A DNA stretch of 64,000 nucleotides from Ignavibacteriaceae bacterium (GTDB taxonomy: Bacteria > Bacteroidota > Ignavibacteria > Ignavibacteriales > Ignavibacteriaceae), in contig WBUK01000001.1 in the NCBI GenBank assembly GCA_008933765.1, positions 310,001 through 374,000 of the forward strand, given 5' to 3'. Under the pieces are notes generated by a model, which was not told the DNA's origin, did not search any database, and saw only the letters and a program-made list of their open reading frames with translations. The translations under genes were made by a program, and so were the position numbers. This document shows positions 1 through 64,000 of this stretch, piece after piece. Each line of letters begins with the position of its first letter. Within the stretch, counting starts at the first letter, position 1.

Positions 1-521
1 TTGTAAATATCCGAAGCGATGTAAAAATCATATTTGTTGAAAATTAATTTAACAGTTACAACACACAAAAACTTCAGATAATAAAAGAGCGAACCCCATT
101 TTTTGCTGAGTTTAATGGTTTTGATATTGCCCCCTGCGGGTCTTTCAATCCAGTCGAAACTGATTGTGCTTACTTCATGCCCCATTTCTGTTAAAGAATT
201 TACAAGGTTTTTAGCACGGGTATCGTAATTGATGTTCCCAAGGAAAGAAATAACCACCTTTTTCGGTGTGCTATTAATTTGGGCTTTTAAATGATTGTTA
301 CCGGAATTTTGTTTTTCATTAGAAAGACTACCGGAACCTTGTTCTTTTGAAGAAAAGTTATTGGAATCTTGTTTTTCAACGAAAAGAATACCGGAACTTT
401 GTTCTTTTGAGGAAAAGTTATTGGAACCTTGTTCTTCATTAGAAAAATTGTTGTTACTCAAATTTATTGAGTTAAGGTCATCAGAACCTAAATTTTGGGG
501 ATTATATTTATCAGAATTCAA
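1..521 (-). CDS. Glycosyltransferase, N-terminal part (cut by window edge)
   Basis: The reverse strand encodes a GT4-like N-terminal half: a hydrophobic strand (VVISFLGNINYDTRAK) of the kind found where these enzymes begin, followed by a Rossmann-like stretch ending in DFYIASDIY at the window edge. No in-frame ATG lies upstream of the conserved part. A TTG at 521 directly follows an in-frame stop and overlaps the end of the acyltransferase gene by about 11 bases, so it is the most likely start. That start adds a leader of about 75 residues rich in Asn, Ser, Gln, Glu and Lys, built from 10-residue repeats (301-450). The fold follows from the motif pattern; the sugar specificity cannot be read. 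A start inside the leader is also possible. Confidence 0.6.
   Translation of the reverse strand, partial: MNSDKYNPQNLGSDDLNSINLSNNNFSNEEQGSNNFSSKEQSSGILFVEKQDSNNFSSKEQGSGSLSNEKQNSGNNHLKAQINSTPKKVVISFLGNINYDTRAKNLVNSLTEMGHEVSTISFDWIERPAGGNIKTIKLSKKWGSLFYYLKFLCVVTVKLIFNKYDFYIASDIY
301..450. repeat. Five-copy 30-bp tandem repeat in the glycosyltransferase leader
   Basis: Five degenerate units of exactly 30 bp run from 301 to 450. On the reverse strand each encodes ten residues of the type NNFSSKEQGS or GSLSNEKQNS. Alternate units resemble each other more than neighbours do, which suggests a 60-bp higher-order duplication. The period keeps the reading frame. Confidence 0.85.
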
Positions 522-1473
522 TTTTTAGGGTGTTCCTTAACACAGTTCTGGCGTCAAATTTTTCCTTAAAATCGATCAGGTTCAGGCTTGGAGTCATTGG
601 GTTTTCGGCTTTCGTATCTTGCGAAACACCGATATCCACATATTTATATCCGCTTTCAGTTGCCCATTTCACTACTTCGTACATAACCCGTTGTATAGGC
701 TTTGTATATTCATATTCATACCGTAACATATTGTAAAAACAGAGTGTTACATATTTATTAGCGTTAAACATCAGCGAGCCGGCAATCGGCTCACCCTCGT
801 GATATACCATGAAAAGCTTCATCATATCGGGCATCAATTCAGCCAGACGATAAATATCGTCAAGTGAGTGAGTGGGTTTTACATCGTGCCGCGCTTTGTT
901 TTCCAATAAAATCGGGTAGAACTGATCGTATCTGTCGTTAACTTCAACTTCTAACCAATTCTCTTTGAATGTTTTTCTGATATTTCTGCGCGTCGTCGGA
1001 GCAAATTTCTCTAAGAAATCTTCTGAAGGGTCCAACTTTATACAACTTGAAATATAGTGAAGATCATATTTGAACCCCCGCCATAACATTGCAAAATCTA
1101 AACTTTGGTTGCGTGTCCTTTCATAAATATCCGGTGCAGCGGTAAGCAAATACCCCTTAAATCCTTTTGCTTTGCCATACGCGATTAAATGATCAACCAT
1201 ATCCAACGCTTCGGCAAACCGAATATCACCGGTTACTAAAGAACCGTAACTGGCACCAATTGGCGATTCGAAAAATCCATCCGGCATCATCCCTCCGGGA
1301 AGAACCGCCTTGATGTTTCCTCTGTCGGTTATTAACAAATGGCTAAACGAAAATTTGCCCGGTGTGTGGTAGTCGAAAAATATTTGCTTGTGGAAGATCG
1401 TTCCGTTGTTGGAATCATCAACAAAGCTATCCCATTTATCTTTCCATTCCGGTGTGTATTCTATTATTTCCAT
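511..1473 (-). CDS. FemAB/GNAT-like acyltransferase (BioF2-like, PF13480 type)
   Basis: This 320-residue protein has the layout of the FemAB-related GNAT acyltransferases: an N-terminal half with a PGGMMPDGFFESPIGASYGSLV segment split over two strands, a central basic helix (RRNIRKTFKEN), and a C-terminal GNAT half with a PIAGSLMF strand and a YVDIGVS strand. Such proteins transfer aminoacyl or acyl groups in cell-envelope or polysaccharide synthesis. It begins at an ATG, and its TGA overlaps the start of the following glycosyltransferase gene, so the two are probably co-translated and may act on the same glycan. The substrate cannot be told from the sequence. Confidence 0.72.
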   Translation of the reverse strand: MEIIEYTPEWKDKWDSFVDDSNNGTIFHKQIFFDYHTPGKFSFSHLLITDRGNIKAVLPGGMMPDGFFESPIGASYGSLVTGDIRFAEALDMVDHLIAYGKAKGFKGYLLTAAPDIYERTRNQSLDFAMLWRGFKYDLHYISSCIKLDPSEDFLEKFAPTTRRNIRKTFKENWLEVEVNDRYDQFYPILLENKARHDVKPTHSLDDIYRLAELMPDMMKLFMVYHEGEPIAGSLMFNANKYVTLCFYNMLRYEYEYTKPIQRVMYEVVKWATESGYKYVDIGVSQDTKAENPMTPSLNLIDFKEKFDARTVLRNTLKIEF

Positions 1474-1531
1474 AATATATCCAAAAATTTAAAGCCGACT
1501 TTCGGGAAAAAAATAAAAATTGACCTTTTAA

Positions 1532-1560
1532 AATAAAAAAGCCCCGGATAAACCAGGGCC
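1532..1560 (-). terminator. Rho-independent terminator after the CBM48 gene
   Basis: An imperfect 7-bp GC-rich stem (1541-1547 with 1553-1559, loop of five) is followed, on the reverse strand, by a T-rich tract at 1540-1531. It lies about 25 bases past the stop of the gene at 1585. Confidence 0.75.
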
Positions 1561-1584
1561 GGATACATACGGGAGATCAATTCC

Positions 1585-1902
1585 TTATTTTTTCAGATCG
1601 AGCAATCCGTTCTGTGCGTCTGAATAGGGCGAGTTGACAAATCCGTCAGCTTCATTATCATTCACCCATGTGTTACCATCAAGAACATACCTGAACTGGT
1701 AAACAGATCCTGTCGGTATTTCAGCAACTAAAGAGAAGGAGCCGTCTTTTTTCAATTTGTTCATCGGATGTGCTGCAGCGTTCCAATTGTTGAAATCTCC
1801 CACAACGCTTGCACTCTGATAAGGCTTCCCGATCTCTTTTTCAATACGGAAAGTAACCTTGCAAATTGGCTCACTCTTTAAAAACTGCTTTTTAACAGAC
1901 AT
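1585..1902 (-). CDS. Glycogen-binding (CBM48/AMPK-GBD-like) single-domain protein
   Basis: The 105-residue protein is essentially one isoamylase-N/AMPK glycogen-binding domain. It shows the hallmark VVGDFNNWN strand-loop at about residues 35-43, then a KDGSFSLVAEIPTG strand and the YQFRYVLDGNTWVND strand, which carry the aromatic residues typical of alpha-glucan binding. There is no signal peptide, so it should be cytoplasmic. Stand-alone CBM48 proteins are common in this group and may tether or sense glycogen. No glycogen enzyme lies next to it. It is monocistronic, with a terminator 25 bases downstream. Confidence 0.85.
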   Translation of the reverse strand: MSVKKQFLKSEPICKVTFRIEKEIGKPYQSASVVGDFNNWNAAAHPMNKLKKDGSFSLVAEIPTGSVYQFRYVLDGNTWVNDNEADGFVNSPYSDAQNGLLDLKK

Positions 1903-1993
1903 TAAAACCTCAAAAACTTGTTATTAAAATAATTTTATAATTTCATGGCTCAAATATAAGCGAGTGAAAGACACAAAACAAGAAAAATCGCTC

Positions 1994-2213
1994 GTTCGGG
2001 CGCCCGCCCGAGCGAATTTTTTCCCTGATTGTGCAATTTTCCCCCCTGCTCAAGCAGTTTTTCTCCCCAAACAGCCGTTTTTTTCCATAAGCAAGAAAAA
2101 TTTCCAATTAGGCAGGCATTTTTTTGCTTTTTTCCCTCACCTTTTGCACCCTGTGGGAGCTATTTTTCTCCTTCCCGGCGCTTTTTCTTTCCCGTTCGGG
2201 CGCCCGCCCGAGC
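1994..2213. repeat. Two identical 20-bp GC-rich palindromic motifs 200 bp apart
   Basis: The same 20-bp motif (beginning gttcgggcgc and ending cccgcccgagc, halves overlapping by one base) occurs at 1994-2013 and 2194-2213. It is nearly self-complementary and could form a strong hairpin. It stands out from the AT-rich surroundings and may be a copy of a dispersed palindromic element. Confidence 0.7.
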
Positions 2214-2240
2214 CAAATACCTTATTCTTCGTGCGCCTTA

Positions 2241-2377
2241 GTGCCCTTCCAAAACTTTCTTCAGCGCGCTCCCAAATTATTCTTCACTGCCCTCCCAAAT
2301 CTTTCTTCAGTGCCCTTCCAAAACTTTCTTCACTGCACTTCCAAATCTTTCTTCAGTGCACTTCCAAATTATTCGCC
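2241..2377. repeat. Six-copy 23-bp tandem repeat
   Basis: Units begin at 2241, 2264, 2287, 2310, 2333 and 2356. Each has the form gtgcccttccaaa followed by actttcttca, with two or three substitutions. Unit four repeats unit one exactly. The period is not a multiple of three, so it is a non-coding array. Confidence 0.9.
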
Positions 2378-2435
2378 GGATAAACAGACAGTCTACCGGG
2401 TCAAAATATTTCCTGTTTTATTCACGAATTTTAAG

Positions 2436-2443
2436 TAAATTTG
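2436..2443 (+). promoter_or_regulatory. Possible Bacteroidota-type -7 box of the permease gene
   Basis: TAAATTTG matches the TAnnTTTG consensus and would give a leader of roughly 25 bases. No convincing -33 TTTG is seen at the right distance, so this is tentative. Confidence 0.25.
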
Positions 2444-2475
2444 GAGTTGATTTTCTTAAAATTTTCTGACATTTA

Positions 2476-3813
2476 ATGCCACAACAAACTAAAAAACACA
2501 GCCTCTTAACTGCTGTAACCGTAACGATCTCTACCATGATCGGAACAGGGGTTTTCACTTCACTTGGTTTTCAGGTTATTGATATCGAATCTACCCTGCC
2601 AATCCTGGCACTTTGGATGATTGGCGGTATCATTGCCACTGCCGGTGCACTTACTTATGGTGAACTAACCTCAGCCTTCCCTCGCTCCGGTGGCGAGTAT
2701 AATTTCTTATCAAATTTATACCACCCGATTGTTGGTTTTCTCTCGGGATTCCTCTCTGCAACCGTTGCTTTTGCTGCACCGATTGCTCTGGCTGCTATGG
2801 CACTTGGCTCGTATTTCGGCGGAGTAATTTCCGAAAAGGATGCCTCAAATTTTGAATCCGTTCAGATGATTATAGCCTTAGGAGCCATTGTTCTTCTTAC
2901 TATTGTGCATATTATTAAGGTTAGTTTAAGCGGTAACTTCCAGAAGTTCATAACTTCTCTCGTGGTTTTGTTGATTCTTGGTCTCATCGTTTCCATCTTT
3001 TTTGGCGGTGAACCAACAGCACTTCCTTCACTCGGGCTTTCGTATGATATGAATGCACTGTTAAGTACGCCATTTGCAGTTTCATTAATTTATGTTTCGT
3101 ACTCATACTCCGGTTGGAACGGCGCCGCATACATCACGGAAGAAATCGAAAACCCGAAAAAAAATGTGCCACTTGCCCTCGTACTCGGCACTATGACCGT
3201 AATGGTGCTGTATGTTTTACTTAATTTTGCATTTCTTTATGCCGCGCCAATCAGCGAGTTAAAGGGACAGGTTGATGTAGGCTTAATTGCTGCCGGCAAA
3301 ATTTTTGGAACCTCCGGTACTGTAATAGTTGGGGTTTTAATTTCAATTTGTCTTGTATCGGCTATCTCCGGCATGATTTTCATCGGCCCCCGGGTAACAC
3401 AAAGAATGATGAAAGATGTAATACCCAACATCTACAACCGCTACACTTCACTTAGAAAGGAACTTCCACTTATACCAATACTGTTTCAAAGTGCAGTTGC
3501 TATTTTCATGGTTGTTACCTATACTTTCCCTCAGGTATTAGTTTATATCGGTTTCACATTAAGTCTTTCGACAACTGCAACCGTATTTGGTATTTTTATT
3601 CTTCGAACCAGACACAAACACATCGAAACTTCTTACAAAACTTTTGGTTACCCCTATACACCGATTATATTTATATTGTTTGAATTGTGGATGCTTACAC
3701 ACATCTTAATGGATAAACCGGGCGAGTCGATCGCCGGTTTAGTCACCGTGGCAATTGGCTTTGTAGTTTACTATATAGCCAATTACTACAATAAAAGTTT
3801 TGAAAATAAATAA
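2476..3813 (+). CDS. APC-superfamily amino acid permease
   Basis: The 445-residue protein has about 12 hydrophobic segments. Near residues 19-28 it carries the TMIGTGVFTS motif, the unwound TM1 segment that binds the substrate backbone in APC transporters. An SGWNGAAYITEEIENPKKN loop, typical of the LAT/amino-acid-transporter branch, lies after TM6. It probably imports or exchanges amino acids across the inner membrane. The next gene starts 12 bases downstream, so the two are likely one transcript. A TAAATTTG stretch at 2436-2443 resembles the -7 element used in Bacteroidota. Confidence 0.85.
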   Translation: MPQQTKKHSLLTAVTVTISTMIGTGVFTSLGFQVIDIESTLPILALWMIGGIIATAGALTYGELTSAFPRSGGEYNFLSNLYHPIVGFLSGFLSATVAFAAPIALAAMALGSYFGGVISEKDASNFESVQMIIALGAIVLLTIVHIIKVSLSGNFQKFITSLVVLLILGLIVSIFFGGEPTALPSLGLSYDMNALLSTPFAVSLIYVSYSYSGWNGAAYITEEIENPKKNVPLALVLGTMTVMVLYVLLNFAFLYAAPISELKGQVDVGLIAAGKIFGTSGTVIVGVLISICLVSAISGMIFIGPRVTQRMMKDVIPNIYNRYTSLRKELPLIPILFQSAVAIFMVVTYTFPQVLVYIGFTLSLSTTATVFGIFILRTRHKHIETSYKTFGYPYTPIIFILFELWMLTHILMDKPGESIAGLVTVAIGFVVYYIANYYNKSFENK

Positions 3814-3825
3814 AGGTAATAATTA

Positions 3826-5061
3826 ATGTTAAATAATTCATCGTTTCTTCGGAAACTGTTGCATCTTCATTTTATCATTTTGTTCGTTGCACTGTTCTCG
3901 TTTGCAGGCTGTGATAAAGGCGCTGCCCACCCCGGCGGCGAACCGGGAAAAGAAGGTACAGAAAACGAGACACCCGAATCCGCCTCCGGAACCAAGATTG
4001 ACCTTTCCAAATATGACCTCCACTATAATGACATGGCGAAGATTCTTGGAGGGTTGGAAGTGGAGCCGCAATCTAAATATTTCAATATTACTAAGGAAAA
4101 AGCGTGGCAGAAACATAAAGAGTTCTTCTCTACTAAATGGAAAAACCTCGAAAATAATATCCTTGATTCCGTGAAAACATGGACCGCTTCTGAACTGAGT
4201 GTTTTTGACCCAAACGCAAAAACAGTCTTCTATCCCTTTGGCGGACCCGATTTTCTGTTTGCAAATCTGTTCTTCCCTAATGCTAACCTGTACATACTTC
4301 AAGGTTTAGAACCGGTTAACCGGCTCCCTGATGATATTAAATCGAACGATTCAAGCCTCAGAAACTATTTGACTGACCTGCAAAATTCCTTAAGAGTGCT
4401 TACTGTGCGCGGTTACTTTATTACGAATCAGATGAGTAAAGACCTTAAGCAAGGAATTTTCAGAGGGGTGCTCCCGGTTATGCTTCTTTTCTTAGCAAAA
4501 ACTGAAAATACTGTTCTGGATGTTAAATATATTCTCCAGGACGGGAATGGTGATTTTAAATTGAATGATGCAGACCTCCTTACAGAAGCGCAATTAGGCA
4601 AAAATTCAGCTAAAGGTTGCGTTGTTTACTTCACTGATAAAGATCAAAAAGAAGTTAAAAAACTCTACTATTTTAGCACTGATACGCAAAACCCCTCGTG
4701 GGAAAAGTTAAAAAATCTGCAAAAATTAATCACAGAGAACGGAAAGATTATTTTCTTTGCAAAGGCAGCTTCTTATCTGCTGCACGGACATACTTTCTCT
4801 GCTCTTCGCGATTTCATCCTGAATAATGCTTCTTATCTGCTTCAAACTGATACCGGTATTCCGGTAAAATATCTCAAAGATAACTGGAATATGACCTACT
4901 ACGGCACTTATATCAAGCCTATCGCTGATTTCCCGTGGGCGTACCAGGCTGATTTGAAAGCAATATACAATGATTCATCTAAAATTAAACACATGCCGTT
5001 CGGTATCTGTTACAGATGGAAAAAGGAAGAATCACATATTATGCGGGGAATTAAAAAGTAA
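3826..5061 (+). CDS. Uncharacterised lipoprotein (411 aa)
   Basis: The protein begins with a lipoprotein signal: a hydrophobic run followed by the lipobox FAGC, with the acylated Cys at residue 29. A short Gly/Glu/Pro-rich linker follows. The globular part has no motif I recognise. It carries repeated references to an aspartate-rich segment (GNGDFKLNDADLL) and a repeated ASYLL element around residues 315-345. It is probably anchored in the outer or inner membrane facing the periplasm. It follows the permease by 12 bases, so they may share a transcript, and the transcript ends at the hairpin at 5095-5114. No function is proposed. Confidence 0.7.
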   Translation: MLNNSSFLRKLLHLHFIILFVALFSFAGCDKGAAHPGGEPGKEGTENETPESASGTKIDLSKYDLHYNDMAKILGGLEVEPQSKYFNITKEKAWQKHKEFFSTKWKNLENNILDSVKTWTASELSVFDPNAKTVFYPFGGPDFLFANLFFPNANLYILQGLEPVNRLPDDIKSNDSSLRNYLTDLQNSLRVLTVRGYFITNQMSKDLKQGIFRGVLPVMLLFLAKTENTVLDVKYILQDGNGDFKLNDADLLTEAQLGKNSAKGCVVYFTDKDQKEVKKLYYFSTDTQNPSWEKLKNLQKLITENGKIIFFAKAASYLLHGHTFSALRDFILNNASYLLQTDTGIPVKYLKDNWNMTYYGTYIKPIADFPWAYQADLKAIYNDSSKIKHMPFGICYRWKKEESHIMRGIKK

Positions 5062-5087
5062 ACACAAAGTTAAGACTAAGGCTTATA

Positions 5088-5120
5088 AAAAAAAGGTCGT
5101 CCCCACGGACGACCTTTTTT
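5088..5120. terminator. Bidirectional rho-independent terminator
   Basis: A perfect 8-bp stem (5095-5102 with 5107-5114) has an A-run on its left and a T-run on its right. It therefore terminates both the plus-strand lipoprotein gene and the minus-strand gene ending at 5121. Confidence 0.92.
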
Positions 5121-6716
5121 TTAACCAAACGAATATAAATACCCATCCCGGCAGGCACAAAACAGAGTATCTTCCCAAATCAAAGGAGTTGCCTCGAAAG
5201 AATTGCCGGGAAGGAAAGTTTCCAGTTTTGTGAGTTTAATTCCATACTCTTCACCTTTTGCGTTTTTTGCGGTCTCTTTGCCGGCGGATTTCCCCTTAAC
5301 ATATTCCATTTGAATCAAATGAAGCCCGTTATAGGTTGGTGCAACAATTTTATTTCCGCTCGTAAATATCGGCGTTGCAATTGATGGACCTACATAAATT
5401 TTAGCGAGCAATTTCGGAACAGGATGTTCTTTTTGATTAAGCATATCTTTGGCTTTTTCACCTGAAAGCTCCGTTTGGCTGCCCACATACAAATTCCCAT
5501 CAATGGCTAAAGTAGCCCAAATCGGTGGATATTCGCCTTCGGGGTTATATTCATCGTTAATTATTGCAGTGCCGATTATACCGCCCTCCCACTCAGAAAC
5601 TTTGGTGTTCTTTGTAGGGAAATACCAAACCACCGAATCGGGTCCGGGTTTTGTGGGGTCAAGTTTTATTACGCCGCCCCTTCCGGGTACATACTGTTTT
5701 TCGATTGTACCAATAACCATGTTATCTTTGGTAATTATTGTTGATCCGTCAATATCCGAGCCGGTGTAATAGTCAAAATCAACTTTCATTGTTTTTATGT
5801 CAACACCATAAATATGACCCGCACCGGAAGCGATAAAAATCCTGTCACCTAATCTTGCGGGGCTGGCTTCAACCACAATATTATTCCGGTGTTTCTTAAC
5901 ATCATCTGCAGTGTAAAGTTTCACTTTTCCCAGAACTTTCGGTTGCTTTATTCCATCTAGCATAGCGGCTTCATCAATTCTGCTGCTTAGGAAGAACCCA
6001 TAGGCACTTTCAACGGCATTAAATAACATACCGTCACCTAAGTAGATGGGCGAACTGTCGTTATCCCGGCTGTAGCATTCAGTTTTCGGAACATTGAACC
6101 GCCAGATTTCCTTTCCGGTTCTGTAAGAAATTGCTCTGAAACTGGGGATAATTTTCGAGCCTGCAACGGTGTTACCGTTCCCCAATCTGCTTCCCTGCAG
6201 CAGAACAATACGGTTTTCTTCGGGAGCAGTTTTGTCAATATAAACAGAACCTGCCCCTTTCATAATATCATCGTTTTTATATTTCCAGACTTCTTTAAGC
6301 CCTTCTGCCTCAAATTTTCTTAAATACTGGTCGTAACCTCCAAGCACAAGCATCAATTTTCCGCCCTCATTATAGAGCGTCGGCTGCCCTGTCCATCCGG
6401 CACCGCAAAACGATTTCTTTTGTTTCCCCACCATCGAGTTCGAGCAACCCAATTTAAATTTCGATTTAACTCTAAGCTTGTTTACATCCCCCTTGCCGTA
6501 ATATCTTCGCAGTTCATTTCCCAGAAAAGTTGAAATCAAAATCTCGGTATTCCCGTCAACCCAAGGGTTATCAGCGGGGTCTTTTTTATCTTCTTTTTTC
6601 GTTTTACCGTTTTCTGCATTGTTTTGGCAGGCAGAAAGCGAAATGGTGCCCATCCCTGTTGCGGTTAATGCGCTTACTATCCCCAACGCTTTAAGAAAAT
6701 CTCTTCTGTTACTCAT
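5121..6716 (-). CDS. Tat-exported lipoprotein with PQQ-type beta-propeller repeats
   Basis: The N-terminus has a twin-arginine signal (NRRDFLK, Arg 4-5) and a lipobox-like SLSAC with Cys at residue 30, so this should be a Tat-exported, lipid-anchored periplasmic protein. The roughly 500-residue body has repeated beta-propeller blades of PQQ/quinoprotein type, such as AISYRTGKEIWRF, GHIYGVDIKTMKVDFDY and PTYNGLHLIQM. No PQQ-dehydrogenase active site is seen, so binding or scaffolding is more likely than catalysis. It starts 32 bases after the symporter stop and is the last gene of the TPP-riboswitch operon before a terminator. A role in thiamine uptake is inferred from position only. Confidence 0.8.
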   Translation of the reverse strand: MSNRRDFLKALGIVSALTATGMGTISLSACQNNAENGKTKKEDKKDPADNPWVDGNTEILISTFLGNELRRYYGKGDVNKLRVKSKFKLGCSNSMVGKQKKSFCGAGWTGQPTLYNEGGKLMLVLGGYDQYLRKFEAEGLKEVWKYKNDDIMKGAGSVYIDKTAPEENRIVLLQGSRLGNGNTVAGSKIIPSFRAISYRTGKEIWRFNVPKTECYSRDNDSSPIYLGDGMLFNAVESAYGFFLSSRIDEAAMLDGIKQPKVLGKVKLYTADDVKKHRNNIVVEASPARLGDRIFIASGAGHIYGVDIKTMKVDFDYYTGSDIDGSTIITKDNMVIGTIEKQYVPGRGGVIKLDPTKPGPDSVVWYFPTKNTKVSEWEGGIIGTAIINDEYNPEGEYPPIWATLAIDGNLYVGSQTELSGEKAKDMLNQKEHPVPKLLAKIYVGPSIATPIFTSGNKIVAPTYNGLHLIQMEYVKGKSAGKETAKNAKGEEYGIKLTKLETFLPGNSFEATPLIWEDTLFCACRDGYLYSFG

Positions 6717-6748
6717 TTTTCTAAATTATTAATGAACGATGTTGCAAT

Positions 6749-8263
6749 TTACGAAACATTTCTTATTTCTCCTCTGTAATTAAACAGTTTAAAGACGAAG
6801 AAGGAACCACCTGTAAACAAACCTACTATCATCGGTTCAATATTTACAAGAAAAGAATTGTCGGGAAGATAACTCCTGATTATTATCCAGGCTCCCCCGG
6901 TTATCGGGACAGAAACTGACTGCAGAATCGCCGGTCTTTCACTTAACCGTAACTTTGGGAAATAGGCGCCTAATATCAAAAATATTAACGCCGGAACCAC
7001 CAAAGAGCCGATATAAAACCAAATATCTATTATCGAACGAAAAGCCAGACACAAAAATATCGCAATTCCGGTGGAAAGCAACATACCCAAACCTGACCAC
7101 GCTTTAAGGTTAAATCTCTTTTCTCTAACAGGTTCTGCTACTCTGCCGTTTGAAAAAGAAACTTTATCAGAGCTACTCTTTCCAAAAAGTGGGATAATCT
7201 CTTTCACTATATCGTTCGAAAAAGTAACTCCGCTTAGAAAAATGAAACTGTTAAGCGTTGTGTAAACCGTGGCAAACATTGAAGCCAAGAACAACCCCCT
7301 CACTCCTGCCGGAAGATGATCGCGTGCAAGAATCGGGAATGCTGAAACGGGATCGCTTAATCCAGGCTCTAACGCCCGCGCAAAAAGCCCCGAAGTGTTC
7401 GTGAAAAAATCGAAAACGAACCATAGTATAATTGAAATTAGAATTCCTTTCTTTGCAACGCCGGCACTTCGAGCTGAATATACCCGTTGATGAAAACCCG
7501 GATCGGCAATCGTCCATGAAGCAACAAGATACCAAACCAAAAGATAGAAAAAACCGCTGCCTCCCGTTAAAGAAAGATGATCAGCAGGCAGAGATTTCTC
7601 CAAAAAACCGACACTTCCATACTCCCCCACCAAAAAGATAACTGCGGCTACAAATCCGGCAAACATGAAAAAAAAGAGAAATACATCAACTTTAATGTTC
7701 GAGCGAAATCCCCCGAAGCTCAGGTAGGCAATCAGCGGAATGGGAATTATAAACAGCATTAACACGGGTGAAACACCAAAAATGGTCCCGACAATTTCTG
7801 CGGCAGTTAACAGGTAAGGTGCGGGTGAGGTTAAAATGAACACTAAAATTGCAGCAAGAATGGCAGTTTTTCTGCCGTACTCCAACTTCATTTTTGCAGG
7901 AATTGTTGCTAATCTTGTTTTTCTGATTTTTTCAGCAAAAAATAGAGCAAAAATCAACGCAAACAGGTAATACGGAAAGCCTTGTGTAAACCAGGATGAG
8001 ATACCGTATCGGTAAGAGTACTCGCCAATCCCGAGTATGCCGCCGTACCAGGTGCTTACATTAACTGCCACAAAGGCGAACAAACCAACTTCACGGTTGC
8101 TTACGATGTAGTCATCTGCAGGGTGGGTACCTTCATAACCTTTAGTTGTGCTTTCACCCTTAATGAATTTGCCGTTCGTTCCGGGTCTGCGGGCAGTGTA
8201 AAAGCCAATCCCCACGGTGCCGGCAAGAACAAAACTTACTATTGCCCAGTCAATCAGAGTCAA
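6749..8263 (-). CDS. Sodium:solute symporter (SSS family), candidate thiamine transporter
   Basis: The 504-residue protein has about 13 hydrophobic segments in the SSS pattern: an N-terminal helix (IVSFVLAGTVGIGFYTAR), the DDYIVSNREVG loop and the NVSTWYGGILGIGEYSYRYG segment around TM2, where sodium-coupled symporters of this family bind ion and substrate. It lies between thiamine pyrophosphokinase (5 bases upstream) and the Tat propeller gene (32 bases downstream), behind a TPP riboswitch and a TonB-dependent receptor. In related Bacteroidota operons the inner-membrane slot next to this kinase is usually filled by PnuT. An SSS protein called ThiV has been proposed as a thiamine transporter elsewhere from riboswitch evidence. 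Family is firm; the substrate is inferred. Confidence 0.82.
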   Translation of the reverse strand: MTLIDWAIVSFVLAGTVGIGFYTARRPGTNGKFIKGESTTKGYEGTHPADDYIVSNREVGLFAFVAVNVSTWYGGILGIGEYSYRYGISSWFTQGFPYYLFALIFALFFAEKIRKTRLATIPAKMKLEYGRKTAILAAILVFILTSPAPYLLTAAEIVGTIFGVSPVLMLFIIPIPLIAYLSFGGFRSNIKVDVFLFFFMFAGFVAAVIFLVGEYGSVGFLEKSLPADHLSLTGGSGFFYLLVWYLVASWTIADPGFHQRVYSARSAGVAKKGILISIILWFVFDFFTNTSGLFARALEPGLSDPVSAFPILARDHLPAGVRGLFLASMFATVYTTLNSFIFLSGVTFSNDIVKEIIPLFGKSSSDKVSFSNGRVAEPVREKRFNLKAWSGLGMLLSTGIAIFLCLAFRSIIDIWFYIGSLVVPALIFLILGAYFPKLRLSERPAILQSVSVPITGGAWIIIRSYLPDNSFLVNIEPMIVGLFTGGSFFVFKLFNYRGEIRNVS

Positions 8264-8268
8264 AACTT

Positions 8269-9021
8269 TTAATTTCCATTGTTATCGAAAGCTTTTTTCT
8301 GATCGTTGAGCATTGACTTTTTGCTCGCCGGTGAAGATTCTTTCGAAAGACGAAATGCGGTCATTTTTTCCAGTTCACGGATCAAAATCCCCTTACCTCC
8401 CTCCACCACAACAGAAAAAATGCCCGTGAGTGCTTTGTTACTGGTGCCGTCTCTTTTCCCAAAAGGGAGTGTTTCTCTATTCAGCGGGAAAGCCAAACCC
8501 TCGGTTGTAAACAAGGTGTTATCATCAATTCCGAACAACGAAACGGTTTCCCCCGGCGTCCCCTCTATTTTAGTTTCACCGGTGATAACCTGCAAAATTG
8601 AGCTTTCGCTCATCAGTTTAATTCTGATTTCAGGGAAATATTTTAATACCATACCGATATTGTTGAAGGAATGATCGAGCCGGTCGCCGGTTGCGCCGGC
8701 AAGTACACACTCTTTTATTCCCATCGAAATTGCTACTTTAATACATTTCTCAACATCGGTGTCGTATTGCCCTGATATCTTTTGAATTTTCGATTTTTTT
8801 GAGAAAAGCTGTAATGTTTCGGGTGAAACCGAATCAAAATCACCGGCGATAATATCAGGCGTAAGACCCAACACTTTGCATGTGTCCGCACCGCCATCTG
8901 CCGCTATCAGCAAAGGATAACCATTGTTTAAAAAGTAATTTACCTCTTCAATTATCGGCGCTCTGCCGTTTGCAAGTATAAAACAACCGGTCAATTTATT
9001 TCTCAATCTTTTATATTTCAA
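8269..9021 (-). CDS. Thiamine pyrophosphokinase
   Basis: This enzyme transfers a pyrophosphate from ATP to thiamine, making TPP. All family landmarks are present: AADGGA (about residue 40), GDFDSV (about 60), the DTDVEKCI stretch (about 87) that supplies metal-binding aspartates, and GATGDRLDH (about 108). The C-terminal beta domain follows, with an extra basic tail of roughly 30 residues. It overlaps the 3' end of the TonB-dependent receptor gene by 11 bases, which implies translational coupling. With the receptor and symporter it forms an import-and-trap route for thiamine. Confidence 0.93.
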   Translation of the reverse strand: MKYKRLRNKLTGCFILANGRAPIIEEVNYFLNNGYPLLIAADGGADTCKVLGLTPDIIAGDFDSVSPETLQLFSKKSKIQKISGQYDTDVEKCIKVAISMGIKECVLAGATGDRLDHSFNNIGMVLKYFPEIRIKLMSESSILQVITGETKIEGTPGETVSLFGIDDNTLFTTEGLAFPLNRETLPFGKRDGTSNKALTGIFSVVVEGGKGILIRELEKMTAFRLSKESSPASKKSMLNDQKKAFDNNGN

Positions 9022-11482
9022 CCTTTAAAGTGGTCATAAAATTCCTTTCTGCAGCCGGGAAGAAATTATCCCAATAGAAACCGTTCATAAAATATTTTTT
9101 GTTGAACAGGTTGTTTACTTCGAAAGTCAGTCTTAGCGCCACCCCGCCGTATGAATACTTTATTCCCGCAGAAAGGTTAACAACGGTAAAGGGGTCAACG
9201 GTAAGCTCTGTGGAAGTGTTTCCATCCGGATTTGCAGAGTTATCAGTAAACTGCACTCCTGTATGGTTCAGATGAATCCCGGCAAAAAATGATTCACTCA
9301 GGTAATTTAACCCGAAATTCAAAATCAATTCCGGCGCATTCGCTATATAATTCCCGTTTCTTGATTTCGGAGCACCAAAATCGTCGTATTCCGTAAAATC
9401 CAAATATCTGTTCCGGCTAATATTTCCGTTCACATCAAACTGAAGGCGCCACGGCAGTTTCACAAAACCCTCAAATTCCACACCAATATGCTGTGTTCTG
9501 CCTGCATTTCCCACTCTCGGCTGCCCAAAAACATCCAAACCGCCCGAAGGAACAATCTCATTTTCAAAATTCATAAAGTAGAAATTAATACTGCCGTGGA
9601 ATTTGGCGGAAGTGTAGCGCGCACCACCTTCAATGTTAAGAAGTGTTTCAGGTTTAACCAACGGATTGTCAAAATCGTACTGCCCAACGGGCTTCACTTC
9701 AAACTGTGGCACTGCACCCCAACTTGCTGATTCGGCTTCATAAAGGTTCTTTAATGGTGGTTCTCTCTTCGTCAAAGCCACTGAACCGTAAACTGAAATG
9801 TTGTTCGCTACCTGATAGTTTACACCAATCTGAGGGTTAACGAAAAAATATGGCGTCGTGAAATCTGTCCCCACGAATTTCTCGTCAAAAATCTTATATC
9901 GTTGGTAAATCATCTGCAGTTTTGCCGTCAGGCTTACCTTTTCATCAACCTGATGTTGAACACCAACAAAACCTGAATAAATATCTTTTCCGCCCTTATA
10001 TTCATAAAAGTGTCTGTCGGCTTTTTCACCAACCACATAATCCGGTAAGCCCGTCCCCGACTCAATCCGCCCCCAGTGAATTGATCTGTGAAACCTGACT
10101 TCACCCCCGACCAACACCTTGCCTTCAGGGTATCTGTACTCAAGCTGCGGCAACCAACCATACTGATCGTTATCCACAAATGCCCGCATTATGAGGTTTG
10201 CAGGAATCGCAATGGAAGTATCCAAGCGGAAATAGTCGTGCGTTCCGTAAGAAGCATCAAAATCAAAGAAGCCGTCACCCGACATGAAATATACTATGTT
10301 GTTCAGCCAAAGATTCTCGCTTATTTTAAGATTATGGTTCAGCGAAATCTGTGGCTGATTCAAAGCCTCCCGGTCTTTCGAAGCGGCGCCGGGGTTGAAT
10401 TTCCGTCTGTTTTCATCTTCATTTAATACTTTACTGATTCCGTAAAAAGCAAGCCCGTCTTTCTGAGGACCGCCAAATGCGGTAAGTGAAAACGACTGAA
10501 TATCATCGTAGTAAGAAGCACTTACAAAAAAACGCCATATCTGCGCCCATGAATTATCGCGATACCCGTCGCTCTCCAATTTTGTGCCGCGGAATCTGAA
10601 CATAAACCGGTTCCCGATTAACCCGGAGTTCCCACTTAGCGAATATTTCATTGTGTTATAGCTTCCGGTGCCTACTTCAAAAGAGCCGCCCGGCTCAACA
10701 AATGGTTTGTTCGTTACTAAGTTTATTGATGCACCAATTGCAGGTGGCCCGTAAAATGCCATCGATGCGCCCCTTTGCACCTGCACATCCTCTAATGAAT
10801 TGGCGAGGTCGTAAAAATTCAACCAGTAAACGGAATGGTCTTCCGGGTCATTCTGCGGAACACCGTTTATTAAAACGGAAATCCTCCGTTGGTCGAACCC
10901 CCGGATTCGGATATATCCGTAACCGATTCCCGTGCCCGATTCGGAATAAAAAGATACTGAGGGAAGCGTGCTTAAAATAGCAGGGATGTCGTTTGTTACA
11001 GTAAGCCGTTCAATTTCAGCCTTTGAAAGGTTTGAGTAAGAAATGCTGCTCCCCAAACCGTTGGTTCTGGTATCGGTTACCACCACTTCGGGAATTTCAA
11101 TAGCGTCCCGTTTCATGTAAACATTAACTTTGGTTTTTTCGCCCGCAACCGTAACGGTAATTCTTTCGGTTTTGTACCCGACAAACGAGCAAACAAGCCG
11201 CCACCTGCCCGGGGGCATATTACTTAAAGTGAATTTCCCCTCTTCATCAGTTACTCCTGCAAAAGGAAGGTCTTCAAATTTTACCACTACCCCTCTTAAC
11301 TTATCGCCTGTTTCGGCTTCCCTAACGGTAACCTCCAACTCTGAAGATACCTCTGTAAAAACATTGGTCGTGAAAACTTCAGTCGTGAAAACTTCAGTTG
11401 TGAAAACTTCGGTTGCAAAAACTTCGGTTGCAAAACCCGCAAATAATATCACGAATATTGCAAAAAATAATGAACGGTTCAT
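9011..11482 (-). CDS. TonB-dependent outer-membrane receptor under TPP control (thiamine uptake)
   Basis: The 823-residue protein has a signal peptide, then an odd run of 5-residue repeats (TEVFT type, residues about 18-45), a carboxypeptidase-regulatory-like beta sandwich (about 48-128), a TonB-box-like PEVVVTDTR, the plug (GYGYIRIRGFDQRRISVLINGVPQNDPED) and a beta-barrel ending in FMTTLKVEI with a terminal hydrophobic strand. The gene follows a TPP riboswitch with its own terminator. It is therefore predicted to bring thiamine or a phosphate ester across the outer membrane, as the Omr1-type receptors do. An RBS-like GAGGTTAG precedes the ATG. Confidence 0.9.
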   Translation of the reverse strand: MNRSLFFAIFVILFAGFATEVFATEVFTTEVFTTEVFTTNVFTEVSSELEVTVREAETGDKLRGVVVKFEDLPFAGVTDEEGKFTLSNMPPGRWRLVCSFVGYKTERITVTVAGEKTKVNVYMKRDAIEIPEVVVTDTRTNGLGSSISYSNLSKAEIERLTVTNDIPAILSTLPSVSFYSESGTGIGYGYIRIRGFDQRRISVLINGVPQNDPEDHSVYWLNFYDLANSLEDVQVQRGASMAFYGPPAIGASINLVTNKPFVEPGGSFEVGTGSYNTMKYSLSGNSGLIGNRFMFRFRGTKLESDGYRDNSWAQIWRFFVSASYYDDIQSFSLTAFGGPQKDGLAFYGISKVLNEDENRRKFNPGAASKDREALNQPQISLNHNLKISENLWLNNIVYFMSGDGFFDFDASYGTHDYFRLDTSIAIPANLIMRAFVDNDQYGWLPQLEYRYPEGKVLVGGEVRFHRSIHWGRIESGTGLPDYVVGEKADRHFYEYKGGKDIYSGFVGVQHQVDEKVSLTAKLQMIYQRYKIFDEKFVGTDFTTPYFFVNPQIGVNYQVANNISVYGSVALTKREPPLKNLYEAESASWGAVPQFEVKPVGQYDFDNPLVKPETLLNIEGGARYTSAKFHGSINFYFMNFENEIVPSGGLDVFGQPRVGNAGRTQHIGVEFEGFVKLPWRLQFDVNGNISRNRYLDFTEYDDFGAPKSRNGNYIANAPELILNFGLNYLSESFFAGIHLNHTGVQFTDNSANPDGNTSTELTVDPFTVVNLSAGIKYSYGGVALRLTFEVNNLFNKKYFMNGFYWDNFFPAAERNFMTTLKVEI
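11355..11440. repeat. 15-bp tandem repeat in the TonB-dependent receptor gene
   Basis: About five and a half units of 15 bp (starts at 11355, 11370, 11385, 11400, 11415, 11430) encode TEVFT/TEVFA pentapeptides just after the predicted signal peptide, before the first folded domain. Confidence 0.85.
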
Positions 11483-11499
11483 TTCTAACCTCGTTTTTA

Positions 11500-11542
11500 A
11501 AAATAAAAAGCCGTTTTTCAGAGGGGTAACTGAAAAACGGCT
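11500..11542 (-). terminator. Expression-platform terminator of the TPP riboswitch
   Basis: A perfect 13-bp stem (11509-11521 with 11530-11542) with an 8-base loop is followed on the reverse strand by a T-rich run. It lies between the aptamer and the receptor ATG, the arrangement expected for ligand-induced transcription termination. Confidence 0.93.
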
Positions 11543-11548
11543 TAAATC

Positions 11549-11625
11549 TCTTCCCTACGCCGGCATTACCCGGATCAGGTTCAAGGGTTTGTTCTCAGCC
11601 CTTTCGGGCACCCCTAAGAATCAAC
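11549..11625 (-). promoter_or_regulatory. TPP riboswitch (THI element) aptamer
   Basis: On the reverse strand the conserved THI-box blocks occur in order: GGGGTGCCC, GGGCTGAGA, ACCCTTGAACCTGATC and GGGTAATGCCGGCGTAGGGAAG (written here as separate blocks). They match the TPP aptamer's P2/P3 and P4/P5 arms closely. With the hairpin at 11509-11542 it should shut off the receptor-kinase-symporter-propeller operon when TPP is plentiful. The promoter must lie in the roughly 40 bases between the aptamer and the upstream gene's stop at 11667, or transcription reads through from that gene. Confidence 0.97.
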
Positions 11626-11666
11626 TCTCGTTGACAATCAATATTTCAATGTTGCAAAAAAAAGAA

Positions 11667-13832
11667 CTATCTCTTTTTTGATCTTGTGTTCGTTTTCTTT
11701 TTTGGAGCACTTTTTCCAGCAGCTTTATTTTTTGCAGGCGCTGTGTTCTTCTTTACAGTGTTCTTTTTCGGAGCATAAGTTTTTTTAGTAACTTTTTGCT
11801 TCTGTCCATAAGTCTTATTTGCGCCGTAACCTTTTTTGGTTGTTTTCGGAGCAACATATCCGGTGCTTTTCTTCACAGTAGTGCTCTTCGCCGGCGCTTT
11901 GTAATTATTAGTTACGGACGGGGTTGTTACATCAGTAACGGTTTTGTTGGAATAGATTTTAAGGCTCTGGCCCTCCAGCAAATTGTCGCTTTGCAGTTCG
12001 TTCCAGGTCTTAATATCCGATACGGTTACCCCGTACTTAGAAGCAATGGCACTTATGGTTTCGTTTGCCTTAACTTTATATATGTTCAGTGTCGCTGTAT
12101 TTCTTCCGGTGTTATCACCATAAGAAACTGAATTGTTGCCGGCTGAGTAAATAGTAAGTTTTGTATTGGCATAAACCAACCCGTTTCTGATCTTCCTGGC
12201 ATTCCAAGATTTAAGATCATCTACCGATACATTATATTTCTGTGCTATTTCAGCGAGTGTTTCGCCATATTTTACAGTGTGTGTGTATGTTTTTGTCTCG
12301 GTAGTCTGGGTTGTTTGCTGATTTGCCGGCTCAGACGGAACTACACCATCGAGTGCAGCGTAAGTGTCATAATTTGCAACCGGAACATTAATCAGTAACT
12401 GCTGCCCATCTTTTGCGTTTTCAAACGCAGAAATGTTGTTCCATTTCCTTAAATCAGAAACTGTAACACCGAATTTCTGCGCCACCTGAACCAAATTCTC
12501 ATCACTTCTGATCGAATATTTCAGTGTTGTCATCCCGGGTTCATTCGCAATTGCCAACTGAGCAGAACCGTTGCTGCCCTGTAAACCGGCTATTACCTGA
12601 GCAGATGAACCCGGCGGAACACGAAGATTATACTCACCGCTTCCCGGCGTGTTGTTTTGAAGAAGCTCAGGGTTAAGATCTTTGATTTCGGTTAACGAAA
12701 CACCCGCAAAGTTTGCTACATTAATAAGCGGGGTTGACCGCCCTACCGTAATCGTTTCAAAATTGAAAGGTGACTCATAAACAATATCGGTTAAACCAAA
12801 TTTTGCAGGGTTCATCGCAACCAGTGTCGCCGCTATATAAGCCGGCACATAGTTTCTGGTTTCCTGCGGAAGTAGCTGTTGTACCGACCAGTAACTGTTC
12901 TCAGTGCCTCTCTTTAACGCTTTGGTGATTCTGCCTGAACCGGCATTGTAGGCTGCAAGTGCAAGATACCAGTCACCGAGCGATTCTTTAAGGTCGCGCA
13001 AGTGTTTAGCAGCGGCTCTTGTAGCTTTTACGGGGTCTTTTCTCTCGTCGATTGTGTAATCAACTCTAAGTTTATATAACTGCCCCGTTCCTTTCATAAA
13101 CTGCCATAACCCCATTGCGCCGGCAATCGAACGGGCGTTAGGGTTAAGACCGCTTTCAATCAAGGTTAAATATGCGAGTTCTGACGGAACGCCCTCTTCT
13201 TTAAGAATGGGAAGGATAATCGGGAAATACTTGCCCGTTCTTGCAATCCATTGCTTGAAGAAGTTCTTTCCTTTTCCGGTATAAAAGGCTATCCATTTTT
13301 CAACCTGCTCGTTAACTTCCAGAGAAATTTCGTGTGAACCGGTCTCGGCTACAACAATCGACTCGGCGTATTTCTCAAGTTCTTCAGGAGTGATTAAAAG
13401 CTTCGTGTCAACGAAGTTTTTATCGCTGTTTTTCAGAATATCCTTAAATGCGTCAACGGAAACATCCTGAATATCTTCATCAATGTTACCGACAAGCGCA
13501 CTCGTTTCATCCATGATCAGCAGTTTAAGCTCTGCAAATCTTGGGTTGGCATCAATTCCCGGGTAGTTGTCAAGATTGTTGATAATCTCAACAGCAGAAC
13601 TGAGATAATTGATAGCTTCCTGTGTGGAATTCTTCCTCGACTTGTCAACAGCCTGTTGGTAAAAGGCGTATGCTCTGTCGATTTCCTGTGGTACGATGTC
13701 TTGGGTTGCTATGTTCTTTTGCGTTTCAGGTGTAATTACCTGCGTATCTGCGGTTTCGGTCCCCGGAGCCCAGAAACACCCTGAAAATCCGAAAACTGAA
13801 ACTGCAAATAACAGGAGTACTGTTTTACGCAT
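11667..13832 (-). CDS. Membrane-bound lytic murein transglycosylase with LysM domains (MltD-like)
   Basis: This 721-residue lipoprotein (lipobox FSGC, Cys 19) cleaves peptidoglycan glycan strands. The SLT catalytic domain lies around residues 205-315: the catalytic Glu is in LTLIESGLN, followed by GAMGLWQFM and the [10 protein letters not shown] signature. Three LysM peptidoglycan-binding modules follow, at about 430-478 ([10 protein letters not shown]), 510-558 (HTVKYGETL) and 575-622 (YKVKANETI). The tail of about 85 residues is very rich in Lys, Ala and Thr, with YGxxKT-like repeats, and may bind wall or nucleic-acid polyanions nonspecifically. It is probably transcribed alone. Its stop is 40 bases before the riboswitch. 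Confidence 0.93.
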
Positions 13833-13906
13833 TAAACCTCCTATTGGTTGTTTTTGTGTGAATAAAAAAAACTTTAATTCTAATTGTTAATTCCTTTTTA
13901 AAATTC

Positions 13907-15451
13907 CTACAACGGAATATTCGAGTGTTTTTTACCCGGATTTTTATCCTTTTTGGTCTTCAGCAGCTGAAACGAATTAATAAGCCTTACTCTGGTATCC
14001 TCAGGTTCTATTACATCATCAATAAAACCTCTTTCAGCAGCAGTATAAGGATTGGCGAATTTCTCTATATATTCCGCCAGTTTTTCGTTCAGCGCCACTT
14101 CCGGGTCTTTTGCCGCAGAAATTTCCTTCTTAAAAATTATCTCAACGGCACCTTTGGGCCCCATAACTGCAATTTCCGCAGAGGGCCACGCAAAATTGAA
14201 ATCTCCTCTTATGTGCTTCGAGTTCATAACATCGTAAGCACCACCGTACGCTTTGCGTGTGATTACGGTTATTTTTGGAACTGTAGCCTCGCTAAAAGCA
14301 AAAAGAAGTTTAGCCCCGTGCCGGATTATACCGTTCCATTCCTGGTCAGTTCCCGGTAAAAACCCGGGGACATCCTCGAGCACCAACAACGGAATGTTGA
14401 ATGCGTCGCAGAACCGTACAAACCTGGCACCCTTAACCGATGCATTTATATCCAGTACACCCGCAAGAACAGAGGGCTGGTTGGCTACAATTCCGATGCT
14501 TAAACCGCCCATTCGGGCAAAACCGCAGATTATATTCTCTGCATGGTTAGGCTGTACTTCTAAAAATTCCTCTTCATCAACAAGCAACCTGATCACTTCC
14601 TTCATGTCGTAAGGCTTTCCGGAATTGTCGGGTATAATATTTTTTAGACGCTCGTCTTTTTTTATGGTTCCATTTTTGAACGGGCGAGCCGGCGCTCTGT
14701 CCCGATAATTCAAAGGAAGATAACCCATTAGATTCCTGACATTCATCAGGGTTTCAATCTCGTTTTCAAAAGCAAAGTGAGCAACTCCGCTTTTAACCGA
14801 ATGCGTCTCCGCCCCTCCAAGGTCTTCAAAAGTTACATCTTCGTGTGTTACGGTTTTAACCACATTAGGCCCCGTTACAAACATGTAACTCGTATTTTTC
14901 ACCATGAAAATAAAATCAGTTATCGCCGGCGAATAAACCGCTCCACCTGCACATGGTCCCATGATAACACTAATCTGCGGTATCACGCCGCTTGCCAGTG
15001 TGTTCAGCAGAAAAATATCCGCATAACCGCCAAGGCTTACAACGCCTTCCTGTATCCTGGCGCCACCCGAATCGTTCAGACCGATTACGGGTATCCCTGT
15101 TTTCATTGCCATGTTCATAATTTTGCAGATTTTCTCTGCATGGGTTTCAGAGAGCGAGCCTCCGAAAACTGTAAAATCCTGGCTGAATACTGCAACCGGG
15201 CGCCCCTCAATCGTGCCGAAACCGGTTACTACCCCATCACCGTAGAAAGTTTGTTTATCTAACCCAAAATCTTTCGATCTGTGTTTAACAAAAACATCGA
15301 TCTCTTCAAAACTTCCTTCATCTAAAAGAAGTTCTACCCTTTCACGAGCGGAAAGTTTCCCCTGTTTGTGTTGTTTGGCGATTCTCTCATCCCCACCACC
15401 CTTTTTTGCAATTTCTTTTTTCTTTCTAAGTTCCGCAATTTTATCGTGCAT
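13907..15451 (-). CDS. Acyl-CoA carboxylase carboxyltransferase subunit (propionyl-CoA carboxylase beta / methylmalonyl-CoA decarboxylase alpha type)
   Basis: The 514-residue protein has the two crotonase-fold halves of the biotin-dependent carboxyltransferase family. Landmarks are the GARIQEGV segment after the first acyl-CoA site, [12 protein letters not shown] (oxyanion loop of the N domain), and [27 protein letters not shown] with the later [12 protein letters not shown] (C domain). It exchanges CO2 between carboxybiotin and propionyl-CoA or methylmalonyl-CoA. No biotin carboxylase or carrier gene is adjacent. Together with the B12-binding mutase domain at 45356 it suggests a methylmalonyl-CoA/propionate route. 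It is close to mmdA/pccB; which of the two cannot be settled here. Confidence 0.92.
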
Positions 15452-15568
15452 TTTTCCTCAGACACTGCTTATATTTCAGATGGTTTACAGGATTTTTCAG
15501 AAAAAACATAATTCCGTTAAACTAATTTAATATATTTCCATTTCAAATGAAAATAATTTAAAATTTAT
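15452..15568. promoter_or_regulatory. Divergent intergenic region
   Basis: These 117 AT-rich bases separate the divergent carboxyltransferase and NHL-like genes and must hold both promoters. No box stands out clearly. Confidence 0.4.
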
Positions 15569-16444
15569 ATGCGAACTTTTTTTTATCTCATTTTCTTGAT
15601 TTGTATCACCTTTTATTCAATTTCAGCGCAAAAAACGCACTTCGCGCTCCAATCGGAAATCGGTGACTTTAATCGTGCTTCTGCGTTTGCCCTTTCACCC
15701 GAAGGGTTCTTTTTCGTCTGCGATATCGGAAACAGCCAGGTGTTGAAACTCGACTCTCTCGGGAACATTCTGAACACCGCCGGTGGCTATGGCTGGAACT
15801 CCGGTGGATTGACAACCCCGGTTGATGTAATCGCCGAAGCCGTTTATGTGCTCGTGGCTGATGAAGAAAACAATAAAATAAATAAGTATGATAAAAATCT
15901 CAATTTAGCTTCTTCTTTCTCGAAAAGGGAAACTGTTTACGCTGAAGCCATTTTCGGCTACCCTTTATCAGTGGCTGTCTCAACACTGGGTGATCTTTAT
16001 GTGCTCGATGGCGAAAATAACCGTGTGGTTTACTACAGTTTTTTTGGCGACTATAAAGGAAACTTCGGCGGATTTAACTCAGGTTTTTACACTCTGAATC
16101 GCCCCGGTAAATTAGCTGCGTTAAAAAATTCTATCGCCGTTCTCGACGGAACAGAACTTGTCTTTTTTGATCTTTTTGGAAATTTTATCAAAAAATCAGA
16201 GCTTGATCAGAAGTATCATTCCGTTAAGCTGAATGAAGGGGTTATAACCCTCACTTCAGAAGACCAAATTTTAAGAGCGCCCGATAACGGTAACCCTGAA
16301 TTTATTCCCGTAAAAATTAACTTTAAAGCAGATGATTCAGAAAATGAAAGCCGCCCCGGATTCGTTGATTCCATAATTTCGGGTGATAACCTGTACATTT
16401 TAACTGAAAACACAATATTAATCTTCCGTAAAGAGGGTTACTAA
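15569..16444 (+). CDS. Secreted NHL/6-bladed propeller-like protein
   Basis: A clear signal peptide (residues 1-20, ending SISAQ) precedes about 270 residues of beta-propeller blades. NHL-like strands recur: FFVCDIGNSQVLKLD, VLVADEENNKINKYD, LYVLDGENNRVVYY and NLYILTENTILIFR. The D-x-x-N-x-x-V/I pattern on successive blades fits NHL repeats. It should be periplasmic or surface-bound, probably a binding or scaffold protein. It may be co-transcribed with the two small membrane-protein genes downstream. Ligand unknown. Confidence 0.75.
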   Translation: MRTFFYLIFLICITFYSISAQKTHFALQSEIGDFNRASAFALSPEGFFFVCDIGNSQVLKLDSLGNILNTAGGYGWNSGGLTTPVDVIAEAVYVLVADEENNKINKYDKNLNLASSFSKRETVYAEAIFGYPLSVAVSTLGDLYVLDGENNRVVYYSFFGDYKGNFGGFNSGFYTLNRPGKLAALKNSIAVLDGTELVFFDLFGNFIKKSELDQKYHSVKLNEGVITLTSEDQILRAPDNGNPEFIPVKINFKADDSENESRPGFVDSIISGDNLYILTENTILIFRKEGY

Positions 16445-16446
16445 TT

Positions 16447-16530
16447 GTTAAAAGTGAATTATCAACCGTTTAAGGAGGGTTGTTAACTGTTAAAATTGAA
16501 TTATCAACCGTTTAAGGAGGGTTACTAACT
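16447..16530. repeat. Two-copy 42-bp repeat, each copy carrying a Shine-Dalgarno sequence
   Basis: Units start at 16447 and 16489, exactly 42 bp apart, with only a few mismatches. Each contains aaggaggg. The second copy (16514-16520) is correctly placed to serve the DUF2085 gene. Confidence 0.88.
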
Positions 16531-17008
16531 GATTCTCTACCGGGTTAGATTTATTTTCCCATTGTTGCTTTTGTTCTTACTCACCACAGCGTTACTGCCT
16601 TTTTTTTCAGACGCTACCGCCGGCTTATATCCGTTTGTGAAATTGTTATTTTCCGGGATATGCCACGGAATCAGCGACAGGTGCTTTCACATAAATGGGG
16701 CTGCACTTCCACTTTGTGCGCGATGTTTTGGGATTTATTCAGGGCTTTTTCTCGGTTCCTTTCTTTCACTTTTTTTGCTGCACTTCGACTTTCAAAGCAA
16801 AAAACTGACCCAAAGACGCTATTTGTGGCTTGCTTTAACACCCATAATTGTGCATAAAATTGTGGAATTGGTGGGCTTGCTTTCACCTTCAGTCGGCTTA
16901 GCCTTTACAACCGGTTTCGTCAGCGGATTACTTCTCTTTTTGTATATTTCAAATCGATTTTTTAACAAATTCTCCGGAAAATTTCAAATTATTCGTAAGG
17001 TTGAATGA
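16529..17008 (+). CDS. DUF2085 family membrane protein (non-ATG start)
   Basis: The DUF2085 signature is plain: CHGISDRCF followed by LPLCARCFGIYSG, a Cys/His set that may bind metal at the membrane surface. About four transmembrane segments follow. There is no in-frame ATG. The first TTG (16562) has no ribosome site and would cut into TM1. A strong AAGGAGG at 16514-16520 lies 8 bases before an in-frame CTG (16529), which directly follows an in-frame stop. The CTG, or the next codon ATT, is the likelier start and gives the N-terminus xILYRVRFIFPLLLLF. Function of the family is unknown. Confidence 0.72.
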   Translation: MILYRVRFIFPLLLLFLLTTALLPFFSDATAGLYPFVKLLFSGICHGISDRCFHINGAALPLCARCFGIYSGLFLGSFLSLFLLHFDFQSKKLTQRRYLWLALTPIIVHKIVELVGLLSPSVGLAFTTGFVSGLLLFLYISNRFFNKFSGKFQIIRKVE

Positions 17009-17526
17009 TCAGCAGTAAGTATTTCCCCACTTTAGTTTCAGGTTTTGCAGCCGGAGTTCTGACAACGGTTCCGGTTATAAAATCATTTTCATGTTGTATT
17101 TTAGTTCCCCTTGCGGTAATTTTTGCTCTCTACGCCGAAAAACGAATTAGCAAAGAAACACAACCGATAGAAATGAAACATGCCCTTACTTTTGGTCTTT
17201 TTACCGGGCTTTTTACCGTTCTGTTCGGAAATGCTTTCGATACTTTGATTACATTTATCACCCGTTCAAATGATTTTGTGGAATCTTATCCTGATGTGAT
17301 CAAAATGATGAAGTCAATGAATTTTATGCCCGGCACCGATAGAGAAATTAAAGAAGCACTGGCACTGTTGGAACAAAGCAGAAATGATATTATTGAGAAG
17401 GGCTTTTCGTGGATTTACACTTCAATGACATTATTCAGCAATTTAATTTTTTACCCCCTGTTCGGTTTACTCGGTGGTGTGCTCGGACGCGCTTTTTTAG
17501 AGAGAGATACAAGGGCAAGGTACTAA
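17005..17526 (+). CDS. Small membrane protein, possibly DUF4199-like
   Basis: The 173-residue protein has about four hydrophobic helices: two near the N-terminus, one around residues 60-75, and one at about 140-163 followed by a basic tail. The intervening soluble loop contains MPGTDREIKEALALLEQSR. The arrangement recalls the DUF4199 family, but no diagnostic motif is seen. Its ATG overlaps the stop of the DUF2085 gene in the ATGA form, so the pair is translationally coupled. Confidence 0.65.
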   Translation: MISSKYFPTLVSGFAAGVLTTVPVIKSFSCCILVPLAVIFALYAEKRISKETQPIEMKHALTFGLFTGLFTVLFGNAFDTLITFITRSNDFVESYPDVIKMMKSMNFMPGTDREIKEALALLEQSRNDIIEKGFSWIYTSMTLFSNLIFYPLFGLLGGVLGRAFLERDTRARY

Positions 17527-17611
17527 TAATAAATAATTAACAATTCATCGATACCACTTTCCCGGAACGGCGCGGCTTGAACAAGGTACTAATAATGAAT
17601 AATTAACAATT
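17516..17611. repeat. 66-bp direct duplication at the 3' end of the membrane-protein gene
   Basis: The segment caaggtactaataat followed by aaataattaacaatt (17516 onward) recurs at 17582, 66 bp later. The first copy includes the gene's last codons and stop. The rest of the spacer up to 17804 is AT-rich with no gene. Confidence 0.8.
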
Positions 17612-17803
17612 AACAGCCAAATATATCACCTTCGCTCTGAGAATAATCAGCACCCAAAATTCAAAAGCAAAATATTAATAATTAATAACTAAGTGCTAAA
17701 CACAAACCTCTGCTAAACCTGAAGAGGAAAAAATTCCAATTCACCCGTGAAAAGAAGTTTGAAGATAGAAGTTTGGAGATTTAAAATACTAAATCTTTAA
17801 CCT

Positions 17804-18478
17804 TTACCGCAACCTGTATGGGAAAGTAATAGTTGCCTGCTGACTGAAAGTTTCACCCGGGGGGAGTTTTTCAAACCGCCATTTGCTCAGCGAGTTGATG
17901 CTTAGGTTATCCAAAGTCGGGTGTAGTTTTTTTACCGGCACTATTGCGCCGACCGAACCGTTTGGCAAAATGGTGAACGAGAGAACCACATTCCCTTCCA
18001 CATTCACACCGGGCGGATATTTCGGAATATTATAGTTCAAAATTGCTCTTTTGCCTTTATCGCCCCACCCAATCGAGTAACCTGTACCGGTGGAAGTGCC
18101 GCCGCCTTTTCCTTTATCCGGTGATTTCCCCGGCTCATCTTTACCCTGTTTTGTGGGTTGTTCGGTCGTTTTAACACCATCTTTATCTTTGTTTTTTATA
18201 TCGGTAGGCTTAACGGTTTCTTTCTCCGGCTTTTTTTCTACCGGTTTTTCCTCTGTCTCCTCTTTAAGCTCATCGGGCGTTGGTTCCTCTTCACCGCCTT
18301 TTTTACCGGCGTCACCCCCTATTTTCGGTGGTGGATTTTCGAACTCAATCTCGATTACACTCTTTGATTCGGCAGGAAGTGAACTCCCAATATTAGAATA
18401 TAAATAAAAAACCAAAAGAAAAACTACCGCGTGAACCAACAACGACAGCGAAAACGATATTCCTCTATCTTTATTCAA
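17804..18478 (-). CDS. TonB-family energy transducer
   Basis: The 224-residue protein has the TonB plan: a short cytoplasmic start, one transmembrane helix (about 11-30), a periplasmic spacer rich in Pro, Glu and Lys (about 45-135), and a C-terminal TonB domain (about 145-224) with GNVVLSFTILPNGSVGAI and the closing LSKWRFEKLPPGE and TITFPYRLR strands. It transmits proton-motive force from ExbB/ExbD to outer-membrane receptors. It starts 2 bases after the ExbD stop. The receptor at 9011 is a possible client. Confidence 0.9.
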   Translation of the reverse strand: MNKDRGISFSLSLLVHAVVFLLVFYLYSNIGSSLPAESKSVIEIEFENPPPKIGGDAGKKGGEEEPTPDELKEETEEKPVEKKPEKETVKPTDIKNKDKDGVKTTEQPTKQGKDEPGKSPDKGKGGGTSTGTGYSIGWGDKGKRAILNYNIPKYPPGVNVEGNVVLSFTILPNGSVGAIVPVKKLHPTLDNLSINSLSKWRFEKLPPGETFSQQATITFPYRLR

Positions 18479-18480
18479 GA

Positions 18481-18897
18481 TTATTTATCCTTTGGAGCAA
18501 TTTTCTTATCTGTCTGAAGCGTAAATTTCTCAAACCCCGACCCTTTTGCAGCATCTATAACTTTAACCACTTTTTCAATCGGCACTTCTTTATCAGAAGC
18601 AATTATCAAATTTGCCTGATCATCTTTGTTTCGCAGTGCCTTAAGCTTACTTTCAAGTTCCGGTTCTGCAACTATTTCGCTGCCAAGATAAAAAACCCCT
18701 TCTTTGGTGATCGTAACAACATAATCAGAAGGAACTATCTGGTCGGAAGTTTCCGAACCGGGAAGTTTAACTTTTACACCCGACTGTACAACATATTGCG
18801 ATGTGATCATAAAAAAGATTAAAAGCAGCATCACCACATCGGTTAGTGATGAAAACTGAAATTCAGCCAGGGGCCCGTTTCTTCGCTTAAATTTCAT
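18481..18897 (-). CDS. ExbD/TolR family biopolymer transport protein
   Basis: At 138 residues it matches ExbD in size: a basic N-terminus (MKFKRRNG), a single transmembrane helix with the conserved Asp in SLTDVVMLLLIFFM (about residue 20), and a periplasmic domain containing KLPGSE and ending in FTLQTDKK. It forms the proton channel with ExbB. The gene begins 7 bases after the ExbB stop. Confidence 0.93.
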   Translation of the reverse strand: MKFKRRNGPLAEFQFSSLTDVVMLLLIFFMITSQYVVQSGVKVKLPGSETSDQIVPSDYVVTITKEGVFYLGSEIVAEPELESKLKALRNKDDQANLIIASDKEVPIEKVVKVIDAAKGSGFEKFTLQTDKKIAPKDK

Positions 18898-18904
18898 CTT
18901 TCAC

Positions 18905-19564
18905 CTACATATCGACATCAAATTCGGAGGAAGTAACCGTTTTGTTCCCATGGCTCACATCTTCCAATGTATCGATTACATCCGTTGAAATTGCCTCCAT
19001 ATCCAAAACCACTTTGTTGATCTGGCTCAATAAATAGTTATACGCAATTAACGCAGGGATACCAACAACCAACCCAAAAACTGTGGTTATAAGTGCCTCA
19101 TAAATACCGGCTGCAAGGTCGGCAGGGGTTGCATTTCCCTGAAGATGTTCAACGGTCATAAATGCAGTTACCATACCGGTAACTGTTCCGAGGAAGCCAA
19201 GAAGTGGTGCCGCACCTGCCACTGTAGCAAGAACCCACATCCCCCGTTCAAGTTTACCAACCTCCTGATTCCCCGAGTCTTCAATCGCTTCCCTGACCCG
19301 TTGGTAACCGTATTTGTGTTTTCGCAACGCCTTTTTTATGATTACAGCGATTGGTGATTTTTCACCTTTAAGAACCTGAATGGTTCCGGCTACATCATTT
19401 TTTCGCAATAATGTTTCAACAGTTAAAATAAATTTTGGCACATTAACTTTCGCCTTTCGAAGCGAGAGTAATTTTTCAATAATTACTGCAAGCCCAATTA
19501 CCGAAAGCAGCAAAATAGGCCACATAATTAAGCCACCTTTAAGAAACATCTCCATCAGGTTCAT
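18905..19564 (-). CDS. ExbB/TolQ/MotA family proton channel protein
   Basis: The 219-residue protein has three membrane segments typical of ExbB: TM1 at about 14-33, then a cytoplasmic domain, then TM2/TM3 with the conserved WVLATVAGAAPLLGFLGTVTGM and the ALITTVFGLVVGIPALIAYNYL stretches. It forms the pentameric motor with ExbD. Directly upstream, 20 bases away, is the SPOR protein gene. Confidence 0.94.
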   Translation of the reverse strand: MNLMEMFLKGGLIMWPILLLSVIGLAVIIEKLLSLRKAKVNVPKFILTVETLLRKNDVAGTIQVLKGEKSPIAVIIKKALRKHKYGYQRVREAIEDSGNQEVGKLERGMWVLATVAGAAPLLGFLGTVTGMVTAFMTVEHLQGNATPADLAAGIYEALITTVFGLVVGIPALIAYNYLLSQINKVVLDMEAISTDVIDTLEDVSHGNKTVTSSEFDVDM

Positions 19565-19584
19565 TATTTTCTTTCCGTTTCTTG

Positions 19585-22500
19585 TTATTTCTTTTTTGTT
19601 TTATTTTGAAATTCTTTGTTTACCGAAAGTGCTTTTTCCTGGTTATCGAAGGGCCCAATTCGCACCCGATACCAGATCCCCTCTTCACCTTTAACCCCCT
19701 CTTTGTTAATTTTCATCACAAATGCCTTGTAGCCTTTCTTTTTAAGGTCGGCTGCAAGTTTTTCAGCAGTTTTGTAGGCTCTGTGTGCAGAAACCTGAAC
19801 GAAATAGTTTTTTCCCTGTTTAAAAACATAATCTGCAATTTTAGTTTCATTTACCTTATTTTTTACGGCATCCTGCAGTGTAATGTTCCCACCGGCAGCC
19901 GGCTTTTGGTCATCTCCCTTCTTTGGCTTTTCATCTTTTTTATCGTTTTTGGCGTTTTTACCCGATTTGTCATCTTTTGCCTTGTTTTCTGCCTCGGTTT
20001 GCTTATCCTCCTGCTTTTTGTTTTTCTTATTTTCAACTATAAGGCTGTCGGGAGGCACTTCAACTTTCATGGATTTATCAGCGGCTGGGTCATAAGGCAC
20101 CGCCGTCAGAACTCCGTTTTCGGCAATTTCATAATATTCTCCCGTTTTAAGTTCTGAACCTTTGAGGTACCCTTCAAACTGAGTATCTCTGTTAAACGGA
20201 TATACCCTTTTATCCGCCGGCGAATTTTTATCTTCGATTACCTTCGCCCCTTTTGCAAAGTTTTCTTCCTTAATTACCGCAGTTTTTCCTTTTAGCAACC
20301 CCGTTGAATCAAGTACAAACCAGGTTGCCACAATCAGAAAAAATAAAAACATCATTTTAAGCAAAACTGATAAGGCTCCTTTTGAATTTTTATCTTTTCG
20401 GCTCATGGTAGTCTCCCATTCCGGGTTAACTTTACTTAAATTGTTCCCTTCAGCTTCGCTTGGTCTCTGAAGGTCCTCTTTGTGTAATTCCCGGCGAACG
20501 CCGTTGCTTGATCCCTGGGGTTCAGTGATGCTTAAACCTTGACGCTCTCTGTTGCTTGATTCCTGGGGATTTGCATCGCTAATGTCTTGCCGGTTCTGAA
20601 ATGTAGCCGATACTTCCGGAAATTCTGTTTCACCAAGACCCTCATGGGAAAAGTGAGGCATAAAACCGGTTGGTTTTTCCGGTTCTGATTTGTCGCTTTC
20701 ATTAACGCTTCTTTCTTCAGACAATGAAGCCGGAAGAGTTTCCTCTTCTGTTTCCTGATATACTCCCGAAGCCTCCTCTTTGTCTTCACCCGTTGCTACC
20801 GTTGTGGGAAGAATAGTTTCTGCAGGTGCATTAATATCGCTGTCAGAAGGTGTCGGAACTTCTGCGGTTACAACAGTTGATGCTTCAGATTGTGTTGGTT
20901 CTTCTGTGTCTGAAACAGTTTCGCCTCCGGGTGGCTTTGGTTCTTCCATAGCTGAAACGGCTGATGCTTCAGATGGTGTTGGTTCTTCTGTGTCTGAAAC
21001 AGCTGATACTTCAGTGGAAGACGGAATTGTATCCCCCAATTGCTCCGGAATCAGGTCATCAAACATATTTTCATTAAAGGGAAGTTCGTTTGATAAAAAA
21101 CTCTGATCTGAGGTTCCATCAGTTTCCACAGAATTTGATTCAACAAATTCCGTTATTTTTTCCTGCTCAGCGGATAAATATTGCTCTGTATCAGCATCAG
21201 TTGTTTGCACCGAAGGTTCCGCTTGTTCAGACTGAATTTGTTGCTCACGAGGTTCCGCTTGCTCAGACTGTATTTGTTGCTCACGAGGTTCCGCTTGCTC
21301 AGACTGAATTTGTGGCACAGACAGTTTATCCGGGCTTGTTTGTTCTCGCTGCTCCGGAAGTTCTGTTGAACTCAACTCCTCTCGCTGAACCTCGTCCGAT
21401 AATTCAATATTAAGCCTTTGTGAAGCCTCTGTTTCTAACTCACCTGATGAATACGATGTCGATTCTTCAACAAAGGAGGATTCGGTACTTTCAGTTAAAG
21501 AGGATCCAATTGCTTCAACCACAGAGGAATCAGTTGCTTCTGTTAAGGATGGTTCTACTGCTTCTGTTAAAGATGATTCGGCTTCTCCGTCAAGAGATGA
21601 TTCATCTTTCCCGGTTACAGGTGATTCATTTTCTTCAGTAAGAGACGATTCAGCTATTAAAGATGTTTCTTCATCTTCGAAAAAATCGTCGAAAATACTG
21701 GCTCTTTTTTTTTGTACCGGAGCTACAAAACCTCCATCATTTGCAGTGTCTGAAATATTCTTTTCTTGTGTTGATTCAACACTACTTTTCCCAAAATCCG
21801 CTGCGGGGGTTTTAATATTAAAATTTTCCTGAATGTCGCCCGATTCTGAAACCGTTTCTCTAATAGAACTTGCAATGCCTGCCGTTCCGTCACTGTCTTC
21901 CTGTGTGTCTCCCGCTTCTAAAACCGTTTCTTCTGTTAAATACACAGATTCTTCCCGTTGTTCACCAAACGAAGAATTTTCACTTGCCCTCACTTCAACA
22001 ATCTTAGTAGTATCATCAGCCTCATAACTCCCCCGCACCTCGGGTCGAGTTGATTGCTCCCGCGTGTCGTTATCTTTATCTTCAGCATCTGCGCCGCCCG
22101 GCACTTCCGTTCCGCCTGATTGCCCAGGCTCGTCTTGGTCTTGAACAATATTTTCATCCGGATCGCTGCCCGGATGTGCCCCACTAACTGAGACTAAATT
22201 CTCAATAAATTCTTCACCAAATGGCTCTTTTGCACTCTGCTGCAAATTCTCAGGCTCTTTCGGCAGAACAACCCCTATACCTCCGTCAAAAACGGTAAAT
22301 TCATCCTCATCATCCGAGTCGTCATCAACTATCAGGCTCGTGTGCGTAAAAACTGCAGAGTCTTCCTCATCAGAAATAAAATCAGGTTTTTTCTCCTCTT
22401 CCGGTTCCTCATCTCTGCTTAACCCAATTTCAGAAAAGAGATCGGCGCCCTCGGTAAATGGTGTTTTAACCGAGATATCATCATTGGTTGTAAACGCAGA

Positions 22501-23007
22501 AGAAAAAGGCTGAACTCTTTGATAACCATCTTCAGATTCCTCGAACAAGGGAATATCGGGTCGGTCGTTATAATGATCGGTCTTCGGGTCACTCTCCAAT
22601 AAAATCTTAGCAATGCCTCTGCTTCGCCTTCCGATTACCTCCGGCTTATTTACATTCAAAATCCTGTCGAAAACATCCTGCATAAGTAAAGAAACTTCCG
22701 GCTCGTGATGAGTGGGATTCTGCCCAAAGGAAAGAAATTCCTCAACCCGTTTTTGGTCGGCTTCACTTCGCTCCAAAACAATTTCTTCAATCAGGTCAAG
22801 TTTTTCATCCAAAAACTGCAAAATCTCTGATTCGCCATCCGGCTCACCGGTTCTTTTAGCGAAACAAAACCCATAAAGATCATAAATCTTGCCCGGCTCG
22901 AAGTATCTTCTAACCATTAACTGGAATTGCCCCCAGAAATCGATCATCGAGATGTCGTCTGCGGAGAAATATTCGCGCAACTTTTCAAGCATTTTACCGG
23001 TGTTCAT
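19585..23007 (-). CDS. Large acidic single-pass protein with C-terminal SPOR domain
   Basis: The 1140-residue protein has three parts. The N-terminal ~130 residues form a helical, unrecognised domain (YFSADDISMIDFW). Residues about 130-895 are a very acidic, Ser/Glu/Thr-rich, low-complexity region with short repeats. One is a 12-residue unit QQIQSEQAEPRE present three times, and another is an SSLTEA-type run. A transmembrane helix (LLKMMFLFFLIVATWFVLDS, about 905) follows, then a charged spacer and a SPOR domain at the end (YFVQVSAHRAYKTAEKLAADL and WYRVRIGPFDNQEKAL), which binds denuded septal peptidoglycan. The long cytoplasmic acidic part is unusual. It may link the cytoplasm to wall or division sites. 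It heads the ExbB-ExbD-TonB genes. Confidence 0.82.
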   Translation of the reverse strand: MNTGKMLEKLREYFSADDISMIDFWGQFQLMVRRYFEPGKIYDLYGFCFAKRTGEPDGESEILQFLDEKLDLIEEIVLERSEADQKRVEEFLSFGQNPTHHEPEVSLLMQDVFDRILNVNKPEVIGRRSRGIAKILLESDPKTDHYNDRPDIPLFEESEDGYQRVQPFSSAFTTNDDISVKTPFTEGADLFSEIGLSRDEEPEEEKKPDFISDEEDSAVFTHTSLIVDDDSDDEDEFTVFDGGIGVVLPKEPENLQQSAKEPFGEEFIENLVSVSGAHPGSDPDENIVQDQDEPGQSGGTEVPGGADAEDKDNDTREQSTRPEVRGSYEADDTTKIVEVRASENSSFGEQREESVYLTEETVLEAGDTQEDSDGTAGIASSIRETVSESGDIQENFNIKTPAADFGKSSVESTQEKNISDTANDGGFVAPVQKKRASIFDDFFEDEETSLIAESSLTEENESPVTGKDESSLDGEAESSLTEAVEPSLTEATDSSVVEAIGSSLTESTESSFVEESTSYSSGELETEASQRLNIELSDEVQREELSSTELPEQREQTSPDKLSVPQIQSEQAEPREQQIQSEQAEPREQQIQSEQAEPSVQTTDADTEQYLSAEQEKITEFVESNSVETDGTSDQSFLSNELPFNENMFDDLIPEQLGDTIPSSTEVSAVSDTEEPTPSEASAVSAMEEPKPPGGETVSDTEEPTQSEASTVVTAEVPTPSDSDINAPAETILPTTVATGEDKEEASGVYQETEEETLPASLSEERSVNESDKSEPEKPTGFMPHFSHEGLGETEFPEVSATFQNRQDISDANPQESSNRERQGLSITEPQGSSNGVRRELHKEDLQRPSEAEGNNLSKVNPEWETTMSRKDKNSKGALSVLLKMMFLFFLIVATWFVLDSTGLLKGKTAVIKEENFAKGAKVIEDKNSPADKRVYPFNRDTQFEGYLKGSELKTGEYYEIAENGVLTAVPYDPAADKSMKVEVPPDSLIVENKKNKKQEDKQTEAENKAKDDKSGKNAKNDKKDEKPKKGDDQKPAAGGNITLQDAVKNKVNETKIADYVFKQGKNYFVQVSAHRAYKTAEKLAADLKKKGYKAFVMKINKEGVKGEEGIWYRVRIGPFDNQEKALSVNKEFQNKTKKK
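21200..21320. repeat. 36-bp repeats in the SPOR protein gene
   Basis: Three near-identical 36-bp units encode QQIQSEQAEPRE-type dodecapeptides in the low-complexity region. Nearby, from 20890 to 21010, a second set of longer repeats encodes SDTEEPTPSEAS-type segments. Confidence 0.75.
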
Positions 23008-23106
23008 ATTACTGTTGAATAAATAATATGCAAATTAACAATTTATTATGATACAATTCAAGTAATTCTTTCACTATTCTCTATATCTCTTTAATACTAC
23101 GGCAGT

Positions 23107-23213
23107 TACCAAATAAAAGAAGCACCAACTGCCGCGTTAAAAAAGCCGTGCTACAGAGGTTTAACGGCAAATCAATAACTACCAAATAAAAGAAGCACCA
23201 ACTGCCGCGTTAA
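23107..23213. repeat. 73-bp-spaced duplication of the barrel gene's 3' end
   Basis: About 34 bp encoding the last strand of the barrel protein (LNAAVGASFIW) occur at 23180-23213 and again, in the non-coding spacer, at 23107-23140. The offset is 73 bp. The spacer copy differs by one base at the stop codon. Confidence 0.88.
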
Positions 23214-24768
23214 GCCCGGCAGGCTCATATCTGCCCCACTTCACTATTTTGGTGTTAAGAAGGTCGTCAACTCTCGCAAAAAGTTTCACATTGTGAATCA
23301 AACTATACTCAACATTCAGCCCCAGGGTAAACCCGCCTGAAACCTCCCGTGTGTTGGCGATATCTGCCCAAACCGAAGAGATGTAACTCAACTTAACATC
23401 ATAACTTATCACCCGGTTGAAATTGTTTCCGTAAGCCACTGAAGCCTCTAAACTGGGCACATAAGGAATATTTTTCGAACTATCATCCTGAACCGAATTA
23501 AACTTCAACTCACCAAAAAACCTGCCGAATATACCCGGATGGATCGTTACGGATACAAAACCCTGAAGCCCCTTGGCATCCGCATAGGAAAGACCATACA
23601 TCCCCCGTTGCGGATGTTCCGAAAAATATGGGTAGGAGTTGGAAGCAAACCATGAAGCCCCGGCTTCAAATTCAATCAGTTTTTCGTATTCATATTTTGC
23701 CGTTGCGTTTATTTCGTGCTGCTTCCGGAGTACAGCATACATCGGTCCGTCGCTCACTACAAAATATCGGTTCATGTTTACCAAATCCTGATTATACAGA
23801 AATGTAGTGCTCGGGTTGTACGAGGCAATTAGAAACAATCCGTTTGCAAACCTCATCGAAAATTTAACCGAGGGTGAAATAAAAACATCATTGGGAGTTG
23901 TCGCTAAATCAATACCTCCAAGCAGTTTCATCGTTCTGCCCACAACAAAACCACCAACTCCACTCAGATTCATAAATTGGTTATTCCGTTGAATGCCCGA
24001 AACATTTGTAAGATTTTGGTTCCGCACCGAAATATTTGTAAAAATTTCAACAAAATCGTAGTATGTGTTGAAGAATCCGTTAAGACTTATCAACCCCTCG
24101 TAGAAATTTCCCGTCAGCGGAGCAAACACCAGACCGCCAAATTTAGCACCATATTGTGTGTATCTGTTCGTAAGATTTCGGAACCCCAACTCAGTATTAA
24201 AATAGTTATTGCTTCCGTTTTTTCCTGAATCATCCGACGCATAAAAATTGTACAGCGACTGTTTCATGCTGAAATTACCAAAATATTCCGTTCCGGGGTC
24301 CAAAAGGCTGTCGTTATACGCAAAATATCTGAACCCGGCTCCTAACCCGAAATTCGTTTCATCCGCATACTTAACAAATTCCCTGTTTTGCTCAAAATCG
24401 CCCCTTGCATACACCACCATATCTTTGAAAGGAACGGAAACAAAAGCCTTCAAAGAAGGCTGCTGAAGCATCCCAAAGGTACCGGAAGCATAACCTGTTA
24501 CGAAATCTGAAGTGTCTCTAAGAATTTCACCGGCTACTTTCGGATCAAAATCTTTCGAAAGCTTGTAAACTGAATCTGCAAGGCGCGGTTTTAAAAATTC
24601 GTCTGATAAAATCGAATAAAAATCGGGGTTAATCTTAGTTCTTACCGGGTAATCGTATGAACGCAACCCTGTAATGACGAAACTCGGCAATTCCACCTCC
24701 GGCTGCGTCTGTGCCTTTAGTGAGAAAAATGACGAAAAAATAAAAATAATAAAAACTGCTTTTCTCAT
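23179..24768 (-). CDS. Outer-membrane beta-barrel, TonB-receptor-like without a plug
   Basis: The 529-residue protein has a signal peptide (to about residue 19), then VELPSFVITG, which resembles the TonB-box/linker of TonB-dependent receptors. A short helical part and about 400 residues of alternating amphipathic strands follow, ending in an aromatic terminal strand GASFIW as BamA substrates do. A full plug domain is absent. It may be a specialised porin or receptor partner. Its ATG overlaps the stop of the large TPR gene by 4 bases, so the two proteins probably work together. Confidence 0.75.
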   Translation of the reverse strand: MRKAVFIIFIFSSFFSLKAQTQPEVELPSFVITGLRSYDYPVRTKINPDFYSILSDEFLKPRLADSVYKLSKDFDPKVAGEILRDTSDFVTGYASGTFGMLQQPSLKAFVSVPFKDMVVYARGDFEQNREFVKYADETNFGLGAGFRYFAYNDSLLDPGTEYFGNFSMKQSLYNFYASDDSGKNGSNNYFNTELGFRNLTNRYTQYGAKFGGLVFAPLTGNFYEGLISLNGFFNTYYDFVEIFTNISVRNQNLTNVSGIQRNNQFMNLSGVGGFVVGRTMKLLGGIDLATTPNDVFISPSVKFSMRFANGLFLIASYNPSTTFLYNQDLVNMNRYFVVSDGPMYAVLRKQHEINATAKYEYEKLIEFEAGASWFASNSYPYFSEHPQRGMYGLSYADAKGLQGFVSVTIHPGIFGRFFGELKFNSVQDDSSKNIPYVPSLEASVAYGNNFNRVISYDVKLSYISSVWADIANTREVSGGFTLGLNVEYSLIHNVKLFARVDDLLNTKIVKWGRYEPAGLNAAVGASFIW

Positions 24769-27746
24769 TTTTTCTTCCTCAAATCTTTAAGTCTTTTTTT
24801 CGCCTCTGTTCCGTATTCATCATCAGGGTGGTTTTCAACCAATTTTTCCAAAATAGAAACAGCCTTTTTGTTTTCTTTTTGCTTAACATAAATATCGGCA
24901 AGTTTCAGATACGATTTGGCAAGCCACTCGCCAAACTCCGAGAAAACATTTTCTACCCTTACCAAAGCAGTAATTGCGTCTTTATAGTCACCTTTTGTAA
25001 AATAAGCAACCCCAAGCAGATATTGCGCTTCGGCGCCGATATTGTCATCTCTTCTTAACCCTACATACTGAAACGCCTTAATTGCATTATCGTATCGTGC
25101 GCTGTTCAGTTCGATGAGCCCTTTCTGAATGTAAGCCCTGTCAGCAAACTGATTACCTACATGCTCGTTAATCACTTTATCAAACTGGTCGTATGCCGAA
25201 AGTGTATCCCCCTGATCGAGAAGAATCACACCCTTCAGATATTTCATTTCAGGCACACTTTGGTCTTTAGGATACTTCTGAAGCGATTGGGTTATCATCT
25301 CATCGGCTTCGCTGAACATCTTCTCATCGATATAGATATTTACAAGTTTGATCGCCGCCAACGGCGCAAATGATGAAGTGTCGTACTTCTCAACCACCCA
25401 CCTGAAAGAATTTATCGCCTGGCTGTTCTCACCCGTCGCCTGATATGTAACACCCAATCCGTAGTAGGCTTCAGACAAAAATGGTGAGGCAGCAAACACT
25501 TCAATAAACGACTGATACTGCATTTTCGATTTCTCAAAATCGCCCGAATTGAAGTATAACTCAGCCCTCTTTAAAAAGAGCCTGTCAGAATCTTTAAGCC
25601 GGGGGTTATTTTCCAAAAATCTATCGAACAACACAAACACTTCCTCTGTTTGCCCCTGCGAAAAATAACTGAAGAACAACCCGTTGAAAGCGTCGTAAAC
25701 CTGAGGTGAGTTCGGGTATTCGTCCAGTACTTTTGCATAATATACCCCCGCTTTCTCATAATTTTCCAGATTGTAGTAACAATCACCCAAATTATAATAT
25801 ACTATGGGAATAATTGTTGTGTCATCAGAACTTTTAAGGAAATCGTTATATGTGGTTATTGCTTTCTCATAATCCTGTGACTTGAAATAAATCCATCCGA
25901 TCATAAACCGCGAATTTTCTTCTAATTGCGTCCCCTTGGTATCTTTTATAACAGTGCGTAGCTCTTTAATCGCATCATCTTTTTTACCCATATTATATAA
26001 GGTGAGCGCATAGTTATACCTTAGAAGGTTTTTATCCACACCCCCGGTGCCTTTCAACAGACCGTCGTAAACCTTTGCCGAACTCTCAAAATCACGCGTG
26101 GCAAAATAACTTTCGGCTAACCTTACTTTTGCGTCCACTATCCTTGTTTCAGACGGGAATCGCTGGATAAAATCGAGAAAAGAATATTTTGCGTTTTGGT
26201 AATCTTTTATGTTGAAGTATGAATAAGCTCTTCCGTATAGAGCCAACTTTCCAAACTCGCCATGGTTGGGTTCAACTCTTGAGTAGTAATCCAGCGCAGT
26301 TTTAAAATCTTTCCTTTCAAAAAAGATTTCGCCAAGGTAGAAATTGTAGATATCGGGTTCAAAATTGGTTCTTTTCCCTTGTATGTCGCGCAAAATGTCG
26401 TATGCTTTATCCAGACTTTCCATCAGGAAATAGCAAACCCCCTGCCCTAACAGTGCTCTGCTCTGAAGATCACTTTTTTGCGGCGCCACTTCAGCCGCAA
26501 TCTCAAAGTTTTTAATGGCTTCCACATATTTTTTGTTGTTCGAATTTAACTCGCCCAACAAAACATTAGCTTTTGCCTTAATTCCGTTGTCGCTCGAGTT
26601 TTGAAACCGGTTAAAAATGCCGTAGGCTCTGCCGTAATCTTTCTCAGCAAGCAATGCAAGCCCTAAACCAATGTTTGCAACCTCATAGTAGGTGCTTTGC
26701 GGGAATTTTGCTATAAAGGTTTCATATTCTTTAACAGCCTCAGTGTTATTTCCGAGGTATCTTTTGCTTTCGGCGCTCCAGAATGTGGCTCCTTCTGCAA
26801 TGGAATCTTTCGCAGCGCTCAGCTCTGTGAAAATAACGGCTGCCGAGTCATATTTCGCAGTCTGAAATTTACACCAAGCAATACCATACAGCGCTTCCCT
26901 GCTCGTCCGGCTTTTTTTATCTTTCTCGTTCCTGAAAATCTTCAGGTATTCTTCCTCAGCACGGGTGTAATCCTGTGTGTGAAAAAGTGACGATGCGAGC
27001 ACTAACGAAGCTTCTTTTTTTTCTTCCGGCGACATGTTCTGAAAATCGGGCCCCAAAAACTCAATAATCGCCCTTTCATATTCACCGGCTTTGAAGTAGC
27101 TTACACCAAGTTTAATCCGGGCACCTTTGGTGTAAGGGTTATCCGGATAATCGTTAATAATCGTCTCGTAAGTATCGGCAGCGTCTGCATAATCACCAAA
27201 ATATTCGTGGCACTCACCAATATAAAACAGAGTTTCAACCTTAAACTTGTTTGTTTTTCTGTTCTCTGCTGCCAATTTGTAATAATAGAGAGCATTTGTG
27301 TAGTCATTCGTTTTCCGGTAGGTTTCACCTATATAAAAAAGCACACTACCGTAGTTACTTTGCCCGTTATAGATGCGTGCAAAAGTCATCAGATGAACAC
27401 GGGCTTTTTCCCAGTCATTATGATACATATATATAAGTGCGAGTTTATAAAGCGCCACCGCCTGAAACGAACTGTATTGAAATTTATTTACAATATATTC
27501 ATACCCTGCCATCGCTCCGCCGTATTGTCCAATGTTAAAAAGTGCCTCCGAAGCGTAGAATTTGGCTGAAGCATAAAGCTCGTCTTCCGGAATTTTAACT
27601 TTTAAAAAGGTTTCAAAAAGAGAATATGCTTCGAAGTATCTGCCGTCCTGATAATATTTTACGGCACGGTAATAATCCTCTGAACTTTGCGCTTTTAACG
27701 CAAAAACCAAAAGCACCGGTAAGAATATCAGATATTTTAGTTTCAT
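24765..27746 (-). CDS. Large periplasmic TPR-repeat protein
   Basis: After a signal peptide (cleavage near AQSS, residue 20), the 993 residues are almost entirely tetratricopeptide repeats of the YbgF/BamD-like type, e.g. AVKYYQDGRYFEAYSLFETFLK, ALFNIGQYGGAMAGYEYIV, and YNLGDCYYNLENYEKAGVYY. About twenty or more helical pairs are visible. Such proteins scaffold envelope complexes. It overlaps the DUF92-fusion gene upstream and the barrel gene downstream by 4 bases each, a tight translationally coupled trio. With ExbB/D-TonB downstream, an outer-membrane transport or assembly role is inferred. Confidence 0.88.
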   Translation of the reverse strand: MKLKYLIFLPVLLVFALKAQSSEDYYRAVKYYQDGRYFEAYSLFETFLKVKIPEDELYASAKFYASEALFNIGQYGGAMAGYEYIVNKFQYSSFQAVALYKLALIYMYHNDWEKARVHLMTFARIYNGQSNYGSVLFYIGETYRKTNDYTNALYYYKLAAENRKTNKFKVETLFYIGECHEYFGDYADAADTYETIINDYPDNPYTKGARIKLGVSYFKAGEYERAIIEFLGPDFQNMSPEEKKEASLVLASSLFHTQDYTRAEEEYLKIFRNEKDKKSRTSREALYGIAWCKFQTAKYDSAAVIFTELSAAKDSIAEGATFWSAESKRYLGNNTEAVKEYETFIAKFPQSTYYEVANIGLGLALLAEKDYGRAYGIFNRFQNSSDNGIKAKANVLLGELNSNNKKYVEAIKNFEIAAEVAPQKSDLQSRALLGQGVCYFLMESLDKAYDILRDIQGKRTNFEPDIYNFYLGEIFFERKDFKTALDYYSRVEPNHGEFGKLALYGRAYSYFNIKDYQNAKYSFLDFIQRFPSETRIVDAKVRLAESYFATRDFESSAKVYDGLLKGTGGVDKNLLRYNYALTLYNMGKKDDAIKELRTVIKDTKGTQLEENSRFMIGWIYFKSQDYEKAITTYNDFLKSSDDTTIIPIVYYNLGDCYYNLENYEKAGVYYAKVLDEYPNSPQVYDAFNGLFFSYFSQGQTEEVFVLFDRFLENNPRLKDSDRLFLKRAELYFNSGDFEKSKMQYQSFIEVFAASPFLSEAYYGLGVTYQATGENSQAINSFRWVVEKYDTSSFAPLAAIKLVNIYIDEKMFSEADEMITQSLQKYPKDQSVPEMKYLKGVILLDQGDTLSAYDQFDKVINEHVGNQFADRAYIQKGLIELNSARYDNAIKAFQYVGLRRDDNIGAEAQYLLGVAYFTKGDYKDAITALVRVENVFSEFGEWLAKSYLKLADIYVKQKENKKAVSILEKLVENHPDDEYGTEAKKRLKDLRKKK

Positions 27747-29215
27747 AGTCGGGTATTATATATTAATATAAAAAGCAAAAGGGATGTGGCGGTTGAACAG
27801 AAATTGACAATATCATTGGTAATAAACGAATATCCTTTATCCATGGCAGTTTTCTGCTCGCAGTGGTTTTTCCTTTCAGTTATTAACCCGCATTTCACAC
27901 AACGATAGCGAACCTGAAGGAACTCACCCATTAAAGAATCAATCATACTGCCCACAAAACCGAGACCCACCAAACTTACAAAGATAACTAAATCCGCCGT
28001 CCAATAATATGTCGTAATTACTACCATAGCTGCGCCCAAAAGCGCTCCAAGCGTTCCCGGGAGAGAAACACCGCCGGAAACCCCCTGCGGCACTTCGTTA
28101 AAATTCCGCAGGGATATAGTTCTTGTGCGCCACATTGTCCCCACTTCAGTTCCCCAGGTATCGGCTGCCGCAGCGGCAAAACTCAGCACATAAACCAAGT
28201 AGAGCCAGCCGGTGTTAAAATACGATTCAAGCAATAAAACAGCGCCGCCAATTCCGCCGTTTGCAAGCACCTGAAAGATTCCGCGTGTGCCTGATTTTTC
28301 GAACCGCTCTTCAACCTTTCTGTTGTGTTGTATCCTTATTTTGGAGAGGAGGCTTGAGGAAAAGAAGAACATAAGCACCGGCAGCGACCATTGCAAACCG
28401 CCATATACGAATATAAATGTGCCAAGAACCACCGTACCTATAGCGCCGTCAAGGGTTAACATACGGTATTTAAATGCGATGAAACCGATAGCAACAGCTG
28501 CAAAAAATCCGGTTAAAATCTGAATTTCCGGCGTGGTTAACGCAATGTTAATCAGGAAAGCACTTCCCAACGGAACAGTTATATTATCCAACCCACCCGA
28601 GGGAATGGCTTCAAGAAGTGTTGCGGTAACCGGGATTATCAGTAAAAATGAAAAAATAAAAAGTGGCGTAAACTCCCGACCAAGCCAATGGGCTTCGTAA
28701 TAAAGGAAAAGAGAGGTTAGGAAAAGAGTCGAGATCAGAAAGGCAACACTTCCTGCGGTGCTTTTTTCGTCGCGTGTTAAATTATATTTTCGGCTTTTTA
28801 TTCGGGTGCCGGTTATCGCCGCAAACGGATCTGAAAAGGTCATCAGGAGGAAAGAAATTGCGAATATTTCTCTCTTGTCAGGTATAAAAAAGAGAACTAA
28901 TAGTAGAAATGATACCGGAAAATAGACCATCCCCCAGTTTCGTTTTGAGGGATCATTTATTCCTTCTAATTTGTTCCATGCCACCAAATAGTATAGTGTA
29001 GCCAGCACCAGCGCACCGATTACCAACAAATAAATCTGATTTTTAACAAACCAGGGAAGAAACGAAACCAAAACCCCCGCTGTAATGTGAAGAATTTTCC
29101 TCCCTGTGCTTTTGCCAATCCATTTCAACCGGGCAGCCGTTTCAGAAGCTGCAGAAGCAACCGCAATTATGGCCATAAAAATCGCAGCGTAACCTAAATC
29201 GCTCAACTCGGGCAC
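27743..29215 (-). CDS. Fusion of a dolichol/phytol-kinase-like domain and a DUF92 (VTE6-like) domain
   Basis: The 490-residue membrane protein joins two families. Residues 1-235 resemble CTP-dependent dolichol/phytol kinases: FSDPFAAITG followed by DEKSTAGSVAFLIS is the CTP-binding signature. Residues 245-490 are DUF92: LTLDGAIGTVVLG, the AAAADTWGTEVG motif, VPQGVSGGVSLPGTLGALLGA and GFVGSMIDSLMG. In plants and cyanobacteria separate proteins of these types (VTE5, VTE6) phosphorylate phytol and then phytyl phosphate. A fused form would make an isoprenyl diphosphate from an alcohol in two steps. That reaction is inferred. A CxxC...C set near 430 (RCVKCGL) is extra. It leads the TPR-barrel genes. 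Confidence 0.85.
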   Translation of the reverse strand: MPELSDLGYAAIFMAIIAVASAASETAARLKWIGKSTGRKILHITAGVLVSFLPWFVKNQIYLLVIGALVLATLYYLVAWNKLEGINDPSKRNWGMVYFPVSFLLLVLFFIPDKREIFAISFLLMTFSDPFAAITGTRIKSRKYNLTRDEKSTAGSVAFLISTLFLTSLFLYYEAHWLGREFTPLFIFSFLLIIPVTATLLEAIPSGGLDNITVPLGSAFLINIALTTPEIQILTGFFAAVAIGFIAFKYRMLTLDGAIGTVVLGTFIFVYGGLQWSLPVLMFFFSSSLLSKIRIQHNRKVEERFEKSGTRGIFQVLANGGIGGAVLLLESYFNTGWLYLVYVLSFAAAAADTWGTEVGTMWRTRTISLRNFNEVPQGVSGGVSLPGTLGALLGAAMVVITTYYWTADLVIFVSLVGLGFVGSMIDSLMGEFLQVRYRCVKCGLITERKNHCEQKTAMDKGYSFITNDIVNFCSTATSLLLFILIYNTRL

Positions 29216-29409
29216 TCCAAAATAAATAAAATTCAGCCCTTAAAATACGAAACAGTTCCCTACTTAAGTGCACATTCCGCTTCTAAATTATACTCTTTAC
29301 TTCTTTAAAAGCGCTCTTTATTGCTTGAGAGCACTTTCAATCCACCACCGGATTACTGTTTAAATCCTGCGGATACACTATGCTGTTTACTTCCCGGATG
29401 TACTGTTTC

Positions 29410-29838
29410 TTATTTGAGTATTATTTGTTGATAGACATAATAGTTTTTCCAGTAGTAGAGGACGAATTTCTTTTTCACAGTGGTGCTTGAAATCTGCCCT
29501 GTTTTTCTGTTTCTAACTTTGTGATACTCCATCACAATAACCTCCAAATCACCCTCTCTGTTGTATCCGTGGCTTAAACGGGTGAAGCGGTGTTCGAGAG
29601 TTTCGTTGTTGTCGTAAAAATTTTTCGCAACCCTTCTGATACCTTGTTTATCATACCATTTGTTGATGAAGAAGGTCTTCTCCCAATAAAGGTTAGCATG
29701 GTCTAAATAATCACCATACAGCAGCGAGTTGCTGTACGCCTCCAAAAATGGATCGGGGCTAAATACCTGCGATTTTAAATCGGAAGTGGAACAGATTAAA
29801 ACCGTTAGAATGAAAATAAATAATTTGGCTTTTTTCAT
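29410..29838 (-). CDS. Small exported protein, unknown function
   Basis: The 142-residue product has a signal peptide (residues 1-23, ending LKSQ) and a compact domain with mixed aromatic and basic residues. The order helix (FLEAYSNSLLYGDYLDHANLYW), then strands ending KKKFVLYYWKNYYVYQQIILK, would fit an NTF2-like cone fold, but this is a guess from pattern. It stands alone between spacers of about 195 and 305 bases. Confidence 0.6.
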   Translation of the reverse strand: MKKAKLFIFILTVLICSTSDLKSQVFSPDPFLEAYSNSLLYGDYLDHANLYWEKTFFINKWYDKQGIRRVAKNFYDNNETLEHRFTRLSHGYNREGDLEVIVMEYHKVRNRKTGQISSTTVKKKFVLYYWKNYYVYQQIILK

Positions 29839-30142
29839 TTCTCTGCCTTAAATTTTTTCCGGATATACAAAATTAAAAAATTATCAAGAATTATCCCTAA
29901 CTTTTGACGACAAAAAGGGTTCTTGGGTTAAGAATTTAATTTTTTGTGTTTAGGGGAGCAAAAAAATGTTGAAAATTTTTCGAAAGGCTGAGGAAAAAGC
30001 GTCTGATAATGGAAGGTTCTGATTTTAAATACTGTGAGCATTGCTATTTTTCAATTTTACAATCATAATATTTATTGTTTTAGTCTCGAAAGATATCTTA
30101 ATTCGGTGGCCGGAGCCACCTTCAATTTTGCAATCATAAAAC
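29839..30142. other. AT-rich spacer, no gene seen
   Basis: About 300 bases without a plausible frame. A short phrase (ttcaatttt followed by caatcataa) occurs near 30051 and again near 30121. No terminator or RNA is recognised. Confidence 0.5.
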
Positions 30143-31486
30143 TCACTGTTGCGATTCTGCTGTCACCTTTTTTAAAAATGCCATATCGCGGTTGATCAAT
30201 TTCCAAATAACCCAAAGGGCAACTATTAAAACAGCAAAGTCTGTGGTTGACCGATATCGTTCCAAAACATGCACTAAAGCGACATGGATAAACATGTTAA
30301 TTAACGGTAATAACGATAGCAGCAGGATAATTTTATCTTTTGTTACAAAAAAATTGTAAAACATACCAATGAAGAAAAACGGGATAAAAATACCAAAAAA
30401 CAGAAGCGAAGTTCTATTATGCCATCGGGACCATTTAATATATCGGAACCCGTCATGAACAAACTGACCGCTTATATACATCGGTTGCCAAAAGTTAACT
30501 GCAGCTCTAAGGTATTTTTCGAATCGCCCAAACTCTCCGGGTTGTTTTCCCTGCTTTAGCGCTTCTTTTATCAGTTGAACTTCTTCCCGATCCACATTTT
30601 CAGGTTCAATACCCTTTTGGATGGTTTCAACTGTCTTTCTGAATACTGAAGAATATGAACTTTCGGGGGTGTATTGACTTTTACCGAACACAACGGATGT
30701 TATCAACTCAGTACGGGTGGTTAGAATGATAACTCTATCATAAATATAATAATTTCTTATTCCCCATGGAATCATCAGAACCAAAACTAAAACCGCAATT
30801 TGAAGCAAATCTTTTCTAAAATGTCCTCTGTTCTTAATCGCTAAAAATCCTGCCCACACTAAAAAGACGAAAAAATAGGTAAAAAACCTTTCATCAGTGT
30901 GAATCAGATAAACGAATGCAACCGAAATACCAATTATTTCCCTCGCATTTCCTTTACGCTTAATCAGCCTGGCGACAAAAAAAATTACCAGGGGGAATAA
31001 AAAATAGACAAGGGGTTCCTTCAAATAAAAAGTTGTATATCTGTAAAATTGAGGGTTAAGAACCATTAAAAAAGCTGCCACCCACCCGAGAGAGATACTT
31101 ATATTTTCTGATACAAATTTAAAAACAAAAACCACTCCCAACGAAACGAATATTGCATTAACAATAAAAATGGCAAGTGGGCTTTCCCCAAAAATACTTT
31201 GTGTGACTGCCATTATTAACGGATAGCCGGGTCCTAAAATTTGGAGAATATCATCACCTTTAATAACTTCCGGGCTGAACAAACCATACTCTAATATTCG
31301 TCTGCTAAATAACCAATATTCACGGCTGTCACCAATTAAAAGAAGAAAATTAGGGTTGTAAGCAAAATAAATATAGACTATACATATCAGAAATGAAACT
31401 GAAAATATAGTTTTCCCCGAGTTTCGGTTGAGAAACTGACAAACATTACTTTGCTTAAAATAACTGAAAATCGCTTTAACTTTCAT
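30143..31486 (-). CDS. PMT/ArnT-like membrane glycosyltransferase
   Basis: The 447-residue protein has ten or more transmembrane helices and a large loop after TM1 (NPNFLLLIGDSREYWLFSRRILEYGLFSP), in which an Asp lies where GT-C enzymes hold their catalytic acid. This matches the GT39/GT83 group, which moves a sugar from a polyprenyl-phosphate donor to protein or lipid on the periplasmic side. A soluble segment around 270-320 is charged. It lies in the AT-rich glycan locus, separated from the next gene by 360 bases. Acceptor unknown. Confidence 0.75.
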   Translation of the reverse strand: MKVKAIFSYFKQSNVCQFLNRNSGKTIFSVSFLICIVYIYFAYNPNFLLLIGDSREYWLFSRRILEYGLFSPEVIKGDDILQILGPGYPLIMAVTQSIFGESPLAIFIVNAIFVSLGVVFVFKFVSENISISLGWVAAFLMVLNPQFYRYTTFYLKEPLVYFLFPLVIFFVARLIKRKGNAREIIGISVAFVYLIHTDERFFTYFFVFLVWAGFLAIKNRGHFRKDLLQIAVLVLVLMIPWGIRNYYIYDRVIILTTRTELITSVVFGKSQYTPESSYSSVFRKTVETIQKGIEPENVDREEVQLIKEALKQGKQPGEFGRFEKYLRAAVNFWQPMYISGQFVHDGFRYIKWSRWHNRTSLLFFGIFIPFFFIGMFYNFFVTKDKIILLLSLLPLINMFIHVALVHVLERYRSTTDFAVLIVALWVIWKLINRDMAFLKKVTAESQQ

Positions 31487-31845
31487 GCTTTAGACGAATA
31501 TAATAAAACTTTTAAACATCTGTTTAGAGCGATAACCTAACCCAAAATGGTGAAAACTAATATCGCTGATAACTCTGTTTCTTGTTTCCATCTGTTTAGA
31601 TCATAGTCCTGATATTAAAAGACGGGAACCTATAACTAATACTGCAGCCCCGACCGGTAAAAGATTATACCCATGTCACTATCCGAACAAAGGAAAATCG
31701 AACTATGTCCAGTGTGGGGTTTTGCCTCTTGCAATTCTTTTTGTTATTCTGTTAAAATTTCGGCAATTAATACTCGTTACCTTACGGAACTTGATGTTTA
31801 GGTGGAAATATTGGTTTTGGTTTAATTTAATATTCAAACTCAAAT
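31487..31845. other. Gene-free spacer in the glycan locus
   Basis: About 360 AT-rich bases, with stops in all frames. The phrase catctgtttaga occurs at about 31518 and again at about 31590. It may be the residue of a lost gene, but no protein similarity can be read. Confidence 0.5.
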
Positions 31846-33051
31846 TTAATATAATTTTTTAATCTTATTTATCGCTTCAATCGTATCTTCAAAATTGATT
31901 TGTATAGTATCGCAATACCATCGGATCGATTCCCACCTTGGTTGGTTCTCAATTTCGCTTTTCTTAATTGCCTCCCCGCGGGAGAGGACACCCTCGCGTA
32001 TCTGATTGCTTCTAAAAGTATCATTTTCCGTAAACCCTGCTACCATATAGTATATATAGTTGTAGAAAGCTGCTGTACCATCACCAATTCGCCAGGTAGA
32101 TAAAGTGCCGGGGTCTGTCTCCCACCCATACTCCTCTGTAATTATCCGATTTATTAACTCTTCATCCCATTTGATGTAATCATATAAATTCTCATATTTG
32201 CGCGGAGACAAATAGAAGGAAATAAAAGCGATAATCGTATCTGCGAGAGAGAGGTTTAAGTATTTCGGATTTATGAGAAATTGCCCTAAATAGAAAGAGA
32301 TAAGTTTCACTTTATTCAATAAATCTATGTCATAAGCCATATATCCTGAGTTTTTCTGCCGCCCTCCTGTAAAGGCTGTTTTAAAATCAGTTCTTTCAAA
32401 ACGATTTTCGCCCATAAAAACCACAGAAATGTTATAGGCTTTCATCAATTTATTTACATAATAAAAATAGTGTTTATCTCCTGCTGTAAAAAGAGGGATC
32501 ATCCCGAGATGAGGTTTCTTCAACCAAGCAACTACATTTTTCCTTATGTTTTCTCTTTTTTTTCTCAGATCAGCTGAGATGACAATGTGTTTAATGCCTA
32601 AACTTCCGCATAATCTGGATTGATTTCGACGGGCTAAATCAGTCATCATCCCCCAATCGTATGAGAAAGCAATAGGATTTAGCCCGAGTTCTCTTTTTAA
32701 AAAATGAAGTAAAAAACTACTGTCTCTGCCGCCGCTGAAAGGTATAAGCGCATCGAATTCACCCTTTTTAGCCCCAATTTTATCTATTAAATCCTTTAAT
32801 TTTGTCTCACCTTTAAGGGGTACGGCTTCATAATTCCTGCAAAAATTACACACACCTAAACTGTCAATATCAATACCCGGAAAAGTTGATGGTAAAATAC
32901 ATTTAGAGCACCTCTTAAGTTGTCTTATACTTAAGGAACGATTCAAAAATTCATCTTTGAATTTTTCAAGCAACAGCGAAAGTTGAAACTCTGAACCTGT
33001 TTTAATATAAACCCCCTTTTTCATCATTGGGTCCCGCTTCATTTGTAACAA
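31846..33051 (-). CDS. N-acetyl-sugar amidotransferase-like protein (WbpG family)
   Basis: This ATP-pyrophosphatase-type enzyme would turn an acetamido sugar into its acetamidino form on a nucleotide sugar. It carries a CSKCILP...GVCNFC four-cysteine zinc-type motif at about residues 47-69, then the PP-loop IPFSGGRDSSF (about 103-113), FSYDWG, and IPLFTAGDKHYFYYV. These match the TIGR03573 pattern. The first ATG lies 50 bases inside the upstream gene. Internal ATGs at 33039 or 33027 are also possible. The N-terminal ~35 residues look like the end of a glutaminase domain whose start lies in the other frame (33002-33292), so the original gene was probably longer. Confidence 0.82.
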   Translation of the reverse strand: MLQMKRDPMMKKGVYIKTGSEFQLSLLLEKFKDEFLNRSLSIRQLKRCSKCILPSTFPGIDIDSLGVCNFCRNYEAVPLKGETKLKDLIDKIGAKKGEFDALIPFSGGRDSSFLLHFLKRELGLNPIAFSYDWGMMTDLARRNQSRLCGSLGIKHIVISADLRKKRENIRKNVVAWLKKPHLGMIPLFTAGDKHYFYYVNKLMKAYNISVVFMGENRFERTDFKTAFTGGRQKNSGYMAYDIDLLNKVKLISFYLGQFLINPKYLNLSLADTIIAFISFYLSPRKYENLYDYIKWDEELINRIITEEYGWETDPGTLSTWRIGDGTAAFYNYIYYMVAGFTENDTFRSNQIREGVLSRGEAIKKSEIENQPRWESIRWYCDTIQINFEDTIEAINKIKKLY

Positions 33052-33292
33052 GCCACGAATGACCTATAAACTCTTGTACCGTTTTGCATAGATTTTTGTA
33101 ATTGCGGAAAAATTTGGACTTTAACAATTCAGAGAATAAACGCAGAGCTTCACAGACTTCTATTTTATCCTGAAAAATCGATGCAAAACCTGAAGTTTCT
33201 TTACCTTTTGTTTCTGAAAGAAGGAAAAGGTCTGAGATAATCCGATTCTTTAAATTCTGTTTAATAATCCGTGAATTATCAATTAAACACAT
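33002..33292 (-). pseudogene. Class II glutamine amidotransferase fragment, frameshifted off the amidotransferase gene
   Basis: The 96-residue frame begins MCLI, placing Cys at position 2 as in Ntn-hydrolase glutaminases, and continues with KGKETSGFA (compare RGxDSAG) and IGHSWLVTN (compare GHTRWAT). The expected Arg of GHTR is Trp, and everything that should follow (the NGD region) is missing. It stops at an AAAAAGGGGG run near 33013-33022. Removing one G there would join it to the amidotransferase frame (NDEKGVYIKTG). I read it as the N-terminal glutaminase of a formerly fused enzyme, damaged by a deletion and a frameshift. Its ATG overlaps the preceding gene's TAA by one base. Confidence 0.6.
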
Positions 33293-34389
33293 TATTTATA
33301 TAACCTATCATTATCAAGAATATCCATCCACATGGCAAACAGGAACGATTGAAAACTAAATATCCCCAAAAAGGTAAAAGCAAAAAGAGTTTCGAATGAT
33401 AGGTTGTAGTTGTAAATTAATGCCTTAATAACCCGAAACAGATATGGAAGCCAAAAAATCCAGAGGATAAAAGCTGCATGATAAAGCAGAAATAATGGAT
33501 GAAAATCACGGAAAAAATATTTGATCCACAACCTCTTAAAAAAAGATTTCAAAAGCAACCACGATATTTTTGGAATTACGGTGAGAAGGTTCATTCTCGA
33601 TTTTTCTCCGATACGGTAAACCGGTTTAATTTCTACTTCCCGGAGGGTACATTGAGCAATATTTATTTTTACCAATAAATCATTAGGCCAACCGTAACTT
33701 TTATATAGCTTGTATAGTTTGATTGAGTTGATTGCTTTTTTACTGAGCGCCACATAGCCGGTTTGCGTATCAGAAATTTTCCAAAAACCGGATGCCATTT
33801 TGTTCAGAATGGAAAGAATAGAATTACCGATAAATCTGATCCTTGGAATTACCAACCAGGAAGATCGGTGGATTAGCCGGTTACCTTTAACATAATCAAC
33901 ATTACAATCTAAAATCGGAGAAATGATGGAAAAAAGTTCGTTCGGATCCATCTGACCATCTCCGTCCAAAATAGCAACTGCATCTAAACCATAATCTTTT
34001 GCAAATTTCAAACCCCGTGCGACTGCTTTTCCATTCCCTGATCTTTTTTTATGCTTTATCAAAACAATTCTGTTGTTTAAAAAGTCAGAATTTATAATTT
34101 CAGAATTGGGAAACCATTTAATCTCACTTCGATTTAACTCTTGCAACTTTAGTTCAGCATCATTATAGCCATTTGCAATTATTTTTGAGGGTTCAAGAGT
34201 AATTGAACTGCGGTTTGTTTTTGAGTCGTTCAAATAACTTTTAACAACCTCCAAAGTTGCATCTGTGGAACCATCATCTACAATAATAATTCGGTCAACA
34301 AATCCCGGCATAGTTTCAATAACTTTGCCTATTTGCTTTTCTTCATTATAAGCCGGCACAACCACGCCTATTGTACGATCAGAAAGCAT
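33292..34389 (-). CDS. Family 2 glycosyltransferase with C-terminal membrane anchor
   Basis: The 365-residue protein opens with the GT-A signature VVVPAYNEEKQIG, followed by VDDGSTDAT and the metal-binding LDGDGQMDP. A typical acceptor-side segment GNRL...TQTGYVALS follows. Two hydrophobic helices (about 300-325 and 335-358) anchor the C-terminus. This is the DPM1/DpgS-like branch, which transfers sugars from UDP or GDP to a polyprenyl phosphate, so it could supply the PMT-like enzyme at 30143. It contains an insert of about 45 residues between the DDGST and HKKRSGNGKAVA motifs. Confidence 0.88.
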   Translation of the reverse strand: MLSDRTIGVVVPAYNEEKQIGKVIETMPGFVDRIIIVDDGSTDATLEVVKSYLNDSKTNRSSITLEPSKIIANGYNDAELKLQELNRSEIKWFPNSEIINSDFLNNRIVLIKHKKRSGNGKAVARGLKFAKDYGLDAVAILDGDGQMDPNELFSIISPILDCNVDYVKGNRLIHRSSWLVIPRIRFIGNSILSILNKMASGFWKISDTQTGYVALSKKAINSIKLYKLYKSYGWPNDLLVKINIAQCTLREVEIKPVYRIGEKSRMNLLTVIPKISWLLLKSFFKRLWIKYFFRDFHPLFLLYHAAFILWIFWLPYLFRVIKALIYNYNLSFETLFAFTFLGIFSFQSFLFAMWMDILDNDRLYK

Positions 34390-34859
34390 TCTATATTGTG
34401 TCTTTCTTTGTTTTGATTACTTTAAAATTTATTATCACAGTTTCAGCCAAAATATTTGGTTTGATGAAATTCGGTGAACTTTCCATAGCAATTGCTAAAT
34501 CATTACCGGGGCATATCAGTTTCTGTTTATTATTTCGCAAATTTTGGGTTTGCGTCTGTTTCCTGCAGAGGGGATATTTATTTGAAAATGAATTAAACCG
34601 TAAACTAAGCAAGCCGAAAATTGTATAGGTGTTAATACTTATCCCCCGCGAGAAATTAATTCAAAATTAGACCATATAGCCAGGAAGAAAACAAATATTC
34701 CAAGAATTTCCACCCATAAGGTAATACTCAATAAAAAAAACAATGTAAAATATTTATTTCCGCCCTCAATTATGTAAAGTTAACTGCATATAGTATAACA
34801 AATTATAATAAAAAAACTCTACTAATTTACCGAATTCATTTATTTAATATGATAAAACT
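34390..34859. other. Spacer with only doubtful short frames
   Basis: About 470 AT-rich bases. A 73-codon frame on the minus strand (34391-34612) and an 85-codon frame on the plus strand exist, but both have the composition of chance frames and show no family motif. Confidence 0.5.
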
Positions 34860-35807
34860 TTAGTTCCTTTTTTTTTTCGAAAACTTCGACCACAAAACAG
34901 AAGCAAAATATAACAAAATATCTGCAAAAACTGTTAAAAACCGAAACATAATGGAAGCGATACTAACTGTAAGCCCGCCAATATTATCTTTTAACAGATA
35001 AATCAAACCACTCTCACGGACGCCTAAACCTGCCGGCACAAAAAAAGTTATGGTGCCAATTAGAGAAGACAGAGCAAGCCCGCCGGTTAAATACCAGTAT
35101 TCAGAAAAAGAAATTTCACTGAAGGATTTAATCAAAAAATAGTAGGCACAACCAAAAATGAGCCATGCGACACTGCTTATAATAATCAACAATAAAATGG
35201 TTCTATATTTTAAGGTTAATTTAACCGGCGGGCGTTTTAGCTGTTTGTTTAACAGATTAATAAAAACTGATAATATTTTTGGATGCAGAACAATTAATTG
35301 AATTGCTGCCATAATTGCTATCAGTAACCTGTAATCACCATTTATTGAGATCTGAGAAAACAACTCTGAAAGTGCGTAAACAAATACCAACGACATCAGC
35401 ATAATAACTACTTCAATCAGCGAGGCAAAAGCTGTCAGCGTTTTTGATATGCTGTATCTGTTGTATTCAGCTATTAAAATTCCATATTGAACTAATCTTC
35501 CCGGTACATATTTACCAAGCTCTGCTTTTATTCTGATAAACAATGAGTTTTTTTTGCAGATTTTAACTCCCAACACACTCATAAGAATAACCCAGTTCAT
35601 GTGAACTATAAGTGTAGAAAAAACAATTAAGAAAATACCCAATAACAAGAAAAATGGGTTGATCTCTATTTTTTCCGACGGCAACTGATCACTAAGAGAA
35701 AAAGCAAAATGAACAATTCCAAGAAATATTGTAATCCCTGTAATATACCTGAGATAAAACCATATCTGCGTTCTGTTATTTTTGAGATATTTAATTAAAT
35801 TTTTCAT
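34860..35807 (-). CDS. UPF0104/LPG-synthase-TM-like flippase family membrane protein
   Basis: The 315-residue protein has about eight transmembrane helices and the family's KAELGKYVPGRLVQYGI segment (about residues 85-105), with the later GTITFFVPAGLGVRESGLIYLL near the C-terminus, both typical of the lysylphosphatidylglycerol synthase TM domain (PF03706). Members are thought to move lipid-linked substrates. In a glycan locus it may act on an undecaprenyl-linked sugar. The tail is very basic (KFSKKKRN). Confidence 0.85.
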   Translation of the reverse strand: MKNLIKYLKNNRTQIWFYLRYITGITIFLGIVHFAFSLSDQLPSEKIEINPFFLLLGIFLIVFSTLIVHMNWVILMSVLGVKICKKNSLFIRIKAELGKYVPGRLVQYGILIAEYNRYSISKTLTAFASLIEVVIMLMSLVFVYALSELFSQISINGDYRLLIAIMAAIQLIVLHPKILSVFINLLNKQLKRPPVKLTLKYRTILLLIIISSVAWLIFGCAYYFLIKSFSEISFSEYWYLTGGLALSSLIGTITFFVPAGLGVRESGLIYLLKDNIGGLTVSIASIMFRFLTVFADILLYFASVLWSKFSKKKRN

Positions 35808-35862
35808 TTAATCATAATACAAAAAAGGTTCTGCTTTCATAATATCTTTTCGGCTAATAGAA

Positions 35863-36281
35863 TTAAACACGGAGTAATTCGCTAAGCACTAATTCATAAT
35901 CTTCAAGATACTTCAAAATTTTGCGAAGTAAAAGGTAATCGGAGCTTGAATCGGTCGGAGTAAGATTATAGACCGATTCTTGTGTAACCCTAATACACGG
36001 CTCTTTAAGTTCTATCATTTCGATGTATCGGCAGACAAGCTCAGAATATTCCGAAGTTTGGACTTTCAACATAGCAAATATTTTTCTGATGACTCAGCTG
36101 CGCCGCAACCAACCTCAGGAAGTTTAGCATTCAGTGGCAAAATTGCAACTATTTCTTTAATGTAACGGTAAGAGTTGTTGATAAGAGCCTTGGTAACAAA
36201 ATTGGCACTTCTATTATTGTGCGTGCACCAATCCCAGAACTCTTCAGCATACGCGGAATTTTCGCCAAAATGCTTCTTCAT
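35863..36281 (-). pseudogene. Class I SAM-dependent methyltransferase relic, frameshifted
   Basis: The frame starting at 36281 runs to LPEVGCGAAESSEKYLLC, which contains the SAM-binding motif I (EVGCGxxxSS), and then stops. The other frame continues from 36072 with the rest of a methyltransferase core: IRVTQESVYNLTPTDSSSDYLLLRKILKYLEDYELVLSELLRV, matching the usual motif order (S-V-Y-N-L, D-S-S-D, L-x-x-L-E-D, E-L-x-R-V). The switch falls at a run of five A's (GAAAAATATTTGC). Dropping or adding a base restores one frame. The joined product also ends early, just after the ELxRV motif. Either a real pseudogene or an indel error. Confidence 0.7.
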
Positions 36282-36520
36282 ATTTTTTGTGGTTAAGCTT
36301 TAATTAAAAAATTAACATTCAGTTATGTAATTTAATATTCTTACTTTATTTACAACTTCAATTAGAAAAAAAAGGCGAAAAAATGATTTAAGAAGCGTTT
36401 CAGCAATATGAGTATAAGAAAAAGACAAGACTATTGATAGTTTTATGTATTTGAAGAATAAAACTCCCTTTTGAAAAAATTAATTATTCCGTGAATATTA
36501 ACCACAATTAAAAAACAAAA
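36282..36520. other. AT-rich spacer, no gene seen
   Basis: About 240 bases between the methyltransferase relic and the tRNA terminator. No frame or RNA is recognised. It probably holds the promoter of the glycan genes. Confidence 0.4.
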
Positions 36521-36552
36521 AAGGCTGCCGAAATAAAGGGCAGCCTTTTCAA
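36515..36552. terminator. Terminator after tRNA-Leu
   Basis: A 9-bp stem (36521-36529 with 36539-36547), flanked by A's on the left and T's on the right, lies about 15 bases past the tRNA 3' end on the minus strand. Confidence 0.88.
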
Positions 36553-36561
36553 ATTTACGGG

Positions 36562-36643
<82 letters not shown>

Positions 36644-37065
36644 AGAAATCAGACTGCAAATTTACCAAATTTAACTATTACATGCAAGTAGGCACCCCCC
36701 TCTTTCAAAAAACTAATCCACTTATTGGAAAAATTACCGGAAATAAATTTCACCAACTAAGCAAGCAGGACAACTAATCACCTGAAAAAACTCAAGTTTG
36801 AGAGCTGTGACGGGAATCCAAGCTAACTAAAAGCAAATTTAACCTTCGACTAAAAATTGAAAAGAGAAAAATTGGGGATCCTGCCTATCTATGATCAAAT
36901 TTAACCTTCGACTAAAATTGAAAAGAGAAAAAATGCGGAATCCGGAATCCGGACTATCTGTAATCAAATTTAGCAACTAAGTACCAAAACAACCGCTCTT
37001 TAACTAACTACCCTCAAGCAACTGCTCCCAAACAACCGCCCCAAATCAAACACAAAAAGATAATT
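36644..37065. repeat. Gene-free spacer with a three-copy ~62-bp repeat
   Basis: The phrase caaatttaaccttcgactaaa followed by ttgaaaagagaaaaa begins at 36834 and 36896 (62 bp apart). A third, shorter copy (caaattta) begins at 36965. A small direct duplication (ggaatcc twice) sits in the second copy. The rest is AT-rich with no gene. Confidence 0.8.
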
Positions 37066-37563
37066 CTAAGGTCTTCGCAGAAGTTCGCGCAACTCTTTCC
37101 TAAAATTTCTTTCAAAAATAATATACTTTGCTAATTGCTCAGGTGTTAAAATCTCGGTTAGCGAAGTTAAAAATTTCATCTCCATCCCCCGGGATTCCGC
37201 AACAAAATCGGTGAATTTCTTAATTCCAGCATTCAGATCGGAATTTTTATCACCGTTTTTATTCTCTTTAGTCAGTTTTTCCAGCAAATCGACTAAACTG
37301 TCTGCCTGTTCGCTCCTTTTGTCCATTGTTTTGCGGTGTTCTTCCCTACGCGTAAGCAGCCTGACCATAGTTTCTTCGTCTAAGTTCAGATATTCAATCA
37401 GTTTAACTTTTTCCAACTGTTCCAATCTTCTGCCGCCGTCGCCGCCTCTCGGATAGTGTTTTCCTCTGCCTCCGTAGCCGGGCCCCGGTTGAGCAATCGC
37501 TGAAACACCAAAAACAAAAACGAAAAAGAAAAGAATTGCTGCCTGTTTCATATTATTCCTCAT
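37066..37563 (-). CDS. Periplasmic Spy/CpxP-like (LTxxQ) protein
   Basis: A signal peptide (to about residue 27) is followed by a Gly/Arg-rich stretch and a long helical body. The body contains LEKVKLIEYLNLDEETMVRLLTRREEHRK and, near the end, ILTPEQLAKYIIFERNFRKELREL, the LTPEQ motif of the Spy/CpxP/ZraP family. Such proteins are ATP-independent periplasmic chaperones or stress sensors. It is the last gene of the sigma/anti-sigma operon (4-base overlap), which suggests a part in envelope-stress sensing or a regulated output. Confidence 0.82.
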   Translation of the reverse strand: MRNNMKQAAILFFFVFVFGVSAIAQPGPGYGGRGKHYPRGGDGGRRLEQLEKVKLIEYLNLDEETMVRLLTRREEHRKTMDKRSEQADSLVDLLEKLTKENKNGDKNSDLNAGIKKFTDFVAESRGMEMKFLTSLTEILTPEQLAKYIIFERNFRKELRELLRRP

Positions 37564-38357
37564 TTTAAATTAGGACTAAGTTTAGCGCTCAATACCTGCC
37601 AGTCATCATCACTTAAATTTTCCACAATGTCACTCAACGGAAAATCATAAATATCAACAGCTTCCGCAAGCGAAGACTTATCCAGCCCCAATAACTCTTT
37701 ATACACTCCGTCAAATTTTTTATGTTCAGCCAAAAGGCTCTCGTCGTTCACTAATTTGTCGCTTTCCAGTATCAAATCATCCATTTCAGAGTCAGTAATT
37801 AACGGAGCGGCTTTATGTACGGCATAAACCTTGCGCTGCTGAAAACGGTTTATACCTCCGCCACCGCCGTTTGTCGTACCGTCAACCCGATAATCGTTAC
37901 TTTCCGGAGAACCCACCGTGCTTTCATCCTCTGCACCATCTGTTGCACCGTTCGTCTTTGCGTTCTGCCCAAAAGAACCACCGGTTACAACACCGGAACT
38001 CTTGTCAACAACACCACTTCCCTGCCCCGGTTCGTCAATTATGGAAGGAGATAATAAAAACAGCAACGCAGCAACAGCGGGAACTGCAAGAGCACCACCA
38101 ACTTTAACCAAAATTGGAAAAGCACGCCGGCTTTTTTCTGCAACCAACCGCTCACGAAAACGGGGCAGAACCGACTCAAAATATCCCGTATCCGACTCTA
38201 CAGACGCCAACGAATCCAATCGTTCAAGCGCACCTTTAACTGCTGAAAAATCACCGTAAAGTGCTTCATTTTTTTCGATTTCCTCGTCAAATTTTTTCAT
38301 TGCGTTATCGTCAGGTTTATTGTCTAAGAACTCCAAAATCCGTTTCCTGTTTTCCAT
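37560..38357 (-). CDS. Probable anti-sigma factor (single transmembrane helix)
   Basis: The 265-residue protein has a cytoplasmic acidic helical N-terminus (MKKFDEEIEKNEAL), one transmembrane helix at about 87-105 (GGALAVPAVAALLFLLSPS), and a periplasmic Gly/Ser/Thr-rich linker. A C-terminal domain contains ITDSEMDDLILESD and ends LSDDDWQVLSAKLSPNL. It lacks an obvious zinc HxxxCxxC motif. Its start lies 41 bases inside the ECF sigma-factor gene, an overlap typical for a cognate anti-sigma factor. Assignment rests mainly on position and topology. Confidence 0.72.
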   Translation of the reverse strand: MENRKRILEFLDNKPDDNAMKKFDEEIEKNEALYGDFSAVKGALERLDSLASVESDTGYFESVLPRFRERLVAEKSRRAFPILVKVGGALAVPAVAALLFLLSPSIIDEPGQGSGVVDKSSGVVTGGSFGQNAKTNGATDGAEDESTVGSPESNDYRVDGTTNGGGGGINRFQQRKVYAVHKAAPLITDSEMDDLILESDKLVNDESLLAEHKKFDGVYKELLGLDKSSLAEAVDIYDFPLSDIVENLSDDDWQVLSAKLSPNLK

Positions 38358-38892
38358 ATTCTTTCTCCATTAAAGAGACAACTTTGTTCAAAGCGTGGAA
38401 ATAGTTAGCTTTCAACCCACCAACGCTTTTTCCCGTTATTTCTGCTATCTCTTCGTAGCTGAGTTCATCGAAGTGGCGCATCACGAACACTTCTCTCTGT
38501 TTTACAGGGAGTTGCTTCAAAACTTTATCCAATATTTGCAGCTTCTCCCTGTTCTCCAAGTCCCTCACCAGATCTTCAGCACCTTTTATATCAGGTGTTT
38601 CCTCACTTCCGATCGAAAAAAAGCGTTTTAGTTTGTTGCTTTTTATCAGATTGAGCGATCTGGTATAGGTTATTTTGTATATCCATGTATATAGCGACGA
38701 CTCGAACTTATAGTCCTTAAGTTTTTTATACATAACCAACAACACTTCCTGCAGTATATCGTCAGCGTCAAGATGGTTACCGGTTAGCCGCCGGGCGTGC
38801 CAGTAAATCTTCTGCTGATATCTCCGCACTAATTGATTAAATGCAGACTCTTCACCGGCAAGGAATTTCTTTACTAATTCTTCGTCGCTCAT
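38317..38892 (-). CDS. ECF-type RNA polymerase sigma factor
   Basis: The 191-residue protein has region 2 (FNQLVRRYQQKIYWHARRLTGNHLDADDILQEVLLVMYKKL, about 18-60, with the D-D-I-L-Q-E-V core) and region 4 (LPVKQREVFVMRHFDELSYEEIAEITGKSVGGLKANYFHALNKV, about 125-170). The linker between them is charged. It should direct RNA polymerase to envelope-stress promoters. It lies upstream of its probable anti-sigma factor and divergent to a second Spy-like gene, which is a candidate target. Confidence 0.95.
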   Translation of the reverse strand: MSDEELVKKFLAGEESAFNQLVRRYQQKIYWHARRLTGNHLDADDILQEVLLVMYKKLKDYKFESSLYTWIYKITYTRSLNLIKSNKLKRFFSIGSEETPDIKGAEDLVRDLENREKLQILDKVLKQLPVKQREVFVMRHFDELSYEEIAEITGKSVGGLKANYFHALNKVVSLMEKEYGKQETDFGVLRQ

Positions 38893-39236
38893 TAATTTTT
38901 TTCCGGTTCCGACTGTTTGACAAAAAAACTGTGTTCTTGGTTTAACCCAAATATAACTATTTTATTCCTCTTCTGAGTTATTTTGATTATTACTCTTTTT
39001 ATAAATTTTATGGTTCTTGTGATGTGGAATTGAGAAATGCCGCTGAGGATTAAGCAATTTGCTTCCAATATTATTACTTACCAAAATTGATAATCACCGG
39101 GATTAATACTTTTGAAGTGGATATTCCACCGCAGGGGTTGCAGTCAAATATTTATCCGTTTTAAACCTCACCTGCACTTGAATTTGTCATAAACACAGAA
39201 ACGAATAAAATTCATTAATTCAATAACGGAGTTAAG
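38893..39236. promoter_or_regulatory. Divergent regulatory region between the sigma factor and Spy-like genes
   Basis: About 345 AT-rich bases with no gene. Promoters for both directions must lie here. TTGAATTTG near 39179 is near the Bacteroidota -7 consensus but has one mismatch. Confidence 0.4.
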
Positions 39237-39758
39237 ATGAAACGATCAACATTGTTTGGGACATTACTCGTGAGTGCTTTTTTCCTCTTCTCAGGCGTTG
39301 CTAACGCTCAACCCGGATGGGGATATGGCGGTGGGAAATTCCACGATGATCTGAAATTAACCAAAGACCAGGAAACAAAAATTGAGGCTTTGAGAACTGA
39401 ACATCTAAAGAAAATGGTTGACCTCCAATCTGAGGTTACTAAAGCAAGGCTCTCCCTGAAAGAGCTTATGGCTAAAGGCGATTATTCACGGGCTGACTAC
39501 CTTGCCGCACTTGCAAAAGTTGATAAAGCACGGGAGAACTTGATGACGGCAAGAGCTAACCATCAAATGGATGTTTATGAACTGTTGGATAAAGACCAAA
39601 AAGCTCTTTGGAACAAATTTAAATCTGACAGACCTCGCGGCGGAAATGGCGCCGGATACGGAAGAGGCTTCCATAAAGGAAATAAAAATGGCTACGGAAG
39701 AGGTATGGGACGCGGAAACGGTATGAGATACCGCGACGGCAGCTGCTTTACCCGCTGA
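39237..39758 (+). CDS. Periplasmic Spy/ZraP-like protein with Gly/Arg-rich tail
   Basis: A signal peptide (residues 1-24, ending ANA) is followed by GWGYGGGKFHDDLKLTKDQETKIEALRTEHLKK, in which LTKDQ is the LTxxQ motif of the Spy/CpxP/ZraP family. A long amphipathic helix follows, then ELLDKDQKALWNKF as the second motif. The last ~45 residues are a Gly/Arg/Tyr/Asn-rich repeat tail (GRGFHKGNKNGYGRGMGRGNG), which may bind metal or nucleic acid. A terminator follows at 39787. It is divergent from the ECF sigma operon that ends in a second protein of the same family. Confidence 0.87.
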   Translation: MKRSTLFGTLLVSAFFLFSGVANAQPGWGYGGGKFHDDLKLTKDQETKIEALRTEHLKKMVDLQSEVTKARLSLKELMAKGDYSRADYLAALAKVDKARENLMTARANHQMDVYELLDKDQKALWNKFKSDRPRGGNGAGYGRGFHKGNKNGYGRGMGRGNGMRYRDGSCFTR

Positions 39759-39783
39759 TAAGATCCTCCAAACCGGATAATTA

Positions 39784-39828
39784 AAAGAGGCTGTACTGAT
39801 ACAAAATATCATACAGCCTCTTTTTATT
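39784..39828 (+). terminator. Rho-independent terminator of the Spy-like gene
   Basis: A perfect 9-bp stem (39787-39795 with 39812-39820) is followed by a T-rich run. Confidence 0.92.
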
Positions 39829-39903
39829 TAATTTTTCTCACGAAGTTAGTTTACTTCTAAAGTTGTTCCTTTCTGCTGAAGATTTTTGATAATATTGCAG
39901 ATT

Positions 39904-42858
39904 TTATTTCAACAAAATCATTTTACGGGTTGTGTAAAAATCACCCGCTTTTATTGTATAGAAATATATACCGGAATTAACCGGTTCTCCTCGATTGTTC
40001 TTCCCGTTCCATTGCACGGCATGCAACCCGGCAGGCAACTGCTCATTTACGATTGTCGCAACTTCACTACCGAGAAGATCATAAACCCGAAGTGTAACCT
40101 CAGAGGCAACAGGCAACGCAAATTGTATCTGAGTTGAGGGATTAAATGGGTTCGGATAATTTTGCCATATTTCAAACTGTTCCGGCAACCGGCTGAATGG
40201 GTTCTTAACACTAACCGGCACATCAAACCCTCCGGAGAAAGCGATAACCTCCCCTTCTCTTGAGCCAACTAAGAACTCCAATGTGCCGTTCCTGTCAATG
40301 TCGTCCATTGCCTTTATTGCCTCAGCTGCCTTCGCATTGAGCCCGGGCCCAAAAGTATAAGTAAACAACACATCAGGATTCTTACCGCTGAAAACCCAGA
40401 TTTTATTGTCTAATGAAGCAATTCCAACCTCCGGAAAGCCATCGGCGTTCAAATCACCAAGCAAACCGGCATCTAAATTGTTGTGCCCTGTGGTGAACGA
40501 ACGGATAACCGCACCGGTTTTCCCGCTGTAAATCTGCATTGTAGGTGTAAGCGTCTGAACCATAACATCCGGGAAACCATCTTCATCAATATCAGGGATA
40601 ATCGCTAAATCTTCAGCAAAAGCAGAAAGAAATTGGGTTTGCCACACTTCCGTACCCGTAGCAGCATCAACCGAGTAAACTTTTCCGCCAACATCAGCAG
40701 CTATTATGTACCATTTCCCGCCTATGGTATCATAAAGTGCATCCATCGCCCACACACCGGCAGAAGTTGGGTAACTCCAAAGAAATGCACCGTTATCATT
40801 GAAAGCATACAGTTCGCCAGCCGTTGCGCCCGCCACCCTTTGCGAAACCACGCCACCGCCGGGGAACGAAACAACCGCATCTTTCATTTTACGGGTACCT
40901 GCATCGTTAATCTGCCAGATAACGGCACCTGTTTTTCCATCTAAACAATAAACGGAGAACCTGCCGTTATAAGTGAACTCGTTACCGCTTGCAGTAGCGA
41001 GAATATCGATAACGCCATCGTTGTTCCAGTCGCGTCTGCCGTCAATTCCGTTAATATCTCCAAGGTCATAATCGATCGAATCACCAAACTCCCAAAGTTT
41101 TGCGCCCGTTGCACCATCGATCATAAAGACATATTCGCTTCCGCCGGCAGTTCCTATGCAAACATCGCCGATACCGTCGTTATTAACATCGCCTACAAAC
41201 TGCAAAGCTCCCATTCGTGAAACCGAACCGGCGTCGTTATTGTTGCGGAACGAATTAAACTTCCAGAGAATGTCATCCGTGCCGGAAGAGTTACCGTTAT
41301 AGGCTATGGTGTAATAGTTATCAGTCCCCACTAACATATCAGCAACACCATCGCCGTTGAGATCGCCGGCTTTCCTGATGAACTTTGCCGAAAGATCGTT
41401 AGAAACTGTTTTTGGGTTATTAGGAACCACACCCCGCCAGTAAATAGCACCAAGTGCAGAGTCTTGCGGCACGCAGTTTGTGCTCAGAGGTATTTTGAAC
41501 CGTACCCCGTTTGCCGCGTTTGAGTAAAATGAAAGTGTATCTTCCTGCACACCGTAATATTGCGGGTTCGACCATACCCTGAAAACCATTGAGCCGACCG
41601 AATCAATTACAAAACCGGCCGGCGGTTTTTGGATATAATAATAATCACTTCCAAAACTGAGCGAATCAACCATTAACGGGGCAGAGCCGATGTTACTAAT
41701 GGTTATATCCTTGAAAGAAGTGCTGCGGATTCTTTTATTTCCGTAATCAAGTTCCGGTGAAGAAGCCGCAATAACGGGCCCTGTGAAAATACCTCTGCCG
41801 TTCAGCCGAACAACCGTGAACGGATAATTAACATCGTTGTGGTAAATCAGTACGCTGTCTTTATAATATCCCGGTTCATGCGGCCTGAACGAAAACGGAA
41901 ATGTTACTGATCCCCCTGCCGGAATGGTGAGCGGCAAGCCTGCTGATGATGAGAAAGCCTCAGACGAAAATTTCAGCGAATCAATCCGCAATGTACCCGT
42001 ACCTCGGTTGAATATGAATGTATAGGAGTTTCCGGAGGAATCCAACTGCACATTGCCGAACTCTAAGTTATTGGGTGCAACTGAAATCTGTGGTGTCCCC
42101 TCGCCGCCAAGCTCAAACTTATACAGCGCCCGTTGTGTGTTGTTACCAACCACTCTCGCAATCATCCACAGGTATCTTCCATCCCAGGCTAAACCCCTTG
42201 GCGACATGGTAGAAGTGCCACCCAACGGAAGCGGAAAAGTGAAAAGCGTATCCCGAGTGGTCATGCTAACAGCGGCTATCACCTCCGGGTCGCCTTCAAA
42301 ATTTTCCATAACATAAAATAAAGTATCACCCTTAATGGTAATCCCCTGCGGTTGAAGCCCATAAATAGGAAGTGAATCAACCACTAACTTACTGTTCAAA
42401 TCCAATTTATAAGCACCAACTCTGTTATTAGGATAATATACACTGAACCAAAGGCTTCCTTGGTCGTAAGCTATGCCTCCCATGTAAAATGTGGTCATGT
42501 TAATGGTATCAAGCACAACCCCTGAGGTGGAAATTTTCCGGAAATTGTGCTTATTAACCAATCTTTCGCTGTACCAGAAATCCGTGCCATCCCATGCAAG
42601 CCCTTGAGACTCTTTAAGGGTGGGATAGTTTATATAAATAGAATCAACAACATTGCCTAAGGTATCCCAGGCAATCAGTTTATTTTTGAATGCTGCGTTT
42701 GTTGTTCCGCTTGAAATCCATAACTTGCCGTCAACATAACAAAGCCCGTAAGCTGAGTTATAGAACAGATTTACAGGAAGCAGAATAGTTTTCACTAAGG
42801 TCTGGGCATTCAACAGCCCGGTCAACAAGATGATGAAAAGAAATAACATTTTTCTCAT
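39904..42858 (-). CDS. Secreted multi-domain propeller protein with T9SS sorting domain
   Basis: The 984-residue protein has a signal peptide (to about 18) and a first propeller (about 25-250, LYKFELG strand at its end). Two ASH/HYDIN-like beta sandwiches (about 255-470, each with a NLEFGNVQLDSSG or LDYGNKRIRSTS start) follow, then a second propeller of FG-GAP/PQQ type with repeated DLNGDGVADMLVG, DVNNDGIGDVCIG, DWNNDGVIDILAT and DLNADGFPEVGIA calcium-loop motifs. The C-terminal ~85 residues are a type A T9SS sorting domain: NYPNPFNPSTQIQFAL, then VYDLLGSEVATIV and GIYFYTIKAGDF. It should be exported and anchored on the surface. No operon partner. Confidence 0.92.
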   Translation of the reverse strand: MRKMLFLFIILLTGLLNAQTLVKTILLPVNLFYNSAYGLCYVDGKLWISSGTTNAAFKNKLIAWDTLGNVVDSIYINYPTLKESQGLAWDGTDFWYSERLVNKHNFRKISTSGVVLDTINMTTFYMGGIAYDQGSLWFSVYYPNNRVGAYKLDLNSKLVVDSLPIYGLQPQGITIKGDTLFYVMENFEGDPEVIAAVSMTTRDTLFTFPLPLGGTSTMSPRGLAWDGRYLWMIARVVGNNTQRALYKFELGGEGTPQISVAPNNLEFGNVQLDSSGNSYTFIFNRGTGTLRIDSLKFSSEAFSSSAGLPLTIPAGGSVTFPFSFRPHEPGYYKDSVLIYHNDVNYPFTVVRLNGRGIFTGPVIAASSPELDYGNKRIRSTSFKDITISNIGSAPLMVDSLSFGSDYYYIQKPPAGFVIDSVGSMVFRVWSNPQYYGVQEDTLSFYSNAANGVRFKIPLSTNCVPQDSALGAIYWRGVVPNNPKTVSNDLSAKFIRKAGDLNGDGVADMLVGTDNYYTIAYNGNSSGTDDILWKFNSFRNNNDAGSVSRMGALQFVGDVNNDGIGDVCIGTAGGSEYVFMIDGATGAKLWEFGDSIDYDLGDINGIDGRRDWNNDGVIDILATASGNEFTYNGRFSVYCLDGKTGAVIWQINDAGTRKMKDAVVSFPGGGVVSQRVAGATAGELYAFNDNGAFLWSYPTSAGVWAMDALYDTIGGKWYIIAADVGGKVYSVDAATGTEVWQTQFLSAFAEDLAIIPDIDEDGFPDVMVQTLTPTMQIYSGKTGAVIRSFTTGHNNLDAGLLGDLNADGFPEVGIASLDNKIWVFSGKNPDVLFTYTFGPGLNAKAAEAIKAMDDIDRNGTLEFLVGSREGEVIAFSGGFDVPVSVKNPFSRLPEQFEIWQNYPNPFNPSTQIQFALPVASEVTLRVYDLLGSEVATIVNEQLPAGLHAVQWNGKNNRGEPVNSGIYFYTIKAGDFYTTRKMILLK

Positions 42859-43217
42859 GGAGACCTCCGATTAAAAAGTGAATATTATTTCATAAATTTA
42901 ATTTACAACTTTTTTTTCACTTTTCATAACTAATATTAAATACTGATAATCTTTGTTAAGCATATGCAGCGATTTTGATATCTGTTTGGGCAAATAATTG
43001 TAATACGCTAATGATTTGTTGCGGGCTTGGAAAATCATCCCCGGCGTAATAAGGGTGAGTTGCAGGCTTGGAAAATCATCCCCGGCGTAATAAGGGTGAG
43101 TTGCGGGCTTGGAAAATCATCCCCGGCGTAATAAGGGTGAGTTGCAGGCTTGGCTTTTAATCGTAGTAAGTGAACGGTTGGTGTATTTCCGGACTCACGA
43201 ATGAGGTGTGCTAATGG
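42859..43217. repeat. Spacer with three and a half copies of a 41-bp repeat
   Basis: Units begin at 43021, 43062 and 43103, with a partial unit at 43144. They are identical except for one alternating G/A, so the array looks like an 82-bp unit doubled. No gene is seen in the spacer. Confidence 0.93.
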
Positions 43218-45347
43218 TTAGTATCCCCCCTGTTTAACACTTACCGCTACACCTCCGGAAGAGGCAAGTTTTACCTTAATCACGGAATTTGAATTAACAG
43301 TTCGGGTTTCTATTTTATATTTCATTGGGTTTTTATCCCAGCTTGCGTCATCGGTATCCATATAGAAAATGGCGTTAAAATCTTTTCCGGCGGGGAGAAA
43401 GTTGAAATTAATCTCCATTTCACGGGGATTTTCATCAGTTATGCCGCCAACGAACCACTCATTTTTATTTTTTGCTTTTCTGGCAATAAGAACCCAATCT
43501 CCCGGCTCAGCCGAAAGTACCCAAGTATTATCCCAATCGGTTGCCACATCTTTAATGAACTGAAAAGCGTCGGGGAATCTTTCGTAGTTCTCCGGCAAAT
43601 CTGCCGCCATCTGCAACGGGCTGTACATGGTAACATATAAAGCCAACTGTTTCGCCAAAGTAGTGTGAACCTGAAATTTGCTTCCCGGGGTGTAATAATC
43701 CATTTTTATCTGAAAAATACCCGGTGTATAGTCCATTGCGCCCCCCATCAGCCGGGTGAAGGGAAGAATTGTCTCATGCTCAGGCGGGTTGCCTCGGCTC
43801 CAGGCATTGAACTCATTGCCTCTTGCCGCTTCTGCTGCAATCCAGTTTGGATATGTTCTGCTTTGCCCTGTCGGTCTGTGTGACTCGTGCGAGTTGACCA
43901 TAATCTTATATTCAGCCGCTTTTTTTGCCACCCGGTAAAAATGAGAAACCATCCACTGCCCATCGTGAAACTCACCCCGCGGAATTATACGCCCGACATA
44001 TCCGGTTTTAACTGCATCATATCCGTTTTCCGTCATAAACCGGAAAGCATCATCCATCCTGCGCTCATAATTGGTTGCGGAGCCGCTCGTCTCGTGGTGC
44101 ATAATCAGTTTAACCCCTTTGGAAGCGGCATATTCCTGCAGTGCTTTAACATCAAAATCGGGGTATGGAGTTACAAAATCAAAAACATCCTCTTTCCAGT
44201 GCCCGAACCAGTCTTCCCAGCCAATATTCCAGCCTTCAACAAGCACAGCATCAAACCCGTTTTTAGCCGCAAAATCGATGTAATATTTTGTTCTGTCGGT
44301 TGTAGCACCGTGTTTTCCGTTTGGTTTAACTTTGTGCCAGTCAACCCGGTCAATTTTCACATTTCCAATATCGGAATAGTTCCAGCTCGCTTTTCCGACA
44401 TGCAGCTCCCACCAAATCCCGAGATATTTCGAAGATTTAATCCAACTTACATCCTCAATCTTAGAAGGTTCATTTAGGTTCAGAATCATTTTTGAAGCGA
44501 GGATATCCTCTGCCCTGTCCGAGACGATAATCGTACGCCATGGTGTGTGGCAGGGTGCCTGCATATATGCAACATTTCCAACGCCATCGGGGGCGAAAGA
44601 AGTGGTCAGCGAAAAATTTCCATCGCCGTAATCTTCACGGTTAACGAGCAGATGCATAACGGGGTAATCTTCCACTGCCGCTTCAAAAATGTTGATGTAA
44701 AGCCCATCCTCACTTTTCATCATAAGCGGGGTCTGAACCGCATTGGGTGCAATTATCTTTTTTGTAGAAATTTCAAAGTAGTCCTGCCCTTTTTCGGCGT
44801 CAATTTCGCTAAGCTTGCTTGTCATGTATGGGTACTCGTTGCTGTCGTAGTCACCCGGGATCCAAAAGGTTTTATGATCCCCCGGAATGGTAAACTCTGT
44901 CTTTTCACCCATTATAATGAAATATCTTTGATTTTCCGATTCGGGGAATTCGTATCTGAAACCAAGTCCGTCGTTAAAGATACGGAAAACAATCACCACT
45001 TCCTTGCCGGTTTCCATGCTCTTAAACGGCACTTTCATTTCGTTATAGTGATTCCTTATCTCTTTCACTTCGCCTAAAACTGGCTGCCATGTTTCATTAA
45101 ATTCAGAAAATGTGGGGTCGGTAAATTGCGAAAGTTTTTCAGTGAATCCGGCGTCGTCTTTAACTATTACACCAAGGCGCGATTCCTTCACCACCGGTTT
45201 ATCTTTGTAGTTGAGAGTATAATAAGGTATGCCGCCCCGGCTCATCATCAACTCTAAACGAAGATTTCCGTTGGGGGATTTTAGCTCCTGCGCATGCATG
45301 GCAAGTGCCAAAACCGGCAGCAAAAAGAGAAGAAACCGCGTTTTCAT
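43218..45347 (-). CDS. Glycoside hydrolase family 97, SusB-like alpha-glucosidase
   Basis: The protein (about 709 residues from the ATG at 45347; a longer frame begins at 45383 but lies in the previous gene) has a signal peptide MKTRFLLFLLPVLALAMHAQ. The GH97 N-terminal beta-sandwich is followed by the (beta/alpha)8 barrel and a small C-terminal sandwich. Barrel motifs match the inverting SusB branch: MHHETSGS, VNSHESHRP and ARGNEF carry the three glutamates corresponding to those that bind calcium and act as base and acid in SusB. GWNIGWEDWFG and MDYTPGIF are also typical. It should release glucose from alpha-glucans in the periplasm. It follows the B12-domain gene by only 8 bases, an unexpected partner. 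Confidence 0.93.
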   Translation of the reverse strand: MKTRFLLFLLPVLALAMHAQELKSPNGNLRLELMMSRGGIPYYTLNYKDKPVVKESRLGVIVKDDAGFTEKLSQFTDPTFSEFNETWQPVLGEVKEIRNHYNEMKVPFKSMETGKEVVIVFRIFNDGLGFRYEFPESENQRYFIIMGEKTEFTIPGDHKTFWIPGDYDSNEYPYMTSKLSEIDAEKGQDYFEISTKKIIAPNAVQTPLMMKSEDGLYINIFEAAVEDYPVMHLLVNREDYGDGNFSLTTSFAPDGVGNVAYMQAPCHTPWRTIIVSDRAEDILASKMILNLNEPSKIEDVSWIKSSKYLGIWWELHVGKASWNYSDIGNVKIDRVDWHKVKPNGKHGATTDRTKYYIDFAAKNGFDAVLVEGWNIGWEDWFGHWKEDVFDFVTPYPDFDVKALQEYAASKGVKLIMHHETSGSATNYERRMDDAFRFMTENGYDAVKTGYVGRIIPRGEFHDGQWMVSHFYRVAKKAAEYKIMVNSHESHRPTGQSRTYPNWIAAEAARGNEFNAWSRGNPPEHETILPFTRLMGGAMDYTPGIFQIKMDYYTPGSKFQVHTTLAKQLALYVTMYSPLQMAADLPENYERFPDAFQFIKDVATDWDNTWVLSAEPGDWVLIARKAKNKNEWFVGGITDENPREMEINFNFLPAGKDFNAIFYMDTDDASWDKNPMKYKIETRTVNSNSVIKVKLASSGGVAVSVKQGGY

Positions 45348-45355
45348 CTCAAAAT

Positions 45356-45763
45356 TTAGTAACGCGGGTGAGCTGCACACCACTCTTTGATGTAGCGGGC
45401 GATCTCGGGGGTGGGTGTACCGGGTGTAAAAATCTCACCCGTGCCTAATTTTTTAAGTTCTTCCTTGTCTTTCTCCGGAATAATACCCCCTCCGGTAAGC
45501 AACACATCATCAATCCCCTGTTGTTTCATCAAATCGAGTATCCGGGGGAAAAGGGTCATGTGCGCTCCCGAAAGAATGCTAAGCCCGATAACATCGACAT
45601 CTTCCTGAAGTGCCGCTTCAACAATCGACTCAGGGGTTTGCCGCAAGCCTGTATAAATCACTTCCATGCCGGCGTCCCGAAGTGCAGCCGCAATAACTTT
45701 TGCGCCGCGGTCGTGCCCGTCTAACCCCGCCTTTGCCACTAATACTCTGATCTTCTTTTCCAT
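45356..45763 (-). CDS. Stand-alone cobalamin-binding domain of methylmalonyl-CoA mutase type
   Basis: The whole 135-residue protein is a B12-binding domain. DGHDRGAKV (residues about 15-23) is the DxHxxG motif whose His ligates cobalt. GLSILSGAH (the SxL element) and LLTGGGIIP (the GG element) complete the signature. It matches the small subunit or C-terminal domain of methylmalonyl-CoA mutase and should pair with a separate catalytic subunit encoded elsewhere. It connects with the carboxyltransferase at 13907 in methylmalonyl-CoA metabolism. It lies between HIT and GH97 in one apparent transcript. Confidence 0.93.
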
Positions 45764-45781
45764 TTATTTTGATCTCCGGTG

Positions 45782-46192
45782 TTATAAATGTTTTTTGATC
45801 TTCTCAGCGAACGACCTCATCTCGGTCTCGCTGTTGTATTGTTTAAATTCCAACCTTCTGAACACATTATCCCCCCTAAACCTTGGAATAATGTGATAGT
45901 GCAGGTGAAAAATGGTCTGCGAGGCAGCCTCACCCGTGTTACAAATTATATTAAACCCATCGGCACCGGTGGCTTTTTCCACCGCAAGCGCAATTTGTTG
46001 CACTTTTGCGAAAAAATGTTGCATGCTCTCCGGCGGCATCTCTCTGAAATCGGTGTGGTGCTCAACCGGAACAACAAGCGTATGCCCTAAGTTCAGCGGT
46101 CTTATGTCTAAGAACGACACCACTTCCGGGTCGCTATAGATCATTCCATCATGATCTTCATTTTTTATTATATCGCAAAATATACAATTCAT
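45782..46192 (-). CDS. HIT family protein (Hint-like nucleotide hydrolase)
   Basis: Starting at the ATG at 46192, the protein begins MNCIFCDIIKNEDHD, the usual start of the family. It continues with LDIRPLNLGHTLVVPVEHHTDF and ends with the histidine triad FHLHYHIIPR (about residue 95). Two N-terminal cysteines plus a His suggest the zinc-binding Hint branch. The frame extends 23 codons further upstream to 46261, but that part does not match the family. It likely hydrolyses nucleotide phosphoramidates or similar. Leads the B12-domain gene by 18 bases. Confidence 0.93.
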   Translation of the reverse strand: MNCIFCDIIKNEDHDGMIYSDPEVVSFLDIRPLNLGHTLVVPVEHHTDFREMPPESMQHFFAKVQQIALAVEKATGADGFNIICNTGEAASQTIFHLHYHIIPRFRGDNVFRRLEFKQYNSETEMRSFAEKIKKHL

Positions 46193-46368
46193 TACGAAAA
46201 TGCAAAAGATTTTTAAGTGATTAAAACTTAAGTTTATATACTTTGAAATTTCAAATCTCAAAAGCCCTGCCTCAAGTTTTTAAGTTCTTAAGCTCTCATC
46301 CCTCAGTTCGAGTTTTGAAGTTCACAAACTTTTGAAGTTCTTAAACTCAAAATTCTAAGTTTCCGGTT

Positions 46369-47133
46369 TTAATTTCTCAGTTGACCAAACGAAAGCGCAA
46401 ATGTTCGTGCCCGGTAAAGGTCTTCAGGTGTATCAACCGAAATATTTTCAGTTACTGTTTCCACCACACGGATTTTGTAACCGTTCTCCAAAATCCGCAG
46501 CTGCTCAAGCTTTTCGGCATTTTCAAGCTGCGACTGCGGCAACCGCGTGTAGTGAAGTAAAAAATCGCGCCGGTAAACATACAAACCAATATGTTTATAA
46601 AAGAGACCCGATTGCATTTGCCGGATTAACTCTTCCTTCTCTCTTAAATAAGGAATTGGCGAGCGCGAAAAATAAACGGCATTGCTGAACTTATCAAAAA
46701 CAACTTTAACCACCGAAGGGTTATTAAGCTCTTCGGCCGTGGTGATTTTTTTTACCAAAGTTGCCACCTGAAGCGCCGGCTCGACAATCAACGGCATTAC
46801 TGCATCGTCAATTACACCGCCTGAAATGAAAGGTTCATCCCCCTGCACATTCACAATTATGTCGGTGTCGTTCAATTGATTGGCAACATAAGCAATCCGA
46901 TCGGAACCGGTTTGAATATCATCGGGCGTCATCACTACTTTGCCGCCAAAACCTTTCACAGCGTCAAAAATCCGTTGATCGTCTGTAGCAACAATCACAG
47001 AATCAACTAACCTCGAGCTTTTTACACTCCGGTAAACCCATTCTATCATTGGTTTATCCAAAATTTGAACCAACGGTTTCCCCGGCAGGCGGGTGGAAGC
47101 GTAACGAGCAGGTATAACAGCAACGGTTCTCAT
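46369..47133 (-). CDS. kdsB: 3-deoxy-manno-octulosonate cytidylyltransferase
   Basis: The 254-residue enzyme activates Kdo with CTP to CMP-Kdo for lipopolysaccharide core synthesis. Signature segments: VIPARYASTRLPGKPL (the CTP loop), PMIEWVYR, VIVATDDQRI, MTPDDIQTGSDRIAYV, VNVQGDEPFI and HIGLYVYRRDFL, with the final LEQLRILENGYKIRVV. Its presence shows the cell makes a Kdo-containing LPS. It lies downstream of a 54-bp repeat and GatC. Confidence 0.97.
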   Translation of the reverse strand: MRTVAVIPARYASTRLPGKPLVQILDKPMIEWVYRSVKSSRLVDSVIVATDDQRIFDAVKGFGGKVVMTPDDIQTGSDRIAYVANQLNDTDIIVNVQGDEPFISGGVIDDAVMPLIVEPALQVATLVKKITTAEELNNPSVVKVVFDKFSNAVYFSRSPIPYLREKEELIRQMQSGLFYKHIGLYVYRRDFLLHYTRLPQSQLENAEKLEQLRILENGYKIRVVETVTENISVDTPEDLYRARTFALSFGQLRN

Positions 47134-47142
47134 TATTCTATT

Positions 47143-47265
47143 CCCAAAAACACCTGATAATTGAAATTCGCCGCCGTTCCTGAAGCAAATCTCTCTCCCA
47201 AAAACACCTGATAATTGAAATTCGCCGCCGTTCCTGAAGCAAATCTCTCTCCCAAAAACACCTGA
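47143..47265. repeat. 54-bp tandem repeat upstream of kdsB
   Basis: Two perfect 54-bp units (47143-47196 and 47197-47250) and the first 15 bases of a third (47251-47265) fill the gap between kdsB and gatC. Confidence 0.96.
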
Positions 47266-47278
47266 AAGATAAAAACGA

Positions 47279-47575
47279 TCATTTTTCTTTAATCACCTTT
47301 GGAACACTGAAGTGTTGCTCGGACTCCGCCGGTGCGTTCAGAAAAGTTTTTTCGATCGGAAGCGAGTCTTTCACTTCATCTTTTCTCAGTTGCCCTTTAC
47401 CCGTTTCAATCGGGTGATACAATGGCGCCACATCTGTAAGATCAAGTTCGTTCAACTGGTCCATATATTCCAAAATTTTATTGAACTCTTGCGTAAAAGA
47501 AGTAAGTTCTTCCTCTTCAAATTTCAACATCGAAAGTTTTGCGATATATTTTACATCATCAATGGTTACGCTCAT
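47279..47575 (-). CDS. gatC: Asp-tRNA(Asn)/Glu-tRNA(Gln) amidotransferase subunit C
   Basis: From the ATG at 47575 the protein begins MSVTIDDVKYIAKLSMLKFEEEE, the standard GatC opening, and continues with FNKILEYMDQLNELDLTDVAPLYHP. It ends with a conserved LRKDEV and the LNAPAESEQHFSVPKVI segment that sits on GatA. It stabilises the GatCAB complex, which makes Gln-tRNA or Asn-tRNA by transamidation. An RBS-like AAAGGATTGAG precedes this start. The frame extends 8 codons further up. It overlaps the end of the PlsC gene by about 16 bases. Confidence 0.95.
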   Translation of the reverse strand: MSVTIDDVKYIAKLSMLKFEEEELTSFTQEFNKILEYMDQLNELDLTDVAPLYHPIETGKGQLRKDEVKDSLPIEKTFLNAPAESEQHFSVPKVIKEK

Positions 47576-48287
47576 TCTCAATCCTTTCTTTGTTTTCAAT
47601 TATCTTATTTCTTACTGCCGCCATCAGCTCCAATTCTTCCTTTTTGCCGAGGTTTCCTTCAGGTGGAAAGATCGGTTTATCATAATGTACATAGATTGTA
47701 CCGGGCACAATTTTGAACCTGCCGCCTGCGTTCCCTCGTTCTCTGGCGCCAACTATTGTAACCGGAACAATAGGGTGTTTCACCTTAACCGCAAGATAAA
47801 ATGCACCCCGTTTGAACTCCTGAACTTCACCATCCTTGCTTCTTGTTCCCTCAGCAAACAAAAGAACGGAATATTTTCGCTCATTCAATAACCTGTCGGC
47901 TTCTTCAATGCTTTTCATCCCGCTTTTTGGGTTTTTTCTGTCAACCGAAATGTAGGGACCCAGCTCTAATTGCCACCCAAAGAAAGGTATCCGCCCCAAT
48001 TCCTTTTTGAAAATCATCACCATTCTGTTGGGAACGCTCAACTGCATTGCCGGTATATCGTAAAAACTTGTGTGGTTCGGAACATAAACATACGCCCGGT
48101 TTGGGTCAATATTTTCCGTGCCGGTAACCACCAATTTTATTCCGCTGATCCTCAAAATCCCGCGGGGGAAAGTTCTCGACAGTCTGAAGTAAAGGCGGTG
48201 GCTTTTGTCGATTAGAAGATAGAATAAACCGGTGATAGAACAACCGGTTACAAAAAATATCAACAGGATGACGCGGATAAGTGTCAA
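47559..48287 (-). CDS. 1-acyl-sn-glycerol-3-phosphate acyltransferase (PlsC family)
   Basis: The 242-residue protein has an N-terminal membrane helix (about 3-25) and the acyltransferase motifs in order: NHTSFYD (HX4D catalytic pair, about 79), the GRIPFFGW element, FAEGTRSKDG (substrate-binding, about 153) and VPVTIVG. It transfers an acyl chain to lysophosphatidic acid in phospholipid synthesis. It overlaps gatC, a frequent kind of chance operon. Confidence 0.94.
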   Translation of the reverse strand: MTLIRVILLIFFVTGCSITGLFYLLIDKSHRLYFRLSRTFPRGILRISGIKLVVTGTENIDPNRAYVYVPNHTSFYDIPAMQLSVPNRMVMIFKKELGRIPFFGWQLELGPYISVDRKNPKSGMKSIEEADRLLNERKYSVLLFAEGTRSKDGEVQEFKRGAFYLAVKVKHPIVPVTIVGARERGNAGGRFKIVPGTIYVHYDKPIFPPEGNLGKKEELELMAAVRNKIIENKERIENERNH

Positions 48288-48553
48288 GCTTTATTACTTC
48301 CGACTAATTGAAAAAATCTTATTCAAACTTTAAAGTTAATGTTTTATCGGTTAATTTCGATGATTTGCCTGAATATATTCCACAGGAAACCGGGGTTCAG
48401 AAGAACCGAATACTCGCATTTGGCATGTAAAAGATTTCCTCTGTTTGCTGTTTGCTGTTTGCCGTCAAGTTTTCCGCCGGTGTTAATCCCTCAGGCAATG
48501 CGGTTTTACGGGTTTGCCTCCCGGTTAGCTTAACTCCTCTTCCCGGTAAAACT

Positions 48554-49318
48554 TTAAATCTGCCCTGTGCCTTCTTTTTGTATCCAACCCGTTTTACCGT
48601 TGGGCAACAACACTCTGTACCACCCCGAAATTGTCTCCAATATTTCAAGTTTGTTGCCGGCAGATATCATTAAGGGCTTTTCTTCAGTCTTTTCAGGAAT
48701 TGAAAACATTTCGATTTGAGAGCTAAGAACAATACACTCTTTTTTATCGGCGGTTTCTTCACGACTTAAAATAAACGAGGGCACAGCAGCTACTAAACCT
48801 AAAAAGAGCACACTGCCGGCAATCAGTGTGTTCCGAATTGTAGCATATCGATATTTTAGAATAAAAGAAGCCGCTAAGGCTAAAGCTAATATGTAAAGGA
48901 TAATCATTAGTGTGAACCAAGTCCAGACACCAAAAATACCCGACATATCGTTGAAAAATTTAAAAATGAAAAATTCCGGCACCTTAGCAATTCTTTCTCT
49001 AATTTTCAAATTTTCGTTTACGATTGCCGCGGCAATCATCTGATTGTTTTTATCGTATTTGCGCGCTTTTTCTAAATATAAAATACTGTTGCCCGTTTCA
49101 CCCAATCGTGAAAATGTTAACCCAAGGTTAAAATAAAGTTCTTTACTTTTAAATCCTTTGCTAACTAACCCCTCATATTTTTCAAGTGCGCTGCTGTAAT
49201 CACCCTTTTGAAAAAATGAATTTGCCTCTTCAAACTCTTTTTCGGGCGTTTGCGGATAAATATTCCCTACGCACAAAACTGAAGTGAACATCAACCCAAA
49301 AACTAAAAATTTTATCAT
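48554..49318 (-). CDS. batE: BatE-like TPR and SH3 domain protein
   Basis: The 254-residue protein has a signal peptide, two or three TPR repeats (about 28-105; EEANSFFQKGDYSSALEKYEGL), two transmembrane helices (about 130-160 and 168-186) and a C-terminal SH3b module (about 200-254; KLEILETISGWYRVLLPNGKTGWIQ). This is the BatE layout. It is the last gene of the Bat operon and overlaps BatD by 4 bases. Confidence 0.88.
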   Translation of the reverse strand: MIKFLVFGLMFTSVLCVGNIYPQTPEKEFEEANSFFQKGDYSSALEKYEGLVSKGFKSKELYFNLGLTFSRLGETGNSILYLEKARKYDKNNQMIAAAIVNENLKIRERIAKVPEFFIFKFFNDMSGIFGVWTWFTLMIILYILALALAASFILKYRYATIRNTLIAGSVLFLGLVAAVPSFILSREETADKKECIVLSSQIEMFSIPEKTEEKPLMISAGNKLEILETISGWYRVLLPNGKTGWIQKEGTGQI

Positions 49319-51102
49319 TCTTCCCCGCTTTCAAGTCTTTCGATTATCGAAGAAGCTCTGTCGTAAACCTCCTGCATTCTTTCCATTTTACCTGAAACCG
49401 GAGCGAATCTCATCAGTTCACAGTCATCCAACAATTTCTTTATTTCAAGGGCAAACGCCGGGTCTTTTCCCGCAGAAATAAGGGTTTCTTCCGCTTTTGC
49501 TGAAGTCATCTCACTCAGCTGGATGCCGTGGCGTGTAATAAGATACCCCTCAAGTGCGGTAGCCGCTTCAGAGTAGAATTTATCGTAATTTTTTTCGTTT
49601 AACAATAAGCGTGCTTTCGACATCTTCTCCGCTGCCAATTTCTGAGCAGCTGTTTTAATCTTGTATGCCGGGTCGTTCAGCCGGGCAAATTCTTTTCGTT
49701 TATAACTGACAAAATAAGCCGCCGAAACCAAAGGTAGAAAGAGTGATAAAACCACAAACCACCCTGCGGGATATGTGCCCTGTTCTTCCAGAAACGAACT
49801 TGCACTTTTATAAATATCTATCTCTTCACCTGTTTCCACAGTTAAACCGTCGTTGTATTTTTCGTTTATTACGGTAATTGGTAACTCCTTTGTTTTCAGC
49901 GTCTCATAGGTTTTTGTCTGTGGATCAAACCAGGTGAAACCAACAGCTGGAAGTGAATATTTGCCCCCATCCCGCGGAATTAATACATACTCAATCACTT
50001 TTGAACCGGAAATCACTCCCGAATTATTTTTGGTTTTTGTAATATTTGGGTCGAGCACTTCAAAACTTTTATTAAATGTCGGTCTTGCCACATCCAACAA
50101 TTCAATATTTCCGGTGCCGTTCAGTATAATTTGGAATTTAACCGGTTCATTTTTCTTAAATTTTCTCTTTGCAACCTTCGTCTCTAAACTAAATTTACCC
50201 ACTGCACCGGTAAAATATTTTGAAGTGTCGCCGTTAGGAAGTGGCAAAATATTAACATTAACCACCGGCGAACTAATCTTAACTTCTTCCGAAGAAGAAG
50301 AGCCGGGGTGATATGATGAAAAAGGATCGTAGTTTGAACTGCTCCCCGAGAAAATAACACTAAGCGTTAAAGATATTGGCGAAATTTTTAAACTACCCGA
50401 ACGGGTTGGAAACAAAGCCGCTTTTTTCAAAATTGCAGTGTTATATTGTGTGCCGTTATAAGTTTCCGGCGTCAAATAATTACTGCTCCCCTCAAGTTCT
50501 TCCGCCCAAAAACCTTCGTACAACGGTAGTTTCGCGTGAGTTATATATTCCGGGCGAACATCAGGGCTGACATAAATTTTATACGAAACAGTTATCTGTT
50601 CACCAAGATAAGCAGTGGGTTTATCAACTATTGCACGAATAAACAATTTGTTACGAATATCTCTGCCGTTTGCATAATCACCGGATTCGTCCTGTGCAGA
50701 ACTTCCTTCAACTTTAATTGTAATGGGTTGGATGTTGTGCGTAACCCCCTCAATAGTGAATTTTGCGCCGGCAATTTGGTAGGTTCCCAATTTTCTTGCA
50801 GATAAAATATATGAATAACTACCTGTAATCGTAGCAGCGTTATTGGTAACCGAAATGCTGCGCGATTGGTTCGGGCCACTGAAAATCAGAAAATCATCCA
50901 AATCCGGAGGTGTAAAATTCACCGAAGAAGACCCCTGATACTCATAGCTAAAGTTTACCTCAAACTTCTCGTTTACTGCAACGGTTTTTTTGCTTACTTT
51001 GGAGTAAATCTTTTGAGCATCGGCACTGTTAGCAAAACAAACTAAAAAGGAAAAAATCAGAAACGGAAAAAACTTTCCCGGAAATCCTTTGTGCTGTTTC
51101 AC
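49315..51102 (-). CDS. batD: BatD oxygen-tolerance family protein
   Basis: The 595-residue protein has a signal peptide and a long periplasmic region of beta-sandwich domains. It contains the BatD-type FTPPDLDDFLIFSGPNQS near residue 65 and a later EVLDPNITKTKNNSGVISG segment. A transmembrane helix at about 440-460 (WFVVLSLFLPLVSAAYFV) leads to a cytoplasmic helical tail. In Bacteroidota the protein acts with the VWA proteins BatA and BatB in envelope stress tolerance. It overlaps batC and batE by 4 bases each. Confidence 0.92.
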   Translation of the reverse strand: MKQHKGFPGKFFPFLIFSFLVCFANSADAQKIYSKVSKKTVAVNEKFEVNFSYEYQGSSSVNFTPPDLDDFLIFSGPNQSRSISVTNNAATITGSYSYILSARKLGTYQIAGAKFTIEGVTHNIQPITIKVEGSSAQDESGDYANGRDIRNKLFIRAIVDKPTAYLGEQITVSYKIYVSPDVRPEYITHAKLPLYEGFWAEELEGSSNYLTPETYNGTQYNTAILKKAALFPTRSGSLKISPISLTLSVIFSGSSSNYDPFSSYHPGSSSSEEVKISSPVVNVNILPLPNGDTSKYFTGAVGKFSLETKVAKRKFKKNEPVKFQIILNGTGNIELLDVARPTFNKSFEVLDPNITKTKNNSGVISGSKVIEYVLIPRDGGKYSLPAVGFTWFDPQTKTYETLKTKELPITVINEKYNDGLTVETGEEIDIYKSASSFLEEQGTYPAGWFVVLSLFLPLVSAAYFVSYKRKEFARLNDPAYKIKTAAQKLAAEKMSKARLLLNEKNYDKFYSEAATALEGYLITRHGIQLSEMTSAKAEETLISAGKDPAFALEIKKLLDDCELMRFAPVSGKMERMQEVYDRASSIIERLESGEE

Positions 51103-51896
51103 CAGTCAATCCTATAACTATTATTCACTCTCTCCTTGTTGCCATTTTCTTTTCTGAGGTCTTTTTCTTTGTCTTTTAAGGCATTCAGAATTTTCTCGGC
51201 GTCTTCCTTGCTCATCTGAGGCTTTTCTCTCTGCCCATTGGGCTGTTGGTTATTGTTCCCTTTGTTCTGATCGTTTTGGTTATCCCGGTTATTATCCCGG
51301 TTTTGATTTTGGTCTTTATTCTGATCTTTGTTCTGATTTTGATTTTGATTTTGGTTCTGATTCTGATTCTGGTTTTTGTTTTGATCCTTGTTCTGGTTCT
51401 GGTTTTTGTCTTGATCCTTATTCTGATCTTTGTTCTGATTTTGGTTCTGTTTCTGCTCTTCTTCCTGTTTCTTTTTCAGCTTGTTAAGAGCATAGGTTAA
51501 GTTGTACTTTGCGTCGCTGTCTTCCGGAGATAACTTCAACGAGTTTTTGTAAGCCTCAATCGCTTCCCGGTATTTACCTTCTGCTAAATAAGCATTTCCA
51601 ATGTTGTACCACGCCTTTGACTTTAATCCCTCGTCATTACTTTTTCCGATAGCTTTTTCAAAGGATTCGATCGACTCTTTATAGTTCTTAGTTTTGTAGT
51701 AACCGGCACCTAAGTTAAAATCAGGAATTGGAGATTTACTGTCAAGCTCGGAACTTTTTTTGAACAAACCTATTGCGTCGTCATATTGCTTTTTTTCATA
51801 TTTGTTAACGCCGTCGTTATTGGTTCCTTTGAAACTTTGCGAAAACAAAGCAAATGCGCTGAAACAAAAAATTATTGTTAAAAATTTTATCCTCAT
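51099..51896 (-). CDS. batC: BatC-like TPR protein with Asn/Gln/Asp/Lys repeat tail
   Basis: A signal peptide (to about 19) leads into three TPRs (about 25-135; DAIGLFKKSSELDSKSPIPDFNLGAGYYKTKNY). A highly repetitive tail of NQNQNKDQ-type residues (about 150-225) and a charged C-terminus follow. The tail is encoded by 6-bp and 12-bp repeats (51250-51470) prone to slippage. BatC-type proteins of related bacteria have the TPR part; the long N/Q tail is particular to this gene. Confidence 0.87.
   Translation of the reverse strand: MRIKFLTIIFCFSAFALFSQSFKGTNNDGVNKYEKKQYDDAIGLFKKSSELDSKSPIPDFNLGAGYYKTKNYKESIESFEKAIGKSNDEGLKSKAWYNIGNAYLAEGKYREAIEAYKNSLKLSPEDSDAKYNLTYALNKLKKKQEEEQKQNQNQNKDQNKDQDKNQNQNKDQNKNQNQNQNQNQNQNQNKDQNKDQNQNRDNNRDNQNDQNKGNNNQQPNGQREKPQMSKEDAEKILNALKDKEKDLRKENGNKERVNNSYRIDW
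51250..51470. repeat. Short-period repeats in batC
   Basis: 6- and 12-bp units of the type ttctgattttggttc repeat over about 220 bases and encode the NQNQ/NKDQ tail. Confidence 0.9.
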
Positions 51897-51898
51897 TT

Positions 51899-53137
51899 CT
51901 AATCTCCGTTTATATTGCTTTTCATCTTGCCTGCCCCTTCGTCTTTACTTCCTACACCATTGGCGCTGTTGCCTGAGCTTTCAGTTTTACTCCCTGCCAC
52001 TTTGGCGCTGTTGCCTGAGCTTTCAGTTTTACTCCCTGCCACTTTGGCGCTGCTGCCTGCCCCTTCAGTTTTACTCCCTGCCACCGGAGTGTTGTTGCCC
52101 ACCACTTCATCCCCGTTGCTGTAATTTTGTGAATCCACCCAACTTTTTCGGTCATTAATTACGAATGAAGCAATGAATAAAATAATCGCGGGGACCAAGA
52201 ACCAGTGAAAAACCTCGTCGTAGTCAACCACTTTGAATGAAGCAAACTCCGATTTTTCCAACCCATTTAGTCTGTCATAAAGATTCGAAAGATAATCAGA
52301 GTTATCATCACTTCTGTAGAACTGCCCGCCGCCGGTAACGGCTAAACTCTTTAACATTTTTTCATTGGCTTTAGAAATTACAGGTTCACCATATTCATCA
52401 GTTTTAACTCCGTTCGTTTTACCGCCATAATAAACGGGAATTTCAGCCCCTTTGGCAGTACCCAGAGCAACTGTGAAAACCCTGATTCCATCGGCTACTG
52501 CCTTTTTTACTGCTTGCTCAGCGCCGCTTTCGTGGTTTTCTCCGTCTGAAAAGATAATAATAGCTCGTCCTTTGTTCTTTGATGATTCAAAGCCCTGAAT
52601 CGCCATTTCCACACCGCTTGCTATATTTGTCCCCTGTACCGGCACACTGTTAACAGTAATTGAACTTAGAATCATTTTACCGATTGAATGGTCTAAAGTT
52701 AAAGGGAACTGCAGATAACTCTCACCAGCAAACAGCACCATACCTATTCTGTCCCCCGCCATTTTTTTCAGCAACAATTCAATATCGAACTTAGCCTTTT
52801 CCAACCTGCTTGGTTTAACATCTTCCGCCGCCATTGAATTTGAAGCGTCTAAAAGGAAGAAAACATCAATTCCGGTTTGTTTCACGGATTCAACCTTTGT
52901 ACCCACCACGGGCCTCATCATCGCAACCAAAGTGAGAAGACCGGCAGAAACGATCAGGCTGAAACGAAGAATTTCCTTTTTCACCGACCTGTTGTAAACC
53001 AATTTTTGGAAATCCATCCCTTTGAAAAACCGGGTTAAAACATCCTTTTTTGCGAAATAATAAAAGGCAAAAAGAGGTACTAACAAAATAAAAAGCGCCA
53101 GAAACATATAGTCAGGTTCAAGTCCAAATTTTAACAT
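51899..53137 (-). CDS. batB: BatB VWA-domain membrane protein
   Basis: The 412-residue protein has two N-terminal transmembrane helices (about 10-27 and 58-74), then a von Willebrand A domain (about 88-290) with the MIDAS motif DASNS at about 92-96 and the conserved IIIFSDGENH. A third helix (about 310-327) follows. The C-terminal ~70 residues consist of AGSKTESSGNSAKV 14-residue repeats from a 42-bp array (51955-52085). BatB works with BatA in the Bat complex. The repetitive tail is a local addition. Confidence 0.92.
   Translation of the reverse strand: MLKFGLEPDYMFLALFILLVPLFAFYYFAKKDVLTRFFKGMDFQKLVYNRSVKKEILRFSLIVSAGLLTLVAMMRPVVGTKVESVKQTGIDVFFLLDASNSMAAEDVKPSRLEKAKFDIELLLKKMAGDRIGMVLFAGESYLQFPLTLDHSIGKMILSSITVNSVPVQGTNIASGVEMAIQGFESSKNKGRAIIIFSDGENHESGAEQAVKKAVADGIRVFTVALGTAKGAEIPVYYGGKTNGVKTDEYGEPVISKANEKMLKSLAVTGGGQFYRSDDNSDYLSNLYDRLNGLEKSEFASFKVVDYDEVFHWFLVPAIILFIASFVINDRKSWVDSQNYSNGDEVVGNNTPVAGSKTEGAGSSAKVAGSKTESSGNSAKVAGSKTESSGNSANGVGSKDEGAGKMKSNINGD
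51955..52085. repeat. 42-bp tandem repeat in batB
   Basis: About three units of 42 bp, two of them nearly identical, encode the 14-residue repeats at the BatB C-terminus. Confidence 0.92.
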
Positions 53138-53138
53138 T

Positions 53139-54128
53139 TTAGGGCAACCTCCTCAGCCAGGTGTAAGAGAGCACACGCGAAAGCACAATTAAACCCAAAG
53201 CGAAGGGCAACAACACCTGAAATTTTTCTGATTTTCTTTTGAACGAACTGACCTCAATTCTCGATTTTTCCAAACGATCAATCTCGTTATAAATGCTTTC
53301 AAGTTTGGCGTTATCGGTTGCTCTGAAGTATTTCCCGCCACTTTCCTTAGCAATTTTTTGCAGAAGTGGTTCGTCAATTTCCACCGGTACCATCATTCTT
53401 CTGGTTCCGTAGTCAGTCGGCACATCCATTGGAGCCTCACCAATTGTACCCACACCAATAGTGTATATCCTTATTCCAAATTTCACGGCAATTTCAGCTG
53501 CAGAACTGGGGTCGATTTCACCGGCGTTGTTCATTCCATCAGTGAGCAGAATTATCACTTTGCTTTTCGTTTCAGACTCACGGAGGACATTAACGCCCGT
53601 TGCAATGGCGTTTCCAATTGCGGTTCCGTCTTCTAACAACCCGCTTTCTATTTGATTCATCAAAGTAATCAGCGCATTGTGGTCAACCGTTAAAGGGCAT
53701 TGTGTGAAGGCATCTTTTGCAAATATCACCAAGCCTATTCGGTCGTTTTTTCTCCCTTGAACAAAGTCAAGCGTTATTTTTTTCGCCGCCTGAAGCCTGT
53801 CGGGGTCGAAGTCTTTTGCCAGCATACTGCTCGAGATATCAAGCACAACTGAGATATCTATACCTTCGGAATAAACACTCTCTTCGGAAAGATCGGTCTG
53901 CGGACGCGCCAGTGCAATTATCATAACCGCCAATGCCGATATGTTCAGGAAATAAGGAAGATTTCCGAGTTTGGCACGAATATCGGAGAAGCCTTTTGCA
54001 ACCTCAGTTTTTGAATATAGCATTGGGGTTATACCCAATTTTTTATTTTTTCTGTATAACATCAAAACCGGAATTATCAGGAGAGCCAATAAAACCCAAG
54101 GGTATGCAAAAGAAAAACTGCTAAACAT
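53139..54128 (-). CDS. batA: BatA VWA-domain membrane protein
   Basis: The 329-residue protein has TM helices near 6-24 and 55-72, and a VWA domain (about 88-280) with MIDAS DISSS at about 93-97 and IILLTDGMNN. A C-terminal helix at about 305-325 follows. Together these match BatA. Its start lies 8 bases inside the upstream gene (ATG at 54128) and its stop is 2 bases before batB. Confidence 0.93.
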   Translation of the reverse strand: MFSSFSFAYPWVLLALLIIPVLMLYRKNKKLGITPMLYSKTEVAKGFSDIRAKLGNLPYFLNISALAVMIIALARPQTDLSEESVYSEGIDISVVLDISSSMLAKDFDPDRLQAAKKITLDFVQGRKNDRIGLVIFAKDAFTQCPLTVDHNALITLMNQIESGLLEDGTAIGNAIATGVNVLRESETKSKVIILLTDGMNNAGEIDPSSAAEIAVKFGIRIYTIGVGTIGEAPMDVPTDYGTRRMMVPVEIDEPLLQKIAKESGGKYFRATDNAKLESIYNEIDRLEKSRIEVSSFKRKSEKFQVLLPFALGLIVLSRVLSYTWLRRLP

Positions 54129-55350
54129 CCGGTTCCTCCGATTGTTCAGGGGCCTCAGACTGTTGTCTTTCTTCAGGTTTTTTTGGTTCTGCCACTTCCG
54201 CCGGTGCTGCGGGGTTTTTCATTTCTGCCCGGTTGACCGGTTCTGCCACTTCCGCCGGTGCTGCGGGGTTTTTCATTTCTGCCCGGTTGACCGGTTCCGA
54301 CACTTCAGCCGGTGCTGCGGGTTTTTTTATTTCTGCCCGGTTGACCGGTTCAGATACTTCCGCCGGTGTTGCGGAAGAATCAAGTTGCCCTGACTGCGCT
54401 GAAGACTTTGAAGTGACCGGCTGTCTTGCCCTTCCCTTGTTCAGCTCATTCAGAAGTGCAACCGCACTTGCTGTGTAATTACCCGATTCGTTCTCTGTCG
54501 GAATATATTTTGCAAATTTCACCATATCAGCGCGGGTTAAGAAATCATCAACCCCGGCCACGGTTTCCCCATTAATTTTCTTGTTCAGTTCTCTGATTGT
54601 TTCGCGTGTAGTAAGCTCTAAAGATGGAAAATGATACTCAACATTAAAGAACCAACGAAGTGTATCCGCCACTTCACTATAGTGCATTTTCACTTCATTA
54701 TGGGCTAAATACTGCTTAGCGTCTATAGCTTCAAGCATTTCGAGCGCTTTCTCATAATTTGTAGGAATCCGAACCGGTTCGGCTTCCGGTACTTTCTCAG
54801 TTTTTGATTTTTTCCGGAATTTCCAAATTATAAACCATACAAGCAGCCCCACCAACAAAATTCCGCCAAAAAGTATAGAATACTCTAACCAACCCCAGGG
54901 GATTTTCTCAGGCGGCTTCACATCCTTAATTTCTTCTTCCATATTTACGGGCACCGTACGGATCCGGATCGTGTCAACTCCGCTGAATCGTTTTAGCGTG
55001 TCCGCACCCTTGATGAATAACCAGGTGAACGACGGAACCACAACATCGAGCGAGTCAAACGCTGAAAAATAAAGGTTAAAACCCTTACTGATTCTCCCGT
55101 TTTTTTCGATGTTGTCTATTGTATCAACCGAAAGATATTCCAACTTTCTTGTGCTGAGCGAATCGATATAAGCCGGTTCAACCACCTTAAACTGCCCCGG
55201 ATACTCCAAGGTAAGAGTAAATAAAATTTTATCTCCAACCAGATAGTTTTTCTTCTCAGGCTTGAAAGAAAGCGAAATCTCCTGCTGCTGCCCAGAAAGA
55301 AACGGACTAAAAATTAAAATAACGGTTAAAAATTTCAGAAAATATTTCAC
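54121..55350 (-). CDS. BatD/DUF4381-like membrane protein of the Bat operon
   Basis: The 409-residue protein has a signal peptide (to about 20, ending SGQQQ) and an N-terminal beta domain (KPEKKNYLVGDKILFTLTLEYPGQF). One transmembrane helix lies at about 155-175 (LEYSILFGGILLVGLLVWFII), and a cytoplasmic helical part follows (about 200-310). The last ~100 residues are 18-residue repeats of APAEVSEPVNRAEMKNP from a 54-bp array. It sits in the usual place between DUF58 and BatA. Its tail overlaps BatA's start by 8 bases. Confidence 0.82.
   Translation of the reverse strand: MKYFLKFLTVILIFSPFLSGQQQEISLSFKPEKKNYLVGDKILFTLTLEYPGQFKVVEPAYIDSLSTRKLEYLSVDTIDNIEKNGRISKGFNLYFSAFDSLDVVVPSFTWLFIKGADTLKRFSGVDTIRIRTVPVNMEEEIKDVKPPEKIPWGWLEYSILFGGILLVGLLVWFIIWKFRKKSKTEKVPEAEPVRIPTNYEKALEMLEAIDAKQYLAHNEVKMHYSEVADTLRWFFNVEYHFPSLELTTRETIRELNKKINGETVAGVDDFLTRADMVKFAKYIPTENESGNYTASAVALLNELNKGRARQPVTSKSSAQSGQLDSSATPAEVSEPVNRAEIKKPAAPAEVSEPVNRAEMKNPAAPAEVAEPVNRAEMKNPAAPAEVAEPKKPEERQQSEAPEQSEEPDV
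54187..54402. repeat. 54-bp tandem repeat in the DUF4381-like gene
   Basis: Four units of 54 bp (starts 54187, 54241, 54295, 54349) encode 18-residue Ala/Pro/Glu-rich repeats. The first two are nearly identical, the others diverged. Confidence 0.95.
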
Positions 55351-55355
55351 AAAAA

Positions 55356-56228
55356 CTACCTTCTTCCCCTAAGTTTAAAGAATGATATCAGCGGCTTAAT
55401 ATAGCTCTCGCCCGTTTTAATTTCTATTCTGTCGGCTTTTGCTGAACGGAAAAGGTTTTCACGATAATTTCTCTCTTCCGCCCATTTACTGTGCATATAT
55501 CGTGTAAATTTTGGTGAAGAAGTGTTGATAAGCCCGGTTTCACCCGTTTCGGGGTCTTTAACGCTGATTAACCCAATTTTCGGAAGCACAATCTCTCTTT
55601 CATCTTCTAACACAACTGCAATAAGATCATGTTTTTTCGCAACTGTTTTCAAAATTTTGTCATATCCTTTATCCTGAAAATCAGAAATCAGAAAAATAAT
55701 CGCCCTTTTTGAAATCATATTGTTCAAATATTCCAATGCAACCTTTATGTCAGTCTTCTTTCCAACGGGAGCACTGTTAATTACTTCTCTGATTATCCTT
55801 AGGGGGTGCGACCTGCTTTTCTTCGGCGGAATAAATTTTTCAACTTTATCGGTGAAAAGAATCAGCCCCGTTTTGTCATTGTTTTTCAAAGCACTGAATG
55901 CAAAAATTGCAGAAAGTTCCGCTGCAAGTTCCTGTTTAGTTTGTGTTCTTGTGCCAAACTCCTGAGAGCCGCTCATATCCACAAGCAACATAACGGTCAG
56001 TTCCCGCTCTTCTTCGAAGACTTTAACAAACGGGTGACCAAAACGCGCGCTTACATTCCAGTCAATGTTTCTTACATCATCACCGGGTGAATACTCCCGA
56101 ACTTCAGAAAAGGTCATACCGCGCCCTTTGAAAACCGAGTGATACTCTCCCGAGAAGAAGTCGTTCACCATTCCCTTAGTTTTCAGTTCTATTCTGTGAA
56201 CTCTTTTTAGGATGTCTTTAGTTTCCAG
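55356..56228 (-). CDS. DUF58 (VWA-like) protein of the Bat operon, non-ATG start
   Basis: The conserved DUF58 core GEYHSVFKGRGMTFSEVREYSPGDDVRNIDWNVSARFGHP is present, followed by a VWA-like fold with VMLLVDMSGS. Members of this family normally start about 20 residues upstream of the VND segment with LLKRVHRIELKTKG-type sequence. That sequence is encoded here in frame (LKRVHRIELKTKGMVND), but without an in-frame ATG, GTG or TTG. The first ATG (56171) would remove it. The open frame upstream begins 13 to 16 bases after the MoxR stop, with a GAGAGGGG ribosome site 4 to 9 bases before an ATT (56231) and a CTG (56228). One of these is the likely start. Confidence 0.85.
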   Translation of the reverse strand: METKDILKRVHRIELKTKGMVNDFFSGEYHSVFKGRGMTFSEVREYSPGDDVRNIDWNVSARFGHPFVKVFEEERELTVMLLVDMSGSQEFGTRTQTKQELAAELSAIFAFSALKNNDKTGLILFTDKVEKFIPPKKSRSHPLRIIREVINSAPVGKKTDIKVALEYLNNMISKRAIIFLISDFQDKGYDKILKTVAKKHDLIAVVLEDEREIVLPKIGLISVKDPETGETGLINTSSPKFTRYMHSKWAEERNYRENLFRSAKADRIEIKTGESYIKPLISFFKLRGRR

Positions 56229-56241
56229 AATTAAACCCCTC

Positions 56242-57225
56242 TCACGGCACTTCTATTTTGTTCAGAATCTCTTTGATAATTTGCTCAGAGGTGATTTCTT
56301 CAGCCTCAGCTTCATAACTGACGGAAATTCTGTGTCTTAAAACATCCTGCGCAACCGATCTGACATCATCGGGAGTAACGAAACCGCGCCTGCGAAGAAG
56401 AGCCATCCCCCGTGCGGCAAGCGCCAGGTTGATGGTCGCTCTGGGAGAAGCTCCAAAACCGATCAAATCACGAAGTTTATCCAATCTGAATTTACCCGGA
56501 ACCCGCGTTGCAAAAACGAGATCGAGAATATATCTCTCAATTTTTTCATCGAGATAAACCTCTTTAAGCAACTGCCGCCCCCTCAGTACCTGTTCTTTCG
56601 TAACGATTTTGTTTATCGGAATTTCATCCTGATGCAGGCTCTGCCTTAAAATCATCAATTCTTCTTCCTGCGTGGGGTAGGTAATTTTTACTTTCAGCAT
56701 GAACCTGTCCACCTGCGCTTCAGGCAACGGATATGTACCTTCCTGCTCAATCGGATTTTGTGTTGCAAGTACTAAGAATGGTTCTTCAAGCGGGAATGAA
56801 GTTTTCCCGATCGTAACCTGCCTTTCCTGCATAGCCTCAAGAAGCGCACTTTGTACCTTTGCGGGTGCGCGGTTAATTTCATCTGCGAGGATAAAATTGG
56901 CAAAGATGGGTCCCTTTCTGATGGTGAAATTCCCCTCTTTCTGGTTATAAATTTGCGTGCCTGTTAAGTCAGCGGGCAACAAATCGGGTGTGAACTGTAT
57001 CCGCTGGAAGTCTGCCTGCATCACTCCGGCAAGTGTTTTAATCGCAAGCGTTTTCGCCAGACCCGGCACCCCTTCCAGTAAAATGTGCCCGTTTGCAAAA
57101 AGCCCGATCAGCAGCCTTTCGAGCATTTCTGACTGCCCGACGACCACCTTGTGCATTTCGCCCAACATCTCTTCAATGAAATAACTTTCGGAACTGATTC
57201 GTTCGTTTAATTCGCTAATATCCAT
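56242..57225 (-). CDS. MoxR-family AAA+ ATPase
   Basis: The 327-residue protein has Walker A GVPGLAKT (about 57-64), Walker B FILADEINRAP (about 112-122) and sensor-type LATQNPIEQEGTYPLPEAQVDRFM. The C-terminal lid ends GFVTPDDVRSVAQDVLRHRI. MoxR ATPases act as chaperones that load metal or assemble partner VWA proteins. It is the first gene of the Bat operon and is preceded by a 36-bp repeat spacer. Confidence 0.95.
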   Translation of the reverse strand: MDISELNERISSESYFIEEMLGEMHKVVVGQSEMLERLLIGLFANGHILLEGVPGLAKTLAIKTLAGVMQADFQRIQFTPDLLPADLTGTQIYNQKEGNFTIRKGPIFANFILADEINRAPAKVQSALLEAMQERQVTIGKTSFPLEEPFLVLATQNPIEQEGTYPLPEAQVDRFMLKVKITYPTQEEELMILRQSLHQDEIPINKIVTKEQVLRGRQLLKEVYLDEKIERYILDLVFATRVPGKFRLDKLRDLIGFGASPRATINLALAARGMALLRRRGFVTPDDVRSVAQDVLRHRISVSYEAEAEEITSEQIIKEILNKIEVP

Positions 57226-57551
57226 CTATTCTCCTTATGTTGCAAATGATGAATTACATGTTTCAAGTGATTTTTGTTGATTTAAAAAAAAGCTATGCGT
57301 AAAGAATAGTAAATTTACCAAACACTTTTTAATAAATCCAACGATAAATCCGCTTAAAATCGTGAACTGTCCATCAAATTGTTATAATTGTTAAAATCTT
57401 TTTTTTGTTTCAAAAACTTAATAATAATCTGTCAGTTTCTTTACTTAGTGTTTTTCCCTGTGTTTTACCGGGTGTGTTTACCAAAAGTTTTCCCTGTGTT
57501 TTACCGGGTGTGCTCTTTTCAGATTCACACTGTTTTTAATTAAACCTTCTA
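57226..57551. repeat. AT-rich spacer with a 36-bp duplication
   Basis: About 325 bases between MoxR and the BMC gene. A 26-base phrase (ttttccctg followed by tgttttaccgggtgtg) occurs at 57452 and again at 57488, 36 bp apart. No gene is seen. MoxR's promoter must lie here. Confidence 0.8.
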
Positions 57552-58106
57552 CTAAACCATTTCCCGCAACAACTCGGGTCTTGGTTGCGCAATAACAACT
57601 TTATTTGTTAAAAGCCCTTTCTCCTGAATTACCAAAGCTCCGGCATCAACCGCAGACTGCACCGCCGCCACTTCACCCGTAATTGTGCAAAAAGCCTTGC
57701 CGCCGAGTGCCATAGCTAAGCGAATCTCAATCAGTTTAACCGACGCCGCTTTAACCGCCGCATCGGCTGCTTCTATCAACGAGGCAACAGAAAAACTTTC
57801 CAAAATTCCCAAAGCCTGTAATAATTCGACATTCGAATGCCCGGAAAGTGCCGGAAATAAATCAGGGTGTACATTCGGTATGACGAAAAAATCCACAACC
57901 CCGAACCCGATTGTATCAACTGCTGTTTCAACCGATGACCTGACCGCCGCCACTTCCCCGCCGATTATCGTCATATATTTACCCGAGCAAATCGTACGCG
58001 AAACCACCAATTCAACTTCTGCGGTTTTTAGCATAATATCCGCCGCCTGCATTCCCGCAGCAATACTGCTCATTTCGATGAGACCTAACGATGTTTTTTT
58101 AATCAT
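57552..58106 (-). CDS. Tandem-BMC microcompartment shell protein, PduT-like
   Basis: The 184-residue protein contains two BMC domains: residues about 5-85 (SLGLIEMSSIAAGMQAADIMLKTAEVEL ... GGEVAAVRSSV) and about 95-182 (ALGILESFSVASLIEAADAAVKAASVKL ... TGEVAAVQSAV). This is the trimeric BMC-T plan. A Cys at about residue 140, in GGKAFCTITGEV, sits where PduT-type proteins hold a pore-facing cysteine that binds a 4Fe-4S cluster. It lies 12 bases downstream of a PduS-like reductase, the usual partner. No other shell gene is in the window, so it is an orphan here. Confidence 0.92.
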   Translation of the reverse strand: MIKKTSLGLIEMSSIAAGMQAADIMLKTAEVELVVSRTICSGKYMTIIGGEVAAVRSSVETAVDTIGFGVVDFFVIPNVHPDLFPALSGHSNVELLQALGILESFSVASLIEAADAAVKAASVKLIEIRLAMALGGKAFCTITGEVAAVQSAVDAGALVIQEKGLLTNKVVIAQPRPELLREMV

Positions 58107-58118
58107 TTTTCAATCTTC

Positions 58119-59438
58119 TTAATTGTTCAAAATTCTGATAAATTCTTTGTTTACATCCACCACCGTGCCTGATATTGAAGCGTGAATGGTCGAACCTAAT
58201 TTCCCTTCGGGAATTGTCGCTATCACATCACCTTTCGCAACCCTGTCCCGCAGCGCAACTTTTGGCTCAGAAGGTTCACCGACAGCCTGTTTCAGTTTTA
58301 TTACCACTTCTTTCGGTCGGTAATCAACATCCACAAAAGGTGTGTCAGCGGCTAAATGACTTACATTCAGTTTTTTCATCAACATTTTTAAAGGCACTTT
58401 TCTCCCTTCTTTCATAGGATGAATTTTCACGGGATGTGTCTGGACATACTTCACACCTTCCAACCTCATCTGCCGTTTCGACTGGTCGCACGCCTCGCGT
58501 GGGAAAAGGTCTTCGGGACAGGCATACAAGGTACACAGCCCGCAGCCGCTGCAAAGTTCCGCCATCTGATTCCAGTAGCCCGCTCCTGTTGCTGTGAACT
58601 GCAGCGACCTCATTACTTTGTGCGGCTGTACATTGTAACCCAACAAATAGCGAGGGCAGAACTCGGTGCAATAGGTACACTGGTCGCACGCTGACTTACC
58701 GATTCTGTGCCAGTTTTCTTCAGGCTGCCCCATCCGGAAAACAAGCTGGTGTTTCTTCGGCAAAACAATGAACCCCGCTGTGGTTTTTGTAACGGGTTCA
58801 TCCAAATTAGTCATCAGTTTACCCATCATCAAACCGCCGTTGAACACCGAGTACTCCGGCTCCGTGCTTCCTCCGGCAAGCTCAATCACTTCTTTAGCCG
58901 GGGTTCCGATAGGCACAAAAAATGCTGAGGGGTTTTTAACGGCACCTGCAACGCACAGAAATTTTTCCGTTACCGGCTTTTCATCTGCTGCACGCCTTAC
59001 ATTCATTAAGGTTTCAACATTGTTAACCACACAACCGACATCCAAAGGGATGCCGCCGGCCGGTATCAGCCTGCCCGTTGCTAAGTAAACAAGCTCGTAT
59101 TCATCACCTGATGGGTAAAAATCGCCAAGTTCTGTTATTTCAATCGGATGTGAACCAATTGCTGCTTTAACCGCTTCGATAGCAAGCGCATTCTTAGATT
59201 TTATTCCGAAATAGCCTTTTTTTGCGCCGGTTGATTCTATCATCATCATCATGCCTTCAACCATTTCTTTGGCTTTCAGCAACATCAACTCGTAATCCTT
59301 GTGCAGAAGTGGCTCGCACTCGGCACCGTTGGCGAGTACAAACTCAACTTTCGAGCCGGATTTAACATGCGTGGGGAAACCCGCTCCGCCGGCGCCGACA
59401 ACTCCTGCTTCTCTTATTTGGTTAACAATATCAGCCAT
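58119..59438 (-). CDS. PduS-like flavin/Fe-S reductase (RnfC-like)
   Basis: The 439-residue protein starts with a Gly-rich NADH/FMN-binding loop (GVVGAGGAGFPTHVK, about residues 12-27) and RnfC-type core segments (LANGAECEPLLHKDYELM, YLATGRLIPAGGIPLDVGCVVNNVETL). Two 4Fe-4S motifs follow: CDQCTYCTEFCP (about 253-264) and CSGCGLCTLYACP (about 298-310). The end is a lipoyl/RnfC-like beta domain (KGDVIATIPEGKLGSTIHASISG). PduS reduces cobalamin in propanediol compartments. Here it may feed electrons to or from the shell-protein cluster. The start at 59438 is an ATG. It precedes the BMC-T gene by 12 bases. Confidence 0.9.
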   Translation of the reverse strand: MADIVNQIREAGVVGAGGAGFPTHVKSGSKVEFVLANGAECEPLLHKDYELMLLKAKEMVEGMMMMIESTGAKKGYFGIKSKNALAIEAVKAAIGSHPIEITELGDFYPSGDEYELVYLATGRLIPAGGIPLDVGCVVNNVETLMNVRRAADEKPVTEKFLCVAGAVKNPSAFFVPIGTPAKEVIELAGGSTEPEYSVFNGGLMMGKLMTNLDEPVTKTTAGFIVLPKKHQLVFRMGQPEENWHRIGKSACDQCTYCTEFCPRYLLGYNVQPHKVMRSLQFTATGAGYWNQMAELCSGCGLCTLYACPEDLFPREACDQSKRQMRLEGVKYVQTHPVKIHPMKEGRKVPLKMLMKKLNVSHLAADTPFVDVDYRPKEVVIKLKQAVGEPSEPKVALRDRVAKGDVIATIPEGKLGSTIHASISGTVVDVNKEFIRILNN

Positions 59439-59607
59439 ATCTGTATTCTCTGAATGGTTAAAAATTTCTTTTAATCTTTGCTATGTAATTTCGCTAATTT
59501 TAACTTAATAAGCTTTGGTTTATTTCTCAAAATATTCCAGATTTTCAGTTTAACACCAATTCTTTCAGGTTATAAAGCCGATTCCTTCCGCCTCGGCTCG
59601 TAAAACT

Positions 59608-61272
59608 TCAGTTTTTTCTAAAAGTTCTGAAGAAAGTTTTAATCAATTTTATCGCCCCGTCAAATTTAACGGGGAGTGATTTTGCATACAAAAGTTCAAT
59701 CCCCCCTTTTAACCCATCGTAAATATCTTTTCCGTGAGGGTACCACCACATATTTTTTTGAACTCCGGGCAGAATATCATCAACAATGCAGTGTGGCTGC
59801 GTCATCCCCAACAGCCCCTCTTCACCGTGCGTTCTGCCAAGCCCCGATTCCTTAAACCCGCCCCACGGCGTTTCCGCCAAGCCGTGCGTCATCAGATGAT
59901 CGTTAATCGTAACGGTGCCCGCCTCCAATTTCCTGGCAAACTCGCGCCCTCGTTTCCGGTCGCGCGTCCAGACTGAAGCAGTTAAGCCTAAGTTGGAATT
60001 GTTGGCTTTCGCTATTGCTTCTTCTTCTGTCGAAAAGATATCAATACCCAACAGGGGTCCAAATGTTTCCTCTTTCATCAGAAGCATATCTTCGCTAACT
60101 TTCTCAACCGCATAAGGCTTGTGGAATCTTCCTTTTTCTTCACCTGTTGAAACGCCAACCAATGGTGTTGCCTTAGCCCCCTTATCTATCGCATCAGCAA
60201 GGTGCTTCTGAACGGTTTCCAACTGCTTTTGCGTGGTCATTGCCCCAATTTCAACATCGTAACTTGAGCCGTTTCCTTGCCTTAGAAACAATGATTGCCT
60301 TTTAAGTTCCGTTACAAAATCCTCGTAAATTTTTTCGTGAACATAAATCCGTTCAACTCCTGCACACGACTGCCCCGAGTTGCTAAGCCCCGCCCAGAGT
60401 GCACCCGCTACGGCTCTGTGGATGTTTGCATCTTCAAGAACGATCATTGCGTCGTTGCCGCCCAGTTCCAATGAAACAGGCAGTAGCCTTTCAGCCGCTT
60501 TTTTCATCAGTTGCTTGCCGACATCTACCGAACCGGTGAAGTATAGCTTATCTATCCCCGACTCAATGAAAGCATCGCCGGCAATTCTTCCCGGAATGTT
60601 TACCAAAGTGAAAACACCTTCAGGGATTTCTCCCATTTCAACCGTTTCACGGAGCAATTTTGATACTTCCTGAGTTTGGCTTGCAGCTTTTAACACGACA
60701 CAGTTACCGGCAATTAATGCCATTGCAATCTCGTGAAGTGGTATCCCGAAAGGGTAGTTCCAAGGGCTGATTATACCCACCACACCGTAAGGCACCCTTT
60801 CAACGATTGAAACCTTGTTGGCGAGCAACAGGCTGCCCGGTTTTAGTCTTTTTCGTCTGAGCACTCTGCCGGCGTTTTTTGCGTAATAATTAAGTGCCAA
60901 AACAGAGGGCATCACTTCTGTTGAAAAGGCGTCAAAAACCGTTTTTCCCGATTCTGAAGATATTACTGCTGCGAAACGGTCGGCATTATCAACAATATAG
61001 TCCCGCATCTTTAACAAGTGTCTTTTCCGCTCACTGAAAGGAAGTGCACCCCATTTTTTCGCCGCTTTTTTTGCCTCTGCAACGGCTTGGTTTAATTCTG
61101 CCACAGTGTTCACCGGGGTTTCACCCACTTTTTCACCGCTTGCCGGATTATAGGTTATTGTAACTTCCGGCTTAGTGGTAAATTGTTCTTTTGAACCAAC
61201 CGGAGACTCATTATCTGATTGTGATATAGTGTTATCTGATTGTGATATAGTGTTCATTTCAGGTTCCGTCAT
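59608..61272 (-). CDS. NAD(P)-dependent aldehyde dehydrogenase family protein
   Basis: The 554-residue enzyme oxidises an aldehyde to an acid. Key parts are the catalytic Cys in NSGQSCAGVERIYV, the general-base Glu in SLELGGNDAMI, WNYPFGIPLHEIAMALIAGNCVVLKAAS (NAD pocket) and EETFGPLLGIDIF. The N-terminus holds a small repeat (SQSDNTISQSDN, a 21-bp duplication). The last ~35 residues are basic and may touch a membrane. It overlaps the SDR gene by 4 bases, so the pair probably handles one substrate: alcohol to aldehyde to acid. It is unlike PduP-type CoA-acylating enzymes. The substrate is not readable. Confidence 0.92.
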   Translation of the reverse strand: MTEPEMNTISQSDNTISQSDNESPVGSKEQFTTKPEVTITYNPASGEKVGETPVNTVAELNQAVAEAKKAAKKWGALPFSERKRHLLKMRDYIVDNADRFAAVISSESGKTVFDAFSTEVMPSVLALNYYAKNAGRVLRRKRLKPGSLLLANKVSIVERVPYGVVGIISPWNYPFGIPLHEIAMALIAGNCVVLKAASQTQEVSKLLRETVEMGEIPEGVFTLVNIPGRIAGDAFIESGIDKLYFTGSVDVGKQLMKKAAERLLPVSLELGGNDAMIVLEDANIHRAVAGALWAGLSNSGQSCAGVERIYVHEKIYEDFVTELKRQSLFLRQGNGSSYDVEIGAMTTQKQLETVQKHLADAIDKGAKATPLVGVSTGEEKGRFHKPYAVEKVSEDMLLMKEETFGPLLGIDIFSTEEEAIAKANNSNLGLTASVWTRDRKRGREFARKLEAGTVTINDHLMTHGLAETPWGGFKESGLGRTHGEEGLLGMTQPHCIVDDILPGVQKNMWWYPHGKDIYDGLKGGIELLYAKSLPVKFDGAIKLIKTFFRTFRKN

Positions 61273-62093
61273 TTTTCCCGTCCCCTAAAAGTACCCATAC
61301 TTTCGGTAACTTTTAAAAATTTTAGCGACCACTGGAACAAAGTATCAGGCAAAAATCTCATCCTTGGCGTAAGGTGAACCGCATAAGGCCGCTTCGGTGA
61401 GTGACGCCCCTTTTTAATTGCCGACTCAACAATTGCTTTTGCGATTACATCGTGGTTTTTTACCAACGGCACCAACAAACTCCCCGGAAATGGTATTTTT
61501 GCCCCCTCGAACATACCCGTTTTTAAATACGACGGATGAATGGACGAAAACTTAACCCCCGGTTTTCCCAATTTTTCGGCTTCAAATCTTAAGGATTCCG
61601 TCAGCCCGTAAACCGCCCACTTGCTGGCTGCGTAAATCGCAAGCCCCGGCACTCCGAGCAAACCGGCAGCAGAAGAAATATTAACAACATGCCCCCTGTT
61701 TCTTTCATACATTTTGGGCAAAAATGCTTTAATCGTGTAAATGAAACTCGTAAGGTTAACATCAATCGTTTTTTCCCAGTCAGAGTCAGGGCGCTCGTGG
61801 AAATAACCGCTGCGGACATAACCGGCATTATTCACTAAAATATCAACACTTCCCATTTCGCTGAATGCAGTTTCAGCAAGTTCATAAACGCGGTTTTTAT
61901 CCGTTACATCACACGAGTGAAAGAAAACCTTTCCTTTTCCCTCAAGCTCCCTGCGGGCATCTTCTATAGCCAAGGGGTTCAAATCCCAGATTGTAACAAC
62001 TGCACCCTCGCGTAACAGCCGTTTCACGGTAGCCAAGCCAATTCCCATGGCTCCGCCGGTTACAACCGCTGTGGTATCTTTAAGATTCTTCAT
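61269..62093 (-). CDS. Short-chain dehydrogenase/reductase
   Basis: From the ATG at 62093 the protein begins MKNLKDTTAVVTGGAMGIGLATVKRLL, with the NAD-binding TGGAMGIG loop. NNAG and the catalytic YAASK (Ser/Tyr/Lys with VNISSAAG) follow in normal spacing. The C-terminal part has a hydrophobic patch (FPGSLLVPLVKN) of the kind found in membrane-associated retinol- or fatty-alcohol-type members. A TTG at 62126 would add 11 residues but does not fit the family. It is the first gene of the SDR-ALDH pair. Confidence 0.92.
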   Translation of the reverse strand: MKNLKDTTAVVTGGAMGIGLATVKRLLREGAVVTIWDLNPLAIEDARRELEGKGKVFFHSCDVTDKNRVYELAETAFSEMGSVDILVNNAGYVRSGYFHERPDSDWEKTIDVNLTSFIYTIKAFLPKMYERNRGHVVNISSAAGLLGVPGLAIYAASKWAVYGLTESLRFEAEKLGKPGVKFSSIHPSYLKTGMFEGAKIPFPGSLLVPLVKNHDVIAKAIVESAIKKGRHSPKRPYAVHLTPRMRFLPDTLFQWSLKFLKVTESMGTFRGREK

Positions 62094-62253
62094 TTGAATT
62101 TTTGATCCCAATTTTCGGAATTTCAAACAAGCAATTTAGAAATTTTTGTCGAAAGAACTACGGCAACCATTCGGCTCTGTTTGTTTACTGTGGAATACCT
62201 TTATATTTTTGTAAATGTGTTATTTTTCAATCCGTAAATAAAGAGAGAAGAAC

Positions 62254-64000
62254 ATTCAACCGAGCAAACCCGTTAGGCAAAATTACACCCTTTTCTTATT
62301 TTTTCTCCTGATTTTGATTACTACTGTCTCACCTCAGGGGTATCTCTGTGTAGTGGGCGGCGGCGGTGAAAATCGTAACGACTGGAGCGACGAACCTTAT
62401 GCCTGGTTTGTGCAAAAAAGTGGAAATGGCAGGATTATCGTCCTTTCTGCAGCGGATGAAACCGACTGGATACCGCAATACCTCGTCTCTCTTGGTGCTT
62501 CTTACGCTTCGAACCTGAAAATAAACTCCGTTGCGCTGGCAAACTCACAGGCTGTTGCCGATTCGATTTCCTCTGCCGATGGTGTTTTTATTAAAGGCGG
62601 CGACCAATACAACTACATAAAATATTGGAAAGGTACACTCACCGAAGCTGCCATTAAAGCCGTTTGGCAGCGCGGTGGTGCTGTCGGCGGCACTTCTGCC
62701 GGCGCTATGGTGCTCAGTAAATTTATTATTTCGGCTAAGTACGGAACTCTTTCACCCGAATCGGGCATCTCTAACCCCTTTCAGCAAACCGCAAATATCG
62801 AGAGCGATTTCCTCGGAATGATGCCTAACACTATTTTTGACACTCATTTTATCGAGCGGGCACGCCAGGGGCGGTTGGTTGCTTTTATGGCGCAACTTTT
62901 CTTAAGCGGAAACAGTGAAGTGGCGGGTGTGGGAATTGACGACAGAACCGCAATCTGTATTTCACCCGATGGAAAAGGGGTTGTGATGGGCAGCGGTGCC
63001 GTTGCTATTTACAAAGCAGATTCGCTTACTACATACCGCAGAGACGGAAATAAATACGAACTTGAAAATCTCTCAGTCCAACAATTGGTTAAAAATTGGG
63101 AATACGATTTCAACTCGGGCACTGTTTCTGTTATTCCTTCATCCGCAAGGGCAATAACTCACCCACTAGCAACGGCGTTCGCAAATTCAGTTTATCTGAC
63201 GGGGGGCAATTATCAGTCGATGGCGCACGCTGGTACCCTCTCAGAAATTGCTACAAAATCATCGGGCGGAAATATTATGATCTTTGCTGCAACAGCGTAT
63301 CTCTCACAGGCGCAGGCAATTAAAGGCGTTTTAGACGGGCACTCAGCAACCTCTGAAATCATCGAATACACCGCTGCTTCTGAAAACGATCAGGCTCTTT
63401 TACAACGAATCAACACAGCTGCGACTTTTATTTTTACGGGGAGCGACATCACCGGGCTTAAACCCCTTCTTACCCCTTCATCAAATGTTGGGAATGCGCT
63501 AAAAACCCGTTTCGGCGAAACAGGGGTAATTTCAGCTTTCATCGGTGAAACCGCAAGATTAGCCTCTGACTTCTTCCCTGATAATCTTTTTAGCGACCAA
63601 TACGCCGCTTATCGGGGAAAAATGACCGTGCAAAAAGGGTTTGGGCTTATTTCCGGTTTCAGCTACGGTCCGCTTACTTACGATAACTCAACATATCACG
63701 AAAACAGGATGAGCGCCCTTATCTGGGCTGCTTTCAAAACGGGGATAAATTACGCTGTTTATAACCATGGAGTTGGCACCACTTCTTTTGAACCTGCTTC
63801 CAAATTGGTTTACTATCGCAATTTCCCCCTCTTTTTATACGATTTTTCGGAAGCAACAATTGCCGACAGTTCAAAATACAGAGCATCAGGTAGCAGCGCT
63901 CCAAGGCAGGCTGCGGCGTTCGATCACTATAGAATTTCCGTTTCCAATAACTACGACAGGGTGTTCAGTTTAATCACTAAGAAATTTGAAGATACGCCGA
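62254..64000 (+). CDS. Secreted cyanophycinase-like peptidase S51 protein, partial (continues past window)
   Basis: The first S51 unit (about 62341-63050) has GGGGENRNDW near its start, GGDQYNYIKYW, the nucleophile motif GGTSAGAMVLS and FDTHFIERARQGRL, all as in cyanophycinases. The S51 frame runs to the window edge without a stop (at least 580 codons). A second, related unit follows, with the nucleophile motif replaced by FIGETARLAS. The start is unusual. From the in-frame stop (TAA at 62239) to the core there is no ATG or GTG before 62353. ATT at 62254 follows a GA-rich site and gives a good signal peptide (QPSKPVRQNYTLFLFFLLILITTVSPQG split over 62254-62340). A TTG at 62314 would lose that signal. 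Confidence 0.8.
   Translation, partial: MQPSKPVRQNYTLFLFFLLILITTVSPQGYLCVVGGGGENRNDWSDEPYAWFVQKSGNGRIIVLSAADETDWIPQYLVSLGASYASNLKINSVALANSQAVADSISSADGVFIKGGDQYNYIKYWKGTLTEAAIKAVWQRGGAVGGTSAGAMVLSKFIISAKYGTLSPESGISNPFQQTANIESDFLGMMPNTIFDTHFIERARQGRLVAFMAQLFLSGNSEVAGVGIDDRTAICISPDGKGVVMGSGAVAIYKADSLTTYRRDGNKYELENLSVQQLVKNWEYDFNSGTVSVIPSSARAITHPLATAFANSVYLTGGNYQSMAHAGTLSEIATKSSGGNIMIFAATAYLSQAQAIKGVLDGHSATSEIIEYTAASENDQALLQRINTAATFIFTGSDITGLKPLLTPSSNVGNALKTRFGETGVISAFIGETARLASDFFPDNLFSDQYAAYRGKMTVQKGFGLISGFSYGPLTYDNSTYHENRMSALIWAAFKTGINYAVYNHGVGTTSFEPASKLVYYRNFPLFLYDFSEATIADSSKYRASGSSAPRQAAAFDHYRISVSNNYDRVFSLITKKFEDTP

Follow-up and report, generated by a model that had tools for sequence, protein, structure and literature searches.

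Which protein would carry thiamine across the inner membrane when a thiamine operon holds a sodium:solute symporter (SSS) in the slot of PnuT, a carrier of the facilitator type? This question is raised by a locus in an Ignavibacteriaceae draft genome, within a 64,000-nucleotide stretch of DNA (contig WBUK01000001.1, positions 310,001 to 374,000; hereafter, the window). In Bacteroides, the thiamine uptake operon comprises OMthi, pnuT, and tnr3 and, like the locus studied here, brings together a TPP riboswitch, a TonB-dependent receptor (TBDR), a thiamine pyrophosphokinase (TPK), and an inner-membrane carrier, often as a single operon (PMC5613172). In contrast, the carrier in the window is an SSS symporter, and the window genome has neither a match to the PnuT family (PF04973) nor the biosynthesis operon.

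Operon layout and riboswitch

On the minus strand of the window, a TPP aptamer and a strong terminator are followed by genes for a TonB receptor, a TPK, an SSS symporter, and a beta-propeller protein. In the order of transcription, the features are as follows:

11534..11625, minus strand: TPP riboswitch aptamer (RF00059), a covariance model match above the gathering cut-off
11610..11615, minus strand: AGGGGU, the 5' strand of aptamer stem P2, predicted antiterminator half
11508..11543, minus strand: intrinsic terminator with a 14-bp stem, the loop TTACCCCT, and a T tail
11527-11522, minus strand: ACCCCU in the terminator loop, complementary to AGGGGU of P2
9011..11482, minus strand: TonB-dependent outer-membrane receptor with a CarbopepD_reg_2 domain, plug, and barrel; OMthi-like in view of its neighbors
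8269..9021, minus strand: thiamine pyrophosphokinase of the thiN/tnr3 type (TIGR01378, PF04263, PF04265)
6749..8263, minus strand: SSS-family sodium:solute symporter (PF00474), predicted Na+:thiamine symporter
5121..6716, minus strand: PQQ/BamB-type beta-propeller (by family profile), putative Tat lipoprotein with RRDFLK and LSAC motifs

This tight series had been described in the original prediction and was borne out, with the aptamer identified by the covariance model and the receptor, TPK, and SSS protein by Pfam and NCBIfam. The TBDR and TPK genes overlap by 11 bases, the gap between TPK and SSS is 5 bases, and 32 bases separate SSS from the propeller gene, which lies just beyond the interval first delimited (6749-11625). 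The receptor matches PF00593 (7.8e-36), PF07715 (6.7e-16), and PF13715 (1.7e-17), with plug and beta-barrel (PF07715 and PF00593) both above their cut-offs, and its context suggests an OMthi-like role in thiamine import. The TPK scores 146.1 bits with the NCBIfam equivalog model TIGR01378 (cut-off, 76.4) and has both the catalytic and the B1-binding domains (PF04263 and PF04265). The SSS protein is well above the PF00474 cut-off (70.1 versus 22.8 bits) and falls under that of TIGR00813 (88.9 versus 184 bits).

Two further observations were made at this end of the locus. A 15-bp tandem repeat of about four copies (11367-11435) in the N-terminal coding region of the receptor gene encodes TEVFT repeats after the signal sequence and is a candidate for variation in length. 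Just upstream of the riboswitch (11667-15451), a LysM/SLT (MltD-like) lytic transglycosylase gene is preceded by an acyl-CoA carboxyltransferase gene, and this neighborhood, which has no evident link to thiamine, is kept through much of the order.

The aptamer matched RF00059 over its full length (positions 1-105) with 71 bits (gathering cut-off, 54.3; E value, 5.7e-12) and was the only TPP match in the whole 3.36-Mb draft genome. The 3' end of the aptamer and the terminator overlap, and the terminator is also present in the predicted fold of the full leader, which was far more stable than those of shuffled sequences (z = -3.6; none of 200 shuffles folded equally well). The eight-base terminator loop is identical across the window genome and both congeners (G149 and G218). 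When the transcript was ended after this loop, the predicted minimum free energy structure of all three leaders, which are those of close relatives, dropped P2 and paired AGGGGU with ACCCCU; at full length, the predicted fold reverted to aptamer plus terminator. The leader fits an OFF switch that acts by transcription attenuation, with TPP favoring the aptamer and the AGGGGU-ACCCCU pairing predicted as the antiterminator when TPP is absent. A sigma-70 promoter scan returned fewer matches than it did in shuffled sequences, and we therefore claim no promoter.

Conservation of the TPK-symporter pair and exchange with PnuT

A scan with the SSS protein as the query, using one genome per species, yielded 36 loci in named genomes of Ignavibacteria, Balneolales, and records named just Bacteroidetes or bacterium. 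In 35 of the 36 loci, the gene immediately before SSS was TPK, and the complete TPP-TBDR-TPK-SSS arrangement was present in 26, with several of the incomplete loci interrupted by contig ends. TPP matches were found in 283 of 294 class genomes, nearly always one per genome. Among 80 fetched TPP loci, which were hand-picked across families for diversity and length of contigs and whose counts are thus not frequencies, 51 from 11 families had the TBDR-TPK-SSS order and 23 had the receptor alone behind the riboswitch. The SSS family itself occurred in 217 of 284 class genomes, nearly always as a single copy, and in none of 20 chosen TPP loci outside the class. The search for SSS genes beside TPP riboswitches in Ignavibacteria that had been proposed at the outset had a positive outcome, and the sequences indicate that the symporter-bearing thiamine operon is conserved over most of the class.

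The TPK-SSS pair was also found in other arrangements. At six loci of family f8, the TPP riboswitch controls only the receptor, and TPK and SSS are located together elsewhere (at a seventh, 1.2 kb lies between them), and in Balneolales, the two genes are adjacent with no TPP match within the locus. Family f24 has the order TPP-thiM-thiE-thiL-TBDR-TPK-SSS (L214 and L215; genomes G121 and G154), in which thiM, thiE, and thiL each exceed their NCBIfam cut-offs; this arrangement, which reads as a salvage-plus-uptake operon, was seen in family f24 only. Because the TPK-SSS linkage recurs in independent contexts, the symporter appears to be tied to thiamine and not merely to the riboswitch.

Other layouts were encountered in the same survey. 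The riboswitch stands over the receptor alone in families f9, f16, f17, f21, and others, and at loci from many families (L145, L149-L151, L159-L165, and L171-L178) it precedes a TonB receptor alone, with TPK and the carrier elsewhere. At two loci of family f6 (L143 and L144), it is positioned just upstream of a ThiC gene, in place of the receptor operon. An apparent TPK-SSS fusion in L216 (a 711-amino-acid open reading frame) was rejected, as its junction codon contains an N and the frame is open through this ambiguity only. Plasmid matches to the SSS protein had 22-36% identity, and no thiamine genes were found in the three annotated neighborhoods that were inspected (Haladaptatus, Dinoroseobacter, and C. 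difficile).

The window genome has no match to PF04973 (PnuC/PnuT), and this domain is missing from nearly all of its family. Across the class, 28 of 294 genomes have a PnuC/T protein above the cut-off, and the SSS protein and PnuC/T were found together in only 2 of the 26 PnuC/T genomes among the 284 scanned for SSS (Fisher P of ~5e-15, without correction for phylogeny). This exclusion follows families, and the P value overstates the number of independent events; the exclusion is strong among families, rather than representing many independent events. In family f19 and in one f31 genome, the operon reads TBDR-TPK-PnuT, with PnuT in the same order and slot. The view that the symporter occupies a position held by PnuT elsewhere in Bacteroidota is thereby supported both by class-wide conservation and by true PnuT swaps in relatives. 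In a tree of the SSS family and reference SSS proteins (ThiV and CHT sequences not among them), the family formed one clade with support of 100/99, apart from the references tried. The window protein grouped with its own genus inside this clade, which points to inheritance and not to recent import. The SSS protein is a member of an old subfamily that is spread across the class and stands in for PnuT.

Predicted fold and sodium sites and candidate cargo of the symporter

The AlphaFold model of the SSS protein (pLDDT, 88.6) has the SSS (LeuT-type) fold and matched solved SSS structures with Z scores of 22 to 41, including CHT1 (40.8), SiaT (32.8), and SGLT (~32). A PDB search with the single sequence gave no match, and a family profile was needed, for which CHT1 was the best PDB match; identity to CHT1 is ~17%. 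The Na2 serines of CHT1, S346 and S347 (PMC11589582), align with T335 and T336 in TM8 of the window protein, and all 108 family sequences carry Ser or Thr at both positions. The Na3 set is partly kept, with D193 mostly present and N338 of the window protein opposite CHT1 D349. Given the Na2 hydroxyls, the sodium-coupled inner-membrane step envisaged in the original prediction is plausible, and we infer that Na+ is the driving ion.

In the predicted binding site, CHT1 residues W62, Y91, and W406 correspond to W72 (101/108 sequences), Y98 (107/108), and W415 (108/108) of the window family. W415 is not diagnostic because it is also found in SiaT, PanF-like, and PutP-like proteins. The remaining two residues, W141 and W254, are represented by S/T146 and D254 (Asp in 102/108), and the window family therefore does not have the complete CHT aromatic cage (W62, Y91, W141, W254, and W406). 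Relative to the choline transporters CHT1/SLC5A7 and bacterial sfCHT, the window protein thus retains three cage positions, differs at the other two, and has a thiamine genomic context. Thiamine carries a thiazolium cation, for which a partial aromatic cage with an added aspartate would be well suited.

Co-regulation alone does not establish the substrate. ThiC and ThiE (TMP synthase) are absent from the window genome, a draft of 90% completeness in which absent genes could be missing sequence, and those members of the order that were sampled lack ThiC as well. Partial ThiG matches of ~25 bits, compared with 348-383 bits for true ThiG elsewhere, were read as other TIM barrels and set aside. 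A cell that has TPK but not ThiE can use thiamine and not HMP, the pyrimidine precursor; with ThiC, ThiE, and a credible ThiG all lacking, the cargo should therefore be thiamine, and we infer this for the SSS protein of the window. In family f24, which has ThiM-ThiE-ThiL in the operon, precursors could be cargo as well.

One alternative is that the symporter is an HMP importer of the ThiV/SSSP type. ThiV/SSSP proteins of SAR11, Methylobacillus, and algae belong to the same PF00474 family and are likewise under TPP riboswitch control (PMC4260697, PMC11452348), as is the window SSS protein, and SAR11 ThiV is likely an HMP importer (PMC11452348). The window family also has an F257-H258 pair near the reported Phe254-plus-His feature. 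However, HMP could not become thiamine with the gene content described above, and the enzyme adjoining the symporter is a TPK, which acts on thiamine. The ThiV/SSSP reports describe no TBDR-TPK operon. In our sequence alignments, the reported Tyr78, Asp139, and Phe254 (SiaT numbering) fall opposite a gap, Tyr150, and Asp254 and so do not line up with Tyr, Asp, and Phe; the published comparison aligned structures (PMC11452348). A second alternative is that the symporter is a mere passenger of the operon that carries another solute, such as pantothenate, choline, or a sugar. Its annotation is generic, the closest equivalog with a name, apart from the superfamily model, is a weak panF match, and the choline transporter CHT1 is its nearest solved fold. 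The panF match (TIGR02119) scores only 65 bits where 328 would be required, however, and W141 and W254, at which Ala mutations abolish choline uptake by CHT1 (PMC11589582, PMC13220886), are the very positions changed to S/T and Asp. A passenger would also be expected neither to stay beside TPK across families, with or without the riboswitch, nor to swap with PnuT. We consider HMP import very improbable and a passenger role slightly more so. The predictions for both ThiV and PnuT reportedly come from one earlier study.

The propeller gene and the proposed uptake route

The last gene of the series encodes a protein whose own Pfam scores are sub-threshold (PF13570, 34.7 versus 133), as is its score with the TAT_signal model (19.7 versus 22.7 bits); the RRDFLK motif and the LSAC lipobox were seen directly. 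The family profile matched designed PQQ-type propellers in the PDB (to 2.6e-36) and BamB (1e-6), and PF13360 was detected in 11 of 14 family members. Compared with PQQ_2/BamB-type propeller lipoproteins, the window protein is longer and represents a separate family. A structure model from the single sequence (pLDDT, 32) was unusable. Propeller homologs were present in 20 of 294 class genomes and absent from the rest of the window genome's family in the sample. The gene adjoins the operon in the window and in two complete congeners, all of genus g1, where it starts 32 to about 47 bases past the SSS stop codon. None of the other class homologs was observed next to a TPP riboswitch; the distant ones are unlinked, have no consistent common neighbors, and resemble ordinary Sec lipoproteins, the RR-type signal being limited to genus g1 among the aligned members. 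No relatives were found in viral contigs. A convergent 411-amino-acid lipoprotein-like open reading frame without a family match (3826-5061) is also located near the propeller gene in both congeners.

The 32-base gap of the window yielded no terminator, and co-transcription of the propeller gene with the operon is therefore likely. Because other sampled members of the family lack it and its other homologs were not seen beside TPP riboswitches, the gene was probably gained in this genus as a late neighbor. The original prediction had put the propeller forward as a possible new periplasmic part of thiamine uptake. A functional role of this kind within the genus, for example as a binding or capture lipoprotein, would suit its position immediately 3' of SSS in all three genus genomes where this is visible, the absence of an intervening terminator in the window, and its lipoprotein-type N terminus. 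The search for its conservation with TPP riboswitches in relatives, however, confined the association to genus g1, and the scattered homologs without shared neighbors argue against such a role, as does a TAAATTTG box noted by eye just before the propeller start in the congeners, from which the gene may have its own promoter. The suggestion is thus not supported, and we regard it as improbable.

Our preferred reading, in which we have considerable confidence, is that the locus is a TPP-repressed thiamine uptake operon with an SSS carrier in the place of PnuT, in an organism unable to make thiamine. The sequences themselves show the order of the genes and its conservation, the exchange of carriers in the slot, the lack of biosynthesis genes, the predicted fold, and the conserved Na2 hydroxyls; thiamine would be the cargo, Na+ the driving ion, and the P2-loop pairing the antiterminator. 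At high TPP, the aptamer would hold the P2 strand, the terminator would form, and transcription would halt ahead of the receptor gene. At low TPP, AGGGGU of the aptamer would pair with the terminator loop and allow polymerase readthrough. Thiamine would then cross the outer membrane through the TonB-dependent receptor and the inner membrane, together with Na+, through the SSS protein; its pyrophosphorylation to TPP by TPK would trap the vitamin and close the feedback loop. Readthrough would probably reach the propeller gene as well, to which we assign no role in thiamine uptake.

An SSS protein in a thiamine operon is less novel than had been implied, as ThiV/SSSP (PMC4260697, PMC11452348) and Candida Dur31 have already been described. 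Dur31 is also an SSS-family thiamine transporter under TPP riboswitch control, backed by the pyrithiamine resistance of Candida deletion mutants (PMC5997356), and differs from the window system in being eukaryotic and in having an intronic riboswitch. In a full-text search of open papers, none was found that brings together Ignavibacteria, thiamine, and the TPP riboswitch. What looks new here is the combination of TonB receptor and symporter in a thiamine operon with an apparently separate SSS subfamily. We lean neither way on the broader proposal that most Ignavibacteria and some Balneolales use, as their standard Na+-driven thiamine importer, a distinct SSS subfamily that is separate from ThiV/SSSP and marked by a CHT1-like partial aromatic cage and a near-invariant D254.

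Overall, these results offer a specific assignment for a transporter family that is annotated only as "sodium/solute symporter" in more than 200 sampled genomes, and they show that, within a single class, two unrelated carriers, one of the facilitator type and one of the symporter type, exchange in the same slot of the operon. If the assignment is true, thiamine uptake would be energized at both membranes, by TonB outside and Na+ inside, with no reliance on a PnuT facilitator. Many uncultured Ignavibacteria would then be thiamine auxotrophs that scavenge the vitamin through an active inner-membrane step, which would bear on vitamin exchange in the communities in which they live.
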